From contig NZ_RBIM01000002.1 of NCBI RefSeq assembly GCF_003634045.1, positions 434,001-498,000 of the forward strand: a stretch of DNA of 64,000 nucleotides. The letters run 5' to 3'. Position 1 is the first letter of the stretch; every line of letters begins with the position of its first letter. A model generated the notes under the pieces. It ran no database searches. It was not told the origin of the DNA and was given only the letters and a program-made list of their open reading frames with translations. Positions 1 to 64,000 of the stretch are shown piece after piece. This DNA comes from Maricaulis maris. GTDB taxonomy: Bacteria > Pseudomonadota > Alphaproteobacteria > Caulobacterales > Maricaulaceae. Made by a program: the position numbers and the translations under genes.

Positions 1-73
1 AGTCAAGCGTGCAGATTGCATGAGGCCGATACGCCGCTAATCTCCGCCGCGAACCCACAGTCTGGAGCCTGAC

Positions 74-535
74 ATGCCCGCCATCGACACCCGCCTCGCC
101 GAGCTTGGAATCACCCTGCCGGAACCGGTCGCCCCGGTCGCCAATTATGTGCCCTTCGTGCAGAGCGGCAGCCAGATCTTCATTTCCGGCCAGGTCTCGA
201 TCGGCCCGGACGGGCTGGTGAAGGGAACGCTTGGCAGCGATATGGACGTTGCGGCCGGCCAGGCCGCAGCGCGCCTGTGCGCCATCAATCTCATCGCCCA
301 GCTGAAAGCCGCCTGCGGCGGCGACCTGTCGCGGGTGAAGCGGGTTGTGAAGCTTGGCGGCTTTGTTGCGGCGGTACCGGGCTTCACCGACATTCCCATG
401 GTCATCAATGGCTGTTCCGACCTGATGGTCGAGGTCTTCGGCGATGCTGGCCGTCATGCCCGCTCGGCGGTCTCCTGTCCCGCCCTGCCGCTGGGCGCCG
501 CGGTCGAGGTCGACGCTGTGATCGAGATCGTCTGA
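74..535 (+). CDS. RidA family enamine/imine deaminase
   Basis: A 153-residue RidA (YjgF/UK114) family protein. Members form trimers that hydrolyse reactive enamine or imine intermediates released by PLP enzymes, and they act in the cytosol. The C-terminal family signature is visible as HARSAVSCPALPLGA followed by VEVDAV, which places the conserved Arg and the acidic residue of the ligand pocket; a central VKRVVKLGGFV strand also fits. The ATG at 74 follows a GGAG at suitable distance. The stop overlaps the next start (TGATG), so translation of the downstream cupin gene is probably coupled. The protein is some 25 residues longer than E. coli RidA, as in the longer RidA-like subgroup. Family assignment is firm; the substrate is unknown. 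Confidence 0.9.
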   Translation: MPAIDTRLAELGITLPEPVAPVANYVPFVQSGSQIFISGQVSIGPDGLVKGTLGSDMDVAAGQAAARLCAINLIAQLKAACGGDLSRVKRVVKLGGFVAAVPGFTDIPMVINGCSDLMVEVFGDAGRHARSAVSCPALPLGAAVEVDAVIEIV

Positions 536-846
536 TGAAACGCCTCCGCGCCCGCGACTTTACCGCGGACAGGGCCTGGGGCGCAGAGCGCCTTGCGCTG
601 TTCGGCTCAACCGGCGTTAGCCTGCACTGGACTGATCGCCCCTATCGCTGGCACCGCAATACCGGCGACGAAGTCTTCGTGGTGCTCGATGGCCGGGTCG
701 AGATGAAATATCGCGAGGGCGGCGAAGAAAAGTCCATGCAGCTCGAGGCCGGCGACGCGTTGACCATCGGCGATGGTGAGGAGCATGTCGCCCACCCCGT
801 CGGCGAAGCGCGCATCCTCGTGATCGAGGATATCGGCAGCGAGTGA
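535..846 (+). CDS. Small single-domain cupin protein
   Basis: A 103-residue single cupin fold protein. The two cupin motifs are recognisable: His40 and Glu46 in the first, and His84/His87 after a GDALTIGDGEEH turn in the second, so a divalent metal could be bound. I chose the ATG at 535 because it overlaps the RidA stop codon in a TGATG coupling arrangement; upstream in-frame starts lie inside ridA. Cupins of this size are often isomerases, dioxygenase-like enzymes or sugar-binding domains, and nothing in the sequence decides between them. Coupling to RidA suggests a shared small-molecule pathway, which is inference. Confidence 0.8.
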   Translation: MKRLRARDFTADRAWGAERLALFGSTGVSLHWTDRPYRWHRNTGDEVFVVLDGRVEMKYREGGEEKSMQLEAGDALTIGDGEEHVAHPVGEARILVIEDIGSE

Positions 847-893
847 TACCCGCGATCCGACCAGGATGTGACTTTCGATGGGCGACAGGCCGG

Positions 894-1334
894 TCAGGAC
901 ATGTATCGGCCGGCGGCGCTCTCGGCTTCCGCTGACCGATCGTTTCGCCACAGCTGCGACATGGCCAGGGCGGCAAACAGGGAAAATGCCAGGATCAATG
1001 TGTAGCGCCAGTGCCAACCTCCGATGTCCGGTTGGACAATGACCCAGGCATTGGCGGCCAGGTCACTGACCAATACGGCCAAGCCCACCAACAAGCCGAC
1101 GCGGCGGCGGAACAGGACAAGCGTCGCGACGAGGAAGTCGAGTGGCAAGAGTGCCGTGAAATAGGCATTCAGAAGAATTGGTACATGGGTGTAGGGCAAC
1201 CATCCCCACTGAACGACGTCGATGAGGTGAGAACTGCCCCCCACAACGAAACCGACGACCCAAACCGCAACGATAAGGCGACGCCAAAAACCGGACCCGC
1301 TTACCTGCCCCTGATGCACCATGGATCGCCCCAT
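894..1334 (-). CDS. Four-helix membrane protein of unknown function
   Basis: A 146-residue integral membrane protein with four hydrophobic segments (roughly residues 13-35, 52-75, 80-103 and 112-133) and a polar C-terminal tail. I took the ATG at 1334; an ATG at 1322 is also possible, and the longer reading from 1400 adds an Arg-rich extension that looks like non-coding shadow. It faces the dsbA-like gene divergently. I do not recognise a family; the layout resembles small DoxX-like or other four-helix membrane proteins, but no diagnostic motif is visible. Confidence 0.6.
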   Translation of the reverse strand: MGRSMVHQGQVSGSGFWRRLIVAVWVVGFVVGGSSHLIDVVQWGWLPYTHVPILLNAYFTALLPLDFLVATLVLFRRRVGLLVGLAVLVSDLAANAWVIVQPDIGGWHWRYTLILAFSLFAALAMSQLWRNDRSAEAESAAGRYMS

Positions 1335-1462
1335 ACCCCGAATCCCGACTTCCAAGCCCGCATCACTCCAACAAGATCGTGACCACCTCAACCGCAGCAC
1401 CCCCTCGAAAGATGCGTCGGTCCGGGCTAACTAGTCGGCAACAAGGCAAAAGGATGAGATTC

Positions 1463-2206
1463 ATGTATCGACTGTTCGCCATCGTCGCGGCGTCAATTGC
1501 CCTTCTCGGCTGCCAGCAGCCGGCCGCTTCCGCCCAGCTGAACGACACAGCACGCGACGAAGTGCGCGAGATTGTCCGCGACTACATCCTGGAAAATCCG
1601 GAGATCATCGAAGAAGCCCTGATCGAGCTGCAGCGGCGCGCCCGGGCCCGTGAAATGCAGGCCGTCTATGACGCCGTCGCTGCCAACAGCGAAGCGATTT
1701 TCAACGACGCCCGTGACCCGCGTCTCGGCCCCGATGATGCCGACGTCGTGATCATCGAATTCATGGACTACAAGTGCTCCTATTGCCGTGTGGCTGCGGC
1801 CTGGGTGGAAGACGTTCGCGAGCAATATGGCGACCGCGTCCAGATCGTGTTCAAGGAATATCCGATCCTCGGCGATGACTCGATCGAGGCGGCCCGCGCC
1901 GCACTCGCAGCGCTGCGTCAGGGTGAAGAGGTCTACGCCGCTTTCCATCTCGCCATGGTGCGCTCGTCCGGCCCGCTGCCTTCGGCCCGCATCGACCAGC
2001 TGGCGACCGTGTCCGGCGTCGATGTAGCCCGCATGCGGACCGACATGGATGATCCTGCGATCATGGCCCACATCAACCAGGTCCACTCGCTGGGCCGGGC
2101 CCTCAATGTCACCGGCACGCCCTTCTTCATCGTCGACGGGACCGTGATCCCGGGGGCCAATGAAATGGCGCTGGATGAAGCCTTGGCCGCCGCCCTGCGG
2201 GGCTAG
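1463..2206 (+). CDS. DsbA-family thiol oxidoreductase lipoprotein
   Basis: A 247-residue periplasmic thioredoxin-fold protein. The N-terminus has a lipoprotein signal (lipobox LLGC, acylated Cys17), then a helical region rich in Glu/Arg (residues 30-75), then the DsbA-like domain with active site C105-S-Y-C108 and a TGTPFF cis-proline loop near residue 220. It should oxidise or isomerise disulfides or reduce exported partners. The start at 1463 is preferred over the ATG at 1454 because AAAAGG lies about 8 nt upstream of 1463 but touches 1454. Its stop overlaps the stop of convergent thiG within a CTAG. The helical N-terminal extension resembles the ScsC/Com1-type oligomerising region. Confidence 0.87.
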
Positions 2207-3006
2207 ATCAGGCCCGACAGAGGGCTGGACGGGTCGGCATAGCGCTTTTTGGGCATGCGACCGGCCAGATAGCTCTCGCGACCGGCAATGACCGCATGGC
2301 GCATCGCCCGCGCCATGCGGATCGGGTCTTTCGCCTCGGCGATGGCGGTGTTCATCAACACGCCGTCACAGCCCAGCTCCATCGCCACGGTGGCGTCTGA
2401 CGCCGTGCCGACACCGGCATCCACGATAACCGGCACCTTGGTCTGCTCGATGATGAGGCGGATATTGACCGGGTTCTGGATGCCCAGGCCCGAGCCGATC
2501 GGTGCGCCCAGCGGCATGATCGCGCAGCAACCGATCTCTTCCAGCTTCTTCGCGTAGACCGGATCGTCCGAGCAATAGACCATGACGTCGAACCCGTCCT
2601 TGATCAGCAGCTCGGCGGCGCGCAGCGTCTCGGCCATGTCGGGATAGAGGTGTTTGGGGTCGGAAAGGACTTCCAGCTTCACCAGGTTCCAGCCGCCGGC
2701 CTCGCGGGCCAGGCGCAGCGTGCGCACGGCATCTTCGCCGGTGAAACAGCCGGCCGTATTGGGCAGGAAGGTGTAGTCGTCCGGTGAAATGAAATCGACC
2801 AGGCGCGGCTCGTCCGGATTGGACAGGTTCACCCGGCGGATGGCGACGGTGATCATCTCGGCGCCGGAGGCCTCCAGCGCTTGGGCATTCTGGGCGTAGG
2901 TCTCGTACTTGCCCGTGCCGATGATCAGGCGCGAGGTGAAGGTGCGACCGGCCACAACCAGCGGCGTGTCCTCGAACGGGGCGTTCACGGCCTGTGCGTC
3001 ATCCAT
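2203..3006 (-). CDS. thiG: Thiazole synthase ThiG
   Basis: A 267-residue TIM-barrel thiazole synthase. It condenses 1-deoxy-D-xylulose 5-phosphate, dehydroglycine and ThiS thiocarboxylate to make the thiazole of thiamine. Visible family features are LIIGTGKY near the N-terminus, VKLEVL carrying the Schiff-base lysine, and phosphate-binding loops PLGAPIGSG and [12 protein letters not shown] chose the ATG at 3006, one base after the thiS stop, with GGAGG just upstream; the longer frame reads into thiS. It is the second gene of a thiS-thiG pair. No thiE, thiO or thiC is seen here. Its stop overlaps that of the convergent dsbA-like gene. Confidence 0.95.
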
Positions 3007-3007
3007 C

Positions 3008-3211
3008 TCATCCACCTCCAACAAATGCGACAATCTCGATCCGGTCGCCATCGGCGAGCGCGGTCTGGTCATATTGCGAGCGCGGCACAATGGCCAGATT
3101 GCGCTCCACCGCGATCTTGCGGCCATCCAGGCCGAGAATCGTGACGAGGCCACTCACGCTCGTATCAGGGTCGACCTTGCGGCCTTCGCCATTGACTGTC
3201 AGCTGCAGCAT
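3008..3211 (-). CDS. thiS: Sulfur carrier protein ThiS
   Basis: A 67-residue ubiquitin-fold sulfur carrier. Its C-terminal glycine is adenylated and converted to a thiocarboxylate that donates sulfur to ThiG. The sequence ends in VGGG, giving the required terminal Gly-Gly, and has the usual LNGEGR-like start and [11 protein letters not shown] hairpin. Start at 3211 gives normal ThiS length. The gene lies one base upstream of thiG and is surely co-translated. Only about 70 bases separate it from divergent aroQ, too little for a TPP riboswitch, and none is recognisable. A GANTC site lies at 3233. Confidence 0.93.
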
Positions 3212-3284
3212 GGTCTTCGCTGGCCTTTCTCTGAGTCCCTCGTTAGACCCGTGGTAAATCCCGTTACGGATGCAAAGCAAGGCC

Positions 3285-3725
3285 ATGACCCGACCCATTC
3301 ACATCCTCAATGGTCCCAATCTCAATCTTCTGGGCACGCGCGAGCCGGAAATCTATGGCGCGCTGAGCCTGGCTGAAATTGAACAGGCCTGTGTTGCCCA
3401 TGCCCGTGACTTGGGGTTTGGCATCGTCTTTCGCCAGTCCAATCAAGAGGGTGAACTCATTGACTGGCTGCATGACGCAAACGTCAATGCGAGTGCAGTT
3501 GTTTTCAATCCGGCTGCATTCACACATACATCGGTCGCTTTGCATGACGCGGTTCGCGCGATAGAACCTCCCGTCATCGAAGTTCACTTGAGTCAGACTG
3601 CAGCACGCGAAGCCTTCCGGCACCATTCCTATATCGCCCTTGCGGCCCGCGGATCGATCACTGGCCTCGGACTGCAGAGCTATCTTCTGGGCATCAACGC
3701 TGCCGTCTCCTGTCTCGGCAACTGA
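3285..3725 (+). CDS. aroQ: Type II 3-dehydroquinate dehydratase
   Basis: A 146-residue type II dehydroquinase. It dehydrates 3-dehydroquinate to 3-dehydroshikimate in the shikimate pathway as a cytosolic dodecamer. The opening NGPNLNLLG motif, the substrate loop QSNQEGELIDW, the catalytic-His segment FNPAAFTHTS and the EVHLS...REAFRHHSY segment are all present. The start at 3285 gives standard length; an ATG 15 bases upstream would add five residues. It heads the aroQ-accB-accC-aat run, an order common in alphaproteobacteria, with accB beginning 22 bases downstream. Confidence 0.95.
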   Translation: MTRPIHILNGPNLNLLGTREPEIYGALSLAEIEQACVAHARDLGFGIVFRQSNQEGELIDWLHDANVNASAVVFNPAAFTHTSVALHDAVRAIEPPVIEVHLSQTAAREAFRHHSYIALAARGSITGLGLQSYLLGINAAVSCLGN

Positions 3726-3747
3726 CGGAACCAAAGGTCTAATTATC

Positions 3748-4230
3748 ATGAGTTCTGATTCCCGACCCCGCTCCCCGATCAGCGCAAAGCTTGTCCGCGA
3801 ACTGGCGGATATCCTGCGTGAAACCGACCTGTCGGAAATCGAGGTCGAGCGTGGCGATTTGCGCCTCAAGATCGCCCGTCAGATCACCGCGGCCCCGGTC
3901 GTTCACAGCGTCGCAGCGCCGGCCCCGACGGCGGCAGCACCGGCCGCAGCGGCCCCGGCCGCCATTGCTGCCACAGCCGCAGACCCGGCTGATGATCCCA
4001 ATGCCGTGAAATCCCCCATGGTCGGTACCGCCTATCTAAAACCGAATCCGGACGCGGTGAATTTCGTGAAGGTCGGCGACCAGGTGAAGAAGGGCGATAC
4101 CGTGCTTCTCGTCGAGGCCATGAAAACCTTCAACCCGATCACGGCAGAGAAGGCCGGCACGGTCACCGACATTCTCGTCGAAGACGGCCAGCCGGTCGAA
4201 TACGGCGAACCCCTCTTCGTCCTGTCCTGA
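3748..4230 (+). CDS. accB: Biotin carboxyl carrier protein of acetyl-CoA carboxylase
   Basis: A 160-residue AccB. It carries the biotin that is carboxylated by AccC and then used to make malonyl-CoA. The N-terminal helical region is followed by an Ala/Pro linker (residues 53-85) and a biotinyl domain. The biotinylation motif reads EAMKT with Lys126, where many relatives have EAMKM; the Thr variant is common in AccB proteins of this class. The ATG at 3748 has AAAGG upstream. accC starts 25 bases after the stop, so the two are co-transcribed. Confidence 0.95.
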
Positions 4231-4255
4231 CGCGACCAGCAAGGCGAGCGACGAC

Positions 4256-5602
<1,347 letters not shown>

Positions 5603-5633
5603 TCCGCCCGGCCGGCCCGGTTGAGGAGAGGAC

Positions 5634-6284
5634 ATGCGCGGCTTCGGTGCCGAGGAATTGCTCAATTGCTATGCCCGCGGCGTCTTCCCGATGGCCGAGG
5701 GTCGCGACGATCCGCGCATCTACCTGCTCGACCCCGACGAACGCGGCATCATCCCGCTCGATGGCTTCCATGCCTCACGCAGCCTGAAAAAGACCGTCCG
5801 CCAGGATGTGTTCCAGGTCACCGTCGATCATGACTTTGCTGCCGTGGTCGCGGGCTGTGCCACACCGGCATCGGGCCGCGAGGAAACCTGGATCAATGAT
5901 GGCATCATCCGCCTCTATGGCGACCTGCATACGGCCGGCTATGCCCATTCGGTGGAATGCTGGAGCGGCGATGATCTGGTTGGCGGGCTCTATGGCGTTT
6001 CGCTGGGCGCCGCCTTTTTCGGCGAGAGCATGTTCTCGCGCCGCCGCGATGCCTCCAAGGTCGCGCTCGTCCACCTGATCGCGCGGCTCAAGGCCGGTGG
6101 CTACAGCCTGCTCGACACGCAATTCACCACCGAGCACCTGCAAAGTTTCGGCGCGCAGACGATTTCACGCAGCGATTATCGCGCGAAACTGGCCGATGCG
6201 TTGATATTCGAGGCGGACTTCAACACGCTGCCGGACGAGATAACCGGCGATCAGGCCCTGCAGTCGATCACCCAGACGTCGTAG
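5634..6284 (+). CDS. aat: Leucyl/phenylalanyl-tRNA--protein transferase
   Basis: A 216-residue Aat protein. It adds Leu or Phe to N-terminal Lys or Arg of proteins, marking them for ClpAP via the N-end rule. Family features include [14 protein letters not shown] near the start, [20 protein letters not shown], the [19 protein letters not shown] core and the terminal LLDTQF..HLQSFGA segment. A GAGGAGAGG ribosome site precedes the ATG. The 3' end overlaps the convergent DUF2155 gene by 34 bases. The aroQ-accB-accC-aat order supports the call. Confidence 0.95.
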
Positions 6285-6727
6285 ACGGGGTGTTCCAGCG
6301 GGTTCTGGGCCGGCCGCGAAGCAAACATCCAGCCGGAAAAGATCGGCTCGCCCTCGACATCGACTCCAAAACCATCGGTCCGGCGATCATTGACCTGCAG
6401 GAAGGCATAGGTTTCCGGCGTCTCTTCCGGCGGCCGCTTGCGGCAATATTGCGCCGTGATCGACAAGGCCCCGAACTGGACCGTGTCGCCAATGGCGACC
6501 TCGAAATCGCGGGTGCGGGCGGTCACCTTGTCGAGACCGCGCAAGACAACCAAGCTGCCCGGCTGCGAAGACAAGGGACCCCGTTCCGGCGTGTTGTCTG
6601 GGTCGTCGCGGCGCAGGAGGTCGGATGCGTCCTCGGCGGATGAGGACGATGACGGGGTCTCGTCCTGGGCCCAGAGTGGAGCGGCCAGCGCGAGCGAGAC
6701 AATCGAGGCGAGTACACAGGTTTTCAT
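6251..6727 (-). CDS. DUF2155 exported protein
   Basis: A 158-residue exported protein of the DUF2155 family. It has a signal peptide (residues 1-20, cleavage after LWA), a low-complexity Ser/Asp-rich linker and a C-terminal domain with two conserved Cys (in [18 protein letters not shown] and the terminal IDCRA) that could form a disulfide. DUF2155 genes typically lie next to aat and an NDUFA12 gene in alphaproteobacteria, as here. The molecular role is unknown. The end overlaps aat by 34 bases on the opposite strand, so the two genes share sequence. Confidence 0.85.
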
Positions 6728-6769
6728 GACGCATACCCTGTCGCGGGATTGTGACGCGGTAAAGGCGGA

Positions 6770-7186
6770 TTATGCCTCGTCCGGAGACCAGGCCTGATAG
6801 TCACCGGTCGTGGACTGGCGGCGGTCACTGGAGGCGAGCGAGCCGGTCGGACGATAGGCGTGCACCGTGCCGGTGAGATTGGGATGGTGATCCTTCTCCC
6901 ACGCCTGGCGCATCAGCGGCGTGTCGCTGGGACGTTCGTCGAACGTGTGATGCAGCCAGCCATGCCAGTCAGACGGCACGCGCGAGGCGTCGGCATAGCC
7001 CTTGTAAATGACCCAACGACGCTTCTGGCCCTGGCCATCCGGACCGGTGACACCGGATTCCTCGAAATAGCGATTGCCGTACGCGTCCGAGCCGACCTGT
7101 TTGGCGCCGCGCATGCGCAGCGTCAGGAAGGTTCCCGGGGTGGCATCTTTCCACCACACGAAGATTTTTGAGATCAGTCCGAACAT
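6770..7186 (-). CDS. NDUFA12-like complex I accessory subunit
   Basis: A 138-residue protein of the NDUFA12 (B17.2) family, one of the few eukaryotic complex I supernumerary subunits also found in alphaproteobacteria. Family segments are visible: NRYFEE, RRWVIYKGYADASRVP, and WHGWLHH. It is expected to bind the peripheral arm of NADH:ubiquinone oxidoreductase on the cytoplasmic side. The ATG at 7186 starts at a typical MFGLI position. It lies 42 bases upstream of the DUF2155 gene on the same strand, forming a conserved two-gene unit. Confidence 0.92.
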   Translation of the reverse strand: MFGLISKIFVWWKDATPGTFLTLRMRGAKQVGSDAYGNRYFEESGVTGPDGQGQKRRWVIYKGYADASRVPSDWHGWLHHTFDERPSDTPLMRQAWEKDHHPNLTGTVHAYRPTGSLASSDRRQSTTGDYQAWSPDEA

Positions 7187-7199
7187 TGTCAGCGGCTCC

Positions 7200-7320
7200 G
7201 AGTCGGTCGAGGCAGGCTTGGCCTATATGCCCCTGTCGGGCAGCCGGGTCCAGTGTTGAACGCGGCGGGTTTCAGGACCGTATCACGACGCGGTAGACTC
7301 GTTGTGCGCCCGAGCGATTC
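7200..7320. promoter_or_regulatory. Divergent intergenic region with three GANTC sites
   Basis: The 154-base gap between NDUFA12 and the reductase-like gene holds GANTC sites at 7200-7204, 7296-7300 and 7316-7320. GANTC is the CcrM methylation target and part of GcrA-dependent promoters in Caulobacter relatives. Regulation by methylation is inference. Confidence 0.35.
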
Positions 7321-7340
7321 GGGTCGGGAGGGAATTCAGC

Positions 7341-10298
7341 ATGCAGGTCTTCGGTCGCCTAGCCGATTTCATCGCCGAGACAGCGTCCGCCAGCGGGCTG
7401 GAGACGCACCTGCTGGCATCCAGTGATGATGATGCGGACGGCCCAACCGATGCCGCGAGCGGCACCGTGCGGCAGATCACCACGCCGGCGGGCTGGAGCG
7501 GCACCGCCGCCCAAACCCTCGCCGACCTGCTGGACACGCCACGGCCGCTGCAAACCAGCCCGCGCAAAGGCGCCAAGACCTTCGGCGCGCTGTGCCCGGC
7601 CTCGGCAAGCGGTGATGAACGCGTCCCTGAAACGGATTTTGCCACCGCCGCTCAGCGCTTGTCCGGCGCCATGGCCTGGTCGGCGGCCCGGCAGGGCGGT
7701 TTCGCCAATGACACTGACGCTGAACTGTTTGCCGCCGAACTCGCCGCCAGCCTGACCGGACGAATGGTCATTGCCGATGCCACGCTGATCCGCGAAGGCG
7801 GTGTCGACTGGGCCTATGGTGATCCAGTGCCCGGCGCCGCAACGCCAACACCGCCGCTCACCATCCGCGTCAATTCGCGCCAGGCCCCGGGCCAGTTGCG
7901 CCGCGTCGCCGAAACGGCGCTGCGCGCTTCGGTCCTTGATGTCGGCGCCCGCGTCACCCGTGATCGTCTCGAAGCGATCGGCGAAGCGGTGCGTCGCTGT
8001 TCAGGCGATATCGAGGAATGTTTCGATCCGCGCCGCAATGCCGCCCTGGCCCGCGCCATGCGCCGCGCCCTCAAGGACGGCGTGCCGGAGGAAGCCGTCG
8101 AACGCGCCCTCGCCCTGGCCCGGCAAGGCACCGATGACGAGGCGCTCTCGGCGCTTATTCCCGACGCGGTCGAGACCCGCCCGGCGGTTTTGCATGTGCC
8201 TGCGGCCTTCACGGCTGCCGTATCGGGCGACCAGACTTGGACGTTTGAACAGGATGGCGGCGAAGTGCGTGCCCGTGACTTGCGGACCGGCATTGCCCGC
8301 ACCGTATGGAGTTTCGGCACGCCGTCACTGGCCTTCCACGCCAGTCCGGACGAGACCGGGCCGAGCCTGTGGATCAATCTTCCCGCCTTCCTTGATCACA
8401 AGCATGGCTTCCGGGCAGACCTTTTTACCGACGCATTGCGCTACTGGGCCATCGCACTGACTCTCAGCGCGCCCAAGGGCGCCAGCTCGGCCGGCTCCCT
8501 GTCCCTGACCGGTCTCGGTGCACTAATGATGTCGGCCGGCCTCGCCTACAGCAGCGATGCGGCCCGCGCCGCCAGCGCCGCCATTGCCCACCTGGCGACA
8601 CGAACCCTACGCGATGTCGCGATGGAAACCGGAGCCGCCGCGCCCGGGCTGGGTGAACTGCCGGACCTCGACCTCCTGCCCGCCGCCTTCTCGCCGGTGG
8701 CCGCCGAGTTGCGCACGTCCCCCGCCCCCTTCCTGCCGAAAGCCGCCTTGGCCAGGCCGGGACCGACCCTGACCTGCCGGGAGCCGGATGCCACGGTCGC
8801 CGCCCTCATCGATGCCGACAGTTTCGGCGCCAAGCCGGTCGCGTCGGCGATCACCAGCGATGCCGACATGGCAGGTGGCCGACGCCTGCGCGATTGTGCC
8901 CGTGCCGGCCTGCTTGCCTTGGGCTGCAGCGTCACCGAGGTCGAACGCGCCGAAGATCATGCCGCCGGCCATGGCAGCCTGCGCGGCGCCCCCGGCATCT
9001 CGCTGGAAGACCTGATGGCACGCGGCTTGCCGGCCGAGGCGCTTGAACGCCTCGAAGACTCGATCGCGGAGGGGGCTTCCATCCGCCACGCCCTCAATCG
9101 CTGGACACTCGGAGACCGGACCTGTCGCGACGCGCTGGGCCTGACCAGCGACGTGATCGAGCGTGACGGCAATTCCCTGTGCCACGCCATCGGTTATGAC
9201 GAGGCCGATATCCGCGCCGCCGATGCCCACGCCCACGGCACCGGTGATCTCGCCGGCGCTCCGGACCTGTCGGCCAATACGCGCCGGGTCTTCGACACGC
9301 CGTCGCACCAGGACCAGATGCTGATGGCCGCCGCCATTGAGGCGCAGATTGGCGGCTGCTGCCAGACCGCGCTCGCGATCGAGGGCGATGCCACGATTGA
9401 TGATGTCGCGGCCCTGATCGATCTCGGCGGCGAGCTGGGCCTGCGGGCCCTGTCGATCCGGCGCACGGCGTCGGGCCTGTTCGACCTCTTGCCGGCGATT
9501 GATTTCGACAAGGGCGATTATGCCGCCGAGGCGCCGCCGACCGAACGCGTCGTTGAGCGCACGGTTGAACGGGTTGTCGAAATGCCGGCCGCCCGCCGCA
9601 AACTTCCGGACCGCCGCAAGGGCTATATCCAGAAAGCCACTGTTGGCGGCCACAAGGTCTATCTCCACACCGGCGAATTCGATGATGGCGAGCTCGGCGA
9701 GATTTTCATCGACATGCACAAGGAAGGCGCCGCCTTCCGCTCGCTGATGAATAATTTCGCCATCGCGATCTCGATCGGCCTGCAATACGGCGTACCGCTG
9801 GAAGAATTCGTCGACGCTTTCGTCTATACGCGCTTCGAGCCCGCTGGCGCTGTGCAGGGCAATGACTCGATCCAGCACGCGACCTCTATCCTGGACTATC
9901 TCTTCCGCGAGCTCGGCGTTTCCTATCTCGGCCGTGATGACCTGGCGGAAATTCCGGCTGACAAGGCTGATCCCGGCGATCTCGGTCGCGGCGTCCAGGA
10001 AGAGAAGCTGGCCCAGGAAGACGCGGCCAAATTCATTTCGCGCGGCTTCTCGCGCGGCCAGGTGCCCGACAATATCCTGATGTTTGCCAATGCCCCGAAG
10101 CGGGCCGCCAGCGGCGATGGCAAGGACAATCAGTCCGGCCATTACGAGATCGAGGATCAAGGCCACGCCACGCGATCGACCTCGCGTGACATCTCCGTCT
10201 ACAGCGGCGCACCCTGCCCGGAATGTGGCCATTTCACAGTCGTGATGGACGACGAGACGGGGCAGAAATGTGATGCCTGCAACTGGACCGGTAGCTGA
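7341..10298 (+). CDS. Class II ribonucleotide reductase-like protein lacking the catalytic motifs (TSCPD protein)
   Basis: A 985-residue protein that follows the architecture of B12-dependent NrdJ. The C-terminal quarter is clearly NrdJ-like: a TSCPD domain (about residues 755-860, with [19 protein letters not shown] and [13 protein letters not shown]) and a final zinc-ribbon-like CPEC...CDAC pair (about residues 958-980). Earlier segments also match NrdJ from memory, for example [20 protein letters not shown] and FNKW-like [12 protein letters not shown]. However, the NPCSE motif with the thiyl-radical cysteine is absent (the alignment runs straight into [12 protein letters not shown]) and the PTGTI loop reads [10 protein letters not shown] infer a catalytically dead paralogue, perhaps regulatory. 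The start at 7341 has GGGAGGG upstream. NDUFA12 lies divergently. Confidence 0.8.
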
Positions 10299-10355
10299 TC
10301 CGGTAACGGCGCGGGCCTTGCAGCACACCCGGCAATATCTTCGGAGTGCTCCACA

Positions 10356-10844
10356 ATGGTACGGCTTATCCTTGCCCTGACCGCCCTCGTCGCGACATCC
10401 GGCCTTGCCCAGGCCCAGGATGCGGGACAGATTGCGCGTGTCCAGGCGGGCCAGTCCTGCCCCGGCTGCAACCTTTTCCAAGCGGAACTGGCTTATCGCG
10501 ACCTGCCCGGCATTGATGTGTCCGGTGCCCGCCTGCGGCAGGCGAACCTCGCCTTGGTGACCATGAACCGGGCCCGTTTCGACGGCACCGACCTGTCTGT
10601 TGCCAACCTCTTTGGCGGCCGTTTCACCGGCGCCAGCTTCCGCAATGCCGATCTCAGCCGGGCCAATCTGGTCGGCGCCCATTTTGGCAGCGCCGACTTC
10701 AGCGGCGCGGATCTCAGCGGCGCAACCCTGTCCGGCGCCGAGATGGAGCGGGTTCGCGGCCTCACCCAGGCCCAGCTGAGCGCAGCGTGCGGCGACAATT
10801 CGACACAATTGCCGGCCGGACTGACGCTGCCAGCCTGTCGCTGA
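10356..10844 (+). CDS. Exported pentapeptide-repeat protein
   Basis: A 162-residue protein with a signal peptide (residues 1-20, ending AQA) followed by about 14 pentapeptide repeats of the A(D/N)LXX type (for example ADLSRANLVGAHFGSADFSG). Such repeats form a right-handed quadrilateral beta-helix. A CPGC motif opens the mature domain, and a Cys pair near the end (SAACG, LPACR) may close it by a disulfide. A GGAGTG lies upstream of the ATG. The next gene repeats the design (ECEGC entry, ACGDGTT exit), so the two are paralogues. Function is unknown. Confidence 0.8.
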   Translation: MVRLILALTALVATSGLAQAQDAGQIARVQAGQSCPGCNLFQAELAYRDLPGIDVSGARLRQANLALVTMNRARFDGTDLSVANLFGGRFTGASFRNADLSRANLVGAHFGSADFSGADLSGATLSGAEMERVRGLTQAQLSAACGDNSTQLPAGLTLPACR

Positions 10845-10951
10845 TCACCGCTTGCAATGCTGGCCAGCCCAGCCACGCCCTCATAGGATATGCAATCGGG
10901 TTACCGTGATTTAAGTCGCCTTGCCGGTTTGGCTGGCCTATCCGTGAGCAT

Positions 10952-12322
10952 ATGCGGAACAGATTGAAGATATTCGCTTCTTCGGCCGCGCTCCTGGCGC
11001 TGGCAGTCTCGCCTGCCTTGGCGGGCGGCGACGACGACCATCCGCGTCGTGGCTTGGCCATTGGCGGCGAATGCGAGGGCTGTGACTTTTCCGACAAGAA
11101 CATGGCCAATGCCGTTTTCATCGGCGCCAATTTCGAAGGCACCACTTTCGCCCAGTCGGAACTGCCGTCGGTCACGATGATCGAGAGCCAGTTCAACGAT
11201 ACCGATTTCAACGAAGCGATCATGGTCAACGCCCGCCTGACCGGTGTGACCTTCTCGCGCGCCAACATGTCCGGCGCGACGATGGCAAACTCGGTCATTG
11301 AGCGGGTCAATTTTTCCTCGGCCGACCTCGCCGACACCGACTTCACGAGCGCCCAGATGGTCTTCGTTACCTTCATCGGGTCTTCGCTCACCGACACACT
11401 GTTCGCCGATGCACGTTTGCGCCAGGTGAATTTCCTGCGCGCCCAACTCAGTGACACCAATTTCCGGGGCGCCGAGCTGCGGCGGGCGAATTTCGCCGAG
11501 GTCTCGGGCAATGACGTCAATTTCCAGGATGCAGACCTGACCGGCGCCAACTTCCAGGGCGCCAGCCTGCGCGAGGTCGACTTCACGGGTGCCAGCCTGA
11601 TCGGCGCCAATTTCTCCGGCGCCTCATTTGCCGAAACCACCGGGCTGACCAAGGAAAATCTCAGCGGCGCCTGTGGAGACGGGACCACCGCCCTGGGTCC
11701 GGGCGTCAACCTGCCCGATTGTGGCAGCCTGTCCGATGACGCCCGCACGACCTCGCGTTTCGAATATGCGCTGCGCTTCTCGCAGCCGGAACGGGTCGAG
11801 CGCGTGATCGAACTCCAAGCGTTGGAAAATGCCCGCATCGAGATCCTGTCAGAGATCGGAGCGGCGCTGCAATTGCACGCGTCAGAGCTCGACCAGGACG
11901 CCATTCGCGAAGCCACCAATGACGCCATGCGTGAGATCGCCCGCGCCGAACGCGAACTGCGCCGTATCGAACGCGAACGCGAATCCCAGCGCGAGGCGAT
12001 CAGCGAGGAAAGGCGCCGCATCCTGGAAGATGCGCGGCGCGAAGCGATGGATGCCAACCAGGCCGCCCGTCGCGCACTTCGCGACCAAAACCGGGCCCTG
12101 GGCCGCAATGGCCGCGCCACCGCCCGCATCGAGACCGAGGACGGCACCTATATCATCGAGCTACCCGATACAGACACTGACACAATCTGGATGATCGATG
12201 ACCAACATCTGCGCCGGGTCACACCGACACCACCCGATCCGCACACTCCGCCGGAACCACCGGAACCGCACAATGCCATGCCGGATCCCCAACCCGGTCG
12301 CCGCGGCCACCATCCTGATTGA
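10952..12322 (+). CDS. Exported pentapeptide-repeat protein with charged helical tail
   Basis: A 456-residue protein with four parts: a signal peptide (1-24), an ECEGC motif, about 40 pentapeptide repeats (residues 45-235) ending at the same SGACGDG cap seen in the upstream paralogue, and a tail. The tail holds an Arg/Glu-rich predicted coiled coil (about residues 290-390) and a Pro/His-rich terminus (from about 425). The mix of a beta-helix and a long charged helix on an exported protein is unusual. It could be a periplasmic spacer or scaffold, which is inference. A perfect hairpin terminator follows 18 bases after the stop. Confidence 0.8.
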   Translation: MRNRLKIFASSAALLALAVSPALAGGDDDHPRRGLAIGGECEGCDFSDKNMANAVFIGANFEGTTFAQSELPSVTMIESQFNDTDFNEAIMVNARLTGVTFSRANMSGATMANSVIERVNFSSADLADTDFTSAQMVFVTFIGSSLTDTLFADARLRQVNFLRAQLSDTNFRGAELRRANFAEVSGNDVNFQDADLTGANFQGASLREVDFTGASLIGANFSGASFAETTGLTKENLSGACGDGTTALGPGVNLPDCGSLSDDARTTSRFEYALRFSQPERVERVIELQALENARIEILSEIGAALQLHASELDQDAIREATNDAMREIARAERELRRIERERESQREAISEERRRILEDARREAMDANQAARRALRDQNRALGRNGRATARIETEDGTYIIELPDTDTDTIWMIDDQHLRRVTPTPPDPHTPPEPPEPHNAMPDPQPGRRGHHPD

Positions 12323-12340
12323 CCACATCACCACACACGA

Positions 12341-12367
12341 AAACGCCGGCCCATCGGGCCGGCGTTT
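12341..12367. terminator. Bidirectional intrinsic terminator
   Basis: A perfect 12-bp stem (AAACGCCGGCCC and its complement) around a 3-base loop ATC. The stem begins with A's and ends with T's, so it can act on both strands. It sits between the convergent pentapeptide gene and aspS. Confidence 0.85.
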
Positions 12368-12392
12368 ATCTGTCTGACGCGATCAACGCCGA

Positions 12393-14210
12393 TCAGGTCT
12401 TCTTCGCATCCGGCACCACCGTGCGGATGTGCAGCTCGCGCAATTGTTTGAGCTCAACCTCGGCCGGTGCGTTCATCATCAGGTCGCGAGCTTGCTGATC
12501 CTTCGGGAACATCACCACTTCGCGCAGGTTTTCGACGCCGGCCAGCAGCATGACCATCCGATCAACACCCGGCGCGATCCCGGCGTGCGGCGGGGCGCCA
12601 TAGCGGAAGGCGTTGAGCATGCCGCCGAACTCTTCCTCGACCGTCGCCGCATCATAGCCGGCAAAGGCGAAGGCTTTCAGCATCACGTCCGGACGGTGAT
12701 TCCGCACGGCGCCGGATGACAGCTCCACGCCATTGCAGACAATGTCGTACTGGAAGGCCTTGAGGGCCAGCAGCGTGTCGGCATCGGTATTGGCATCGAG
12801 CTTGAGGAATTCATCCGGATCGATCTGCGGCATCGAAAACGGATTGTGCGAGAAGTCGATCTTCTTGTTGTCCTCATCCCACTCATACATCGGGAAATCG
12901 ACGATCCAGCAGAAGCGGAAGGTATCCTTTTCGCAAAGATCGAGTTCGGTGCCGACGACATCGCGGGCACGCCCGGCAAAGCTGGCGAAATCCTTCGGGT
13001 CGCCAGCCGCGAAGAAACACGCGTCACCTGCGCCGAGGCCGAGTTCAACGCGCAGCGCCTCGGTGCGCTCCTCGCCGATATTCTTGGCGATCGGGCCGGC
13101 CGCTTCCAGGCCACCCTCGGCCTCGCGCCAGAAGATATAGCCCATGCCCGGCTGGCCCTCTTTCTGGGCCCAGGAATTCATCCGGTCACAGAAGGCCCGA
13201 CTGCCGCCGGTCTTGGCCGGGATCGCCCAGACCTGGACCTTGGGATTGCGTTCCAGCATGCCGGCAAACACCTTGAAGCCGGACCCGCGGAAGGTCTCGG
13301 AGGCATCGGCCATCTTGATCGGGTTGCGAAGGTCCGGCTTGTCGGAGCCATACCAGCGCATGGCATCCTTGTAGGCGATCTGCACAAAAGGTTCGTCCGG
13401 CACGGTGCGACCGTCGGCAAACTCGTCGAACAGGCCCTTCATGACCGGCTCGATCACATCGAACACGTCCTGTTGGGTGGCAAAGCTCATTTCCATGTCG
13501 AGCTGGTAAAACTCGCCCGGCGCCCGGTCGGCGCGGGCATCCTCGTCGCGGAAACAGGGTGCGATCTGGAAATAGCGGTCAAAGCCGGAGACCATGATCA
13601 GCTGTTTGAACTGCTGCGGCGCCTGCGGAAGGGCGTAGAATTTGCCCGGATGGACCCGGCTCGGCACCAGGAAATCGCGTGCACCTTCCGGTGAGGAGGC
13701 GGTCAGGATTGGCGTCTGGTATTCGACGAATTTCTCGTCGACCATGCGGCGGCGAATGCTGTCGATGATCTTCGAACGCAGCACGATGCGCTTGTGCAGG
13801 CTCTCGCGGCGCAGATCGATATAGCGGTGCTTGAGGCGCACCTCTTCCGACCAGTCCGGCTCACCAAAGACCGGAAGCGGCAATTCTTCCGCTTCCGACT
13901 GGATCGCCAGCTCGGCCAGGCGGACCTCGATCTCGCCGGTCGGCAGGTTGGCGTTCACGGTCTCGTCGGAGCGGGCGATGACCTCACCGGTCACAGTGAT
14001 CACGCTTTCAACACGCAAGCGTTCCAGCGTCGCGAAATGCGGGCTTTCCGGCTCCAGCACGACCTGGGTCAGGCCATAATGGTCGCGCAGGTCGATGAAG
14101 AGCAGACCGCCATGATCGCGCTTGCGGTGGATCCAGCCGGAAATCCGGGCCGTCTGGCCGACATGGTCCTTGCGCAGTTCGGCGCAAGTATGGGAGCGGT
14201 ATGCATGCAT
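12393..14210 (-). CDS. aspS: Aspartyl-tRNA synthetase
   Basis: A 605-residue bacterial-type class II AspRS: N-terminal OB-fold anticodon domain ([17 protein letters not shown]), class II motif 2 ([19 protein letters not shown]), the bacterial GAD insertion domain and motif 3 ([11 protein letters not shown]). It charges tRNA-Asp. The full GatCAB set lies just downstream, so this enzyme is probably the non-discriminating kind that also forms Asp-tRNA-Asn, subject to no AsnRS being encoded elsewhere. A sigma-73-like promoter is proposed at 14251-14280. Confidence 0.96.
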
Positions 14211-14250
14211 GGGAAAGCGTCCGTAAAACGGGGGTTAGACAGGTTGCCGC

Positions 14251-14280
14251 GATGTGCCGGTTTGTGGGGTGAAATGTCAA
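14251..14280 (-). promoter_or_regulatory. Candidate aspS promoter
   Basis: On the minus strand TTGACAT is followed after 15 bases by GGCACATC, resembling the Caulobacter sigma-73 elements. The -10 element lies about 40 bases before the aspS start. The spacer is one base longer than the usual 10-14. Confidence 0.45.
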
Positions 14281-14831
14281 GCTGGCCGGGCCTCGGGGCG
14301 CAGTACCCGCGCACAACAACATCACCGCGGCGACCTCGCCTTGCGTTCCTGGACAAAAAGAGCGTGGGGATACCGATCGAATCCGATAAGATTCTGATTT
14401 AAAGCCATCAATTTTGACCTGCACGCCGCCAGGCCTTTTGCAAGAAGCTGGAAGATCTCCCGACTCACCGTCCCGCCCCGAATTCAAAATCAGCAGCAAT
14501 GGAGCGATCCATCGTGGTGGCCACGTTATTTGTCGTGTTTTGCCCCTGTCGATCACCGCGCGGGGTCAAATGGTCGTCATGCCCGCTAAACCGAATAAGC
14601 GCCGCCCGCGGTACGCCCCGGACAACCAATCCGCCCCCCGATGAGTTGGGTGCGCGAGAGTTATGGGGGTGAGTGAGACGAGGCCGGCTCCCCCTCACCG
14701 GCCGGCGGGAAAGAGGGAAAACCTCCAAGCGGAGTCAGCCTGCCTCACACCGCTTCGTATGGATCGGAAAGATGGAGCCACCCGATCCGAGGCGTTGGAG
14801 ACACGTGTCCGGAAATTGCGCTATGGGTTGC
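14281..14831. other. Long gene-free interval between aspS and gatB
   Basis: About 550 bases with no convincing gene on either strand; the open frames here have no ribosome site or recognisable protein. It contains GANTC sites at 14379, 14390, 14462 and 14732, a GC-rich GCCGG...CCGGC inverted repeat near 14683-14706, and a perfect GACACGTGTC palindrome at 14800-14809 downstream of gatB. Nothing else stands out. Confidence 0.5.
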
Positions 14832-16325
14832 CTATCCCAGCAACTTCTTCCGCAAAATCTCGTTCACGGCTTGCGGATTAGCCTTGCCCTGCATGGCTTT
14901 CATCACCTGGCCGACGAACCAGCCCATCGTCTTGGGCTTGTCCTTGACCTGGGCGGCCTGGTCGGGATTGTCGGCGATGAGCCGGTCGATGACGGCTTCA
15001 ATGGCACCGGTATCGGTGACCTGTTTGAGGCCCTTCTCTTCGACAATTTTCGCCGGGGCGCCGCCTTCGCTCCACAGGATTTCGAACACGTCCTTGGCGA
15101 TCTTGCCGGAGATGGTGTCGTCGGAAATGAGCGCGATCAGACCACCGAGCTGTTCGGCCGAGACCGGGCTGTCGGTGATGTCGAGACCTTCCTTGTTGAG
15201 GCGGCCATAGAGCTCGTTATTGACCCAGGAGGAGGCCAGCTTGGCGTCCCGGCCCTCGGCCACGATCTCGAAATAATCGGCGCGGTCCTTGTCGGCGGAC
15301 AGGACGGCGGCGTCGTAATCGGACAGGCCGAGTTCGGAGACGAGGCGCACGCGCTTCTGGTCTGGCAGTTCGGGCAGGCCGGCCCTGATCTCGTCGACCC
15401 AGGTCTGCTGCAGCTCGAGCGGCAGCAGGTCGGGGTCGGGGAAGTAGCGGTAGTCGTGCGCTTCTTCCTTGGAGCGCATGGAGCGGGTCACACCGGTGCC
15501 TGCGTCGAACAGGCGGGTTTCCTGATCGATCTTGCCGCCGTCCTCGATGATGTCGATCTGGCGCTTGGCCTCATACTCGATGGCCTGGCGGATGAAGCGC
15601 AGAGAATTGACATTCTTGATCTCGCAGCGCGTGCCCAGATGCGAGAAATCACCGGTCTCGCGGAATTTCTCGTACTGGCCGGGACGGCACACCGAGACGT
15701 TCACATCGGCGCGCAGCTGCCCCTTCTCCATATCGCCGCCGCACGTGCCCAGATAGCGCAGAATGGTGCGCAGCTTGGCGACATAGGCCGAGGCCTCTTC
15801 GGGCGAGCGGATATGCGGGCGCGAGACGATTTCCATCAGCGCCACGCCGGAGCGGTTGAGGTCGACATAGGTCGAATTGGGATCGAGATCATGGATCGAC
15901 TTGCCGGCATCCTGTTCCAGGTGCAGGCGTTCAATGCCAACGGTGAAGCGCGAGCCGTCGTCGCGCTCGCACTCGATCTCGCCCTCGCCGACGATCGGGA
16001 ATTGGAACTGGGAGATCTGATAGCCCTGCGGCAGATCCGGGTAGAAATAGTTCTTGCGGTCAAAGCGAGACCAGAGATTGATCTGGGCATTGAGGCCGAG
16101 CCCCGTCCGGACAGCCTGCTCGACGACGCGCTCATTGATCACTGGCAGCATGCCGGGCATGGCTGCATCGACCAGGGAGACTTGGGTGTTGGGCGCCGCG
16201 CCAAAGGCCGTCGCCGCTCCCGAAAACAGCTTGGCATTGGAGACGACCTGGGCGTGGATCTCCAGACCCATGACAACTTCCCAGTCGCCGGTCGCGCCCG
16301 GCAGGATATAGCTGTGATCACTCAT
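14832..16325 (-). CDS. gatB: Asp/Glu-tRNA(Asn/Gln) amidotransferase subunit B
   Basis: A 497-residue GatB, the kinase-like subunit that phosphorylates misacylated Asp-tRNA-Asn or Glu-tRNA-Gln before amidation. Family landmarks are [13 protein letters not shown] at the start, the GMLPVIN and [11 protein letters not shown] segments, the [16 protein letters not shown] core and the C-terminal YqeY-like tail domain. I placed the start at the ATG at 16325. It is transcribed separately from gatC-gatA, and a good sigma-73-like promoter lies 53-79 bases upstream. Confidence 0.96.
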
Positions 16326-16377
16326 CGATAGCCCCGTGTTTATGGTCGTGCGGCGGGCAGACAACCCACCCGGCGTT

Positions 16378-16404
16378 GATTGAACCTTCCCCGCCCGCCG
16401 TCAA
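16378..16404 (-). promoter_or_regulatory. Candidate gatB promoter
   Basis: Minus-strand TTGACGG (perfect to the Caulobacter -35) is followed after 12 bases by GTTCAATC, which matches six of eight positions of GCTANAWC. Predicted leader is about 45 bases. Confidence 0.6.
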
Positions 16405-16546
16405 GTCCGGCTCGCTGCTATGGCGCATTTCGGTGCCGGTCTGCTGCGGCGTAGGGCAGGTTTCTGCAGTTGCACGAGGCAAACTGGCAACCGACTTGCT
16501 GATAGCTCGCAAAGCAAACGGAAGACGCACCGAAGAGGGACAGACC

Positions 16547-17020
16547 TTGCGACACACCATTCTTTCGATCGCCCTGAGCGGGGTCGCGGCCCTGGCGCTC
16601 TCGTCCTGCGCGTCCAAGCCGGAACCACGCGTATCCGCAAGCCAGGCTGCGTTTGAGCAGGCACTGGCCATGGCCTTGCTGGGCCCCATGATGGAAGGCC
16701 GTTCTCCCATGTCGGATGGCGAACTCCAGACGCGTGCCAGAGCGGCTCAGCGTTATCCACTGGGCAGCTGGGACAATCCGGTTCGCGCATCCGGTCCGGG
16801 CGGGCAGCGTGAATATCTGTCCCGCCTGCGGTGCGCCGATGGGCAGACGCCGCGCTTTGAACGGCTGGGCAATTTCGGCGCCGGCATCTACCGGTCTATC
16901 GTGGATGGTTATCAGCTCGATTGCGGGTCGGCCCAGCCGGGACGTGTCGAAGTCTATATGGACATGTACCATCCCGGATATCGCGAGATGCTGCCGGTCG
17001 CCGGATTCTTCATCATGTAA
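16547..17020 (+). CDS. Small lipoprotein of unknown function
   Basis: A 157-residue predicted lipoprotein. I chose a TTG start at 16547 because GAGGGA lies about 8 bases upstream and the frame then opens with a clean lipoprotein signal (MRHTILSIAL..., lipobox LSSC, Cys21). Longer readings put 57 odd residues before the signal. The mature part has a YPLGSWDNPVR motif and a pair of Cys (RLRCADG and QLDCG) spaced for a disulfide, and ends in a hydrophobic MLPVAGFFIM. No family is recognised. It is divergent from gatB. Confidence 0.65.
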   Translation: MRHTILSIALSGVAALALSSCASKPEPRVSASQAAFEQALAMALLGPMMEGRSPMSDGELQTRARAAQRYPLGSWDNPVRASGPGGQREYLSRLRCADGQTPRFERLGNFGAGIYRSIVDGYQLDCGSAQPGRVEVYMDMYHPGYREMLPVAGFFIM

Positions 17021-17055
17021 AGGCAGACTGCGGGACCCAAGGCCCGGAGCGACCG

Positions 17056-17373
17056 CTAGCGCGGAGTGGCCGCGTGATTGTGCGGGTCTTCGTCCGGATC
17101 TTCGTCGGCGTCATCGTCGTCATCCCAAGCGGGACGCTCGTCTTCCGGCGTGTTCATCGCCGCAACCAGGACCCGTCCCGCCATGGCGACGGTCAGGCCG
17201 AAAAACAAAAAACCGATGCCCGGTACGACCAGGAAAACGGTCCAGATGGTGCGCGGCTCCAGCGGCACGAGGCCGCGAAACACCACGACCGCCGCCAGCA
17301 CGAAGAGCGCGCCAAGAAGAAAACTCGGGCGTGCGAGTTTCATGGCTGGGTGGGCGGGTTCAGCCTTGGCCAT
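17056..17373 (-). CDS. Two-helix membrane protein with acidic tail
   Basis: A 105-residue protein with two transmembrane segments (about residues 16-34 and 43-72) and an unusually acidic C-terminus containing a run of Asp/Glu/Pro. The ATG at 17373 lies inside the end of the upstream gene, a 14-base overlap that suggests translational coupling. It is the last gene of a gatC-gatA-membrane-membrane run. No known domain is visible. The acidic tail would face the cytoplasm if both ends are inside. Confidence 0.6.
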   Translation of the reverse strand: MAKAEPAHPAMKLARPSFLLGALFVLAAVVVFRGLVPLEPRTIWTVFLVVPGIGFLFFGLTVAMAGRVLVAAMNTPEDERPAWDDDDDADEDPDEDPHNHAATPR

Positions 17374-17644
17374 CGGACTTTCCCGCAAAGCTTTTCACCA
17401 CGGCCAGCATCGCTGCCAGACCGAACCCGGCCAGCATCAACCCCAGCGACAGTTGGATGATGAAGCCGATGGCCGGGAACTCGCCCGTCCCGAAAGCCTG
17501 CCCCACCATCACGCCGCCGGAATAAACAGTCGGCAGGCCGAAGGCGAGGCCAAGCACGGCCATCATGATCATGAAGCCGCGATTGGGCTTTTTCGGGCCT
17601 TCGGGTTGCGGCGTGTCAGGTGTCGGTGTTTCGGGCGTGCTCAT
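17360..17644 (-). CDS. Two-helix membrane protein, coupled to gatA
   Basis: A 94-residue protein: a Pro/Thr-rich polar N-terminus (residues 1-25) followed by two transmembrane segments (27-52 and 60-85). Its ATG overlaps the gatA stop (TGATG), so it is translationally coupled to gatA. Its 3' end overlaps the next small membrane gene by 14 bases. I do not recognise the family; linkage to gatA may be only regional. Confidence 0.62.
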   Translation of the reverse strand: MSTPETPTPDTPQPEGPKKPNRGFMIMMAVLGLAFGLPTVYSGGVMVGQAFGTGEFPAIGFIIQLSLGLMLAGFGLAAMLAVVKSFAGKSDGQG

Positions 17645-19119
17645 CAGGACCACCAATTCTCCGGCTTGGCGACGAAGCCGGCCGAATCCTCGATCGCCGC
17701 GCCGACCTTGAACATGGTCTCCTCGTCCAGCGCCGGGGTGATGATCTGCAGCCCCAGCGGCAGGCCGTCCTTGTCGACACCGGCCGGCACTGACATGGCC
17801 GGCAGGCCGGCCAGGTTGGCGGTGACGGTGAAGACGTCATTGAGATACATGGCGATCGGATCGTCCGACTTGGAACCCAGTTCGAACGCCGCCGATGGCG
17901 CTGACGGCGTCAGCACGGCATCGACCTTTTCAAACGCCTGTTCGAAATCCTGCAGGATGCGCGTGCGCACTTTCTGGGCGCGCAGATAATAGGCATCGTA
18001 ATAGCCGGCAGAGAGCACATAGGTGCCGATCATGATGCGGCGCTGCACCTCATGGCCGAAACCGGCACCGCGCGTGTTTTCATAGGTCGCATTGAGGTTT
18101 TCCCCCTCGACGCGATTGCCATAGCGCATGCCGTCATAGCGGGCGAGGTTGGACGAGGCTTCCGCCGGCGCGACGATGTAATAGGCCGGCAGGGCGTATT
18201 TGGTGTGCGGCAGGGAGATGTCGACGATCTCGCAGCCGGCGGCCTTGAGCCAGTCAATGCCCTTTTGCCAGGCCTCATCGATCTCGGCCGGCATGCCGTC
18301 GACCCGATATTCCTTGGGCACACCGATGCGCAGGCCCTTCACCGAACCGCCCACGGCGGCGACAAAGTCCGGCACGTCGTTTGGCAAGGATGTCGAATCC
18401 TTGGGGTCATGGCCCGACATGGCCTGCAGCATCAAGGCCGAGTCCTTCACCGTCTTGGCAAACGGGCCCGGATGGTCGAGCGAGGAGGCAAAGGCCACCG
18501 TGCCCCAGCGCGAGGTGCGGCCATAGGTGGCTTTGACGCCGACCGTACCGGTGAAGGCGGCCGGTTGGCGGATCGAACCGCCGGTATCGGTACCGGTCGC
18601 GCCGAAGCAGAGATCAGCCGCCACAGCCGCTGCAGACCCGCCCGAGGAGCCGCCCGGCGTCAGCATTTCGCCGTTCGGACCCTTCCAGGGATTATTGACC
18701 GGGCCGGTGTTAGAGGTCTCGTTCGACGAGCCCATGGCGAACTCGTCCATCGAGGTCTTGCACAGGAAGACGCCGCCATTCTCCCACAGCTTGGCCGTGA
18801 CGCTCGACTCATAGGTCGGTTTGAAGCCCTTGAGGATGTTCGAGGAGGCCGCCGTGTCGACGCCCTCGACCGCGAACAAATCCTTGATCGCCAGCGGTGC
18901 CCCCTCGATCAGCCCGCCCTCGCCGCGTGCCAGCTTCTCGTCCGAGGCCTTGGCCATGGCCAGCGTCTTGTCGGCGTCAAAGGCCGTAAAGGCATTCAGC
19001 TTGGGCTGCGCCGCCTCGCACAGGGCGAGGCCTTCGGTGGCCAGTTCGACCGCGGAAACCTCACGCGCCTTCAGCTTGGCGGTGATGTCAGACAGGGTGA
19101 GTTTGAAAAGCTCGCTCAT
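17644..19119 (-). CDS. gatA: Asp/Glu-tRNA(Asn/Gln) amidotransferase subunit A
   Basis: A 491-residue amidase-signature enzyme that releases ammonia from Gln or Asn for the GatB site. The Ser-cisSer-Lys triad is visible: the Lys in LAIKDLF (about residue 78), the two Ser in the [11 protein letters not shown] and [11 protein letters not shown] segments. It lies three bases after gatC and couples to a small membrane gene downstream. Together with GatB it implies that Asn-tRNA, Gln-tRNA or both are made by transamidation. Confidence 0.97.
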
Positions 19120-19122
19120 GAC

Positions 19123-19410
19123 CTACTCCACCGATTTGGGAACAACGAAGAAGCCTTCGTCGGAGCAGGGCGCATTGGCCAGGACCTTGTCGCGGCAATT
19201 GCCGTCGGTGACTTCGTCGGCGCGCTGCGGCAGCGGGAATTTCACCGGTGTGGTCATGGCTTCGACGCCCTCGACATCCACTTCATTGAGCTGTTCGATC
19301 CAGCTCAGAATGCCATTGAGTTCGCCAACCAGCGCCTCGACGCGGTCAGTGGGTTCGGCAATGCGGGCGAGACGCGCGATGCGGCGCACATCATCAGCGG
19401 TGACGGACAT
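19123..19410 (-). CDS. gatC: Asp/Glu-tRNA(Asn/Gln) amidotransferase subunit C
   Basis: A 95-residue GatC that wraps around GatA and stabilises it. The typical opening VTADDVRRIARLARI, the GELNGILSWIEQLNEVDVEGVEAM middle and the VTDGNC...SDEGFFVVPKSVE end are all present. It starts the gatC-gatA operon, with three bases between the genes. It is divergent from ruvX with a 100-base gap. Confidence 0.95.
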   Translation of the reverse strand: MSVTADDVRRIARLARIAEPTDRVEALVGELNGILSWIEQLNEVDVEGVEAMTTPVKFPLPQRADEVTDGNCRDKVLANAPCSDEGFFVVPKSVE

Positions 19411-19510
19411 GGGAAATCACTCCGGATAGTCGAAGCCGCTTGAGTAGCAATCGCCTTTCGCAGGTGCAAGAAAGCTTGACGGTGGCGCGTGCAAGGCGCA
19501 TCCCGCAATC

Positions 19511-19966
19511 ATGCCGATTGTAACGCTGGAAGACCTGCCCGATGGCCCGTTGATCGCTCTTGATCCGGGCAGCAAGACCATCGGGGTCGCCGCCTGCGGT
19601 GCTTCGCGCGGTCTTTCGACACCGGTGGAAACCATCAAGCGGACCAAGTTCACCAACGACGCGGAACGCATCTTCGCCCTGCTGGACGAGCGCCAGGCCA
19701 CCGCCATCGTGCTGGGACTGCCGGTCAATATGGACGGGTCGGAAGGCCCGCGCGTGCAGTCCGTCCGCGCCATGGCCCGCAATCTGATGCGCCTGCGCGA
19801 TCTGCCGATTGTCTTCCAGGACGAACGCCTGTCGACCTTTGAGGCCGAGGAAAAGCTGATCGCCGTCGGCGTGCGCCGCGACAAGCGCAAGGACATCATC
19901 GACGCCCACGCCGCCGCCAACATATTGCAAAGCGCCCTCGATCGGCTGGAGATGCTGGGTGAGTAG
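19511..19966 (+). CDS. ruvX: Holliday junction resolvase-like RuvX/YqgF
   Basis: A 151-residue YqgF/RuvX protein with an RNase H fold. Members are linked to pre-16S rRNA 5' processing and Holliday junction cleavage. The acidic catalytic positions are visible in ALDPGSKTIGVA, FQDERLSTFEAEE and DAHAAANILQ. The protein is of normal length. The ATG at 19511 is chosen; a ribosome site is weak. A palindromic repeat block follows 12 bases after the stop. Confidence 0.93.
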   Translation: MPIVTLEDLPDGPLIALDPGSKTIGVAACGASRGLSTPVETIKRTKFTNDAERIFALLDERQATAIVLGLPVNMDGSEGPRVQSVRAMARNLMRLRDLPIVFQDERLSTFEAEEKLIAVGVRRDKRKDIIDAHAAANILQSALDRLEMLGE

Positions 19967-19978
19967 CGCCACCATCTT

Positions 19979-20089
19979 CCTTCTCCCTTGGGAGAAGGTC
20001 CCCGCAGGGGGGATGAGGGGGTTCGGCGAGACACCCGATCAAGACCGGGCTTTTCCCCTCACCCTTGATCCCTCTCCCCGGGGAGAGGG
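19979..20089. repeat. Paired palindromic (REP/BIME-like) element
   Basis: Two GC-rich hairpins in one intergenic block: CCTTCTCCC-TT-GGGAGAAGG at 19979-19998 and the perfect palindrome CCCTCTCCCCGGGGAGAGGG at 20070-20089. The intervening halves (GGGGGGATGAGGGGG and CCCCTCACCC) are also mutually complementary. It could end ruvX transcription. Confidence 0.7.
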
Positions 20090-20131
20090 AAAACAGCGCC
20101 TGCCCTTTTTGACGACGCGAGGCTGTTCCGC

Positions 20132-21046
20132 ATGAACCCCATCATCTCCGCCCTCGTGCCGGTCTTCGGCGTGATCTTTGTCGGCTGGCTGCTGCGCCGC
20201 TCCAATCTTCTGCCGGATGACAGCTGGGGCCCGATCTCGCGGCTGGCCTATCTCGGCCTGTCGCCGGCCCTGCTGTTTTCCTCGATCAGTCATGCCGACC
20301 TGTCGGATATCCAGCTGGGCAGCTTCATGGGCGCGGCGATGCTGGGCTTTCTCGGCATGGCGGCGATCACGCTGGCGATCAAGCCGCTGCTGAAAATCCC
20401 CGACCCGACTTATACCAGCGTTTTCCAGGCCACCTGCCGCTGGAACGGGCTGCTCATTCTCGCCCTGGGCATTGCCCTGTTCGGCGAGGAGGGCGAAATC
20501 CTGGTGGCGCTGATCATGGTCGCCTCCATCCCGCTGGTGAACATGGAATGCGTCGCGGCCCTGTCGATCTGGGGCGATGGCGCAGCGCCGAACTGGCGCT
20601 CGATCATCTATCGCATCCTGACCAATCCGCTCATCCTCGGCTCGGCGGCGGGCGGTATCGTAAATCTGGGTGGTATCCCGCTTCCCGGCATGCTGACCGA
20701 CACGGTCGACCTGATCGGCCAGGCTGCCCTGCCATTGATCCTGCTGGCCGTTGGCGCCGGCCTCAACTTCACCGCCATGAAAGCCCGTCCGCGCCTTCTG
20801 GGACTGTCGGTCTTCATCAAGCTGATGATCGGACCGCTGGTCTTCTATGGCATCGGCCGCTTGCTCGGCATTGAGGGCGTGCCCCTGACCATCCTCCTGC
20901 TGACCGGTGCCTCGCCGGGCGCCGCCTCGGCCTATGTCCTGGCCAAGCAGATGGGCGGCGACGCGCCCTATTCCGCCGGCGACATCACCGCGAGCGCGCT
21001 GTTCTGCTTTGTGACGATTCCGTTCTGGCTGTGGCTGTTGGGATAG
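20132..21046 (+). CDS. AEC family transporter
   Basis: A 304-residue protein of the auxin efflux carrier (AEC) family with about ten hydrophobic segments. Typical features are an N-terminal PVFGVIFVGWLLRR helix, the central ATCRWNGL motif and the C-terminal LLTGASPGAASAYVLAKQMGGD crossover region. Bacterial AEC proteins export or take up carboxylates such as malate or malonate, and the substrate here is not evident. Genes either side are unrelated, and both flanks carry palindromic repeats. Confidence 0.88.
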   Translation: MNPIISALVPVFGVIFVGWLLRRSNLLPDDSWGPISRLAYLGLSPALLFSSISHADLSDIQLGSFMGAAMLGFLGMAAITLAIKPLLKIPDPTYTSVFQATCRWNGLLILALGIALFGEEGEILVALIMVASIPLVNMECVAALSIWGDGAAPNWRSIIYRILTNPLILGSAAGGIVNLGGIPLPGMLTDTVDLIGQAALPLILLAVGAGLNFTAMKARPRLLGLSVFIKLMIGPLVFYGIGRLLGIEGVPLTILLLTGASPGAASAYVLAKQMGGDAPYSAGDITASALFCFVTIPFWLWLLG

Positions 21047-21083
21047 CGCGTATTGGCACGCAGCGCCGCGACGCACACCCGCC

Positions 21084-21212
21084 CATTATTGTCTTGCCGA
21101 GACCAAGCCTCAGTCGGTTTTCAAGCTCAAGGGGCCTGCCCGCGAAGCGGCGCCTGCGGCGCCCTTGACCTTGAAAACCGACTGAGGCCGACTGGCCGCC
21201 AAGACAATAATG
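21084..21212. repeat. Long nested inverted repeat, core shared with 61206-61283
   Basis: A 129-base imperfect palindrome. Outer arms of 13 nt (21084-21096 with 21200-21212) and inner arms of 19 nt (21107-21125 with 21170-21188) are perfect complements. The centre has TCAAGGGGC...GCCCTTGA closing pairs around TGCCCGC and GCGGC blocks. The same centre occurs, inverted, at 61206-61283 with unrelated arms. It lies between the AEC gene and the next plus-strand gene. Confidence 0.8.
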
Positions 21213-21317
21213 ATTGACCCCGCGCGCGTGCGCGCAAGTCGTTCATCTCAAGGTCAGGCCAGCTTCACCCATACTCACCATCCCCGATCAGGGCTCACAC
21301 CTCACCGGAGGCGGAAA

Positions 21318-21734
21318 ATGCGGCACGTCATTCTGGCCACACTCCTCATCAGCATCGCGACGCCCGCGGTCGAGGCTCAGGACCTGCCGGGTTGGGCGGA
21401 CAGCCTGAATGCGAACCGTCCTGAGGACACGAGCGAATTCTACGCCTCGGACGCCGTGATCATGCCACCGGGGACGGCGCCGAGTGGCGGGCGCGACGCC
21501 ATCGCCCGGTATTGGAGCCATTTGATGACGGTCGGACTGTCCGACGTCGACATCCTGTCGCGCGAAACACTCGCAGCCGGGCCGGACCGGATTTACGAGA
21601 CAGCCCTGATATTCTGGCGCGGCGCTGATGGCGCTCGACGGCTCCAGCGCTCGGTCATTCTCTGGGAATTGCGATCAGGCGAATGGCAAATCTTGAGACA
21701 TACCTGGAATTACGGCCCACAACGGTTCGACTAA
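21318..21734 (+). CDS. Exported SnoaL/DUF4440-like protein
   Basis: A 138-residue protein with a signal peptide (residues 1-20, ending VEA) and an NTF2-like (SnoaL/DUF4440) domain. Supporting segments are EFYASDAVIMPPG, GRDAIARYWSHLM and the C-terminal GEWQILRHTWN strand. Such domains bind small ligands or have isomerase-like activity, with no reaction predictable here. I started at the ATG at 21318 with GGAGGCGGA upstream. The 3' end overlaps the convergent MBL-fold gene by four bases. Confidence 0.8.
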   Translation: MRHVILATLLISIATPAVEAQDLPGWADSLNANRPEDTSEFYASDAVIMPPGTAPSGGRDAIARYWSHLMTVGLSDVDILSRETLAAGPDRIYETALIFWRGADGARRLQRSVILWELRSGEWQILRHTWNYGPQRFD

Positions 21735-22699
21735 TCCGCCAGGCAATACCGCTCCCCCTCATCCGCCAGCCCGAAACCGGCCTCGATCACCACATCCCGC
21801 TCCGGCGCGTCGGGATAGCGGACCGGGTTGGTGTGGTTGAAATGGATGAAGCGGATCTTGGCCCGCTCGCTGGCGGGCAGATCGGCGAAACGTTCCATGG
21901 AATGAGTGATGAAGGGATGCGGGAAGCCTGACATGTCGCGGCCCGGGATTTCGCCATTGGCGTAGAAGGTGGCGTCGATATAGGCGATATCGACGGTGGC
22001 GATGAGATCCTCGATCCGCATGGCCTCGCCATATTCCCACGTCTCCCATTCTTCCCAGCTGTCGATGTCCGGCAGGAAGATCGCCGAACGGGTCGGCCCG
22101 GCGATGTGATAGCCCACAACCTCGGTGTATTCCTGGCGGTGCGGCACCTCAAAGGCCGTCACACGGACATCACCCAGCTCGACCGGCTGGCCAGCCCAGA
22201 TCTCTTCCAGCTCGATATTGTCGTAGCGGACCAGCTGGTCCCAGGGCCCGTTGGAGAAAAGGAAGGCCGACATGGAGGGCATGGCATAAACCGGTACATC
22301 ACGAGCGCCCATGCTCTCATGCCCGAGGAACATCAGGCCGGTATAATGGCCGATATGACCATGGGTCAGGAAGATGCCGTCCAGCCCGGGCCGCGCCGTG
22401 ATCGGCATGGCCAAGTCAAGCCGGTAGAGTTGCTCGCGCATATCCGGCGTCGCCTCGAAGAGATAGCGTGCGCCCGCCTCCCGGTCGAGGACGGCAATCG
22501 AGGTTGCCAGGCGTCGCAGCGACGGATCCTCCCAGGCCGGGTCCGCGCTATTGCCCAGCTGGGGCGCGCCGCCATCCTGGCCGACCCCGAGGACGATGAG
22601 CTCGACGGGGCAGACGGCGGATTGCGTATCGGACTGGGCCGCGACTGGCGCAGTGGCGGCGAGGGTCAGGGCGCCCAGCGCCAGAGAGTAAATCTTCAT
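21731..22699 (-). CDS. Exported PqqB-like metallo-beta-lactamase-fold hydrolase
   Basis: A 322-residue MBL-fold protein with a signal peptide (1-21). The opening VLGVGQDGGAPQLG resembles PqqB-type proteins. The metal motif reads THGHIGHYTG, where the usual HxHxDH Asp is Gly; I recall related PqqB-like sequences with HIGH, so metal use may be altered. A late PDIDSWEEW segment supplies the conserved Asp and HFNHTN supplies a His. It is exported, unlike true PqqB, and no other pqq genes are nearby, so PQQ synthesis is unlikely. The start at 22699 gives the signal peptide. Confidence 0.82.
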   Translation of the reverse strand: MKIYSLALGALTLAATAPVAAQSDTQSAVCPVELIVLGVGQDGGAPQLGNSADPAWEDPSLRRLATSIAVLDREAGARYLFEATPDMREQLYRLDLAMPITARPGLDGIFLTHGHIGHYTGLMFLGHESMGARDVPVYAMPSMSAFLFSNGPWDQLVRYDNIELEEIWAGQPVELGDVRVTAFEVPHRQEYTEVVGYHIAGPTRSAIFLPDIDSWEEWETWEYGEAMRIEDLIATVDIAYIDATFYANGEIPGRDMSGFPHPFITHSMERFADLPASERAKIRFIHFNHTNPVRYPDAPERDVVIEAGFGLADEGERYCLAD

Positions 22700-22738
22700 G
22701 GCCGGAACGAGACGAAAGCCCGGCACGCAGGTCAAGCG

Positions 22739-23251
22739 CTAATCAATCCCGACGACAGCGCTGCGGCGCTCCATCTGTACCACATCGCGCCACTGGCCGG
22801 CCATCGGGCCATGACCCATCTTGCCGAGCCCACGGCGCACGCCGAGGCGTTCAAAGCCGCATTGCTCGTGCAGTCGGATCGAGGCGGTGTTCTCGGCGAA
22901 AATACCGGCGGCGAGAGTCCACAGGCCTTCGGCCTCGGAGCCTTCGATCAAGGCCTGCAGCAAGATCCGCCCGAGCCCCTGGCCGCGCGCCGCGGCGGCG
23001 ACATAAACCGAGACCTCGCCCACCCCGCCATAAACACAGCGCGAAGAGACCGGGCTGAGTGCGGCCCAACCTGTCACCACGCCTTCACCGTCCAGTGAGA
23101 CCAGGCGCGGTGCGGCAAGCTTGCCCTCGTCGAAATGGGCCCAGTCAGGCGCGGCACTCTCGAAGGTCGCGTGACCGGTGGCGATGCCCTCGGCGTAGAT
23201 GGCGAGGACTGCGGGCGCGTCGGTTCGCGCCATGGGACGAATTGTTGTCAT
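22739..23251 (-). CDS. GNAT N-acetyltransferase, phosphinothricin acetyltransferase-like
   Basis: A 170-residue GNAT protein of the Pat/Bar-like subgroup. Supporting segments are the opening TTIRPMARTDAPAVLAIYAEGI, GEVSVYVAAAARGQGLGRILL holding the acetyl-CoA loop RGQGLG, and NTASIRLHEQCGFERLG. These enzymes acetylate methionine sulfoximine, phosphinothricin or similar amines. The start at 23251 matches the family N-terminus; the longer frame adds 23 unlike residues. It lies 39 bases upstream of the MBL gene on the same strand. Confidence 0.85.
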   Translation of the reverse strand: MTTIRPMARTDAPAVLAIYAEGIATGHATFESAAPDWAHFDEGKLAAPRLVSLDGEGVVTGWAALSPVSSRCVYGGVGEVSVYVAAAARGQGLGRILLQALIEGSEAEGLWTLAAGIFAENTASIRLHEQCGFERLGVRRGLGKMGHGPMAGQWRDVVQMERRSAVVGID

Positions 23252-23320
23252 GGTGGCTCCGATTGCGAGCGGCGTCTCGCCCAGCAGGCCGCAAGCCCCA
23301 CCGCAGGTCAACACCCTCAC

Positions 23321-23375
23321 TTGTCATCTCCGATCTCCGCCCGGCCCGACGCCGGGCATGCGTCCGGGATGACAA
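23321..23375. repeat. Palindromic extragenic repeat
   Basis: A 55-base inverted repeat with TTGTCATC at one end and GATGACAA at the other, enclosing CCCGG/CCGGG pairs (CCCGGCCCGACGCCGGG). It has the form of dispersed TGTCATCCCGG-type repeats common in alphaproteobacteria. It lies upstream of pyrB. Confidence 0.65.
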
Positions 23376-23419
23376 CAATATTTGGTCCTCGCCAAAACCA
23401 CCACGACACGCACCCTCCC

Positions 23420-23448
23420 TTGCTCCCGCCCCCAACTCCCCCTATACC
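23420..23448 (+). promoter_or_regulatory. Candidate pyrB promoter
   Basis: TTGCTCC, a 14-base spacer and CCTATACC (six of eight positions of GCTANAWC) precede the pyrB start by about 45 bases. The -35 match is weak (TTG only). Confidence 0.4.
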
Positions 23449-23492
23449 GCCGAACACTTTATCTGTGTGCCCTTGGCGACCCAGGAGACGGG

Positions 23493-24455
23493 ATGAGCCG
23501 CGCGGAATTTTCCTACGACTTCCCCCACCGCCACCTTGTGTCGGTGGCCGACCTCAACCCCGTTGATATCCAGATCATTTTCGAGCGCGCCGCGCATCAT
23601 CTGGCAGCCAACCGGACGCCGGACAAGCGCACGGATGTGTTGCGTGGGCTGACGGTTCTCAACCTCTTCTTCGAGGCCTCGACGCGGACGCAAGGCTCAT
23701 TCGAGATGGCCGGCAAGCGGTTGGGTGCCGATGTGGTCAATTTCGCCATGGCGAACTCCTCCGCCTCCAAGGGCGAAAGCCTGTCGGACACGGCGCGCAC
23801 CCTGGCGGCGATGAAGCCGGACATCATGGTGGTGCGCCATTCTGCGACCGGGGCGCCGCAATTCCTCGCCGAGCGGACAGGTCTCTCCGTCGTCAATGCC
23901 GGCGACGGCATGCACGAGCACCCGACCCAGGCCCTACTCGACAGTTTCACCCTAGCCCAGCATTGGGGCTCGGTCGGCGGACGGCGCATCCTGATCGTCG
24001 GCGATATCCTGCATTCGCGGGTCGCCCGCTCGAATATCGGCCTGCTCAATATTCTCGGCGCCGAAATCCGCCTGTGCGCCCCGCCGACACTGTTGCCGTC
24101 CGATGTCGACCAGTGGGGCTGCGACGTCTTCCACGATCTCGACGAGGCCCTGAAAGGCTGCGACGCGGTCATGGCATTGCGCCAGCAACGCGAACGCATG
24201 ACCGGCGGTTTCGTGCCGTCCGAGCGCGAGTTCTTCCATCTCTTCGGCCTGACCCATGAACGGCTGGAAGCCGCCTCGCCCGACGTGCTGGTCATGCATC
24301 CCGGACCGATGAATCGCGGCGTCGAAATCCATACCAAGCTGGCCGATGACCCCGACAAGAGTGTGATCCTCGACCAGGTCGAAAGCGGCGTGGCCGTCCG
24401 CATGGCAATCCTCGAGCTGATCGGCGGCAATATCCGCAAGGAGGCTGCGGCATGA
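23493..24455 (+). CDS. pyrB: Aspartate carbamoyltransferase catalytic subunit
   Basis: A 320-residue ATCase catalytic chain, which makes carbamoyl-aspartate, the first committed step of pyrimidine synthesis. The carbamoyl-phosphate loop FFEASTRTQGSFE, the SSASKGES loop, the HEHPTQALLD segment, the GDILHSRVARSN segment and the terminal MHPGPMNRGVEI segment are all intact. The ATG at 23493 has AGGAGACGG upstream. It overlaps the dihydroorotase-like gene by four bases (ATGA), the arrangement seen for ATCases that assemble with an inactive dihydroorotase partner. Confidence 0.96.
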   Translation: MSRAEFSYDFPHRHLVSVADLNPVDIQIIFERAAHHLAANRTPDKRTDVLRGLTVLNLFFEASTRTQGSFEMAGKRLGADVVNFAMANSSASKGESLSDTARTLAAMKPDIMVVRHSATGAPQFLAERTGLSVVNAGDGMHEHPTQALLDSFTLAQHWGSVGGRRILIVGDILHSRVARSNIGLLNILGAEIRLCAPPTLLPSDVDQWGCDVFHDLDEALKGCDAVMALRQQRERMTGGFVPSEREFFHLFGLTHERLEAASPDVLVMHPGPMNRGVEIHTKLADDPDKSVILDQVESGVAVRMAILELIGGNIRKEAAA

Positions 24456-25729
24456 GTACGACCCGCGCCATCATCAATGCCCGCTTGGTCGACCCCGCCT
24501 CCGGCCATGACGGCCCCGGCGGGGTCCTCATCGAGGACGGTTTGATCGCCCAGACCGGCAACGAGCTGGACCTGGATGCCGCCGATGACGTGATCGACGC
24601 CAGGGGTTGCATCCTCGCCCCGGCGCTCATTGACCTGCGCTGCGCCAAGGAAGCCGCCCTCACCCCGGACGGCGAGACCCTGGACACGCTGTGCGCCTCG
24701 GCCATGACCGGCGGGTTCGGAACGATCGTGCTGGCGCCCAATGCGCGCAGCCCGCTCGACAACGCGGACGGGTTTGCCGGCATGAACCGGGGCCTCGCCC
24801 AACGTGGTGTGCGGGTTCTTTCGGCCTGCGGCGCGACCCAGGGCCTGGCGGGTGAGCAGATGGCCGAGATCGGCCTGATGGTGCGCGGCGGCGCGGTCTA
24901 TGCCGGTTGCGGTGACGCCCCCATCCACGACGCCCGACTGATGCGCCGCCTGTTGAGCTATACCAGCCAGTTCGATGTCTGGCTGGCGAGCCGCCCGGCC
25001 GATCCGCATCTCGCCAAGGGCGCTGTGGCGCTTGAGAGCGACTGGTCGGCCCGCTTCGGCCTGCCCGCCGAACCGGCGGTATCGGAACGCATTGCCATCG
25101 AACGCGATGCGGCGCTGGCAGAACTCTCGGGCGGCAAGCTGATGATTGACCGGCTGTCGACCGCGGCCGGCCTGGATGCGCTGCGCCATGTCCGCAGCCG
25201 CGATCTCGAGATCGCCACCACCGTCGCCATCGCCCATCTCACCCTCAACGAGGTTGATGCCGGGGGGCTGGACAGTGCCTTCCGCATGGACCCGCCCCTG
25301 AGAAGTGAAGCCGACCGACTGGCCCTGGTCGACGCCATCATCTCCGGCGAGATCGACGCGGTGGTTTCCGATCACCGGCCGACACCGTTTGACGACAAGG
25401 GCGAACCCTTTGCCCTGGCCATTGCCGGCACGCTGAGCCTCGAGACCATGCTCGGCGCCATGCTGGGCCTGGTGCATGACGACGAACTCGAACTGGTTGA
25501 CGCGCTGCGCGTGATGACCAGCGGCCCGGCTGACCTCATCGGTCTGCCGCAGGGTCGCATCGCGGTCGGCGCCCCGGCCGATCTCATCCTCATCGATGGC
25601 GACAAGCCCTGGGTCTGCCAGCCCGACGCTTTTGCCTCGGCACGGGGCAATTCGGCCTGGGCCGGACGCCGTTTCCAGGGACGGGTCTTGCAAACCATCG
25701 TCGCCGGAGACACATTATACAACTCTTAG
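24452..25729 (+). CDS. Dihydroorotase-like protein without metal ligands (PyrC')
   Basis: A 425-residue dihydroorotase homologue. Active enzymes have DLHVHLRE after the first strand; here the matching stretch is DLRCAKEA, so both metal His are replaced (Arg63, Ala65). The later His of the STA segment is also lost (IDRLSTAAGL), and the usual PHHL pair reads AHL. SDHRPTPFDDKGEP keeps the Asp region. It is translationally coupled to pyrB. Pseudo-dihydroorotases with this operon position are known from Pseudomonas, where they scaffold ATCase. I infer the same role, and a true pyrC must exist elsewhere. Confidence 0.9.
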   Translation: MSTTRAIINARLVDPASGHDGPGGVLIEDGLIAQTGNELDLDAADDVIDARGCILAPALIDLRCAKEAALTPDGETLDTLCASAMTGGFGTIVLAPNARSPLDNADGFAGMNRGLAQRGVRVLSACGATQGLAGEQMAEIGLMVRGGAVYAGCGDAPIHDARLMRRLLSYTSQFDVWLASRPADPHLAKGAVALESDWSARFGLPAEPAVSERIAIERDAALAELSGGKLMIDRLSTAAGLDALRHVRSRDLEIATTVAIAHLTLNEVDAGGLDSAFRMDPPLRSEADRLALVDAIISGEIDAVVSDHRPTPFDDKGEPFALAIAGTLSLETMLGAMLGLVHDDELELVDALRVMTSGPADLIGLPQGRIAVGAPADLILIDGDKPWVCQPDAFASARGNSAWAGRRFQGRVLQTIVAGDTLYNS

Positions 25730-25741
25730 GTGCAAATTGAC

Positions 25742-26392
25742 ATGACCAGCCTCTTGATCGTGCTTGCCGCCGCCGGTGGCTATCTCTTCGGCTCCATTCC
25801 CTTCGGACTGGTGCTGACACGCATGGCCGGGCTGGGCGATATCCGTGCCATCGGCTCGGGCAATATCGGCGCCACCAATGTGCTGCGCACGGGCCGCAAG
25901 GACCTCGCGGCCCTCACCCTCATTCTCGACGCCGGCAAGGCCGGGATCGCGGCGGCGGTGTTGGGCTATTTTCTGGGCACCACGGCGGGTCTTGTGGCGG
26001 GCGGATTCGCCTTCGCCGGCCATTGCTTCCCGGTCTGGCTGGGATTCAAGGGCGGCAAGGGTGTGGCCACCTTTGTTGGAACCATGCTGGCCGTGTTCTG
26101 GCCGGTCGGCCTGACCGTGATCGCGACCTGGCTGATCATGGCCGCGATCTTCCGCATCTCCTCGCTTGCGGCCCTGGCCGCCGCCCTGGTGGCGCCCTTT
26201 GCCGCCTATGCCTGGGGACGTCCGGATGTCGCCATCATGGCCGCGGTGTTGACCGTGCTGATCTACTGGCTGCATCGCGCCAATATCCAGCGCCTGCTCA
26301 AGGGCGAGGAACCGCGCATCGGCGGCAAGAAGGACACGGCCGGAACTGGCACTTCGGCCGACAGCGAAGACCCGGACACGCCCGCGACATGA
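25742..26392 (+). CDS. plsY: Acyl-phosphate glycerol-3-phosphate acyltransferase
   Basis: A 216-residue inner-membrane PlsY. It transfers the acyl group from acyl-phosphate to glycerol 3-phosphate, the first step of phospholipid synthesis in most bacteria. Its three loop motifs are present: GSIPFG (about residue 19), GSGNIGATNVLR (about 40), and GHCFPVWLGFKGGKGVAT (about 96). Five hydrophobic segments are seen, followed by a charged 25-residue tail. The start at 25742 is the first ATG after the pyrC' stop. The 3' end overlaps dprA by four bases (ATGA). Confidence 0.95.
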   Translation: MTSLLIVLAAAGGYLFGSIPFGLVLTRMAGLGDIRAIGSGNIGATNVLRTGRKDLAALTLILDAGKAGIAAAVLGYFLGTTAGLVAGGFAFAGHCFPVWLGFKGGKGVATFVGTMLAVFWPVGLTVIATWLIMAAIFRISSLAALAAALVAPFAAYAWGRPDVAIMAAVLTVLIYWLHRANIQRLLKGEEPRIGGKKDTAGTGTSADSEDPDTPAT

Positions 26393-27549
26393 CCGATGCC
26401 GAGGCCAGCCACACCGACAGGGTGATGTGGCTGCGCCTCGCGCGGACAAGGGGGCTGGGCGCAACCAGTTTTGCCCGTGCGATCGCCCGCTATGGCAGTG
26501 CCGAAGCTGCAATCGATGACCTGCCGGCCCGCGCCCGCGCGGCCGGGCGACGCAATCTCGACATTCCGCCGGTCGACCGGGTCGAGGCCGAGCTTGAACA
26601 GGTCAACCGGGCCGGCGCCCGGCTCATCTGCGGTTTCGAACCGGATTATCCGGCCCTGCTGACGGCCATCCCCGATCCGCCGCCCGCCATCATCGTCCGC
26701 GGTGACACAAGGCTTTTCCAGCGCCCGGCCTGTGCCATTGTCGGCGCCCGCAATGCCTCGGCGGTGGGATTGCGTTTCGCCCGCGAGCTGGCCAACGGGC
26801 TGGGACGCGAGGATGTGGTGATCGTCTCCGGTCTGGCCCGCGGGATTGACGGCGCCGCCCATGCCGGCGCCCTCAACAGCGGTACGATCGCCGTCCTGGC
26901 TGGCGGGATAGATCATGTCTATCCGCCGGAACACGCTGCCCTGCATGAACACATCGCCGAACGCGGCCTGCTGATTTCCGAAATGCCGCTGGGCCGGACC
27001 CCGACAGCGCGCGACTTCCCGCGCCGCAACCGGATCATTTCCGGCCTGTCGCTCGGCTCGCTGGTGGTCGAGGCGGCGCTGCGTTCGGGGTCGCTGATTA
27101 CAGCGCGTTATGCCGGCGAACAGGGCCGCGAGGTGATGTCGGTGCCGGGCTCCCCGCTCGACCCGCGTGCCCGCGGCTCGAACCAGCTTCTGCGCGATGG
27201 CGCCCACCTGATTGAAACCGTCGATGACGTGCTCGCCGTCCTGGCTGAGGCCCGGCCACCTTCCACGCCAACCCGGCATGTTGAGGATTGCAGCCCCCCC
27301 GATCCTGACGATTTTTTTGACGAAGCGACGGAGGAGGTCGAGATGTCGATGGAAGCGGTACCGGCCCGGGCCAATCCACTCGACCGGCTGCGCGCCCTGT
27401 TGTCGCCCGCGCCTGTCTCAAGCGACGAGCTGGCCCGCGCTGCGTCCCTGCCGGCGGGACAGGTCCAGGCCTTGCTGATGGAAATGGAGATGCGCGGCGA
27501 GATTGCCAGCCTGCCAGGCGGGCTGGTTCAGCGTCGCCGCCGCAGCTGA
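26389..27549 (+). CDS. dprA: DNA processing protein DprA
   Basis: A 386-residue DprA, which loads RecA on incoming single-stranded DNA during natural transformation. The Rossmann-like core shows CAIVGARNASAVG, IVSGLARGIDGAAHAGAL, and SEMPLGRTPTARDFPRRNRIISGLS. A C-terminal winged-helix DML1-type domain (from about residue 325) is present after an acidic linker. The start overlaps plsY (ATGA). Presence of dprA alone does not show competence. The 3' end overlaps the convergent small gene by 22 bases. Confidence 0.94.
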   Translation: MTDAEASHTDRVMWLRLARTRGLGATSFARAIARYGSAEAAIDDLPARARAAGRRNLDIPPVDRVEAELEQVNRAGARLICGFEPDYPALLTAIPDPPPAIIVRGDTRLFQRPACAIVGARNASAVGLRFARELANGLGREDVVIVSGLARGIDGAAHAGALNSGTIAVLAGGIDHVYPPEHAALHEHIAERGLLISEMPLGRTPTARDFPRRNRIISGLSLGSLVVEAALRSGSLITARYAGEQGREVMSVPGSPLDPRARGSNQLLRDGAHLIETVDDVLAVLAEARPPSTPTRHVEDCSPPDPDDFFDEATEEVEMSMEAVPARANPLDRLRALLSPAPVSSDELARAASLPAGQVQALLMEMEMRGEIASLPGGLVQRRRRS

Positions 27550-27749
27550 TCGAGGCGTGCCGATTCCATTTCGATGTAATTGGCCGCGAGTTCAATCAGA
27601 CAGGCACTTTGGCCATAGCCATGATGGAAGGCATCCTCGCTCAGCCCGCGCAGCGCCCGGGACAAGCGGTCCGATTCCTCGCTGAGCGGCAGGGTGCCGG
27701 GCAAGGGATGGCCGAACAGGTCATGGCCGGGTCGGATTTTTCGCCGCAT
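27528..27749 (-). CDS. Small conserved-looking protein of unknown function
   Basis: A 73-residue cytosolic protein. The ATG at 27749 has a very strong GGAGGGGGGA ribosome site immediately upstream, which is the main reason to accept the gene. The second half (ESDRLSRALRGLSE...ACLIELAANYIEMESARLDQL) is predicted as amphipathic helices. No family is recognised. It overlaps the end of dprA by 22 bases on the other strand and is followed by the mipZ-J-protein block. Confidence 0.6.
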   Translation of the reverse strand: MRRKIRPGHDLFGHPLPGTLPLSEESDRLSRALRGLSEDAFHHGYGQSACLIELAANYIEMESARLDQLRRRR

Positions 27750-27822
27750 TCCCCCCTCCCTCGATACCCGGACGATAGGTCAGGATTGATGCAAATACAA
27801 CCTTGGGTAAAAACCCTGCCTG

Positions 27823-28293
27823 TCAATCCAATTGCGCGAGCAAAAGATCACGGGCTTCCTGGACCTGACGGGCCAGGGCCGCCGAGCCTTCGCCGGTATC
27901 GGGATGGAGCTTTTTCATCAAACGGCGATGGGCGGCGCGGATGGTTGCGGCATCCGCGCCGGCATCGACACCGAGTATTTCACGCGCTTCTTGCACACTC
28001 ATACCGCCCCGGCTTGGCGGCGTGGCGCTGCCGGAGCCATGCCCCTTGCCAGCGTCCGCCCCGGACGGTCGCGGCCGCAGCACATCCCCCAGCAGACCAA
28101 GGCCGAACAGACCGATCGGCCCGCCCAGAATAACTCCGCCGCGCAGACTGATGATCACCCCGGCCAGCAAGGCTCCGCCGCCGAGAATGATCCGGACCAT
28201 GCGTGCCGCCTTGGCGGTCTTCTGTCGCGAAAACCACCACGCCGCCCCCAAAAGGGTGATCAGAGCGAGGGTTCCAAGGGCAAAGGGCGTCAT
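27823..28293 (-). CDS. Membrane-anchored J-domain protein
   Basis: A 156-residue protein with two or three N-terminal transmembrane segments (about 4-20, 33-50 and 54-70), a Gly/Ser/Pro linker and a C-terminal J domain (about 98-155). The J-domain HPD tripeptide is at 130-132 in [12 protein letters not shown], as in TIM14/Pam18-like short J proteins. It should recruit and stimulate DnaK at the inner membrane. Its ATG is one base after the mipZ stop, so it is co-translated with mipZ. A link to division-site placement is inference from this coupling only. Confidence 0.88.
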
Positions 28294-28294
28294 G

Positions 28295-29182
28295 TCAGAA
28301 CGGAATGGTTTCGCCCTGCAGACCGGGCAATTTGAGCACGATCAACAGGTCACGCAGCTCCTGGCGGGCCGCCACATGGCTCATGGTGAAAGTCACCGTG
28401 GAGCCGCTTTCGGTGAGGTCGAGCAAGGTCAGCCCAAGCGGGAAAAGCTCGCGGTAGATCACCCGCTCGGCAAAACCCGGCGCCAGACGGAAGCCGATCC
28501 TCTGCGACAGCATTTTGAGCCCGTCGCCGACGCGCCGCTTATTGCGGGCATCGAGCATGGAAATGCGATTGCGCATGACGACCCAGTCGATCGAGCGCTT
28601 CTCCAGCTGGGCCTTGCGCTTGCGGCACTCCCACAGCATTTCCGAGTAAACGCTCGGCGTGCCGACCTGGAAGGTCTCCGGGTCGATCTCGGCAAGCAGG
28701 TCAAAATCGACGAAACTGTCATTGACCGGCGTGATCACCGTGTCGGCACAGGAATGGGCCAAACGCGAATAAAGTGTGTCGGCGCCGGGCGCGTCGATGA
28801 TGATGAAGTCGCAATTGGTCTTCAGCCGGCTCAGGGCCTCGGAAAAGCGCTCGGTCTCCTCGTCCTCGACAAGATCGAGATCGCGCTGGGCGCTCGGCGC
28901 AAGAACCGCCTCTTCCGGTCGCGGCAGGGACAGGCGATGGCGCTCGCACCAGCGTTCACGATTGGCAAGATAGCGGCCGAAACTGCGCTGGCGCAGGTCG
29001 AGATCAATGGCACCGACACTCTTGCCCATCCGCAGCAGCGCGACGGCGAGGTGCATGGCCACGGTCGACTTGCCGGCCCCACCCTTCTCATTGCCAACCA
29101 CAATGATGTGCGCCGCGCGGACACCGTCGCGGACCCGGCCAAGCGGCCGTGTTGGCAAACGAAAACCGGTCTGACTTGTCAT
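28295..29182 (-). CDS. mipZ: Division plane positioning ATPase MipZ
   Basis: A 295-residue ParA/MinD-superfamily ATPase. In Caulobacter, MipZ forms bipolar gradients through ParB and blocks FtsZ polymerisation except at midcell. The deviant Walker A reads [10 protein letters not shown] (residues 31-40). The family-specific [34 protein letters not shown]-like [15 protein letters not shown] and [17 protein letters not shown] segments closely recall Caulobacter MipZ. An extra 20-residue N-terminus precedes the core. I chose the ATG at 29182; a GTG at 29203 is possible. A GANTC site lies 57 bases upstream, of interest because Caulobacter mipZ is in the CcrM/GcrA regulon. Confidence 0.94.
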
Positions 29183-29238
29183 CTTGCCCCAATTCTGGAC
29201 CACGGTCCCGGCACATGAAACTCACGCGCGGGCACGGC

Positions 29239-29243
29239 GATTC
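29239..29243. promoter_or_regulatory. GANTC (CcrM) site upstream of mipZ
   Basis: A single GATTC lies 57 bases upstream of the mipZ start, touching the end of the SPOR-protein gene. Methylation-dependent control is known for Caulobacter mipZ; its use here is inferred. Confidence 0.35.
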
Positions 29244-29863
29244 TATTCGCCCGCAGCCGACGCCATATCCGCCATGCGCAGACCGGAGAAGTCAACCACG
29301 GCACAGTAATCGCCGCTGTTCGTGATCTGCAGACACACCGCCTGCGCGGCGGCGGCGCTGTCGAACGGCCCCGCTTTCAAACGCAGATACTGTCCCTGGC
29401 CGGCAATCTCGGCCTGGCTGAGGCGCGGCTCAAGCCCGGTCAGGACATCGCCGTGCGCAACCATCAATGCGTGCCAGCCACTCTGCGCGGTCTCGACGCG
29501 GCGGTAGGAGGCCAGATGAATGGCATGCTGCAAGCTCGGCGCGTCGAGCATGTCGGCCGGTGGCGGCGGTAGGTGATGCTGCGCCGGGACTGGCGTGACC
29601 GGCAGATCCGGTGCGTCGCCAGGATCATTGAGGCCGACGATCGCTGTCGCCAAGGCGCGCAACTCCGGCGCCACACGCTCAACCGCATCCGGATCGAAGC
29701 GGGCCAGATGCGCCAATTCCCGCGACATGGCGTCGGCCAGCTGGGCATTGCGGGTCGGCGCCACCATCGCTTCCGGTTCGCCGGCAGCCGCCGGATGTTC
29801 CGAGCTGGTGGTCACACAACCGCAAAGCGCCAGGGCGGCAAGAAAAACAGTCAGTTGTTTCAT
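29243..29863 (-). CDS. SPOR-domain-like lipoprotein
   Basis: A 206-residue predicted lipoprotein: signal with a lipobox-like LCGC (Cys16), a middle region rich in Ala/Pro, and a C-terminal SPOR-like repeat domain (about residues 115-200, with HAIHLASYRRVETAQSGW and YLRLKAGPFDSAAAAQAVC). SPOR domains bind denuded septal peptidoglycan. It is 60 bases upstream of mipZ on the same strand, so a cell-division role is plausible. The start at 29863 gives the signal directly. The SPOR match is from pattern only. Confidence 0.72.
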   Translation of the reverse strand: MKQLTVFLAALALCGCVTTSSEHPAAAGEPEAMVAPTRNAQLADAMSRELAHLARFDPDAVERVAPELRALATAIVGLNDPGDAPDLPVTPVPAQHHLPPPPADMLDAPSLQHAIHLASYRRVETAQSGWHALMVAHGDVLTGLEPRLSQAEIAGQGQYLRLKAGPFDSAAAAQAVCLQITNSGDYCAVVDFSGLRMADMASAAGE

Positions 29864-29947
29864 GTCATTGTCTCTGACGGGATCGGATCGCTTGCCTGTA
29901 TCATCGCATGAGATTATCCCCAAGCGACCCGTTTTGTGGACCCTTTC

Positions 29948-30814
29948 ATGATTACCCAGCAAATTCCCCACGCCACCACGATTTCCGCGCTGCGCACGCG
30001 GGTGCGAACTTGGCGTGACGACCGCCTGAGTGTTGGCTTCGTGCCGACCATGGGCGCGCTGCACGATGGGCATCTGTCCCTGGTCCGGCTGGCCAAGGCA
30101 CAATGTGATCGCGTGGTGACGAGTATTTTCGTCAATCCAAAACAATTCGCCGCCGGCGAAGATCTCGACGCTTATCCGCGCACGCTGATTCCCGACGCGG
30201 AAAAACTCACGGACGCGAAATGCGACCTCATCTATCTGCCGACACCGGAGATCATGTATCCCGATGGCTATAGTGCCAATCTCGTCTTGAAGGGGCCGGC
30301 CATCGGGCTGGAAGCGGCCGTGCGGCCGCACTTTTTCGACGGCGTCGCGACCGTGGTCGCCAAATTATTCAACCAGGTCCGGCCGGACATGGCCTTCTTC
30401 GGCGAGAAGGATTACCAGCAATTATTGGTAATCCGGCAATTGGTGAAGGATCTGGACTTCCCGGTCGAGATCCTGGCCGGCGAAACCGGTCGCGACAAAG
30501 ATGGCCTCGCCCTGTCCTCACGCAATGTCTATCTCGATGCCGATCAACGCGCCCGTGCCGGCCAGCTCAACCTGATCCTGAAGGATTTCGCGGCGGCGCT
30601 CAGCGCCGGCAGCACGGTGTCGGCGTCGCAGGCGACAGCGCTTGCCAAGGCCAATGAGGTCTTCGACGCGGTTGACTACGTCGAAGCGCGTTGCGCTACC
30701 AGCCTGGCCGAATTGGGTGACGGCGTGATCGATCGCCGGACCCGCGTGCTGGCGGCAGTCAGGCTGGGTTCAACCCGGCTGATCGACAACATGGCAGCAA
30801 AACCGCCTTCTTGA
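29948..30814 (+). CDS. panC: Pantothenate synthetase
   Basis: A 288-residue pantoate-beta-alanine ligase, which makes pantothenate from pantoate, beta-alanine and ATP. Landmarks are VPTMGALHDGHLSLV (HIGH-type motif), FVNPKQFAAGEDLDAYPRT, FFGEKDYQQLLVIR and the KMSKS-like DGLALSSRN segment. A GTG 12 bases upstream is an alternative start. panB is not adjacent. The 3' end nearly touches the next gene, which begins 54 bases later. Confidence 0.95.
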   Translation: MITQQIPHATTISALRTRVRTWRDDRLSVGFVPTMGALHDGHLSLVRLAKAQCDRVVTSIFVNPKQFAAGEDLDAYPRTLIPDAEKLTDAKCDLIYLPTPEIMYPDGYSANLVLKGPAIGLEAAVRPHFFDGVATVVAKLFNQVRPDMAFFGEKDYQQLLVIRQLVKDLDFPVEILAGETGRDKDGLALSSRNVYLDADQRARAGQLNLILKDFAAALSAGSTVSASQATALAKANEVFDAVDYVEARCATSLAELGDGVIDRRTRVLAAVRLGSTRLIDNMAAKPPS

Positions 30815-30867
30815 CGCCGGATTTCCCGCTAAGCTGGCCAACGCACCCACAGGGGGAGACCCGCTTG

Positions 30868-31638
30868 ATGATTGCCCGCACTCTCACCGCTCTTGCCCTT
30901 TGGGCAACTCTGCCACTGGTTGCCTGCGCGCAAGCGCCCGAGATCATCCGGCCGGAAGTGGTGGCCCGCTATCCGCACGATGCCAATGCCTTCACCCAGG
31001 GCCTGTTCATCCATCAAGGCGAGCTGTTCGAGAGCACCGGCCGGGTCGGCCAGTCGAGCCTGCGCCGGGTGGCACTGGAAACCGGGATTGTTGAACAGAG
31101 CGTCGCCATTGCCCCGCCGATCTTCGGCGAGGGGTCGGCCCGGATCGGCGACCACATCTACATGCTCAGCTGGGTGTCGGAACGCGGCTTCATCTTTGAT
31201 GCCGACACGTTCGAACAGGTCGACAGCTTCACTTATCCCGGTGAGGGCTGGGGGCTGACCCATGACGGCACTCATCTCATCCTGTCGGACGGCACACCGG
31301 AGCTGCGCTTCCTCGACCCCGAAACGATGACGCTCGCGCACTCGATCCAAGTCACACTGAACGGGCGCCCGGTGCGCCGGCTCAACGAGCTGGAATGGAT
31401 TGACGGCCGCATCTGGGCAAACATCTGGGAAACGCGCTCCATCGTGCGTATCGATCCGGAGACCGGGATCGTCGATGCCATGATCGACCTTGCCGCCCTG
31501 ATCCCGGCCGAGGTTGCCGGGCGCCGCGACGCCGTCGCCAACGGGATTGCGTGGAATGCACAGACAGGCCAGATTTATGTCACCGGCAAGTTATGGCCCA
31601 CCCTGTTTGAAATTCGTTTGCCGGAATCGACTGAATAA
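30868..31638 (+). CDS. Glutaminyl-peptide cyclotransferase, beta-propeller type
   Basis: A 256-residue exported protein of the plant/bacterial glutamine cyclotransferase family, a five-bladed propeller that turns N-terminal Gln into pyroglutamate. Typical segments are YPHDANAFTQGL, ESTGRVGQSSLR, GEGWGLTHDG, LNELEWIDGRIWANIW and the closing NGIAWNAQTGQIYVTGKLWPTLFE. The signal peptide ends in LVAC, a lipobox, so it may be lipid-anchored. The ATG at 30868 follows a GGGGGAG site. It is probably co-transcribed with the membrane gene 17 bases downstream. Confidence 0.92.
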   Translation: MIARTLTALALWATLPLVACAQAPEIIRPEVVARYPHDANAFTQGLFIHQGELFESTGRVGQSSLRRVALETGIVEQSVAIAPPIFGEGSARIGDHIYMLSWVSERGFIFDADTFEQVDSFTYPGEGWGLTHDGTHLILSDGTPELRFLDPETMTLAHSIQVTLNGRPVRRLNELEWIDGRIWANIWETRSIVRIDPETGIVDAMIDLAALIPAEVAGRRDAVANGIAWNAQTGQIYVTGKLWPTLFEIRLPESTE

Positions 31639-31655
31639 GCCGGCCAGGACCGTCA

Positions 31656-32087
31656 ATGACACGCGCAACATCGGCCAGACACAGGCATCCCCGACGGGTC
31701 GAGATCGCCGCGCACGTGCTGGCAACGCTTTTCAGTCTCTACGCCGCCGCCTGGTTGCTCGGTGTGACCCTCACCCAGTCAGGCATAGGCGGCGGAATTT
31801 TCTTCGGTATCAATATCCGCGTCGCCCTCAACCATACAGGCCTCTTCGAACTCGTACTCTTTTATATGTTATGTGCGTTGGGCTTTGCGGCCCAAGCCCT
31901 GCTGATCCTGCGCAACAAGGCAGCCGTGCTCGCTATCGGCGGGGCTGTTGCCAGCCATCTGGTTCTCTGGGTCCGGATGGGAGACAATCCGGCCTGGGAC
32001 AGCCCGATCGGCCTTGTGGTCATTTCGATCGAAGCCTTGATTCTGCTCCTGATGCTGCGACTGCAACACGCCGGAGCGCTGCGTTGA
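31656..32087 (+). CDS. Four-helix membrane protein of unknown function
   Basis: A 143-residue protein with a basic N-terminus and four transmembrane segments (about 17-40, 57-82, 88-106 and 116-134). It starts 17 bases after the cyclotransferase gene and is probably its operon partner. I recognise no motif. The positively charged start suggests that the N-terminus stays in the cytoplasm. It converges on the DUF1489 gene with a 55-base gap that has only a weak CCTGC-GCAGG hairpin. Confidence 0.6.
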   Translation: MTRATSARHRHPRRVEIAAHVLATLFSLYAAAWLLGVTLTQSGIGGGIFFGINIRVALNHTGLFELVLFYMLCALGFAAQALLILRNKAAVLAIGGAVASHLVLWVRMGDNPAWDSPIGLVVISIEALILLLMLRLQHAGALR

Positions 32088-32142
32088 CAAGGTCCGGCGC
32101 CCATTCCGGGTATCCACCGGCATCGGCCTGCTGACGCAGGTC

Positions 32143-32580
32143 CTACCAGGCACCCAGCTCCAGCAATTTCGCCCGCAATTCCCCCGGCAGACCGTCACCG
32201 CCCTCGCCGCCACCGCCGACATCGCGCGGGGCATCCTCGGGTTTGAGATAACGCCAACCCTGGAAAGGGCGGCGCGGCGCCGCAGCGGTCCGGATGATCT
32301 CCGGCGACATCATGATGGCGCAGCGCTTGATACCGTCGCTACCGGTCACCGCCTCGAGCGCAATAATCTCGGAGCGGCACTGGATCGCCCCCGACATGAC
32401 CCAATACAGCGAGCCGCCGGCCTCGACCTCGTCCTTGCGGGCTGGGAACATGCGGGTGACATGCATGGCGACTTCCGGCTCGCCAGCGGCCCGACGCGCC
32501 GCCATTTCGCGGTCGCGATGGGCTTCCAGCTCCTCAACCGAAGCGACGCCGACGCAGAGTTTGACGATGTGAATAGTCAT
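32143..32580 (-). CDS. DUF1489 family protein
   Basis: A 145-residue cytosolic protein of the DUF1489 family, which is nearly confined to alphaproteobacteria. Characteristic stretches are IHIVKLCVGVASVEEL, HVTRMFPARKDEVEAGGSLYW, MSGAIQCR, and the GWRYLKPEDAPRD end. The function is unknown. I chose the ATG at 32580, after which the IHIVKL start matches the family. It stands alone between unrelated genes. Confidence 0.88.
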   Translation of the reverse strand: MTIHIVKLCVGVASVEELEAHRDREMAARRAAGEPEVAMHVTRMFPARKDEVEAGGSLYWVMSGAIQCRSEIIALEAVTGSDGIKRCAIMMSPEIIRTAAAPRRPFQGWRYLKPEDAPRDVGGGGEGGDGLPGELRAKLLELGAW

Positions 32581-32644
32581 GGGGAGCAAGTAGGGCGACT
32601 CCGCGCCGCGGTCAAAACCGCAGCGCGGCGCCCACGCTTCAGCT

Positions 32645-33364
32645 CTAGTCGACGGTCACCGTCCCCAGATACTCGATATCGGTGAAGGTGAGCTCGAAGC
32701 TCTGCTCGAATGTCTGGAAGGCGGCGCGGCCACTGATTTCCTGCGACATGCGCGTCAGCACCGGCGCTGGCAGGCCGTCGAGCTGGTCGAATTGCTGCAC
32801 CATCTCGAACCGGTTGAGACGCACCGCAAAATGCGGCTTGAAACTCTCGGGCGCCCAGACCCGCAATTGCGTCACGGCGAGCTGGTCTCGCGATACGGTG
32901 AGCGCCCCCTGGACATGGTCGGCCATCGCCTGGTCGTCCTCATCGAGTTGGGGATCAAAATTGAAGACCAGCCTGTCGCCGGCCTCGTCGGCCAAGGTCA
33001 GGGATCCCGGCACGATGTCACTCCCGTCGGCCGAGAAGAACAGCCCGGAGTCATCCTCATCCTCATCAGGTTCCTGCAGTCCGGTCCACATGCCCGACTG
33101 CATCTCGGACAAATCATCGAGCGCCGGAGAAACGAGCTGCCAGCGTTCGGTTTCGGGTCGGGTACCGTCGAATCGGCCGACCATGACCCCGTCCTCATTG
33201 GTCATGGTGATGGTGAAGCGCCACTCGGACTTGTCGGTCGGGACGGCGCTTCGGGACAGCGTGGCGTCAAGGACGGGATGTACCGGGGCCATGCCCGATT
33301 GGCCCAGTGCAGGCGCGCTGAAAAGCACGCTGACAGCGGCAAGCAAAACAGAAACAGATTTCAT
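32645..33364 (-). CDS. Exported protein of unknown function
   Basis: A 239-residue protein with a signal peptide (residues 1-21, ending ALG). The mature part is predominantly beta with several acidic loops, including EPDEDEDDSG. The ATG at 33364 is supported by the signal peptide; the longer frame adds an unlike leader. No family is recognised. The overall look is of a periplasmic substrate-free beta domain. Confidence 0.65.
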   Translation of the reverse strand: MKSVSVLLAAVSVLFSAPALGQSGMAPVHPVLDATLSRSAVPTDKSEWRFTITMTNEDGVMVGRFDGTRPETERWQLVSPALDDLSEMQSGMWTGLQEPDEDEDDSGLFFSADGSDIVPGSLTLADEAGDRLVFNFDPQLDEDDQAMADHVQGALTVSRDQLAVTQLRVWAPESFKPHFAVRLNRFEMVQQFDQLDGLPAPVLTRMSQEISGRAAFQTFEQSFELTFTDIEYLGTVTVD

Positions 33365-33491
33365 GGTTTTTGTTCCAGACAGGTTGGTTGCAACAATCAC
33401 CCCCGCCCCAACCCTGTGCCACAAACGGACGCGCGAGGGGACTGTAATCCCCTCGCCTTACAACATTGTCATGCCGATGAATGCGCCCTGC

Positions 33492-34445
33492 TCAGGCCGC
33501 CTGGCGATTGACGAACCCGTCCGGCGCGTCGGGATCGATATCGAAGGTCCGCTCGGACTTCGGCATCACCCGCACCGGCTCGCCCAGAAGTTTGAACTTC
33601 AACTTCACGGCAAAGCTCAAAACCCGCTTCATCAATGCGCCAAGACCATCGGTCCGGGTCTCTTTCGGCACATAACCGAACTGGCGTCGCAGCACGCCAT
33701 TGGCATAGAGGATCGAGTTCTGGAGCCGCGATTGCGGGGTCGAAATCTCGAATGGCACGGAGACATTCACGCCCGACTGGTTTTCAATCCGGTGCGGCCC
33801 GTGCAAGGGCCAATTTGTTGCCATGCCCGGATGCAGATCAACCGTGAAGGCGTCCTTGTCCCAGGCCGGATCGAAATGGATATCCTCGGTCTTGTCCTTG
33901 TGCAGAACGCCCTCGACATCATCGTGGTTCAAATAGGGCAACCTGGCCGGATAGGTACGAAAACGCTTCACACCGCGCATGTGCCACAACATGGTTTCGG
34001 ACACATCCGAATGGGCGAACACCTGGGCGGACGGTGACGAAATCAGGATGCCGGCTTCTGCGACCAGTGGCCGGAAAGACGGATCGGCCTTCTTCATGTC
34101 GGCCAGCATCGCGTCATAGATCGGGCGATACTCCGGGTCTGTGTCCATGGCATGGCGCAGATTGATCCAAAGCCTGCCCTTGCGGACAGCCTCGATCAGC
34201 TCCAGCCCGCTCAGGGCACCCGGGTCACCCGCTCGCCAGCTGTCATGGTCGGTCGCATCGTCGCCCATGGTGCAAAAATCGATCATGTCACGCGGATGGC
34301 GTTCAATCAGGGCCGCCAGGGCGACGTCGGAGAAGGCATGATGTTCGTGGTAGTTGTGACGTACCGTCATCGGCTCATGACGAAACTTGCGCTTGGCGTC
34401 ATCCGACCAAGTCGACCCGAACTGATCCATATAGGTGTCACGCAT
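33492..34445 (-). CDS. Cupin/JmjC-like putative Fe(II) 2-oxoglutarate oxygenase
   Basis: A 317-residue protein with a C-terminal double-stranded beta-helix. The segment HSD (His145, Asp147) followed by TMLWHMRGVKRFRTYP and then LHPGMATNWPLHGPHRIEN (His218) matches the order of ligands in JmjC/cupin_8 oxygenases: HxD, a GxKR(F/W)xxYP strand and a distal His. These enzymes hydroxylate proteins or small molecules. The family of bacterial members like this one is poorly characterised. Start at 34445 chosen because upstream residues look like non-coding shadow. Confidence 0.65.
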   Translation of the reverse strand: MRDTYMDQFGSTWSDDAKRKFRHEPMTVRHNYHEHHAFSDVALAALIERHPRDMIDFCTMGDDATDHDSWRAGDPGALSGLELIEAVRKGRLWINLRHAMDTDPEYRPIYDAMLADMKKADPSFRPLVAEAGILISSPSAQVFAHSDVSETMLWHMRGVKRFRTYPARLPYLNHDDVEGVLHKDKTEDIHFDPAWDKDAFTVDLHPGMATNWPLHGPHRIENQSGVNVSVPFEISTPQSRLQNSILYANGVLRRQFGYVPKETRTDGLGALMKRVLSFAVKLKFKLLGEPVRVMPKSERTFDIDPDAPDGFVNRQAA

Positions 34446-34678
34446 TGATCCATCTCCCGTGATGTCACCGGGAAAAGAGCAAGAGATGTGCCGGTTTCGC
34501 GTGTGGGGGGATAAGTGCGGCTGCGAACCGTCCTGTCCCGTCGAAGATCGGCCTTCGGTCGGTCCTCCCCATTCATGGCTTGCGGGCAGAAGGCCGTAAC
34601 CGGGAAATCTCGGCAAGCTATCAATGGTTACTTGCGCTCACGCACAGGTCCAAGGCATGAGCGAGGCGAGCCGACGCG

Positions 34679-36685
34679 TCAGGCGGCGACCACCTCGTCC
34701 AGCGCCTCGAGCGCGACAAGGACATCGCCCTCAGCAACCTGACCGCCTGTCTCGACCGCCAGCTCGCCGATCACGCCGTCGCGCGGCGCGGCCAGGGCGT
34801 GCTCCATCTTCATCGCTTCCAGAACGACGAGCGCCTGGCCCTTCTTCACGCTGTCACCGGCCTTCACATTGACCGCCAACACCTTGCCCGGCATCGGCGC
34901 CTTGATCACATCGCCCGCCTCCAGCGCGTCGGCGGCGGCTTCCGGGTTCTCGTAGGCGTAGACCGTGGCCCGGCCTTGGCAAGCCACCAGAACACCGCCC
35001 TCGACCGGTTCACATACAGCGTGCAGGTCGACCCCATCGGCGCGGGCGGCAAAGGCGTAGCCCCGCGCCGTGTCTTCGATGCCGAGATCACGGATATCGG
35101 TGATCTCATCACCAATACGGACCGTCAGTCCGCGTCCGGCCCGGGTGAGGACGACCGTGATGATCTCGTCGGCGACGTCGAAGCGATGCTCGATCCGCGG
35201 CTGCGCATTGAGGCGCCAGCCATCGGCGCTCTCGAACGGGTCAAGGGCACCGCCAAGGATCGGACGCAAGTCGAGCGCCCCCAACAGTGCCAAGGCACCA
35301 TCGACCGGACGTACGACGGTCGGAACCAGCGTCTCGAGATTGGCCTCGATAAAGCCGGTGGATAGACGAGCAGCAAGAAAGTCTTCATGCACGGCCGCCC
35401 GACGCAGGAAGGCGGCATTGGTGCGGACCGGATAGACGACCAGCTCATCAATCATGTCGGCCAGGATGTGGGCGGACTCGCGGCGGGTCTCAGCGTGAGC
35501 GATCAGCTTGGCGATCATCGGATCATAATGGAGGGACACCTCACCGCCCTCTTCCACGCCGGTATCGACACGGCGGCCCGGCCCTGCCTGCGGAAATTCG
35601 AGACGCTGCAACGGCCCCGTCGAGGGCAGGAAGCCGGCCACCGGGTCCTCGGCATAGAGGCGCGCTTCCATGGCGTGGCCGGACAGGCGGATCGTGTCCT
35701 GCTCGGGCACCGAGCCGCCGGCCGCGACCTTCAGCTGCAGCTCGACGAGATCGAGGCCGGTGACCATTTCAGTGACCGGGTGTTCGACCTGGAGACGGGT
35801 ATTCATCTCCATGAAAAAGAAACCGTCCTCGCGTAGCTCGCCCGACCCGTCGACGATGAATTCGACCGTGCCGGCACCCACATAATCGACCGCCTTGGCG
35901 GCATTGATGGCGGCGGAGCACATGGCCTGGCGCACATTCGGGGTCATGCCCGGCGCCGGCGCTTCCTCGATCACCTTCTGGTGACGGCGCTGCAGCGAAC
36001 AGTCGCGCTCATAAAGATGGATCACCCGCCCCCGGCTGTCGCCGAAGACCTGAACCTCGATATGGCGCGGATTGGTGATGAATTTCTCGATCAGGACGCG
36101 GTCATCGCCGAAGCTTTTCGAGCTCTCGCGCTTGCAGCTGTCCAGCGCCGCGAGGAAGTCCTCGGCAGCATCGACCTTGCGCATGCCCTTGCCGCCACCA
36201 CCGGCGACGGCCTTGATCAGGACCGGATAACCGATCCGCCCGGCCTCGGCCTCGAGATGGGCGGGGTCCTGATTCTCGCCATGATAGCCCGGCGTGACCG
36301 GCACGCCGGCCTTTTCCATCAGCGCCTTGGCCTGATCCTTGAGCCCCATGGCGCGGATCGCTTCCGGTGACGGGCCGACAAAGATAATGTTGTTTTTGGC
36401 GCAGGTCTCGGCGAAGGCCGCATTTTCCGACAGGAAGCCATAGCCGGGATGGATCGCGTCGGCGCCGGTGACGATGGCGGCCTCGATGATCTTGTCACCC
36501 AGAAGATAGCTTTCCGAGGCCGGGGCCGGACCGAGCAGGATCGACTCATCCGCCTCGCGCACATGCGGCGCGTCGGCATCGGCTTCGGAATAGACGGCGA
36601 CGGTGCGGATACCCATCCGTTTGGCCGTCCGCATCACGCGGCGAGCAATCTCGCCGCGATTGGCGATCAGAAGCGTCTTGATCAT
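34679..36685 (-). CDS. mccA: Methylcrotonyl-CoA carboxylase biotin-containing subunit
   Basis: A 668-residue biotin carboxylase plus carrier subunit. The N-terminal ATP-grasp domain has [23 protein letters not shown] and [18 protein letters not shown]/middle domain follows, and a biotinyl domain at the end carries VVLEAMKMEH with Lys626. With the MccB-type transferase (39509-41116), a methylglutaconyl-CoA hydratase and an isovaleryl-CoA dehydrogenase in the same region, this is best read as MccA (LiuD) of leucine breakdown. An acyl-CoA carboxylase of wider specificity cannot be excluded from sequence alone. Confidence 0.9.
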   Translation of the reverse strand: MIKTLLIANRGEIARRVMRTAKRMGIRTVAVYSEADADAPHVREADESILLGPAPASESYLLGDKIIEAAIVTGADAIHPGYGFLSENAAFAETCAKNNIIFVGPSPEAIRAMGLKDQAKALMEKAGVPVTPGYHGENQDPAHLEAEAGRIGYPVLIKAVAGGGGKGMRKVDAAEDFLAALDSCKRESSKSFGDDRVLIEKFITNPRHIEVQVFGDSRGRVIHLYERDCSLQRRHQKVIEEAPAPGMTPNVRQAMCSAAINAAKAVDYVGAGTVEFIVDGSGELREDGFFFMEMNTRLQVEHPVTEMVTGLDLVELQLKVAAGGSVPEQDTIRLSGHAMEARLYAEDPVAGFLPSTGPLQRLEFPQAGPGRRVDTGVEEGGEVSLHYDPMIAKLIAHAETRRESAHILADMIDELVVYPVRTNAAFLRRAAVHEDFLAARLSTGFIEANLETLVPTVVRPVDGALALLGALDLRPILGGALDPFESADGWRLNAQPRIEHRFDVADEIITVVLTRAGRGLTVRIGDEITDIRDLGIEDTARGYAFAARADGVDLHAVCEPVEGGVLVACQGRATVYAYENPEAAADALEAGDVIKAPMPGKVLAVNVKAGDSVKKGQALVVLEAMKMEHALAAPRDGVIGELAVETGGQVAEGDVLVALEALDEVVAA

Positions 36686-36692
36686 GAGCCTG

Positions 36693-37502
36693 TCATCCCC
36701 GTGATTTGGTCTCGTCCCGTGAAGGATCTTCGCGCCGGTATTGCACAGCGGCGACCAGCACGAAACTGATGATCATCAGAAGATACCATGAGCCGAGCTT
36801 GGCCAGCGACACCATGTGCCAGCTGACCTCCTGCCCCGGATAGGACCAGGCGCGGGCAAAGGTTCCCAGGTTCTCGGCAAACCAGATAAAAAGCGCAACC
36901 AGCAGGAAGCCGATCACCAGCGGCATCGGCCGATGCGCCTCATCCGGCCGGAACCAAACCACGCAGCGGCCATAGATCGCGACCGTCGCGATGAAGAGGA
37001 AAAGACGGATATCCGGCCCGTAGTGATGCGCGAAGAAGTTGATGTAAACTGCCGCTGCCAAAGCAAATTGCAGCCATAAATTTGGGAATCGGTCGAATCG
37101 GAATTCAAAAACCCGCCAGACCCGCGCTATGTAGGATCCGACTGCCGCATACATGAAGCCGGAGAAGAGCGGCACGCCGGCAATCCGCAGGAAACTCTCC
37201 TCCGGATAGACCCAGCTGCCGGCATAAGTCTTGAAGATTTCCATCACCGTGCCGACGACATGGAAGATGGCGATGACCTTCGCCTCCTCCAGGGTTTCCA
37301 GCCGGGAGACCAGAAGCGCGACCTGGATGCCGAGCGCCGCCAGGGTGATGAAGTCATAGCGCGCCAGCCCGGCATCGGCCGGGTACCAGAGGAAGGTCGC
37401 CAGCAGCAGGGCCAGCATCAGCCCGCCGAACAGGCACGCCCAGGCCTGCTTGATGCCGAAACTGACAAATTCGAAAACACCCAGCGTCCATGGCCCGCGC
37501 AC
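36693..37502 (-). CDS. DUF817 family membrane protein
   Basis: A 269-residue integral membrane protein of the DUF817 family with about eight transmembrane segments. Conserved-looking segments are SFGIKQAWACLFGG, TVMEIFKTYAGSWVYPEE, GVPLFSGFMYAAVGSYIARVWR and the AENLGTFARAWSYPGQ region. The frame has no ATG, and the only start available is a GTG at 37502 with a poor ribosome site. It sits seven bases upstream of mccA and 62 bases after liuC on the same strand, so it is embedded in the leucine-degradation genes. Its function is unknown. Confidence 0.82.
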   Translation of the reverse strand: MRGPWTLGVFEFVSFGIKQAWACLFGGLMLALLLATFLWYPADAGLARYDFITLAALGIQVALLVSRLETLEEAKVIAIFHVVGTVMEIFKTYAGSWVYPEESFLRIAGVPLFSGFMYAAVGSYIARVWRVFEFRFDRFPNLWLQFALAAAVYINFFAHHYGPDIRLFLFIATVAIYGRCVVWFRPDEAHRPMPLVIGFLLVALFIWFAENLGTFARAWSYPGQEVSWHMVSLAKLGSWYLLMIISFVLVAAVQYRREDPSRDETKSRG

Positions 37503-37564
37503 GAACCAGGCCCGAAGCGCGGCGCGGCGGGCGTGCAGGAAGGCACGAGGACTGGACAGGTTGC

Positions 37565-38359
37565 CTACTCCGCCCAGCGCGGCTTGCGGCGCTCGAGGAA
37601 GGCGGCCAGCCCTTCCTGCCCCTCCTCCGAGGCGCGGCGCTTGGCAATCGCCTTGGCGGTGTGCACCGCGAGTCCGTGATTGATCTCGTGGTCGGTCACA
37701 TCATCGACCAGCTTCTTGGCATCCGCGACGGCGCCCGGCGCGGCGGAGAAAGCCAGCTTGGCGAGATACTCCTCCATCTCCGCCATCTCGTCAGCATTCT
37801 CAACGACATATTGGGCAAGCCCGATCTGGTGCGCGAAATTGCCGTCAAAGCCTTCGCCCGAGGCGAACAGGGCGCGGGCCCAGCGCGGACCGATGGCGCG
37901 GATGACGAAGGGCGAGATGGTGGCCGGGGTCAGCCCGAGGCGCACTTCGGAAAAGCGGATCTTCGCGTCTTTCATGACAATGCCGACATCACAGGCCGCC
38001 AGCAGTCCGGCACCGCCGCCCATCGCCGCGCCCTGGACCAGGGCGACGGTCATCTGCGGCAGGTCGTAGAGGCGCTTGAGCATGGTGGCGAGCGCCATCG
38101 CATCCTCTTCATTGTCGGCCTCGGTGTAATGCGCTGCCGCCTTCATCCAGTCGAGATCGGCGCCGGCAGAGAAACTGCCGCCATTGCCGCGCAGGAAGAC
38201 AATGCGGACCGCATCGCCATTGGCACGCAACGTCTCGAACGTGTCGGAGAGCTGGGCGATCACCTCGGCATTGAAGGCATTGTGCTTGTCGGGTCGGTTG
38301 AGCGTGACCACGGCCACACCGGCCGGGCTGACATCGAGCAGGACGGGGGCGTCGGACAT
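37565..38359 (-). CDS. liuC: Methylglutaconyl-CoA hydratase-type enoyl-CoA hydratase
   Basis: A 264-residue crotonase-fold enzyme. The oxyanion-hole segments FSAGADLDWMK and VQGAAMGGGAGLLAACD are both present. The DLDWMK stretch and position beside mccA favour the LiuC group, which hydrates 3-methylglutaconyl-CoA to HMG-CoA. The start at 38359 gives the typical N-terminus. It is the first gene of the liuC-DUF817-mccA run. Confidence 0.88.
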   Translation of the reverse strand: MSDAPVLLDVSPAGVAVVTLNRPDKHNAFNAEVIAQLSDTFETLRANGDAVRIVFLRGNGGSFSAGADLDWMKAAAHYTEADNEEDAMALATMLKRLYDLPQMTVALVQGAAMGGGAGLLAACDVGIVMKDAKIRFSEVRLGLTPATISPFVIRAIGPRWARALFASGEGFDGNFAHQIGLAQYVVENADEMAEMEEYLAKLAFSAAPGAVADAKKLVDDVTDHEINHGLAVHTAKAIAKRRASEEGQEGLAAFLERRKPRWAE

Positions 38360-38541
38360 GGCGGTCTCCGCTAGCGGGCTGTATGAAATCAGTCCCCTAG
38401 CCTTAAGCCTCCGGGCGCCGCGCAACAAGCCGCCAGATCATTTTCGCCATGGCCCGGACGGAAAAACGGGCCGACGGTTTCCCGCCAGCCCGCTTTTGCC
38501 CCCAGCCCGGCAGCGCCCCTACGCCGCCGGTATCGCCGCGA

Positions 38542-38934
38542 TCAATCGCCGCGGAAGATCAGGCCCTTGATCATCGACAGGATGATGATGGCCACGAAAT
38601 AGCCGATCGCCAAGGCGCCGAGATAAAGCAGATACGGCGTCTGGGTGAATTGTCCACCGAAGGCGGCAATGTCGAAATCGCCGGCTCCGCCACCACGCAC
38701 CATCGGCATCACCACATCGACGATGACATGAATGATCACGCCGACCACGGTAAAGATCAGGATGGCGCCGAATTCCCGCATCAGGAGAGCCAGCACGAGC
38801 GCAATCACGCCCAGCTGAATGCCCAGCGGCATCCAGTTCACCACTGTGCCGTCGCCGGCATAGGCCGCAAGGCCTGGCATGAAGAAGTCAATTATGGGCT
38901 GGATATAGCCCAAGATCTGGTCGAGAAATTCCAT
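38542..38934 (-). CDS. Small multi-helix membrane protein (paralogue of 39056-39376)
   Basis: A 130-residue protein with three to four hydrophobic segments. It begins MEFLDQIL and has a C-terminal Leu-Gly-Tyr rich helix (ALAIGYFVAIIILSMIKG). The neighbour at 39056-39376 has the same plan (MPEFAEQIL start, VGYLVVIGILFAIKR end), so the two are tandem paralogues. I recognise no family. Promoter-like sequence is not clear. Confidence 0.65.
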   Translation of the reverse strand: MEFLDQILGYIQPIIDFFMPGLAAYAGDGTVVNWMPLGIQLGVIALVLALLMREFGAILIFTVVGVIIHVIVDVVMPMVRGGGAGDFDIAAFGGQFTQTPYLLYLGALAIGYFVAIIILSMIKGLIFRGD

Positions 38935-39055
38935 TACGCGGTCCCCTTCCGCAAACAAACGCTGCGCTCACCTTACCCCAAGACAAGTGCACAGTGTTAA
39001 CGATCTAGTGAAATTTTCGTCTTGGAAAGCGGGTTCTCCTGACAGGCGAGTTTTC

Positions 39056-39376
39056 TTAACTTTTTGTGACAACCCGTTTGATCGCGAACAGGATTCCGAT
39101 CACCACGAGATAGCCGACAAACAAGACGCCGACATAGCGCCAGAAATGCGTTTCCAGAAGTGGCGGAAGGTGAAAGCCGCCAACCTCTGCAATCACGGGC
39201 GCAAGCCGTTCCAGGATGATATGGGCAATAACGGCGCCGCCGGCCACGACAACAAGTCGCGACCATTTCGACAGGATGAGCGCCGACACCACGGCCAGCA
39301 GCAATCCGAGCACGGCATTGACCTCGGCAAAGCCCTCACGGGCGAAGCTGAGAATCTGTTCGGCAAACTCCGGCAT
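39056..39376 (-). CDS. Small multi-helix membrane protein (paralogue of 38542-38934)
   Basis: A 106-residue protein with three transmembrane segments (about 22-38, 41-60 and 81-101). Both the N-terminal EFAEQIL segment and the last helix match the downstream gene, from which it is separated by 121 bases. The ATG at 39376 is preceded by GGAGGGGGAG. Its role is unknown. The two genes split the leucine-degradation cluster between liuC and mccB. Confidence 0.65.
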   Translation of the reverse strand: MPEFAEQILSFAREGFAEVNAVLGLLLAVVSALILSKWSRLVVVAGGAVIAHIILERLAPVIAEVGGFHLPPLLETHFWRYVGVLFVGYLVVIGILFAIKRVVTKS

Positions 39377-39508
39377 GCACTCCCCCTCCGCCATGTTCTG
39401 ACCGGTTCAACGCAACCAGCCTTAACAGGAATTAACCCGTTGTCACGCCGGAAAGCCGAGGAGTTGTTCGCCGCAACGCTTTGAAATTACGCGCTTTGCC
39501 GGTAGGCG

Positions 39509-41116
<1,608 letters not shown>

Positions 41117-41246
41117 GAAGGCCCCGAAAGCTGCAATCGTGCTGGCTGATTAACCCGCGCACAGCGTCGATGGCAAACAATCATGCATCCGAACCGGTTT
41201 CCCGGCGCATCATGATGCCGACAAATCCTGTCGAGGGGAGAATATC

Positions 41247-42098
41247 ATGCGCGCCATACTTGCCACCTTCACCATAGCCATAGCCATAGCCATAGCCATC
41301 GCCTGCGCCACCGCGCCGGCCGCCATCGCTGATGACAGCCCGCCCCCGGGACAAGTCATGGTGCTGGGAACATTTCATTTCACCGGCGGCGGCAGCGATA
41401 TGATCAACCCCGAAGTGGACGACTTCCTGACGCCACAGCGACAGGCCGAGATCGCAATCGTGCTCGACCGGCTCGAAACCTTCGCGCCGACACGTATCGC
41501 GGTCGAGCTGACGCCCGAACACGAAGCCGGCTTCAACGCCCGCTATCTGGAATTCGTCGGCGGCGAACGGGAATTGGGCGTCAATGAAAGGCAGCAAATC
41601 GGCATGCGTCTGGCCGCCCGTCTCGGCCATGACCGCCTGTACGCGGTCGACCATCCCGGCGGGATGGATTTCGACGCCATGCTGTCGGCCGCCCAGACCG
41701 CTGGTCAGACCGACCTCCTGGCGACGTGGGAAAGCTATATCGGAGAGGTCCGCACGATACTCGCCGAACGGGACTCGCTGGACCGGTCGATCCTGCAACG
41801 GCTTGTCTCGGAGAATTCGCAACCCACCCGCGACATGCACAATCTCTATCTGCTGCTCGCCCAGATGGGCGGGATCGAAGATCCGGCCGGGGCACGGGAA
41901 ATGACGAATTGGTGGGGCCGAAATCTGCACATTTTCTCAAATATCGCGGAAATTGCGGAACCGGGTGAGCGCGTCCTCGTTATTTACGGAGCCGGGCACA
42001 AGGCCCTGCTCGACGCCTACATCCAGGGGGCGCCGAATATCGATTGGATAGAACCCCTTGATTATCTTGTGCCAACGAACCTGGAGGGAATGGATTAG
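41247..42098 (+). CDS. Exported DUF5694-type protein
   Basis: A 283-residue exported protein. The signal peptide (residues 1-28) has a hydrophobic core of alternating Ile-Ala made by a hexanucleotide repeat at 41273-41302. The mature part opens with VMVLGTFHF and has TRIAVELTPE, the ERQQIGMRLAARLGHDRLYAVD segment and the closing LVIYGAGHKALLD, the pattern of the DUF5694/TraB-like group. Function unknown. GAGGGGAG precedes the ATG. A short GCCAAGC hairpin follows the stop (42099-42125). Confidence 0.78.
   Translation: MRAILATFTIAIAIAIAIACATAPAAIADDSPPPGQVMVLGTFHFTGGGSDMINPEVDDFLTPQRQAEIAIVLDRLETFAPTRIAVELTPEHEAGFNARYLEFVGGERELGVNERQQIGMRLAARLGHDRLYAVDHPGGMDFDAMLSAAQTAGQTDLLATWESYIGEVRTILAERDSLDRSILQRLVSENSQPTRDMHNLYLLLAQMGGIEDPAGAREMTNWWGRNLHIFSNIAEIAEPGERVLVIYGAGHKALLDAYIQGAPNIDWIEPLDYLVPTNLEGMD
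41273..41302 (+). repeat. Hexanucleotide repeat in a signal peptide
   Basis: Four perfect CATAGC copies (41273-41296) and a fifth degenerate copy CATCGC (41297-41302), read in frame as Ile-Ala repeats of the signal-peptide core. Unit loss or gain would keep the frame. Confidence 0.9.
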
Positions 42099-42172
42099 GC
42101 CAAGCCGGCTTTCGCCACGCTTGGCACTCCGGGCCGCACCGCGTATGGTTTCAAGGTCGAACCGGTTTGATG

Positions 42173-42211
42173 GATTCTTAATGAGTCACGCGACCGGTTA
42201 AGACATGATTC
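42173..42211. promoter_or_regulatory. Cluster of three GANTC sites
   Basis: GATTC (42173), GAGTC (42183) and GATTC (42207) lie within 39 bases, with two ACCGGTT copies (about 42160 and 42193) around them, 77 bases upstream of the next gene. It is a candidate for CcrM/GcrA-linked control. Confidence 0.4.
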
Positions 42212-42287
42212 AGTCCTCCCTTGCAGGCTGATGGGGATTGAAGGCGGATTGCGGTACACTGGCTCCGGTTTCTTGTGGGAGGTGCAT

Positions 42288-42923
42288 ATGCGCGTGCAAG
42301 CATTTGTTATCGCCACGCTTTTCGTGGCAGCAACGGGCCAGGCCCAAGCCCGGCAGTCGGCCGATTCGGCCGCCTGGATGACGGGAATCGGTGAGGCCAA
42401 CACGGCATCGACCGTGCGCTGGCGCGTTAATACGTCCTCCGCCTCGAATGTGGCCATCCTGGCCGACCACGCCGCGTCCGACCACGCCGATATCGCCGCC
42501 GTCTCCGGACAAGTCGACATCCACCCGTTCGGCGATGAGTTCTATCTATCGGCCGGCACGATCGCCCAGCGCCGCGACCGCGCTATCCCGGCCTGGATGC
42601 GCCAGGGCGATGCCCCGGCCTGGTCCGCCTTTCCGCACGCCGAACTGTCGGAAGAACTGACGCGATCCAATCTCGACGCGCTGACCCGCTATTTCGGTGC
42701 CGGCATCACGGTGCGCACCATGGATGCCTGGAGCATCACGATGGAAGGCGGTGCCTATTTCCAGGATACGAGCGAAGACCAGATGATCCTGTTCGATCCG
42801 GAAACCGGCGAACGCATGCCGCTGCTGGACGACCTCGACCGTATCGACGCCGATGCGATCGGTGAGAGCCAATCCCGCACGGTCCGTCCGGTCGGTCATC
42901 TGGTCCTGCGTCGTCGTTTCTGA
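42288..42923 (+). CDS. Exported protein of unknown function
   Basis: A 211-residue protein with a signal peptide (residues 1-21, ending AQA). The mature part is mostly short strands and ends in a run of basic residues with a terminal Phe (RPVGHLVLRRRF), reminiscent of outer-membrane proteins but too short to be a complete barrel by inspection. GTGGGAGGTG precedes the ATG at 42288. The upstream region has a dense GANTC cluster. No family is recognised. Confidence 0.62.
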   Translation: MRVQAFVIATLFVAATGQAQARQSADSAAWMTGIGEANTASTVRWRVNTSSASNVAILADHAASDHADIAAVSGQVDIHPFGDEFYLSAGTIAQRRDRAIPAWMRQGDAPAWSAFPHAELSEELTRSNLDALTRYFGAGITVRTMDAWSITMEGGAYFQDTSEDQMILFDPETGERMPLLDDLDRIDADAIGESQSRTVRPVGHLVLRRRF

Positions 42924-43021
42924 TTATTATCCCTGGTGGACCGGCGCCACCGAGCATCCCCCTTCATAACCCAGCGACCGGGTTCTAGAGTGGCCACTGA
43001 TTCAAGCCGCTGACAGGTCCC

Positions 43022-44776
43022 ATGCCTCTCAATCTTTCCTTCCTGCCCTTCCTGAACCGGGTCGAAAAATCGGTTCTGGATGCTGTCGAGCACGAGGTGG
43101 AATGGTTTTGCCTGCCGGCCGGCCAACTCCTTTTTCGGGAGGGCGATGAGGCGGACGCCATCTATCTGGTCCGCTCCGGGGCCCTGGCGGCCTTCCGCAA
43201 CGGGGCGCTCGGGCGACCCGACCTGATCGGCTATATCCGCGCCGGCGAGCCGGTCGGCGAAATGTCGATGCTCGACGAAACGCCGCACTCGGCCAGCGTC
43301 TACGCCCTGCGCGACAGCGAGCTGGTGCGCCTGCCCAAGACGAGCTTCGAACGCCTGACCAACAAGCATGCCAGTCTGATGCGGGAATTATCGCGCATGA
43401 TGCTGACGCGCCTGCGGGGGCCGCGGCGCGCCTCCGGGTCCGAGCCGAAAGTCTTCGCCCTGATCGGCACTTCACCGACCATTGATCTCGACTACCGGGC
43501 CAAGGAGTTGGCGGCGACGCTCACCGGCATGGGCGTCAGCTGCGGGATCGCCGACGAGGCCTGCGCTGATTGGAGCGGCCAAAAGCTCGACAGGCTGGAA
43601 AGCGAGTATGACATCGTCCTGCTCACCGCCCGTTTCTCGGATCCCGCCTGGGCCCGCCGCGCGATGGGCCGGGCCGACCGGATGTGGTTGTTCGCCCGCG
43701 CCGATGCGCGACCGTCAACGCCCTTGCTGCCGGACGATCCCTCGCCCGCCATGCGGCTGAAACTGCTGGATGTCGTGCTACTCCACCCGGGCGGTGTAAG
43801 CGCCGCCTCGCGACCGCAGGATTGGGCTAATGCCGCCGATGCATCGCGTGTCTTCCACTGGCGCCAGAACCAGCATGTCGCCGATACGGCCCGCCTCGCC
43901 CGCACCCTGTCCGGTCGATCGGTCGGCCTGGTCGTTTCCGGCGGCGGCGCCCGCGCCTATGCCCATATGGGCGCGATCCGCGCCCTGCGCGAAGCGGGCC
44001 TGCCGTTTGATTTTGTCGGCGGCGCCTCGATGGGCGCCATCATCGCGGCCGGCGTGGCGCTGGACTGGTCCGATGATGAGCTGGAGCAGCGCATCCGCAA
44101 GGCCTTCGTCGATTCCAACCCGCTGGACGACTGGACCCTGCCGGTGGTCTCGCTGGCCAAGGGCGAAAAGGTCGATACCCGCCTGAAGGAGCATTTCGGC
44201 GATGTCGAGATCGCGGAAATGGTGCGGCCCTATTTCTGCCTGTCGTCAAACCTCGCCAGTGGCCGCCCGCAAGTGCACCGTTCCGGCTCGCTGAGACATG
44301 CGCTGCGCGCCTCGATCGCCATTCCGGGCCTGTTGCCGCCGGTCGTGGTCAATGGCCAGATCCTGGTCGATGGTGCCGTCTTCACCAATTTCCCGGCCCG
44401 CGAGATGCGCGCCTTCCACCGCGGCGCCGTCGTGGGCGTTGATGTGACCCGGGCGCAGGGCCTCAACCCGGCCGACTTCGAAAACCCGCCCGGCTTTCTC
44501 GAATGGGTGCGCAAGAACGGGCTGAAATCACCACCACCGATTGCCTCCCTGTTGATGCGCGCCGCCACGATCGGAGTTGCCGACCACCGTGACATCGGAC
44601 GCGAGGCCGCCGACCTGCTGATCCTGCCGGAGACCTCAGTCGATATCCGCGAATGGGAACGTTTCGAGGAAGTCCGCGATGCCGGCTATGACGCGGCGCA
44701 AGGCATGCTGGCCGGCATTGATGACGAGATGCGGGTCACGCTGGGCCTGACGGCGGCGGTTCAGAAGGGCGGATAA
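43022..44776 (+). CDS. Patatin-like phospholipase with cyclic-nucleotide-binding domain
   Basis: A 584-residue protein of the NTE-like (neuropathy target esterase) type. Residues 8-130 form a cyclic-nucleotide-binding domain (PAGQLLFREGDEADAIY, GEMSMLD). A middle Rossmann-like region (140-260) follows, then the patatin domain (300-500) with oxyanion loop SGGGAR (306-311), nucleophile motif GASMG (Ser336) and the Asp of VDGAV. It should hydrolyse lysophospholipids at the membrane, perhaps gated by a ligand of the N-domain. The binding-domain Arg that contacts cyclic-nucleotide phosphate is not obvious, so ligand binding is uncertain. A GANTC site lies 20 bases upstream. Confidence 0.9.
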   Translation: MPLNLSFLPFLNRVEKSVLDAVEHEVEWFCLPAGQLLFREGDEADAIYLVRSGALAAFRNGALGRPDLIGYIRAGEPVGEMSMLDETPHSASVYALRDSELVRLPKTSFERLTNKHASLMRELSRMMLTRLRGPRRASGSEPKVFALIGTSPTIDLDYRAKELAATLTGMGVSCGIADEACADWSGQKLDRLESEYDIVLLTARFSDPAWARRAMGRADRMWLFARADARPSTPLLPDDPSPAMRLKLLDVVLLHPGGVSAASRPQDWANAADASRVFHWRQNQHVADTARLARTLSGRSVGLVVSGGGARAYAHMGAIRALREAGLPFDFVGGASMGAIIAAGVALDWSDDELEQRIRKAFVDSNPLDDWTLPVVSLAKGEKVDTRLKEHFGDVEIAEMVRPYFCLSSNLASGRPQVHRSGSLRHALRASIAIPGLLPPVVVNGQILVDGAVFTNFPAREMRAFHRGAVVGVDVTRAQGLNPADFENPPGFLEWVRKNGLKSPPPIASLLMRAATIGVADHRDIGREAADLLILPETSVDIREWERFEEVRDAGYDAAQGMLAGIDDEMRVTLGLTAAVQKGG

Positions 44777-45261
44777 ACCGCATCCCAATGCATCAGCTCG
44801 ATGGCACGTTCAGCCGTCTTGCTGGTCAGGCAGCCCGCTCGCTCGAGCCCTTCCATCGACCCGCCCGCATAAAGGCCTGACAGGAAGAGACAGTCCTGGT
44901 CGCGATGCGCCATCCAGCTGCGCTGGGCCTCGCGCAGGTTGACGACGGCATCTTCCGGCAGGCTTTCGCGCAAATCCCGATAGGCTTCATTCAGCCAGCG
45001 ATCCCAAGCCTCATACTCTTCGCCGGCGCACATCATCATACCGACCATGGTCTCACCGTCGGCGGACAGCGTTTCGCAGGCCGTGCGGTATTCGCCGATG
45101 CAGGCTTGGCGATCAACCGGGCCGGCTTCGCGATAGAGGCAGGCATCGATCGTGTCATAGGCCGACAGACGATCCATGCCGCCCGGCTGGGCGCCCGCGG
45201 GTTCGGCGGTGCAGCTCACCGCCAGAAACGCCAGAGCGAGCAGTGTTGGGGGATAGATCAT
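44761..45261 (-). CDS. Exported LprI/DUF1311-like protein
   Basis: A 166-residue protein with a lipoprotein-like signal (AVSC, near Cys17) and a C-terminal DUF1311 domain. The hallmark NLREAQRSWMAHRDQDC segment is present, together with several Cys that would pair into disulfides. Relatives include lysozyme inhibitor LprI. The ATG at 45261 has AAGGA upstream. The 3' end overlaps the convergent patatin gene by 16 bases. Confidence 0.82.
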   Translation of the reverse strand: MIYPPTLLALAFLAVSCTAEPAGAQPGGMDRLSAYDTIDACLYREAGPVDRQACIGEYRTACETLSADGETMVGMMMCAGEEYEAWDRWLNEAYRDLRESLPEDAVVNLREAQRSWMAHRDQDCLFLSGLYAGGSMEGLERAGCLTSKTAERAIELMHWDAVYPPF

Positions 45262-45291
45262 GCACAATTCCTTGTCGTGGCAGCGAAGACG

Positions 45292-45996
45292 TCAACGATA
45301 CTCCGGATTGGGGTGGTCAAAGCGTGCACCCGCGTCCCAAGCCTTGCGCGAATTGCCGTCGGCAGGCAAGCCGCCGGCCCGCTTCAGCATCGCCGCCATA
45401 TGCATCAAATTCCAGCTCATGAATGTGGTATTGCGCTGGGTGAAATCATTCTGCGGACCGCCCGAATTCTCATCAAGATAGGATGGGCCCGGGCCTGCCT
45501 CGCCGATCCAGCCGGCATCGGCTTGCGGCGGAATGGTGTAGCCGACATGCTGGAGTGCATAGAGCACGCTCATCGCGACATGTTTGATGCCGTCTTCATT
45601 GCCGGTCACCAGACAGCCGCCCACCTTGCCGTAGACGCCGTACTGGCCCTTGTCATTCATGTCGCCAGACTGGGCGTAAAGGCGTTCTATCAGCACCCGC
45701 GCCACCGAGCTTTCCTCACCCAGCCAGATCGGCGTGCCAACGACCAGGATGTCCGCCGCCTCGATGCGCTGCCACAGCTGCGGCCAGTCATCGGATGACC
45801 AGCCATGCTCGGTCATGTCGGGATAGACGCCGGGCGGGACGTCGTGGTCGACCAGGCGGATGAGGTCGGTCGTGACGCCTTGTTTCTCCATGATCGCGCG
45901 CGACACTGCCATCAGACCTTCGGTATTGGAGGTCTCGGGCGAGCGCTTGAGCGTGCAATTGACGAAAACGGCTTTGAGATCGGAATAATCAGCCAT
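45292..45996 (-). CDS. Flavodoxin-family NAD(P)H-dependent FMN reductase
   Basis: A 234-residue flavodoxin-fold oxidoreductase. The FMN phosphate loop lies in NCTLKRSPETSNTEGL, the isoalloxazine loop in VVGTPIWLGEESSVARV and GNEDGIKH. It would reduce flavin or quinones with NAD(P)H. The ATG at 45996 is preceded by a GGAG that is itself part of a terminator hairpin stem (46002-46030), an unusual arrangement. The upstream gene is liuA on the same strand. Confidence 0.88.
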   Translation of the reverse strand: MADYSDLKAVFVNCTLKRSPETSNTEGLMAVSRAIMEKQGVTTDLIRLVDHDVPPGVYPDMTEHGWSSDDWPQLWQRIEAADILVVGTPIWLGEESSVARVLIERLYAQSGDMNDKGQYGVYGKVGGCLVTGNEDGIKHVAMSVLYALQHVGYTIPPQADAGWIGEAGPGPSYLDENSGGPQNDFTQRNTTFMSWNLMHMAAMLKRAGGLPADGNSRKAWDAGARFDHPNPEYR

Positions 45997-46001
45997 GAAA
46001 A

Positions 46002-46030
46002 AGGCTCCAGGCAGCGATTGCCCGGAGCCT
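46002..46030 (-). terminator. Intrinsic terminator after liuA, overlapping the next ribosome site
   Basis: On the minus strand AGGCTCC and GGAGCCT pair around an inner GGCA/TGCC stem, followed by five T's. The 3' arm GGAG lies 8 bases before the flavodoxin ATG, so the hairpin also covers its Shine-Dalgarno sequence. Confidence 0.75.
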
Positions 46031-46057
46031 AACATGTCTGGCGCCCGTGTCGGGAGC

Positions 46058-47230
46058 CTAGTTCGTCTCGTCGAACAATTCGCGCCCGATCAGCCAGCGG
46101 CGGATCTCCGACGTGCCGGCCCCGATCTCGTAGAGTTTGGCATCGCGCAGCAAGCGGCCGGCCGGGAATTCATTGATATAGCCATTGCCGCCCAAGAGCT
46201 GGATCGCGTCCAGCGCCATCTGGGTCGCGCCCTCGGCGGCATAGAGGATGGCACCGGCAGCGTCCTTGCGTGTGGTCTGACCACGATCGCAGGCCTGGGC
46301 GACGGCATAGACATAGGCCCGCGTGGCATTCATGCGCACATACATGTCGGCCAGCTTGCCCTGAACGAGCTGGAATTCGCCGATCGATTTGCCGAACTGC
46401 TTGCGCTCGCGGATATAGGGCATCACCACATCCATGCAGGCCTGCATGATGCCGACCGGGCCGGAGGCCAGCACGGCACGCTCATAGTCGAGGCCGGACA
46501 TCAGGATTTCGACGCCCTTGCCCTCCTCGCCCATCATGTTTTCGATCGGGACTTCGCAATCTTCGAAGACCAGCTCACCGGTCTCCGAGCCACGCATGCC
46601 CAGCTTGTCCAGCTTCTGCGCGACCGAGAAGCCCTTCATGCCGCGCTCGATGATGAAGGCCGAGATGCCGCGCGAACCGGCGCTGGTATCGGTCTTGGCG
46701 TAGACGATCAGCGTATTGGCGGCCGGGGCATTGGTAATCCACATTTTCGAGCCATTGAGCACGAAATGATCACCCTTGCGTTCGGCCTTGAGCTTCATCG
46801 AGACGACATCGGATCCGGCGCCAGGTTCGGACATGGCCAGCGAGCCGACATGCGCGCCGGAGATCAGCTTGGGCAGGTATTTCGTTTTCTGTTCCGCATT
46901 GCCCCAGCGCCGCATCTGGTTGACGCAGAGATTGGAATGGGCGCCGTAGGACAGGCCGACCGACGCCGAAGCGCGGGAAATCTCTTCCATCGCGATGACA
47001 TGCTCGAGATAGCCAAGCCCGGTACCGCCGTCTTCTTCACTGACGGTAATGCCCAACAGGCCCAGATCCCCCATCTTCTGCCACAGATCGGCCGGGAAGA
47101 TGTCGGTCTTGTCGATCTCGGCCGCACGCGGCGCGATCTCGTCGCTGGCAAAGGAACGGACGGTGTCACGGATCATTTCGGCCGTGTCACCGAGGTTGAA
47201 ATCGAGCGAGGGATATTGGTTCGGTATCAT
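46058..47230 (-). CDS. liuA: Isovaleryl-CoA dehydrogenase
   Basis: A 390-residue acyl-CoA dehydrogenase. It oxidises isovaleryl-CoA to 3-methylcrotonyl-CoA, feeding MccA/MccB. Family motifs [15 protein letters not shown] and [23 protein letters not shown] are complete. The segment [13 protein letters not shown] carries a Glu at about residue 253, the position of the catalytic base specific to isovaleryl-CoA dehydrogenase. The ATG at 47230 lies only 7 bases from a perfect -10 element, so the mRNA may be leaderless. Confidence 0.94.
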
Positions 47231-47237
47231 GCCGCGC

Positions 47238-47265
47238 GATGTAGCACGGCCCGCGACCGGGTCAA
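47238..47265 (-). promoter_or_regulatory. liuA promoter, Caulobacter sigma-73 type
   Basis: Minus-strand TTGACCC, a 13-base spacer and GCTACATC (all positions of GCTANAWC). The -10 element ends 7 bases before the ATG, predicting a leaderless or nearly leaderless transcript. Confidence 0.72.
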
Positions 47266-47308
47266 GAGAGACCGGTGCGGGCCACGAAACAGAATGGCGC
47301 GAAAAAGG

Positions 47309-49291
47309 CTAGTTGCCGGCCTTTTGTTTCAACTTGGACAGCCAAATCGAAGCGAGTTGCCACCCGGCAACGATGACGAGGAAAAATCCAGCGATGGCCA
47401 TTCCGAAATTCAGCGTCATTTCACGCTGCGCGATTATATAATCCCATTCGGACGCGGCCAGCACGCTGCCGAAACCCGCCAGCAAACCACCGGCGATCAG
47501 GACGGCAAGAAATGTCCACAACCCGTCATCCGAACGCGGCCCGGGACGGTCCTGCGTGGTGTGGACATCGGCGGCCAGATCACTTGGCGAAAAATCATCG
47601 CCGGTGTCGGACATCGGATCATGGCCGCTGGTCATCGGGTCATCCCCGAGATCATCATCCTGCGCGACGTGCATCGTCTGATCAGCGGCGACCGGCTCGC
47701 CGGCGACCTCACCAATCGCGCCATTGGCCTCGGCCGGCGTTTCGGCGGGGTGCGGCGGCGGTGTGTCGTCACCACCGAGGCTGACCGGGCGCTCGACGAC
47801 TTCGGCTTCAGGTTCGACGGTTGGTGTTTCAGTTTCGGCGTCGGCGGCGATTTCCGCGTCAAGTTCAGGCTCAGACATCGGTTCAGGCTCAGGCGCAGTC
47901 CCGTCCGCAGTCCCGGCGTTGATCGTGTCAACGACCTCATCGACAGGCGCCGTTTCCGGCTCTGCGTCGGCCCGGAAGCTCCCCTGCATGATGCTGGTCA
48001 AGGCATAACCAAGGCCGGTGCCGCTGGGCAGGTCGAGCGAATAACGCTCCGGCAATTCAGCCGGCCCTTGGGATGCAGCGTCAGCCTGTTCGGCAACCGT
48101 CTCTACATCCACTTCGGGTTCAGTGACGGCGACCGGCTGGCGATTGGTCAGCACAAAGCCCAGCCCCATGCCGTCCGGCAAGTCAAAGGCAGCAACGGGC
48201 GCGGGCATCGAAGCCGGCACAGCCCGTTCCTCGGCCTCGGCTGCGGTGTCGCCCTGGGCAGACGCATCGACAGTGTCAGTTGCCTCCGCCGCAGACGGAT
48301 CATCTGCCACATCATCACCGATTTCCTCGGCCATGCGGGCGATCACACGCTCTGCCGCAGACTCGGGATCGGTCGCCGGGGCGTCATGCGTGTCAAGCGC
48401 GGCCACGCCATCACGATCTTCGCCTGGGTCTGTGTCGGCCTCGGTAGGAGCCTCGGCTTCAACCGCCACATCATCGGCAGTGATCGCCTCGGGTGACGCA
48501 TCAGACCCGGTTTCGGCCTCCAGCTCTTCGACAGCCTCGAAACGGGCATCGACCGGATCATCGCGCATGTCCGAAACAGCCTCGGCGACCGGCGCCATGG
48601 CTTCATCGGTAAGATCCTGACGGACTTCCGGCGGCAAGGCCTGGACGGCGGCCAGGATGCGGGCGATTTCGTCTTCCGCTTCACGGCGCCGGACCTGACC
48701 GGCATCAAGCGGCGGCGGTGGCGGCGGCAGATCGGAATAGGCTTCCGGCGGAGGCGGCGCGTCAGCACCGGCGATCGCGCCTTCCAGCACGCGTTCTTCC
48801 GTCGGATGTTCAATCTTGATGACCAGCTCGACCGGCTCGGACTTGCGCGCCCGACCCGGCTGGGCGGGCATCAACGCGTCAAGGAAGAGCGTGCTCTCGG
48901 CCTCGCGCCGCGGCGATATTCCATCACCAAAAGCGGCGAGTGCCTCGCCAGCGGCGCGGGCGCGACCTTCGAAGAGATAGCGCGCGACATCGGATCCACG
49001 GAAACGGTCGACGCCGACGTCATGGACAAAGGAGGTGAGCGCGTCGCGCTGCCCGCGCGACAGGGGACCGGTGATGCTGTCATCAACAACTTCCTCGGCC
49101 CGCATCACATCATAGATCAGCAGAAGCGAGGCTTCATCCTCGGTGACACGGACACCGGGTTTGGCGGCGGCACGGTGGCCATAGCCGACAACCCATCGTC
49201 CATCATCGCCGCGTTCGGCTTCGGATCGGAAGGGCTCGAACCGCTTGATGAGTTCGCGGGCAGCCGGAGAGGTTTTCAATCTCGGTTTCAT
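47309..49291 (-). CDS. spmX: SpmX-type muramidase-domain membrane protein
   Basis: A 660-residue protein with an N-terminal lysozyme-like (GH24) domain (1-140), a long acidic, Pro-rich disordered region (150-590) and two C-terminal transmembrane segments (about 594-614 and 628-649). This is the SpmX plan of Caulobacter, where the protein marks the old pole and localises DivJ. Glu19 in the RFEPF segment is kept, but the residue before VGYGH is Val34 where active GH24 enzymes have Thr, and GYGHT reads GYGHR. The hydrolase is therefore probably weak or dead. Two similar 14-residue motifs (near 368 and 417, containing GLGFVLT and GLGYALT) occur in the disordered part. Confidence 0.88.
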   Translation of the reverse strand: MKPRLKTSPAARELIKRFEPFRSEAERGDDGRWVVGYGHRAAAKPGVRVTEDEASLLLIYDVMRAEEVVDDSITGPLSRGQRDALTSFVHDVGVDRFRGSDVARYLFEGRARAAGEALAAFGDGISPRREAESTLFLDALMPAQPGRARKSEPVELVIKIEHPTEERVLEGAIAGADAPPPPEAYSDLPPPPPPLDAGQVRRREAEDEIARILAAVQALPPEVRQDLTDEAMAPVAEAVSDMRDDPVDARFEAVEELEAETGSDASPEAITADDVAVEAEAPTEADTDPGEDRDGVAALDTHDAPATDPESAAERVIARMAEEIGDDVADDPSAAEATDTVDASAQGDTAAEAEERAVPASMPAPVAAFDLPDGMGLGFVLTNRQPVAVTEPEVDVETVAEQADAASQGPAELPERYSLDLPSGTGLGYALTSIMQGSFRADAEPETAPVDEVVDTINAGTADGTAPEPEPMSEPELDAEIAADAETETPTVEPEAEVVERPVSLGGDDTPPPHPAETPAEANGAIGEVAGEPVAADQTMHVAQDDDLGDDPMTSGHDPMSDTGDDFSPSDLAADVHTTQDRPGPRSDDGLWTFLAVLIAGGLLAGFGSVLAASEWDYIIAQREMTLNFGMAIAGFFLVIVAGWQLASIWLSKLKQKAGN

Positions 49292-49357
49292 GCGTGTTCC
49301 GTTTCAGGACGGCGCGCCAGACATTGGGCTGTCCCCTGCAAGCCTGACGCCGCGGCC

Positions 49358-50302
49358 CTAATCGTTGCCCGGATCGAACACATCTGTGGTGTCCAGGGCC
49401 GTGAACGGAGCCAGGAAACCACCGCCGGATCCGCCCCCGATCAAATAGATTTCATCAGCCAGCACCGCCGCACCGCCGCCGGTGCGCGGCGCCGGCAACG
49501 CGGCCTCCTCGCGCCAGTCGGCATCACCGGGCTGCCAGGACACATGTGTCTGCAACGTCTCGCGGGTGTCAGCACCGCGGCCGCCGAGCAGATGGATGCG
49601 CCCGTCAAGCACCGCCACGGCGGCGCCGGAACGCGGCGCCGGCAGGTCCGGGGCACGATCCCAGTCACCGGTCTGTGGGTCAAAGACATCGACGCGGGTC
49701 AGGGCCTCGGCGTCCTGCCGTCCACCAGCCAGATAGATCCGGCCATCGACCACGGCGGCAGCCGCCGCCCGGCGCGTGACGCCTTGGGGAACGGCAAGCG
49801 TGTCCCATTCGCGAGCCTCGGGATCAAAGACGAAGGCTTCCCGGTCGTCACGAAGTCCGCCAAAGGCGTAGAGCGATGTATCAACCGTCACCAGGACGAG
49901 GTCTGCCTTGGCCGCTGGCATCGCCGCCTCGCTCTGCCAGATATTGCCGTCAAAGGACCAGGACCAGACGCCTGCGCTCGGCGCGACACCGTCCTCGCCG
50001 CGCGCATAACCGCCGGCGACATAAATGCGGCCATTGACCGACGCCATCCCGAACCGCTCCAGCCCGCGCGGCAGGGCCGTCTCCGGGAACCAGCGATCAA
50101 GCTCGATGTCATAGCTTTCAAATTCACTGCGCGGATCCGTCAGGCCGGCGCCGCCGGCGGCATAAATACGACCATCATGGGCGACCACGGCGAGACCGGC
50201 GCGCGAAGCGTCGAGCCGGGCCGCCGTCTCCCAGACGCCCTGCGCGGCCGCCGGAGCACCCATCGCAGCGAAAAGGCTCAGGATCAGGACAGAAAAACGC
50301 AC
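49358..50302 (-). CDS. Exported kelch-repeat beta-propeller protein
   Basis: A 314-residue protein with a signal peptide (residues 1-20, ending AAA) and six kelch repeats, each with a GRIYxxGG-type turn (GRIYAAGG, GRIYVAGG, SLYAFGG, GRIYLAGG, GRIHLLGG, EIYLIGG). Six repeats would close a six-bladed propeller, probably in the periplasm. I chose a GTG at 50302 because it sets the signal peptide correctly and GGTGAG lies just upstream. Its binding partner is unknown. It lies between mgtE and spmX on the same strand. Confidence 0.8.
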   Translation of the reverse strand: MRFSVLILSLFAAMGAPAAAQGVWETAARLDASRAGLAVVAHDGRIYAAGGAGLTDPRSEFESYDIELDRWFPETALPRGLERFGMASVNGRIYVAGGYARGEDGVAPSAGVWSWSFDGNIWQSEAAMPAAKADLVLVTVDTSLYAFGGLRDDREAFVFDPEAREWDTLAVPQGVTRRAAAAAVVDGRIYLAGGRQDAEALTRVDVFDPQTGDWDRAPDLPAPRSGAAVAVLDGRIHLLGGRGADTRETLQTHVSWQPGDADWREEAALPAPRTGGGAAVLADEIYLIGGGSGGGFLAPFTALDTTDVFDPGND

Positions 50303-50351
50303 ATTCTCACCATTCGATTGCCGGGCCTTGCCAACCCGAAGCGGAATATCA

Positions 50352-51743
50352 TCACAACAGGACGAGTGTCGCCAGCCCCAGGAATGCCAGAAAGCCGACG
50401 ACATCGGTCACCGTGGTCACGAAAACCGAGGAGGCAACAGCCGGGTCGGCGCCGGCCCGGACCATCCCCAGCGGGATGAGAATGCCTGACAGGCCGGCAC
50501 AGGCCAGATTGAGGACCATGGCGATGGCAATTACCGCCGCCAATTCCCAGTCGCGGAACCACAGGACGGTCACAAGCCCCATGATGACGGCGAAAATCAG
50601 GCCGTTGACCATGCCGGTTGCCAGTTCGCGCCAGATAACACGCACCGCATTGGCGGCGGTCAGATCGCGTTCAGCGATCGAGCGCACGGCGACGGCCAGC
50701 GACTGGGTGCCGGCATTGCCACCCATCGAGGCGACGATCGGCATCAGGACGGCGAGCGCCACGATCTGCGAGATCGCGCCCTCGAACAGGGCAATCACAC
50801 CCGACGCCAGAATCGCCGTGCCCAGATTGACCAGCAGCCAGGGCGCACGGGAACGCACAGAGCGAACAACGGTGTCGGCAAGACCGGCATCATTCACGCC
50901 GGCCAGGGCGAGCAGGTCTTCCTTGTTCTCGTCCTGGATGACGTGGACGATATCGTCCAGGGTCAGCATGCCGGTCAGTCGACCGGCACTGTCGACCACC
51001 GGCGCCGAGACCAGGTGGTATTTCTGGAACAGGTAGGCGACCTCTTCCTGGTCGGTCTCGGGATCGACCAGGATACGTGGCGTTTCCATCAGATCACTCA
51101 GGGCGACATCCCGCCGGGCGCTCAACAGGCGACAGACCGGGATCTCGCCAACCGGGCGGAAGCCTGTATCGATCACGAACAGGTCGTGGAATTTGTCGGG
51201 CAGGTCATCGGCCGCATTGCGCATGTGGTCGAGCGCGTGCCCGACCGACCAGAATTCCGGCGCGGCGACGAATTCGCGCTGCATGAGACGACCGGCCGTC
51301 TCATCCTCGAAGGACAGGCTCTGCTCGACCGCTTCACGATCACTGTCGGAGATTTCCGCGAGCACCGCGGTCCGCGTTGCCGCGTCCATTTCCTCGACGA
51401 CTTCGGTGGCATCGTCTGAGTCGAGTTCCTGGATCGCCGCAGCAAGATGCGCGGTATCCAGATACTCCATCACCACTTCGCGTGAATCCGGCTCGAGCTC
51501 GGCCAGCACTTCACCGGTAATGATATCGGGCGCGAGTTCCGCCAGCGCGCCCTGCTGGCTGGCCGAGAGCTGCTCGACCACGTCAGCGATATCGGCCTCG
51601 TGCAACGGCACCAGCATGCGCCGCACGAGATCGCCATCGGCGTCGGCAATGGCCTGCCGCAGATTGGCAACGAATTCCGGATCGGTATCGGCCCGGGCAG
51701 GCGAGTCGATCAGGACGTCGTCATCATAAGCGGCTTCGCCCAT
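50352..51743 (-). CDS. mgtE: Magnesium transporter MgtE
   Basis: A 463-residue MgtE: an N-terminal superhelical domain (25-150), two CBS domains (165-290) and five transmembrane helices (about 300-463). The MPIVASMGGNAGTQSL pore segment is intact, as are CBS signatures such as LTGMLTLDDIVHVI. It forms a dimeric Mg2+ channel gated by cytosolic Mg2+. No Mg2+ leader is recognisable in the short divergent region. It starts 157 bases from the next plus-strand gene. Confidence 0.95.
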   Translation of the reverse strand: MGEAAYDDDVLIDSPARADTDPEFVANLRQAIADADGDLVRRMLVPLHEADIADVVEQLSASQQGALAELAPDIITGEVLAELEPDSREVVMEYLDTAHLAAAIQELDSDDATEVVEEMDAATRTAVLAEISDSDREAVEQSLSFEDETAGRLMQREFVAAPEFWSVGHALDHMRNAADDLPDKFHDLFVIDTGFRPVGEIPVCRLLSARRDVALSDLMETPRILVDPETDQEEVAYLFQKYHLVSAPVVDSAGRLTGMLTLDDIVHVIQDENKEDLLALAGVNDAGLADTVVRSVRSRAPWLLVNLGTAILASGVIALFEGAISQIVALAVLMPIVASMGGNAGTQSLAVAVRSIAERDLTAANAVRVIWRELATGMVNGLIFAVIMGLVTVLWFRDWELAAVIAIAMVLNLACAGLSGILIPLGMVRAGADPAVASSVFVTTVTDVVGFLAFLGLATLVLL

Positions 51744-51900
51744 TCACGCCTCCATAAGGGGATATGATCGAGTGCACCGTCGGCCGACAAGACAGGCACC
51801 ATACGTGCCTCTCTTAGCCGTCCCGACCGGCAACCTCAATCGCATTGACCTGAAATACCGACGCTTTATGACGTTTACTGGGAGAAATGGGGGCGAAGAC

Positions 51901-52836
51901 GTGTTCAGTATCACGGGTGAGGAAAACCTGCCGGTCCTGGCCGGGCTGGCGATCGGCGGGACAATCGGCCTGATCATCCTGTTCGGGCTCGGCTTTACCC
52001 GCATCGGCGGAAGCGAAGAGCGCGTCACCGCCGGCCGTATACTCCGGCAGGCTGCCGCGACATTTGGCGCCCGCGCCGGCGCCCTGGTGACCTTGTGGAT
52101 CGGAGTCAGCCTCGCCTACACCATCGTCACCCTGTTTGCGCAACTGGTCGGACGAACCACGAATATTTTCGAAGGCGCGATGGCCGCTGCCCTGATTTTT
52201 CTCGGCCACAAGACCATGCTGGAACGGCCGGCCCGGAGCGTCGGCATCGAGGTGCCACAAACCGGCTTCTGGCGCATCCTGATGCGTTCTCTGGCGCTGG
52301 GCCTCACGGTACTCGCCACGGCTGCGGTCGTTTTCGTTCTGGCGGCCTTACTGGTCGCGCTGGCTGAAATCGCCGGACTGGTTGGCAATACGCCACGCAT
52401 CGTGGTCGGCGCCCTCTCCGGCGGGATTGCAATCTGGCTGAGCCCGCTGTTCGCGCGCCTCTCCTTCATCTACCCGTCCAGCGTCCTTGGCGGGCGGGAC
52501 TGGTACGGCACCGCGCTCAATCGGGCCCGCCCGGCGGCGCTCGGCCTCGGCGCCGGACTGTGGCTGGTCGCCCTGGCATCCCTGGCCCTTATCGTGCCGC
52601 TGATCATCTGGTCAAACACGCTTGTGCTCGCGATCGCCACCGACCTGCCCTCGCAGCCCGGAGACCTGCCGGACGATATCGGCACGCCGCTGTTCTGGCT
52701 CAGTCTGGTGATGGAGGAATTGCCGCTGCGACTGTTGCTGGTGGCCTATTCACTGGCCAGCATTGCCTGCGTCTCGGCGGCCTACAGGCTCACCGTTCTG
52801 ACACCGGAAAAGCCCGGCTCGCACGATCAGGTCTGA
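51901..52836 (+). CDS. Multi-pass membrane protein of unknown function
   Basis: A 311-residue membrane protein with about seven hydrophobic segments. I preferred a GTG start at 51901 because GGGGGCG lies about 8 bases upstream; an ATG at 51868 in the same frame lacks a ribosome site. A polar loop (about 208-230) holds YPSSVLGGRDWYGTAL. No family is recognised. It is divergent from mgtE and followed by tRNA-Leu on the other strand. Confidence 0.62.
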   Translation: MFSITGEENLPVLAGLAIGGTIGLIILFGLGFTRIGGSEERVTAGRILRQAAATFGARAGALVTLWIGVSLAYTIVTLFAQLVGRTTNIFEGAMAAALIFLGHKTMLERPARSVGIEVPQTGFWRILMRSLALGLTVLATAAVVFVLAALLVALAEIAGLVGNTPRIVVGALSGGIAIWLSPLFARLSFIYPSSVLGGRDWYGTALNRARPAALGLGAGLWLVALASLALIVPLIIWSNTLVLAIATDLPSQPGDLPDDIGTPLFWLSLVMEELPLRLLLVAYSLASIACVSAAYRLTVLTPEKPGSHDQV

Positions 52837-52876
52837 GTGAGGGTTTCTTCCGATCTCGCCCCCTGAAGGAGAGAGA

Positions 52877-52963
52877 TGGTGCGGTCGAGAAGACTCGAAC
52901 TTCCACGGGTTTTACCCCACAGCGACCTCAACGCTGCGCGTCTACCAATTCCGCCACGACCGC
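52877..52963 (-). tRNA. tRNA-Leu (anticodon GAG)
   Basis: An 87-base tRNA with encoded CCA. The acceptor stem is GCGGTCG with CGACCGC, discriminator A. The anticodon arm CAGCG-TTGAGGT-CGCTG gives anticodon GAG (codons CUC/CUU). A long class II variable arm (GGGGTAAAACCC) and the TTCGAGT loop confirm Leu. Confidence 0.96.
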
Positions 52964-53026
52964 ACGTCATGGAGGCGCGGGAGATAGCAACATCCCCGCA
53001 CCTTGTGAAGAGGGTATTGCAACGCT

Positions 53027-53275
53027 TTATGCAGCTGCGAAGAATTCGTTGGCATCGGCCGGTCCAGTAATGGACACGGCGATACGGTCGCCCTGGATGA
53101 CAACATCGCCGCGGGCGATGGGATGATTGTTGGCCAGGATCCACACTTGGTCGTCCTCGCCCGAATCGAGCGGGATCACCGCACCGCGTCCCATGCGGAG
53201 GAATTGCTGGATCGGCATCTTCGACCGGCCCAACAGGACTGAAATTTCCACTTCCACCGAACTGATCTGACTCAC
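53027..53275 (-). CDS. FliN-like (SpoA domain) protein
   Basis: An 82-residue SpoA-domain protein resembling FliN, the flagellar C-ring switch component. The core VEVEISVLLGRSKMPIQQFLRMGRGAVIPL and the IARGDVVIQGDRIAVSI end fit FliN. I chose a GTG at 53275 because CTGGAG sits 7 bases upstream; a TTG at 53326 would add 17 residues. No flagellar gene is adjacent, so either fliN is split from the main cluster or this is a specialised copy. It is divergent from lipB. Confidence 0.8.
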   Translation of the reverse strand: MSQISSVEVEISVLLGRSKMPIQQFLRMGRGAVIPLDSGEDDQVWILANNHPIARGDVVIQGDRIAVSITGPADANEFFAAA

Positions 53276-53357
53276 GTCGCACTCCAGGACTTGCGGATCA
53301 TCATCGCGGGCCTGATGTTTGGCCAATACGGTTTCCGCAGCGTTAAGACTTCAGGAT

Positions 53358-54044
53358 ATGACATTACAAAACGTCGAATGGGCTGTTTCGCCCGGCCTGA
53401 CACCCTATCAACCCGCCCTCGCCTTCATGGAAGCGCGGGCCGCAGCGATTGCGGCGGGCGGGGCCAATGAGCTGGTCTGGCTGCTGGAACACCCGCCGCT
53501 CTACACGGCAGGGACGAGCGCCAAGGCCGGTGACCTGCTGTCGCCGGACCGTTTCCCGGTTTACGAGACCGGGCGTGGCGGCGAGTACACCTATCACGGG
53601 CCGGGCCAGCGCGTGGCCTATGTCATGCTGGATCTGACGCGGCGCGGCCGCGATGTGCGCAAATTCATCCAGTCGCTGGAAGACTGGCTGATCGGGGCCG
53701 CGGCGCAGTTCGGCATCGAAGCCGGCATTCGCGACGGCCGGGTCGGTGTCTGGGTCGACCGGTCAGGCGGACGCGAGGACAAGATTGCCGCGATCGGCGT
53801 GCGCCTTCGCCGCTGGGTCTCCTTCCACGGCATCGCCTTCAACGTTGATCCGGATCTCAGCCATTTCACCGGCATCACACCGTGCGGCATCTCGGATCCC
53901 CGCTATGGCGTCACCTCACTGGCCGATCTGGGCCATGACATCTCGATGGCGGATTTCGACGTCGCGCTGCACCTGGCCTGGACACAAGCCTTCGGGGACG
54001 TGACCCGTGCCAACCCGCCGCGACTGCAAGCCGCTCAGCCCTGA
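53358..54044 (+). CDS. lipB: Octanoyltransferase LipB
   Basis: A 228-residue LipB. It moves octanoyl from acyl carrier protein to lipoyl domains, the first step of lipoate synthesis. The active-site pair is visible: Lys142 in [14 protein letters not shown] and Cys176 in TPCGISD. The [12 protein letters not shown] segment is also typical. The start at 53358 matches the usual N-terminus, although its ribosome site is close. The last 10 bases overlap a convergent membrane gene. lipA is not nearby. Confidence 0.95.
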
Positions 54045-54571
54045 TTAGTGGATGCGCTGTTGCGCTGCATGGTGGCGAACCACAGCACGAAGACCGCGAG
54101 CACGCCCCAGAACCCGACATAGGACGGCCACGCCGTTTGCGAGAACATTTCCATCGCCCGTTGGGTGTCCGATTCGATCCAGGTCGAGAAAGCTTCCTGG
54201 AAACCCGGATCCGAAACCGCTTCGTTGAATGCCACCGTATCGGAGGTGTCGACACCCTGCTCCTCGGCAAAGGTGATCATCGCCTGGAACGACGCGATAC
54301 CAACACCGATCAGCGTGCCGATTCCCTTTGCGACGATGGACAGGACGATCGGCAGGATGGCGAGGCCGATACTGCGGCCGGCATGGCGGCGACGGTTGGC
54401 GAACAGGGAAAAACAGCAAAACCAGATCACCGCCATCGGAATGATGCCCGGCACCGGAGCCGTGCCGAAAGCGAGCCGGATCGCGTCCAGGGCAGCCAGG
54501 ATGGCGATGCCGAGGATGAAAGCCGAAACAGACGCGCGGTGGTTGGGCAGCAGGAGGGCAAGCGGATTCAT
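54035..54571 (-). CDS. Membrane protein of unknown function
   Basis: A 178-residue protein with four hydrophobic segments (about 14-34, 41-57, 65-92 and 150-167). A polar stretch (95-145) with [17 protein letters not shown] could be periplasmic. It follows two DUF805 genes on the same strand but is separated from the nearest by a hairpin. The end overlaps lipB by 10 bases. The family is not recognised; the RRRHAGRS turn weakly recalls DUF805. Confidence 0.6.
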
Positions 54572-54594
54572 GAAGTCGTCCTCTGGACAGTGAA

Positions 54595-54630
54595 ATGGCC
54601 GGTCCCCGTATCTACCCGGGAACCGGCCAT
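54595..54630 (-). terminator. Probable intrinsic terminator of a DUF805 gene
   Basis: ATGGCCGGT (54595-54603) and ACCGGCCAT (54622-54630) form a 9-bp stem with an inner CCCG/CGGG stem. On the minus strand it is followed by TTTCA, a short T tract. It lies between two minus-strand genes. Confidence 0.5.
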
Positions 54631-54674
54631 ATTCAAGCAGGATTCGACCCGGACGCGTCCCGGCCGGTCAGCGA

Positions 54675-55127
54675 TCAGACTGTTGGCATCTTGTAGACGA
54701 AATAACCGACTACCGCATTCCCGACCAGACTGCTGATGATACCGGCAAGAACACTGCTGACCGTGACAACCGGCATCGTGGTACCCCCGGCCATGTTCAC
54801 CCCCAACACGGGCATGAGGATGACATTCGCCACGATTACGATAACCAGGACCGCGACCACGGCTGCCGCCGCAAGCCAACCGGACTTGCCCGCATCGTGG
54901 AAACGTTTGGCATAGACGCACACCCAGGCAAAGGCGAGCACGAGGCCGCCGACAAAGCTGAGCAGCAAGCCCAAACCCGGCATCAGGCTGATGAATTGCA
55001 ACACGATATAGGCCGCCATGATGGCGACGATGCCCTGGGCGAATTCCTGGGGTGACAACTTGCCAGACGCCCCGAACAGGATCCGTGTGGCATCGGCCGG
55101 ATTAAGAATGAAACTATTGAGCGACAT
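54675..55127 (-). CDS. DUF805-like membrane protein
   Basis: A 150-residue protein with four transmembrane segments. The pair of motifs FAQGIVAIMAAYIVLQ and AKRFHDAGKSGWLA matches the DUF805 pattern (R(F/L)HD.G.SGW). The neighbouring gene at 55218-55730 has the same plan, so they are paralogues. The ATG at 55127 is preceded by GGGGAGAG. The function of DUF805 is unknown. Confidence 0.75.
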   Translation of the reverse strand: MSLNSFILNPADATRILFGASGKLSPQEFAQGIVAIMAAYIVLQFISLMPGLGLLLSFVGGLVLAFAWVCVYAKRFHDAGKSGWLAAAAVVAVLVIVIVANVILMPVLGVNMAGGTTMPVVTVSSVLAGIISSLVGNAVVGYFVYKMPTV

Positions 55128-55217
55128 GGCTTTGACTCTCCCCTGTCATTGGCGGGCAAAGCCTAGGCGGATTCCAGGAATTCTCCAGCCGTTTTTCGCC
55201 CCTGACGGGAAATGGCC

Positions 55218-55730
55218 TCATCCGGGCCTATCGTCGTCCTTGCCTGCTGTCGGCTGCGGATCCACCGTGACAGGCCCGGACTCGATCGCCGGTGCGGCGC
55301 CATAGAGGTTGTCGCCACCCTGACCGGGTGCCATGCCCAGCCAAACCGTGTAGCCGGCCCAGATCAACGTCCCCAAGCCGCCAAGCGTGAGTAATCCGCC
55401 ACCGGCCGACAGGAACATCGCCGGCCCGATATCGCCGCCCGACAGCACAGCGGACAGGATGGCGCCGCCCACCATCATCACGGCAACAATGGCGAGCGCG
55501 AAACTTACCAACCATGGGAGGGCGTGAATGGCGGCACTGCGACCGGTATCGTGCAGGCGTTTGCCGTAGACGCACAGGCCGACCCAGATCAGCCCCAGCC
55601 AGATCAAGCCACCCAGTATCGGGATGATGTCGGCCAGGATATTGCCGCCGATGATGATCGCGACGCCGATCCAGTAGTCCCGCGCCGCGATGCGGCCATT
55701 GGGGTTCAACAACAGGAATTGCCAGTCCAT
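55218..55730 (-). CDS. DUF805 family membrane protein
   Basis: A 170-residue DUF805 protein. The start WQFLLLNPNGRIAARDYWIG and the VYGKRLHDTGRSA motif are diagnostic. Four transmembrane segments are followed by a polar tail with GQGGDNLYG. The ATG at 55730 matches the family start. It lies 31 bases downstream of the pccA stop on the same strand, so it may be co-transcribed with pccA. Its role is unknown. Confidence 0.82.
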   Translation of the reverse strand: MDWQFLLLNPNGRIAARDYWIGVAIIIGGNILADIIPILGGLIWLGLIWVGLCVYGKRLHDTGRSAAIHALPWLVSFALAIVAVMMVGGAILSAVLSGGDIGPAMFLSAGGGLLTLGGLGTLIWAGYTVWLGMAPGQGGDNLYGAAPAIESGPVTVDPQPTAGKDDDRPG

Positions 55731-55761
55731 CGCGTCTGCCTTCCCCGGGTGGGCCCCGGAC

Positions 55762-57771
55762 CTATTCGAATTCGACAAGAAGCTCATCAGCGGCGACCGA
55801 GGCGCCGGCCTCGACCTTGATTGACTTGATCGTGCCATCGGTTTCGGCGCGCAGCACGTTTTCCATCTTCATGGCCTCGACAATGACCAGCGGTTCACCG
55901 GTCTTGACGCTCTGACCTTCCTCGACCTCGAGCGAGACCACAAGGCCCGGCATTGGCGAGACGACCAGCTTCGCCATGTCCGGCTTTTCCTTCTCCGGCA
56001 GCATGGCGTGCAGTTCGGCGGACCGGGTGGTGCAGACCAGCGCAACGGCGGAGAAGCCGCGATGGCGCAAATGATAGCCTTCGGTGCGGTCGGCGAATTC
56101 AAGCGCGACCGGTTGCCCGTTGATATTGGCCTCGAAAAGATGTTGTCCGGCGCGCCAACCGGTTTCGACCTCCAGGCGCTCCGACGCCAGCGACGGTGCC
56201 CACAGCGAGGCCCGGCCGGGACCGGTCATCTCGATCTCGACCGGAATGCGGCGCTTGTCGAGCAGGACGACCCATTCGCGCATTTTTGGTTCCTCGACAG
56301 GCCGCATGCGGCCTTCAATCAAACCGGCGCGGCGCACAAAGGTCTCGTGCACAAACGCCGCAGCGCAGGTCATCGCGACCAATTGCTCCTCGCGCGGCGC
56401 CGTGCCGTGAAACCCTTCCGGGAAATGTTCGGCGATATATCCGGTGTGGATACGGCCGGCGCGGAACTCGGCCTCGTCGAGCACGGCCGACAGGAAGGGC
56501 GCATTCGATTGCAGGCCTTCGATATGCAGCCGGTCGAGGGCGGCGGCGAGCGTGTCGATCGCGGTCTCGCGATCCTTGCCATAGCCGATCACCTTGGCGA
56601 TCATCGGGTCGTAGAAGAGCGAAATCTCATCGCCTTCGCGGACACCCGCATCAATACGCAGCTCCCCCTTGCCCAGCTTGCCCTCAGCCGGCTCCTGGAA
56701 GCGTTTCAGGCGACCGATCGACGGCAGGAAACCGCGATAGGGGTCTTCAGCGTAGAGCCGTGCCTCGACGGCCCAGCCCTTGATCGGGACATCGCGCTGG
56801 GTGAGGCCCAGCGGCTCGCCCGACGCCGACCGGATCATCAGCTCGACAAGGTCGACATCGGTCGTCAGCTCGGTGACCGGATGTTCGACCTGCAGCCGGG
56901 TATTCATCTCGAGGAAATAGAATTTCTTGTCCTTGTCGACAATGAACTCGACCGTGCCGGCGCTGTCATAGTCAACCGCGGCCGCCAGGGCGACGGCCTG
57001 GGCCCCCATGGCCTCGCGGGTCTTCTTGTCGAGGAAGGGAGATGGTGCCTCTTCCAGAACTTTCTGGTTGCGGCGCTGGATCGAGCATTCACGTTCATTG
57101 AGATGGATGACATGGCCATGCTTGTCGCCCATCACCTGGATCTCGATATGGCGCGGCTCTTCGATGAATTTCTCGATCAGGATGCGATCATCGCCAAACG
57201 ACGACTTGGCCTCATTGCGGGCCGCCTTGAAGCCTTCCGTGACCTCGACGTCCGAGCGCGCAATCCGCATCCCCTTGCCGCCGCCACCGGCCGACGCCTT
57301 GAGCATGACCGGATAACCGATCGCCTTGGACGCGGCGAGCGCGGTATCGGCATCGGCGATCTCGCCATCGGCACCGGGAATGGTCGACACGCCCGCCTTG
57401 GCGGCTAGCTGCTTGGAGCGGATCTTGTCGCCCATCGCGTCGATGGCGTGGATGTTCGGCCCGATCCAGGCCACGCCGACCTCTTCCAGCGCCTTGGGAA
57501 AAGCTGCGTTCTCGGACAGAAATCCGAAACCGGGATGCACGGCATCGGCGCCGGTCTGCTTGATCGCGTCGAGAATTTTTTCGAGAACCAGATAGCTTTC
57601 GCCGGGCGCCGGCGGGCCGATGAAGACGGCCTCATCAGCCATTTCGACCGCCAGGCTGTCGGCATCAGCTTCGGAATAAACCGCCACCGTGGCGATACCC
57701 AGGCGTTTGCAGGTCTTGATGACGCGAACCGCGATCTCGCCCCGATTGGCGATCAGGATCTTCTTGAACAT
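55762..57771 (-). CDS. pccA: Propionyl-CoA carboxylase alpha subunit
   Basis: A 669-residue biotin carboxylase plus carrier subunit. The ATP-grasp loop GGGGKGMR, the [15 protein letters not shown] segment, a central BT domain and a terminal biotinyl domain (VEAMKMEN, Lys635) are all present. It partners PccB (62813-64000) to convert propionyl-CoA to methylmalonyl-CoA. In many alphaproteobacteria pccB and pccA lie close together, but here about 5 kb of variable DNA separates them. Confidence 0.93.
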   Translation of the reverse strand: MFKKILIANRGEIAVRVIKTCKRLGIATVAVYSEADADSLAVEMADEAVFIGPPAPGESYLVLEKILDAIKQTGADAVHPGFGFLSENAAFPKALEEVGVAWIGPNIHAIDAMGDKIRSKQLAAKAGVSTIPGADGEIADADTALAASKAIGYPVMLKASAGGGGKGMRIARSDVEVTEGFKAARNEAKSSFGDDRILIEKFIEEPRHIEIQVMGDKHGHVIHLNERECSIQRRNQKVLEEAPSPFLDKKTREAMGAQAVALAAAVDYDSAGTVEFIVDKDKKFYFLEMNTRLQVEHPVTELTTDVDLVELMIRSASGEPLGLTQRDVPIKGWAVEARLYAEDPYRGFLPSIGRLKRFQEPAEGKLGKGELRIDAGVREGDEISLFYDPMIAKVIGYGKDRETAIDTLAAALDRLHIEGLQSNAPFLSAVLDEAEFRAGRIHTGYIAEHFPEGFHGTAPREEQLVAMTCAAAFVHETFVRRAGLIEGRMRPVEEPKMREWVVLLDKRRIPVEIEMTGPGRASLWAPSLASERLEVETGWRAGQHLFEANINGQPVALEFADRTEGYHLRHRGFSAVALVCTTRSAELHAMLPEKEKPDMAKLVVSPMPGLVVSLEVEEGQSVKTGEPLVIVEAMKMENVLRAETDGTIKSIKVEAGASVAADELLVEFE

Positions 57772-57880
57772 GCTGGCCCCTTGATCCGGGTGCGGGTGAT
57801 TACCGCACAGGTGTCACGGGTTTAGCGTGGCTTGGCCGGGGGCGGCAAGCGGTGGCGGCGGCGCGTCTCAGTCGCTGCAC

Positions 57881-58333
57881 TCACTCTGCGTCGCGCGGCC
57901 GCTCCAGCCAGTCCGCCTCCAGGGCCCGCAGCTTGCCGACGATCGAGACCAGGAAGGCCGTCGACCAGCCGATCATCAGGAAGCCGGTAAACCCTTCCAT
58001 CGCCGCAACAAGACGCCACTCATTGTCGATGATGACATCGCCATAGCCGAGCGTGGTGAAGGTCGAGGTCGAAAAGTACAGCGCCTCCTCGAGGCCGGAG
58101 ACCACCCCCAGCGCCAGATAGGCCAAGGCAAAACTCCAGATTTCGATCGCGTGCACAACGAACAGACCCAAAACGACAAACAGGATGAACAAGGCCTGCC
58201 GCAGGTTCGAGCCGTGCGGGTCGATCCGGCCGCTCCTCAGGCGCGCCAAGGCCAGCAGGGCGCCAAGGCCCACCATGTGAACGAGCACCGTCCAGACGGC
58301 CATTCCGGCCGAAACGAGCAGGGCTTCCATCAT
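57881..58333 (-). CDS. Two-pore-helix potassium channel-like protein
   Basis: A 150-residue ion channel family protein. Two or three hydrophobic segments flank the pore loop STSTFTTLGYGDV, whose TLGYGD is a potassium selectivity filter. The C-terminus is a short charged helix with no RCK domain. The ATG at 58333 has GGAGGG upstream. It should form a tetrameric K+ channel in the inner membrane. It is divergent from the next membrane gene. Confidence 0.88.
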   Translation of the reverse strand: MMEALLVSAGMAVWTVLVHMVGLGALLALARLRSGRIDPHGSNLRQALFILFVVLGLFVVHAIEIWSFALAYLALGVVSGLEEALYFSTSTFTTLGYGDVIIDNEWRLVAAMEGFTGFLMIGWSTAFLVSIVGKLRALEADWLERPRDAE

Positions 58334-58402
58334 GCGCAATCCCTCCGAGGCTGGCAGCGAGCGCGATTCGCCATAGTCTCCGGTGCAAAGGGGAATCGAT
58401 CA

Positions 58403-59266
58403 ATGAGCAAAGCCGTCTACCGCCTGTCCTCCATCGCCCGTCCGCTGGAAGCCAAATATCCGACCAATCTGGCCGTCCTGGTCGCCCTGCCACTGATCGG
58501 GATCGGGCTTGGCCTGCATGCCTATCTCTCCGCCGGCGGCGGCGCGGTGAATGCGCTGATCACCGGACTGGAGGGCATGGTGATCATCTTTCTCGGCTGG
58601 GCCCTGGGCCGCGAAGCCGATCCCGACCGCAATCTGACCGCCTTTGTGGCCGCGGCCCTCATCCTCTACGGGCTGGTCATGGGCCTGCCGACCTCGGTCT
58701 GGACACTCGCCTTCGTCCTAATGGCGGCGCGCACGGTCAACCGCACCGTGGGGCAACCGGCCAAGCCGGGCGATCTTGGCATCGTCCTCGTTCTGGCCGG
58801 GCTGTCGGTCTTCAGCGACGGCTATGCGTTGATGGGACTGGTCGCCGCGATTGCCATCGCCATCGACGTCAATCTCGACCGCTCCCGCAGCCTCGCCCTG
58901 ATCGCCGCCCTGATCGCCCTCGCCTTCACGGTCTGGCAGCTGATCATACTGGAGGGTGATTTCACGGCACTGTTGATCCCGCAGGGCGTGTCGACCACGT
59001 TGATGGCGGTGATTGGCGGGCTGGTCGTGATTGGCCTTCTCGGCGCCTGGCTGTGCCCCGTCCCGACCAGCGTCTGCGATGCCCGCGGCGAAGCGCTCAG
59101 CCATGCCCGGGTGCGCGGCGGACGGCTGGTGATCAGCCTCGCCCTGCTCGCCGGCATGGCCGAGGGCAATGCCCTCGCCCACGCCCTCTACCCGCTGGCT
59201 TGCGTCCTGCTGGTAACCTTCATCGTGCGCTTCATTCCAACCGGTCGTGGCGCCGTCAAGACCTGA
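58403..59266 (+). CDS. Multi-pass membrane protein of unknown function
   Basis: A 287-residue hydrophobic protein with about eight transmembrane segments. I chose the ATG at 58403, preceded by AAAGGGGA; the open frame continues upstream across the channel gene but that part is antisense shadow. Cys residues in WLCPVPTSVCDARGE are notable. No family is recognised. The desaturase gene begins 94 bases downstream and may share the transcript. Confidence 0.65.
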   Translation: MSKAVYRLSSIARPLEAKYPTNLAVLVALPLIGIGLGLHAYLSAGGGAVNALITGLEGMVIIFLGWALGREADPDRNLTAFVAAALILYGLVMGLPTSVWTLAFVLMAARTVNRTVGQPAKPGDLGIVLVLAGLSVFSDGYALMGLVAAIAIAIDVNLDRSRSLALIAALIALAFTVWQLIILEGDFTALLIPQGVSTTLMAVIGGLVVIGLLGAWLCPVPTSVCDARGEALSHARVRGGRLVISLALLAGMAEGNALAHALYPLACVLLVTFIVRFIPTGRGAVKT

Positions 59267-59359
59267 CGCCGCGCCCCCTCTTTCGCCAAACCGGCTTCTG
59301 CGAGACAATGGGCGCCAAGAGACCCGCCCGGCGGGCAAAGCACGGAAGGTCGACAGAGC

Positions 59360-60268
59360 ATGAGCCAGCAGCACGCCGGAAATGACCGCCGCCTGTCCGA
59401 TTGCGTGAACCGTGAGGAATTGCGCGAGCTGTCACGCACGACGAACTGGCAGGGCATGCTGATGCTGGCCGGTGACATCGCCCTGCTGGCCGCCGCCTTC
59501 GCGCTGGCCATCATCTGGCCCAACCCGCTGACCGCGATCATCGCCGTGCTGATCATCGCCGGGCGCCAGCTGGCCCTTGCCATCGTGCTGCATGACTGTG
59601 CCCACAAGGCGCTGTTTCGCACGCCCTGGCTCAACGAATTCGCCGGACGCTGGATCGGCGGCGCCGCGGTCGATGTGCCGCTGCAGCTCTATCGCGATTA
59701 TCATCTCGACCATCATCGCCATGCCGGCACCGACAAGGACCCCGACCAGGGCCTGGTCAAAGCTTATCCGGTGACGCGCGACAGCCTGCGCCGCAAATTC
59801 ACCCGCGACCTGACCGGTCAGACCGGTTTCAAGGAAATGGTGATGAGCTGGCGCAAGCCTGACTGGCGCGCCAAACTCCCCTTCCTCGCCTTCCAGCTGG
59901 TCCTGATCATTGCCCTCGCCGCCGCCGGGGCGATCTGGGCTTACGCGCTGTGGTGGGTGGCCCGCCTCTTCCTCTATCCGGCGATTATGCGGCTGCGGAA
60001 TATCGGCGAGCACGGCGTCGCCATCGACCGCTATGACACCGAGCCGCGCCTCAACACCCACACCACGGTTGCGCGCTGGTTCGAGCGCCTGCTGGTGGCG
60101 CCCAATAACGTCAATTTCCACCTCGAACACCACATGTTCGCCGCCGTCCCGCCCTATAATCTCCCGCGCCTGCACAAGCTGCTGGCGACACGTGGCTATT
60201 ACGAGGGCCATACCTGCATCACGCACGGCTATCCGGCGATGCTGGCGAAGGCGGTACGGGCGGCGTAG
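59360..60268 (+). CDS. Fatty acid desaturase-type membrane di-iron enzyme
   Basis: A 302-residue membrane desaturase or hydroxylase. Its three histidine boxes are clear: HDCAH (78-82), HLDHHRH (115-121) and HLEHH (254-258). Transmembrane pairs lie around residues 35-70 and 180-205. The pattern fits the FADS family that acts on acyl lipids or carotenoid rings; the substrate cannot be told. GGAAGG precedes the ATG region. A dispersed repeat begins 45 bases after the stop. Confidence 0.9.
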   Translation: MSQQHAGNDRRLSDCVNREELRELSRTTNWQGMLMLAGDIALLAAAFALAIIWPNPLTAIIAVLIIAGRQLALAIVLHDCAHKALFRTPWLNEFAGRWIGGAAVDVPLQLYRDYHLDHHRHAGTDKDPDQGLVKAYPVTRDSLRRKFTRDLTGQTGFKEMVMSWRKPDWRAKLPFLAFQLVLIIALAAAGAIWAYALWWVARLFLYPAIMRLRNIGEHGVAIDRYDTEPRLNTHTTVARWFERLLVAPNNVNFHLEHHMFAAVPPYNLPRLHKLLATRGYYEGHTCITHGYPAMLAKAVRAA

Positions 60269-60312
60269 CGGCGCTTGCCTCAACCCAATACCACGACATG
60301 TCTCCCGGAAGC

Positions 60313-60451
60313 GCGCCAGCGCTATCCGGGACCAACGGCCGGCTCAGCGCTTCAAGGCAGGTTCGGTTGGCCCCGGGTCCCTGCCCGAAAAAATGGTGTG
60401 TGCTTAAGACGCGCGAACGCGGAACACTCCATAAATCGCTTGTCAGCCAGC
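60313..60451 (+). repeat. Dispersed repeat, copy A
   Basis: A 139-base element sharing three blocks with 61065-61202 in the same order and orientation: GCGCCAGCGC and ATCCGGGACCAACGG at the start, AAAATGGTGTGTG in the middle, and ATCGCTTGTCAGCCAGC at the end. Intervening sequence is diverged. Confidence 0.75.
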
Positions 60452-60483
60452 CGGTCCGGAACCAGCCGCGGCCATTCACGCGC

Positions 60484-60936
60484 CTACACGTCGAGACGCG
60501 CCTTCAACAGGCGATTGGCCTCGATGATTGCGAGGCAGGCGATCACGCCGAGATCCAGACCATTGGTCACCACATCCGCGAGCACGACCCAGTTGATCGC
60601 ATGCACCAGCGGCATGGCGATCGAGGTGAAGTAAAACCAGATCGCTGAATCGAGCGCAAAACTGACCACATAGAGACAGGTCGCGGCCATCAGCCGGTTG
60701 CTGGCAATCAGTCCCGCTGTCACCGCATAGCCGACCGCGTAGGTCGCCCAGCCGGCAATCAACCAGACCGGTGCGCTTTGCGCGTAAGGCAGGAGATCGA
60801 GTGGCGGCGCCAGGAGATCGGCCCGGATGCCGAGGACGACGAGCAGCCACGTCAAGGTATAAAGTGCGCGGACCGCGACCAGGATGGCCAACAGCCTGAT
60901 AATCAGGTCATTCCCGGCGTGTGAGTTTTGATCCAT
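60484..60936 (-). CDS. Four-helix membrane protein between direct repeats
   Basis: A 150-residue protein with four transmembrane segments (about 11-36, 57-75, 82-104 and 112-140). It starts MDQNSHAGND. No family is recognised. It lies exactly between the two copies of a 139-base direct repeat (60313-60451 and 61065-61202), so it could have been gained, lost or duplicated through them. Base composition is close to that of the flanking genes. Confidence 0.6.
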   Translation of the reverse strand: MDQNSHAGNDLIIRLLAILVAVRALYTLTWLLVVLGIRADLLAPPLDLLPYAQSAPVWLIAGWATYAVGYAVTAGLIASNRLMAATCLYVVSFALDSAIWFYFTSIAMPLVHAINWVVLADVVTNGLDLGVIACLAIIEANRLLKARLDV

Positions 60937-61064
60937 GGCTGCTCATCCACCGTTAATTGAACAAGGGCGAAACCGCCATGATCGCACCGTGCAAGAACAG
61001 CCTTGGATTGACCACGCTGTCAAGTTGCGTCGCGATACGATTTGCCGCCCCATTTGCCGAAATC

Positions 61065-61202
61065 GCGCCAGCGCCATCCGGGACCAACGGGCCCCAGCGC
61101 GACGAGTGCCGTTCAGTCGCTCCCGAGGCGTCGCCCGGGAAAATGGTGTGTGAGAGTGCGCGTGCGTGCGCGGACCGCGCCATACATCGCTTGTCAGCCA
61201 GC
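61065..61202 (+). repeat. Dispersed repeat, copy B
   Basis: The second copy of the element at 60313-60451, direct orientation, 752 bases away start to start. It is followed three bases later by the long hairpin 61206-61283, which copy A lacks. Confidence 0.75.
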
Positions 61203-61205
61203 AGG

Positions 61206-61283
61206 CCGTGTCCGTTTCTTGCCGTCAAGGGCCCGAAGGGCCGCGCAGCGGGCATGCCCCTTGACGGCAAGAAACGGATACGG
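61206..61283. repeat. Long hairpin, core shared with 21084-21212
   Basis: Arms of 26 nt (61206-61231 and 61258-61283) complementary with one mismatch, around a 26-base loop. The core (TCAAGGG...CCCCTTGA with GCGGC and GGGCAT blocks) is the reverse complement of the core at 21126-21169, while the arms differ completely. Confidence 0.8.
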
Positions 61284-61415
61284 CGACCTCTCGGCAAGCG
61301 AAATATGGATGGGTGAGCGCCAGGCGCCACGCTTTGAATTCACGCGGCGTCAATGACACGCTGCTGCTCGCATGGCCTTCGGCCACCCCATCGACCCGCC
61401 GCTGCGCGCCGGGCC

Positions 61416-61522
61416 ACTTCCCCACGATGTGGGGAAGAAAGACGGTCTAACTTTTCCTCCCCGCATCGTGGGGAGGTGGGTCGCCGCGAAGCGGCGAGAC
61501 GGAGGGGCGACGCCGCAGGCGG
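61416..61522. repeat. Cluster of small palindromes upstream of the toxin remnant
   Basis: Four hairpins in series: CTTCCCCAC/GTGGGGAAG (61416-61436), CCTCCCC/GGGGAGG (61455-61475), CGCCGC/GCGGCG (61481-61495) and CGCCGC/GGCGGCG (61509-61522). The first two are versions of one motif, as in REP-type elements. An open frame reads through them into the YoeB-like sequence. Confidence 0.65.
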
Positions 61523-61532
61523 CGAGAAGCAG

Positions 61533-61775
61533 GCGCTCGACGACCTCACCTGGCTGGTCCGCCACGAAACCCGCCTCGCCAAACGCACCCTCCAGCTCAT
61601 CGAAGACATTCGCCGCAACCCGTTCGAGGACTTAGGCAAACCGGAACCTCTCAAGGGCGAATTGTCAGGCTGGTGGTCGCGCCGCATCGATAGCAAGCAC
61701 CGGCTGGTCTATCGGGTTGTGGGGGCTGGGGATGGGCAGCGGGTGGAGGTGGTGCAGTGTCGGCGGCACTGCTGA
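61533..61775 (+). pseudogene. YoeB toxin homologue lacking its N-terminus
   Basis: From 61533 the frame encodes about 80 residues closely like YoeB ribosome-dependent mRNA endonuclease: RRNPFEDLGKPEPLKGELSG, WWSRRIDSKHRLVYRVV and a terminal CRRHC. The catalytic Glu (in KPEPLK), Arg (in KHRLVY) and His are present, but the last residue is Cys where YoeB has Tyr. The first nine or so residues, the first strand with the native start, are replaced by translated palindromic repeat; an ATG at 61353 could give a 140-residue fusion. No YefM antitoxin gene is found upstream. I read it as a broken toxin gene. Confidence 0.75.
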
Positions 61776-62072
61776 AAACAGCCTGTGACTCGTATCTACT
61801 CACACCAAAATCGGAGCACCTCCCAGCCTGCGGACATCTTATCATGAACCAACTCACTCGCGTGTAGTACAGAAGCGGAATTCAAGAGCCAAACAACCAG
61901 CGGCGCTAAAAGGATTCAGGTGAACTCTGTTAGCATACCTCACTTCGCTTCAAGCGTTGGGAACCGACCCAAGACTCAGAACGCCAATGCGAGCAACTTT
62001 GGATTGCCGTATATAGAGCCAACTGAATCCGGCTAGAGTGCCATCAACCATTCGAGCTTGAAGAGGACCAAA

Positions 62073-62816
62073 ATGGCAATTCACCTGCAACAGCACCAAA
62101 ACAATTTTGGATGGCTTAGATGGGCGCTCGTTGCGCTGGTCACGATTTCATTTTTCGCGATCATTATCATGTACTTTGTTGAGTTTAATGGCGAATTATC
62201 ATCAAAAAGCGAGGATTGGGCAGCTTTTGGAGCACTGATTGGTGGCACAGCGGGCACGGGCGTTGCTCTAATCGCGCTAATTGTTTTGTATTGGGGAGTA
62301 CAAATTCAGCGCCATGAGATATTCGAAATAAAAAAGAGCGCTTTTGAACAAAACTTAGAAAACACACTATTTAAACTAATATCTCTTTACAGAGACAATG
62401 CGCAATCTTTTGAGTACAGCAGCACGAGGGGACCACGCGCGTTCGACCAGCTCATACTTCACATTGCGAAGGGTGGAGATTCCGACAAAATCACAAAATA
62501 TCAAAGATACTACGAAAGCTTAGACTACCAGTTGGGAAGTTACCTTCGGACAATTTTTCGAATTTTTAAGTATATTGATGAGAATTCTGCATCATCACAA
62601 TTTCACGCTGACATTGTCAAAGCACAAATTACGAACTCTGAGCTTTCACTTTTGCTGCTAAATGGCCTTATAGAAAAAGGGTTGAGATTTAAGGAATTAA
62701 TAGAAAAGTACACCATTCTTGAACACATAGGTGATGCACATCGTGAGTTTTTTGAGAAACACGGATTATATCAACTGTACTCAGAATCCGCTTTCAAAAT
62801 GACGTCCACCCCCTAA
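62073..62816 (+). CDS. Putative phage abortive infection membrane protein (AbiC-like)
   Basis: A 247-residue protein with two N-terminal transmembrane segments (about 15-36 and 49-72) and a helical cytoplasmic domain. The layout and segments such as [58 protein letters not shown] and [18 protein letters not shown] match the putative phage abortive infection family (putAbiC). The gene is strikingly AT-rich compared with all neighbours, a sign of recent transfer. The ATG at 62073 has AGAGGA upstream. Its stop overlaps the convergent pccB stop by four bases. The 297 bases before it hold no gene and are intermediate in composition. Confidence 0.78.
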
Positions 62817-64000
62817 AGCGGAATGTTATCGTGTTTCTTCCACGGGTTCTCCGCCTTCTTGTTCTTCAGCGTTCTTAGCGCCGAGATCAGGCGTTTGCGG
62901 GTGCCGTGGGGCATGATGACGTCGTCGATATAGCCGCGGCCGGCGGCGACGAAGGGGTTGGCGAAGCGGTCTTCGTATTCGGCTGCGTGGGCGGCCATCT
63001 TGTCGGGGTCGGCGGCATCCTTGCGGTGGATGATCTCGGCGGCGCCCTTGGCGCCCATCACGGCGATCTCGGCAGTCGGCCAGGCGTAATTGACGTCGCC
63101 GCGCAGATGTTTCGAGCTCATCACGTCATAGGCGCCGCCATAGGCCTTGCGGGTGATGACGGTGAGCTTGGGCACGGTCGCCTCGGCATAGGCGAAGAGG
63201 AGTTTGGCGCCGTGCTTGATCAGGCCGCCATATTCCTGGCGCGTGCCGGGCAGGAAGCCGGGCACGTCGACAAAGGTGACAATCGGGATGTTGAAGGCGT
63301 CGCAAAAGCGCACGAAACGGCCGGCCTTGCGGCTGGCATCGCTGTCGAGCACGCCGGCCAGTGACATCGGCTGGTTGGCGACAAAGCCGACCGGCTGACC
63401 GTCGAGGCGGCCGAAACCGGTGACGATATTGGCGGCATAATCCGGCGCGATCTCGAAGAAATCGCCCTCATCCGCCACCTTCTCGATCAACTCCTTGATG
63501 TCATAGGGCTTGTTCGGATTGGACGGGACCAGCGTGTCGAGGCTGGGCTCCATGCGCTCGGCATTGTCATGGGTCGGGCGTTTGGGCGGGGTTTCGCGAT
63601 TGGACAGCGGCAGGAAGTCGATCAGGCGGCGCAGCTGCACCAGCGCCTCGATATCATTCTCGAAGGCGCCATCGGCAACGCCGGACTTTTTCGCGTGGAT
63701 GGAGGCGCCGCCCAGTTCTTCATGGGTGACGGTCTCATTGGTGACGGTCTTCACCACGTCCGGGCCGGTCACATACATGTAGGAGGTGTCCTTCACCATG
63801 AAGATGAAGTCGGTGATGGCCGGCGAATAGACATCACCGCCAGCGCACGGCCCCATGATCATGGAGATTTGCGGCACGACGCCCGATGCCAGCGTGTTCT
63901 GCAGGAAGATATCGGCATAGCCCCCCAGCGAGGCGACGCCTTCCTGGATACGGGCTCCGCCGGCGTCGAAAATCCCGATGATCGGGGCGCCGTTCTGGAT
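62813..64000 (-). CDS. pccB: Propionyl-CoA carboxylase beta subunit (5' end outside window)
   Basis: The C-terminal 395 or so residues of PccB; the frame stays open to the window edge, so the start is missing. It is the carboxyltransferase that moves CO2 from PccA biotin to propionyl-CoA. Family segments are [59 protein letters not shown] and the terminal WKKHDNIPL typical of PccB. The stop codon abuts the AT-rich Abi-type gene. Confidence 0.95.

Follow-up and report, generated by a model that had tools for sequence, protein, structure and literature searches.

Within the 64,000-nucleotide stretch of the Maricaulis maris genome analysed here (the window), a gene for a 985-residue protein lies in a conserved gene neighbourhood (Table 1). 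The order accB-accC-aat-DUF2155(-)-NDUFA12(-)-gene-pentapeptide-aspS(-) was found in 10 of 12 loci with short forms of this gene, and in the other two aspS alone among the core neighbours is absent from the stretch. Canonical nrdJ genes, which encode vitamin B12-dependent class II ribonucleotide reductases that supply DNA building blocks, share the setting. Of 12 canonical loci taken from the family and from its relatives, five have the whole block, five have one side of it and two have neither, and outside the family NDUFA12 is present in the stretch in 16 of 24 canonical loci. NDUFA12 also adjoins the gene in loci of families f2, f3, f10, f24, f85, f86 and f140, but not in f132. Two further observations concern the neighbours: in most alphaproteobacterial loci examined NDUFA12 stands divergently beside nrdJ or its remnant, and within the family pentapeptide-repeat genes follow nrdJ whether the genome carries the canonical or the short form.

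Table 1 Features of the nrdJ-derived gene and its surroundings (positions in the window).
Feature	Position	Strand	Basis
accC and aat, conserved upstream neighbours	4256..6284	+	profile matches, gene order
DUF2155 gene, conserved neighbour	6251..6727	-	profile match, gene order
NDUFA12-family gene, divergent neighbour, kept beside canonical nrdJ and barrel-less forms	6770..7186	-	profile match, gene order
Putative NrdJ-derived pseudoenzyme, 985 aa	7341..10298	+	ATG start, no internal stops
Remnant of class II N-terminal region, residues 1-195	7341..7925	+	PF08471, E 0.0091, under its cut-off
Site of deleted block (~100 residues of canonical NrdJ, with HACF and its presumed redox Cys), residues 166/167	7838..7839	+	alignment
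YebC/TACO1-N-like insert, residues 196-265, C220 and C227, also in canonical alphaproteobacterial NrdJ	7926..8135	+	PF20772
Remnant of barrel and following helices, residues 266-725	8136..9515	+	7b9p match, alignment, structure model
Site of deleted NPCSE finger-loop block, residues 337/338	8351..8352	+	alignment
EPDATVAAL in place of canonical PTGTI loop	8781..8807	+	alignment
TSCPD / IscU-like core, residues 752-868 (117 residues)	9594..9944	+	PF12637, conservation
Zinc ribbon, residues 956-985, C959, C962, C977, C980	10206..10295	+	alignment; Cys roles from PMC5704485
Two pentapeptide-repeat genes downstream	10356..12322 (10356-10844, 10952-12322)	+	profile matches, gene order
aspS, conserved neighbour on the other side	12393..14210	-	profile match, gene order

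Descent from NrdJ and conversion in place

The 985-residue protein is matched by the NCBIfam model for class II reductases NF005736 (PRK07562) with an E value of 2.9e-138 and 462 bits, short of the equivalog cut-off of 1737 bits. The solved NrdJ structure 7b9p is matched by sequence in pieces (E 4.3e-37), and the TSCPD domain (PF12637) is recognized at E 1.3e-11 with 45.1 bits, above its cut-off of 22.8. A Pfam search for the barrel domain PF02867 gave no match at E<=0.01. The NF005736 and 7b9p matches together with synteny support common descent, and at the level of sequence they confirm that the gene product derives from class II reductase NrdJ.

Since the gene occupies the position of canonical nrdJ in relatives, we conclude that it was converted in place. 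A horizontally acquired or duplicate copy was ruled out, as the genome has no other NrdJ-like gene and this one sits at the canonical locus. In a protein tree the 34 Maricaulaceae short forms make up one clade (SH-aLRT 100; a quick method that gave long-branch warnings). A tree of five linked genes likewise unites them (99.5/100), and their sister there is a canonical genome (99.3/99). The sole PF02867 protein of the window's genome is a class I NrdA with the motif NLCAE; its gene is located on a contig other than that of the window, with nrdB a few kb away.

Loss of the catalytic parts

Compared with canonical NrdJ of about 1,225 residues, the 985-residue protein lacks about 240 residues. Alignment of 56 proteins (short forms from 18 Maricaulis and 16 other Maricaulaceae, and 22 canonical sequences) revealed three deleted blocks in the barrel, among them the one that held the first redox cysteine and the one with the NPCSE finger loop. 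A sequence-only reading of this DNA had noted that NPCSE with its thiyl-radical cysteine is missing, which proved true of the whole group: N, C and E of the motif fall in gaps in every short form (18/18 from Maricaulis, 16/16 from other Maricaulaceae), and all three residues occur in 22/22 canonical proteins. The same reading had correctly described the PTGTI loop as altered, PTGT having become PDAT within a segment of ten residues. The cysteines of HACF and ACNL we take to be the redox cysteines of the barrel; HACF (the first) is deleted and ACNL (the second) is replaced in all 34 short forms. Canonical proteins carry six cysteines at the C-terminus. Their four zinc positions are kept in 34/34 short forms, whereas the positions of the redox pair are cysteine in 0/34. 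The earlier statement that the TSCPD domain and the terminal CxxC pairs are retained therefore holds for TSCPD and the four zinc cysteines, but not for the redox pair. For Stackebrandtia nassauensis NrdJd, four of the equivalent cysteines are proposed as zinc ligands, three of which fit the zinc data cleanly, and the other two are proposed to be the redox pair through which electrons reach the active site (PMC5704485). As the barrel blocks and the C-terminal redox cysteines are absent from all 34 short forms, the catalytic parts were lost jointly, as one set.

This pattern extends beyond the family. NPC[SG]E together with six C-terminal cysteines was found in 87/87 canonical proteins and in 0/51 barrel-less proteins with complete C-termini; of the latter, 40 have a four-cysteine ribbon and 11, from f85, f24, f140 and f86, have none. 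Note that these rows include near-identical pairs (L157/L158 and L036/L116) and that one Maricaulis, one canonical and one viral protein with a cut 3' end were omitted. Viral proteins have six cysteines in 44 of 46 cases, and so do all 11 viral tail-only (CRD-only) open reading frames with a complete ribbon. Four of nine viral records with a tail show no PF02867, though these records may be fragments; with the same proviso we take the tail-only frames to belong to reductases that are split or that pair with host partners. One of them, on the IMG/VR viral contig L185 (3016-3663, 215 aa, six cysteines), lies between frames that by eye resemble helicase and SSB genes, and PF02867 was not found in its 51-kb record.

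An active reductase with relocated catalytic residues was ruled out: NPC[SG]E, the barrel redox cysteines and the C-terminal redox pair are all missing, and the alignment of 56 proteins contains no catalytic triad at another position in the short forms. Judged by its sequence, the 985-residue protein cannot be a reductase of known kind.

Predicted structure

The full-length structure model is weak (mean pLDDT 65.6, pTM 0.59). Its best match in the PDB is class II NrdJ 7b9p (E 1.1e-22, TM 0.44/0.48), so that the structural likeness to class II reductases expected earlier is found for the model as a whole, while a complete ten-stranded barrel is not demonstrated by a model of this quality. A separate model of the tail contains a well-predicted core (pLDDT blocks of about 84-95) with three strands and helices. 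When this core was compared by Foldseek, IscU chains took the top three rows with E values of 0.26-0.51, which are not significant, and a profile of the tail alignment found no significant match in the PDB (best E 0.39). An IscU-like fold has been reported for the class II C-terminal domain, the role of which is described as unreported in the same paper (PMC9669993). The Foldseek rows agree with this published fold without proving it.

The segment at residues 196-265 is matched by PF20772 with E 9.5e-4 in the context of the whole protein and 6.6e-5 as a segment. The corresponding NrdJ insert segments are matched at E<=0.01 in 32 of 36 cases (best E 1.8e-7), and scores of 23.7 and 24.8 bits lie under the Pfam cut-off of 36. 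In alphaproteobacterial NrdJ the insert is found in the barrel region, for example at residues 296-378 of L072, and resembles the N-terminal domain of TACO1/YebC.

Where selection acts

For seven pairs of Maricaulis species, in which dS is often near 1, dN/dS of the whole gene is 0.075-0.116. Two parts of the short forms are the most constrained, the core (0-0.025 for residues 751-870) and the YebC-like insert (0-0.05). The zinc ribbon follows with 0.04-0.12 and the barrel remnant with 0.07-0.15, and the N-terminal region (residues 1-195), at 0.11-0.21, is the least constrained part. Across three groups of short forms, conservation reaches about 97% at the start of the core, where the alignment shows a conserved basic stretch, and mostly 10-40% in the barrel remnant. 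The core itself contains no cysteine and is 89-100% identical across the 34 Maricaulaceae short forms. Constraint in the core and drift in the barrel remnant mean that a small core was kept and not a full-length scaffold. The earlier claim of a retained scaffold is thereby corrected: some 240 residues are gone, the C-terminal core and the YebC-like insert bear most of the constraint, and the remainder drifts. On the other hand, the view of a NrdJ relative held by selection is borne out by the dN/dS values and by retention, as the gene is present in 51 of 52 genomes of seven short-form genera among the matches listed, once as a fragment. Taken together, these data support the reading that the protein is a catalytically dead NrdJ derivative maintained by selection. 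Genus g12 stands apart, with no homologue in 17 of 18 genomes among the matches listed, which counts against a vital role.

Core divergence was also related to that of accC. Pairs with an accC distance <=0.05 were dropped (3 of 78 in Maricaulaceae and the sole f3 pair). Among orphans, as we call the forms that lack an intact barrel, the median core/accC distance ratio is 0.38 in Maricaulaceae (75 pairs), 0.45 in f2 (1 pair), 0.44 in f85 (6 pairs) and 0.16 in f10 (1 pair). The canonical ratios are 0.50 in the family (10 pairs), 0.47 in the class (55 pairs) and 0.53 overall (120 pairs). Ratios of orphan versus canonical proteins are 0.52 for Maricaulaceae, 0.54 for f2 and f3, 0.48 for f10 and 0.67 for f85 (64 pairs). 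According to these ratios, the core has not accelerated in Maricaulaceae, f2/f3 and f10, while the value for f85 is raised. Because the core is not accelerated without a barrel, support of the NrdJ active site is not what mainly constrains it, in Maricaulaceae, f2/f3 and f10 at least. Core identity to P0001 is 50-58% in f24 and 42% in f86, compared with 78-92% in canonical proteins; in f24 and f86 the core constraint has changed or weakened.

Recurrence in other Alphaproteobacteria

In a sample of 251 alphaproteobacterial genomes, the core was detected at E<=1e-20 in 166 and not in 85. Among the matches listed, most frames with the core encode about 1,200 residues or more. The orphan count in this sample is a minimum (12 of the 166 core-bearing genomes were examined, and G409 was left out). 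Barrel-less or barrel-broken forms occur in eight further families, namely f2, f3, f10, f24, f85, f86, f132 and f140. Those of f2 and f3 comprise 811-927 residues and that of f132 918; f24 has forms of 565 and 530 residues and one longer open frame, and the f140 and f86 forms give partial PF02867 matches. The shortest are the f10 form of about 280 residues and the f85 form of about 275, the latter in single-contig genomes of 1.2-1.3 Mb. The f85 forms (L133-L136, L146) have a distinct N-terminal region that by eye is conserved and has no credible Pfam match.

Class I NrdA is present in all 18 non-Maricaulaceae orphan genomes checked. Two of them (G369 and G289) encode a further PF02867 protein, which the orphan might serve. 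As a separate observation, an extra single-piece PF02867 protein (open frames of 590-850 residues) besides NrdA occurs in the short-form genomes G066, G068, G069, G082, G024, G026, G029 and G030.

In the tree of five linked genes, the orphans of Maricaulaceae, f2, f3 and f86 are separated by canonical lineages, which implies four losses or more, provided that barrels once lost are never regained. Note that in this tree the placement of f2 is weak (86/43), support is low at deeper nodes and f2 and f3 fall oddly among f1 rows; L258, with its odd accC match, and the loci lacking both accC and aspS (f24, f140, f132) were excluded. The same catalytic loss with a kept tail in several bacterial lineages suggests a separate job for the tail.

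Candidate functions of the core

The core persists where the barrel and electron transfer are gone, and in some lineages the zinc ribbon too, and the constraint on it therefore does not come from serving the NrdJ active site. We consider it very likely that the core has a catalysis-independent function, which canonical alphaproteobacterial NrdJ would probably carry as well. The native nrdJ of the accB-accC-aat-DUF2155-NDUFA12-nrdJ-aspS locus would have become a pseudoenzyme in place after class I NrdAB had become enough for dNTP supply. In this course of events the active-site blocks and the C-terminal redox cysteines would have been lost together, a step seen in the alignment, and the core, in this lineage along with the YebC-like insert and the zinc ribbon, would have stayed under strong purifying selection, as is observed. 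Overall, a pseudoenzyme arisen in place from nrdJ, with a core that functions independently of catalysis, is in our judgement the best explanation and a likely one. Several findings count against it: the core is dispensable in some lineages (g12; the 85 of 251 genomes without core), it has diverged in f24 and f86 and has a raised ratio in f85, the IscU-like fold was not reproduced with significance, and G369 and G289 possess the additional PF02867 protein. With somewhat less assurance, we lean towards the view that canonical alphaproteobacterial NrdJ is a two-function protein, that the core function predates the split of the surveyed families and that losses of the catalytic half exposed an undescribed family, down to forms of about 280 residues in genomes of about 1.2 Mb.

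As to the molecular role, we offer the tentative guess that the core may be a nucleotide-responsive assembly module. It is put forward because a conserved basic stretch starts the core and because, for Stackebrandtia NrdJd, the C-terminal domain is described as needed for dATP/dGTP-induced tetramers and hexamers and as sharpening effector affinity, with lower constants (PMC5704485). In orphans such a surface, able to oligomerise and to respond to nucleotides, would have a different client, for instance the class I enzyme or other nucleotide or nucleic-acid proteins.

A rival reading, in which the orphan tail binds NrdA/NrdB, relays a dNTP signal and so regulates or assists the class I reductase, appears unlikely to us. 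It would fit the presence of NrdA in all the non-family orphan genomes checked and, close to nrdB, in the window's genome, as well as the changes in effector affinity and dATP/dGTP-induced oligomers reported for the NrdJd domain (PMC5704485). However, NrdA accompanies canonical NrdJ in the same family too, so that the co-occurrence is weak evidence, nrdA is encoded on another contig, and g12 has a class I reductase and no orphan. With an assumed NrdR-box consensus, a site with <=4 mismatches was found upstream of 0 of 16 short forms, compared with canonical nrdJ in 5 of 13 cases at <=3 and 6 of 13 at <=4 mismatches; the genome's own nrdA has one with 3 mismatches, and the null, built on the window's own base composition only, gave 0/400 at <=4. 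Shared NrdR control was rejected on these grounds, though the canonical genes of close relatives are mostly without a match as well (5 of 7 without any, 1 of 7 counted with one) and the absence in orphans therefore says little. A scan for promoters and terminators gave nothing useful.

We regard as improbable a scaffold for Fe-S clusters or complex I, with an IscU-like core working with the neighbouring NDUFA12. The fold reported for class II C-termini (PMC9669993), the IscU chains at the top of the Foldseek rows and the adjacency of NDUFA12, which accompanies barrel-less forms as well as canonical genes (outside the family in 16 of 24 loci of the latter), speak for it. Against this stand the insignificant Foldseek E value of 0.26, a core without cysteine and the possibility that the adjacency is merely old gene order, NDUFA12 being on the opposite strand. 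A functionless, slowly decaying pseudogene would account for the poor conservation of the barrel remnant between genera (0.1-0.4), for gene loss in some lineages and for the strongly diverged cores of f24 and f86. This very improbable reading was rejected on dN/dS and retention: the frames are open in all 34 family proteins, core dN/dS is 0-0.025 with 89-100% identity, and the gene persists in genomes of about 1.2 Mb. That the protein still reduces nucleotides at a rebuilt active site, as its class II-like predicted remnant fold might suggest, is almost certainly wrong given the deleted finger loop with the thiyl cysteine, the loss of all redox cysteines in 34/34, the lack of a PF02867 match and the presence of a class I enzyme.

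To our knowledge, little is known of pseudoenzymes derived from ribonucleotide reductase. Among the titles listed in searches of an open-access library, none is on barrel-less NrdJ; TSCPD occurs in two papers there, neither of which is devoted to the domain by its title. Repeated loss of the catalytic half with retention of the tail is a natural separation-of-function experiment. The part of the tail worth keeping without catalysis is the core, neither the redox pair nor always the zinc ribbon, and the function of the class II tail domain becomes testable by simple deletions. Proteins annotated as B12-dependent reductases by their TSCPD domain may neither make dNTPs nor need B12.

Comparison with known systems

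Class II NrdJ of Alphaproteobacteria, represented by the Rhodobacter sphaeroides structures 7b9p/7b9q, resembles the 985-residue protein in several blocks, the locus, the TSCPD core, the zinc cysteines and the YebC-like insert. It differs in having the NPCSE finger loop, the barrel redox cysteines, the C-terminal redox pair and about 240 further residues. In Caulobacter crescentus the NrdJ locus tag is CCNA_01966 (PMC6538847). The N-terminal domain of TACO1/YebC is similar to residues 196-265 of the short form and to the equivalent NrdJ insert, which differs in that the N-terminal helical part alone is present and the two scores given above stay below the cut-off. With the IscU Fe-S scaffold, the resemblance described for the class II tail (PMC9669993) corresponds to a weak Foldseek likeness of the core (E 0.26), which unlike IscU has no cysteine ligands. 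NrdJb and related CRD proteins (P. aeruginosa NrdJb, S. nassauensis NrdJd) share the TSCPD/IscU-like core and the four-cysteine zinc ribbon. The main role of NrdJb is given as thiol-disulfide exchange for NrdJa (PMC4520616). The 985-residue protein has neither the redox pair nor a partner barrel, whereas viral CRD-only frames keep all six cysteines. By these comparisons it is not a functional class II reductase and not a working NrdJb, and would represent a variant built from a known domain.
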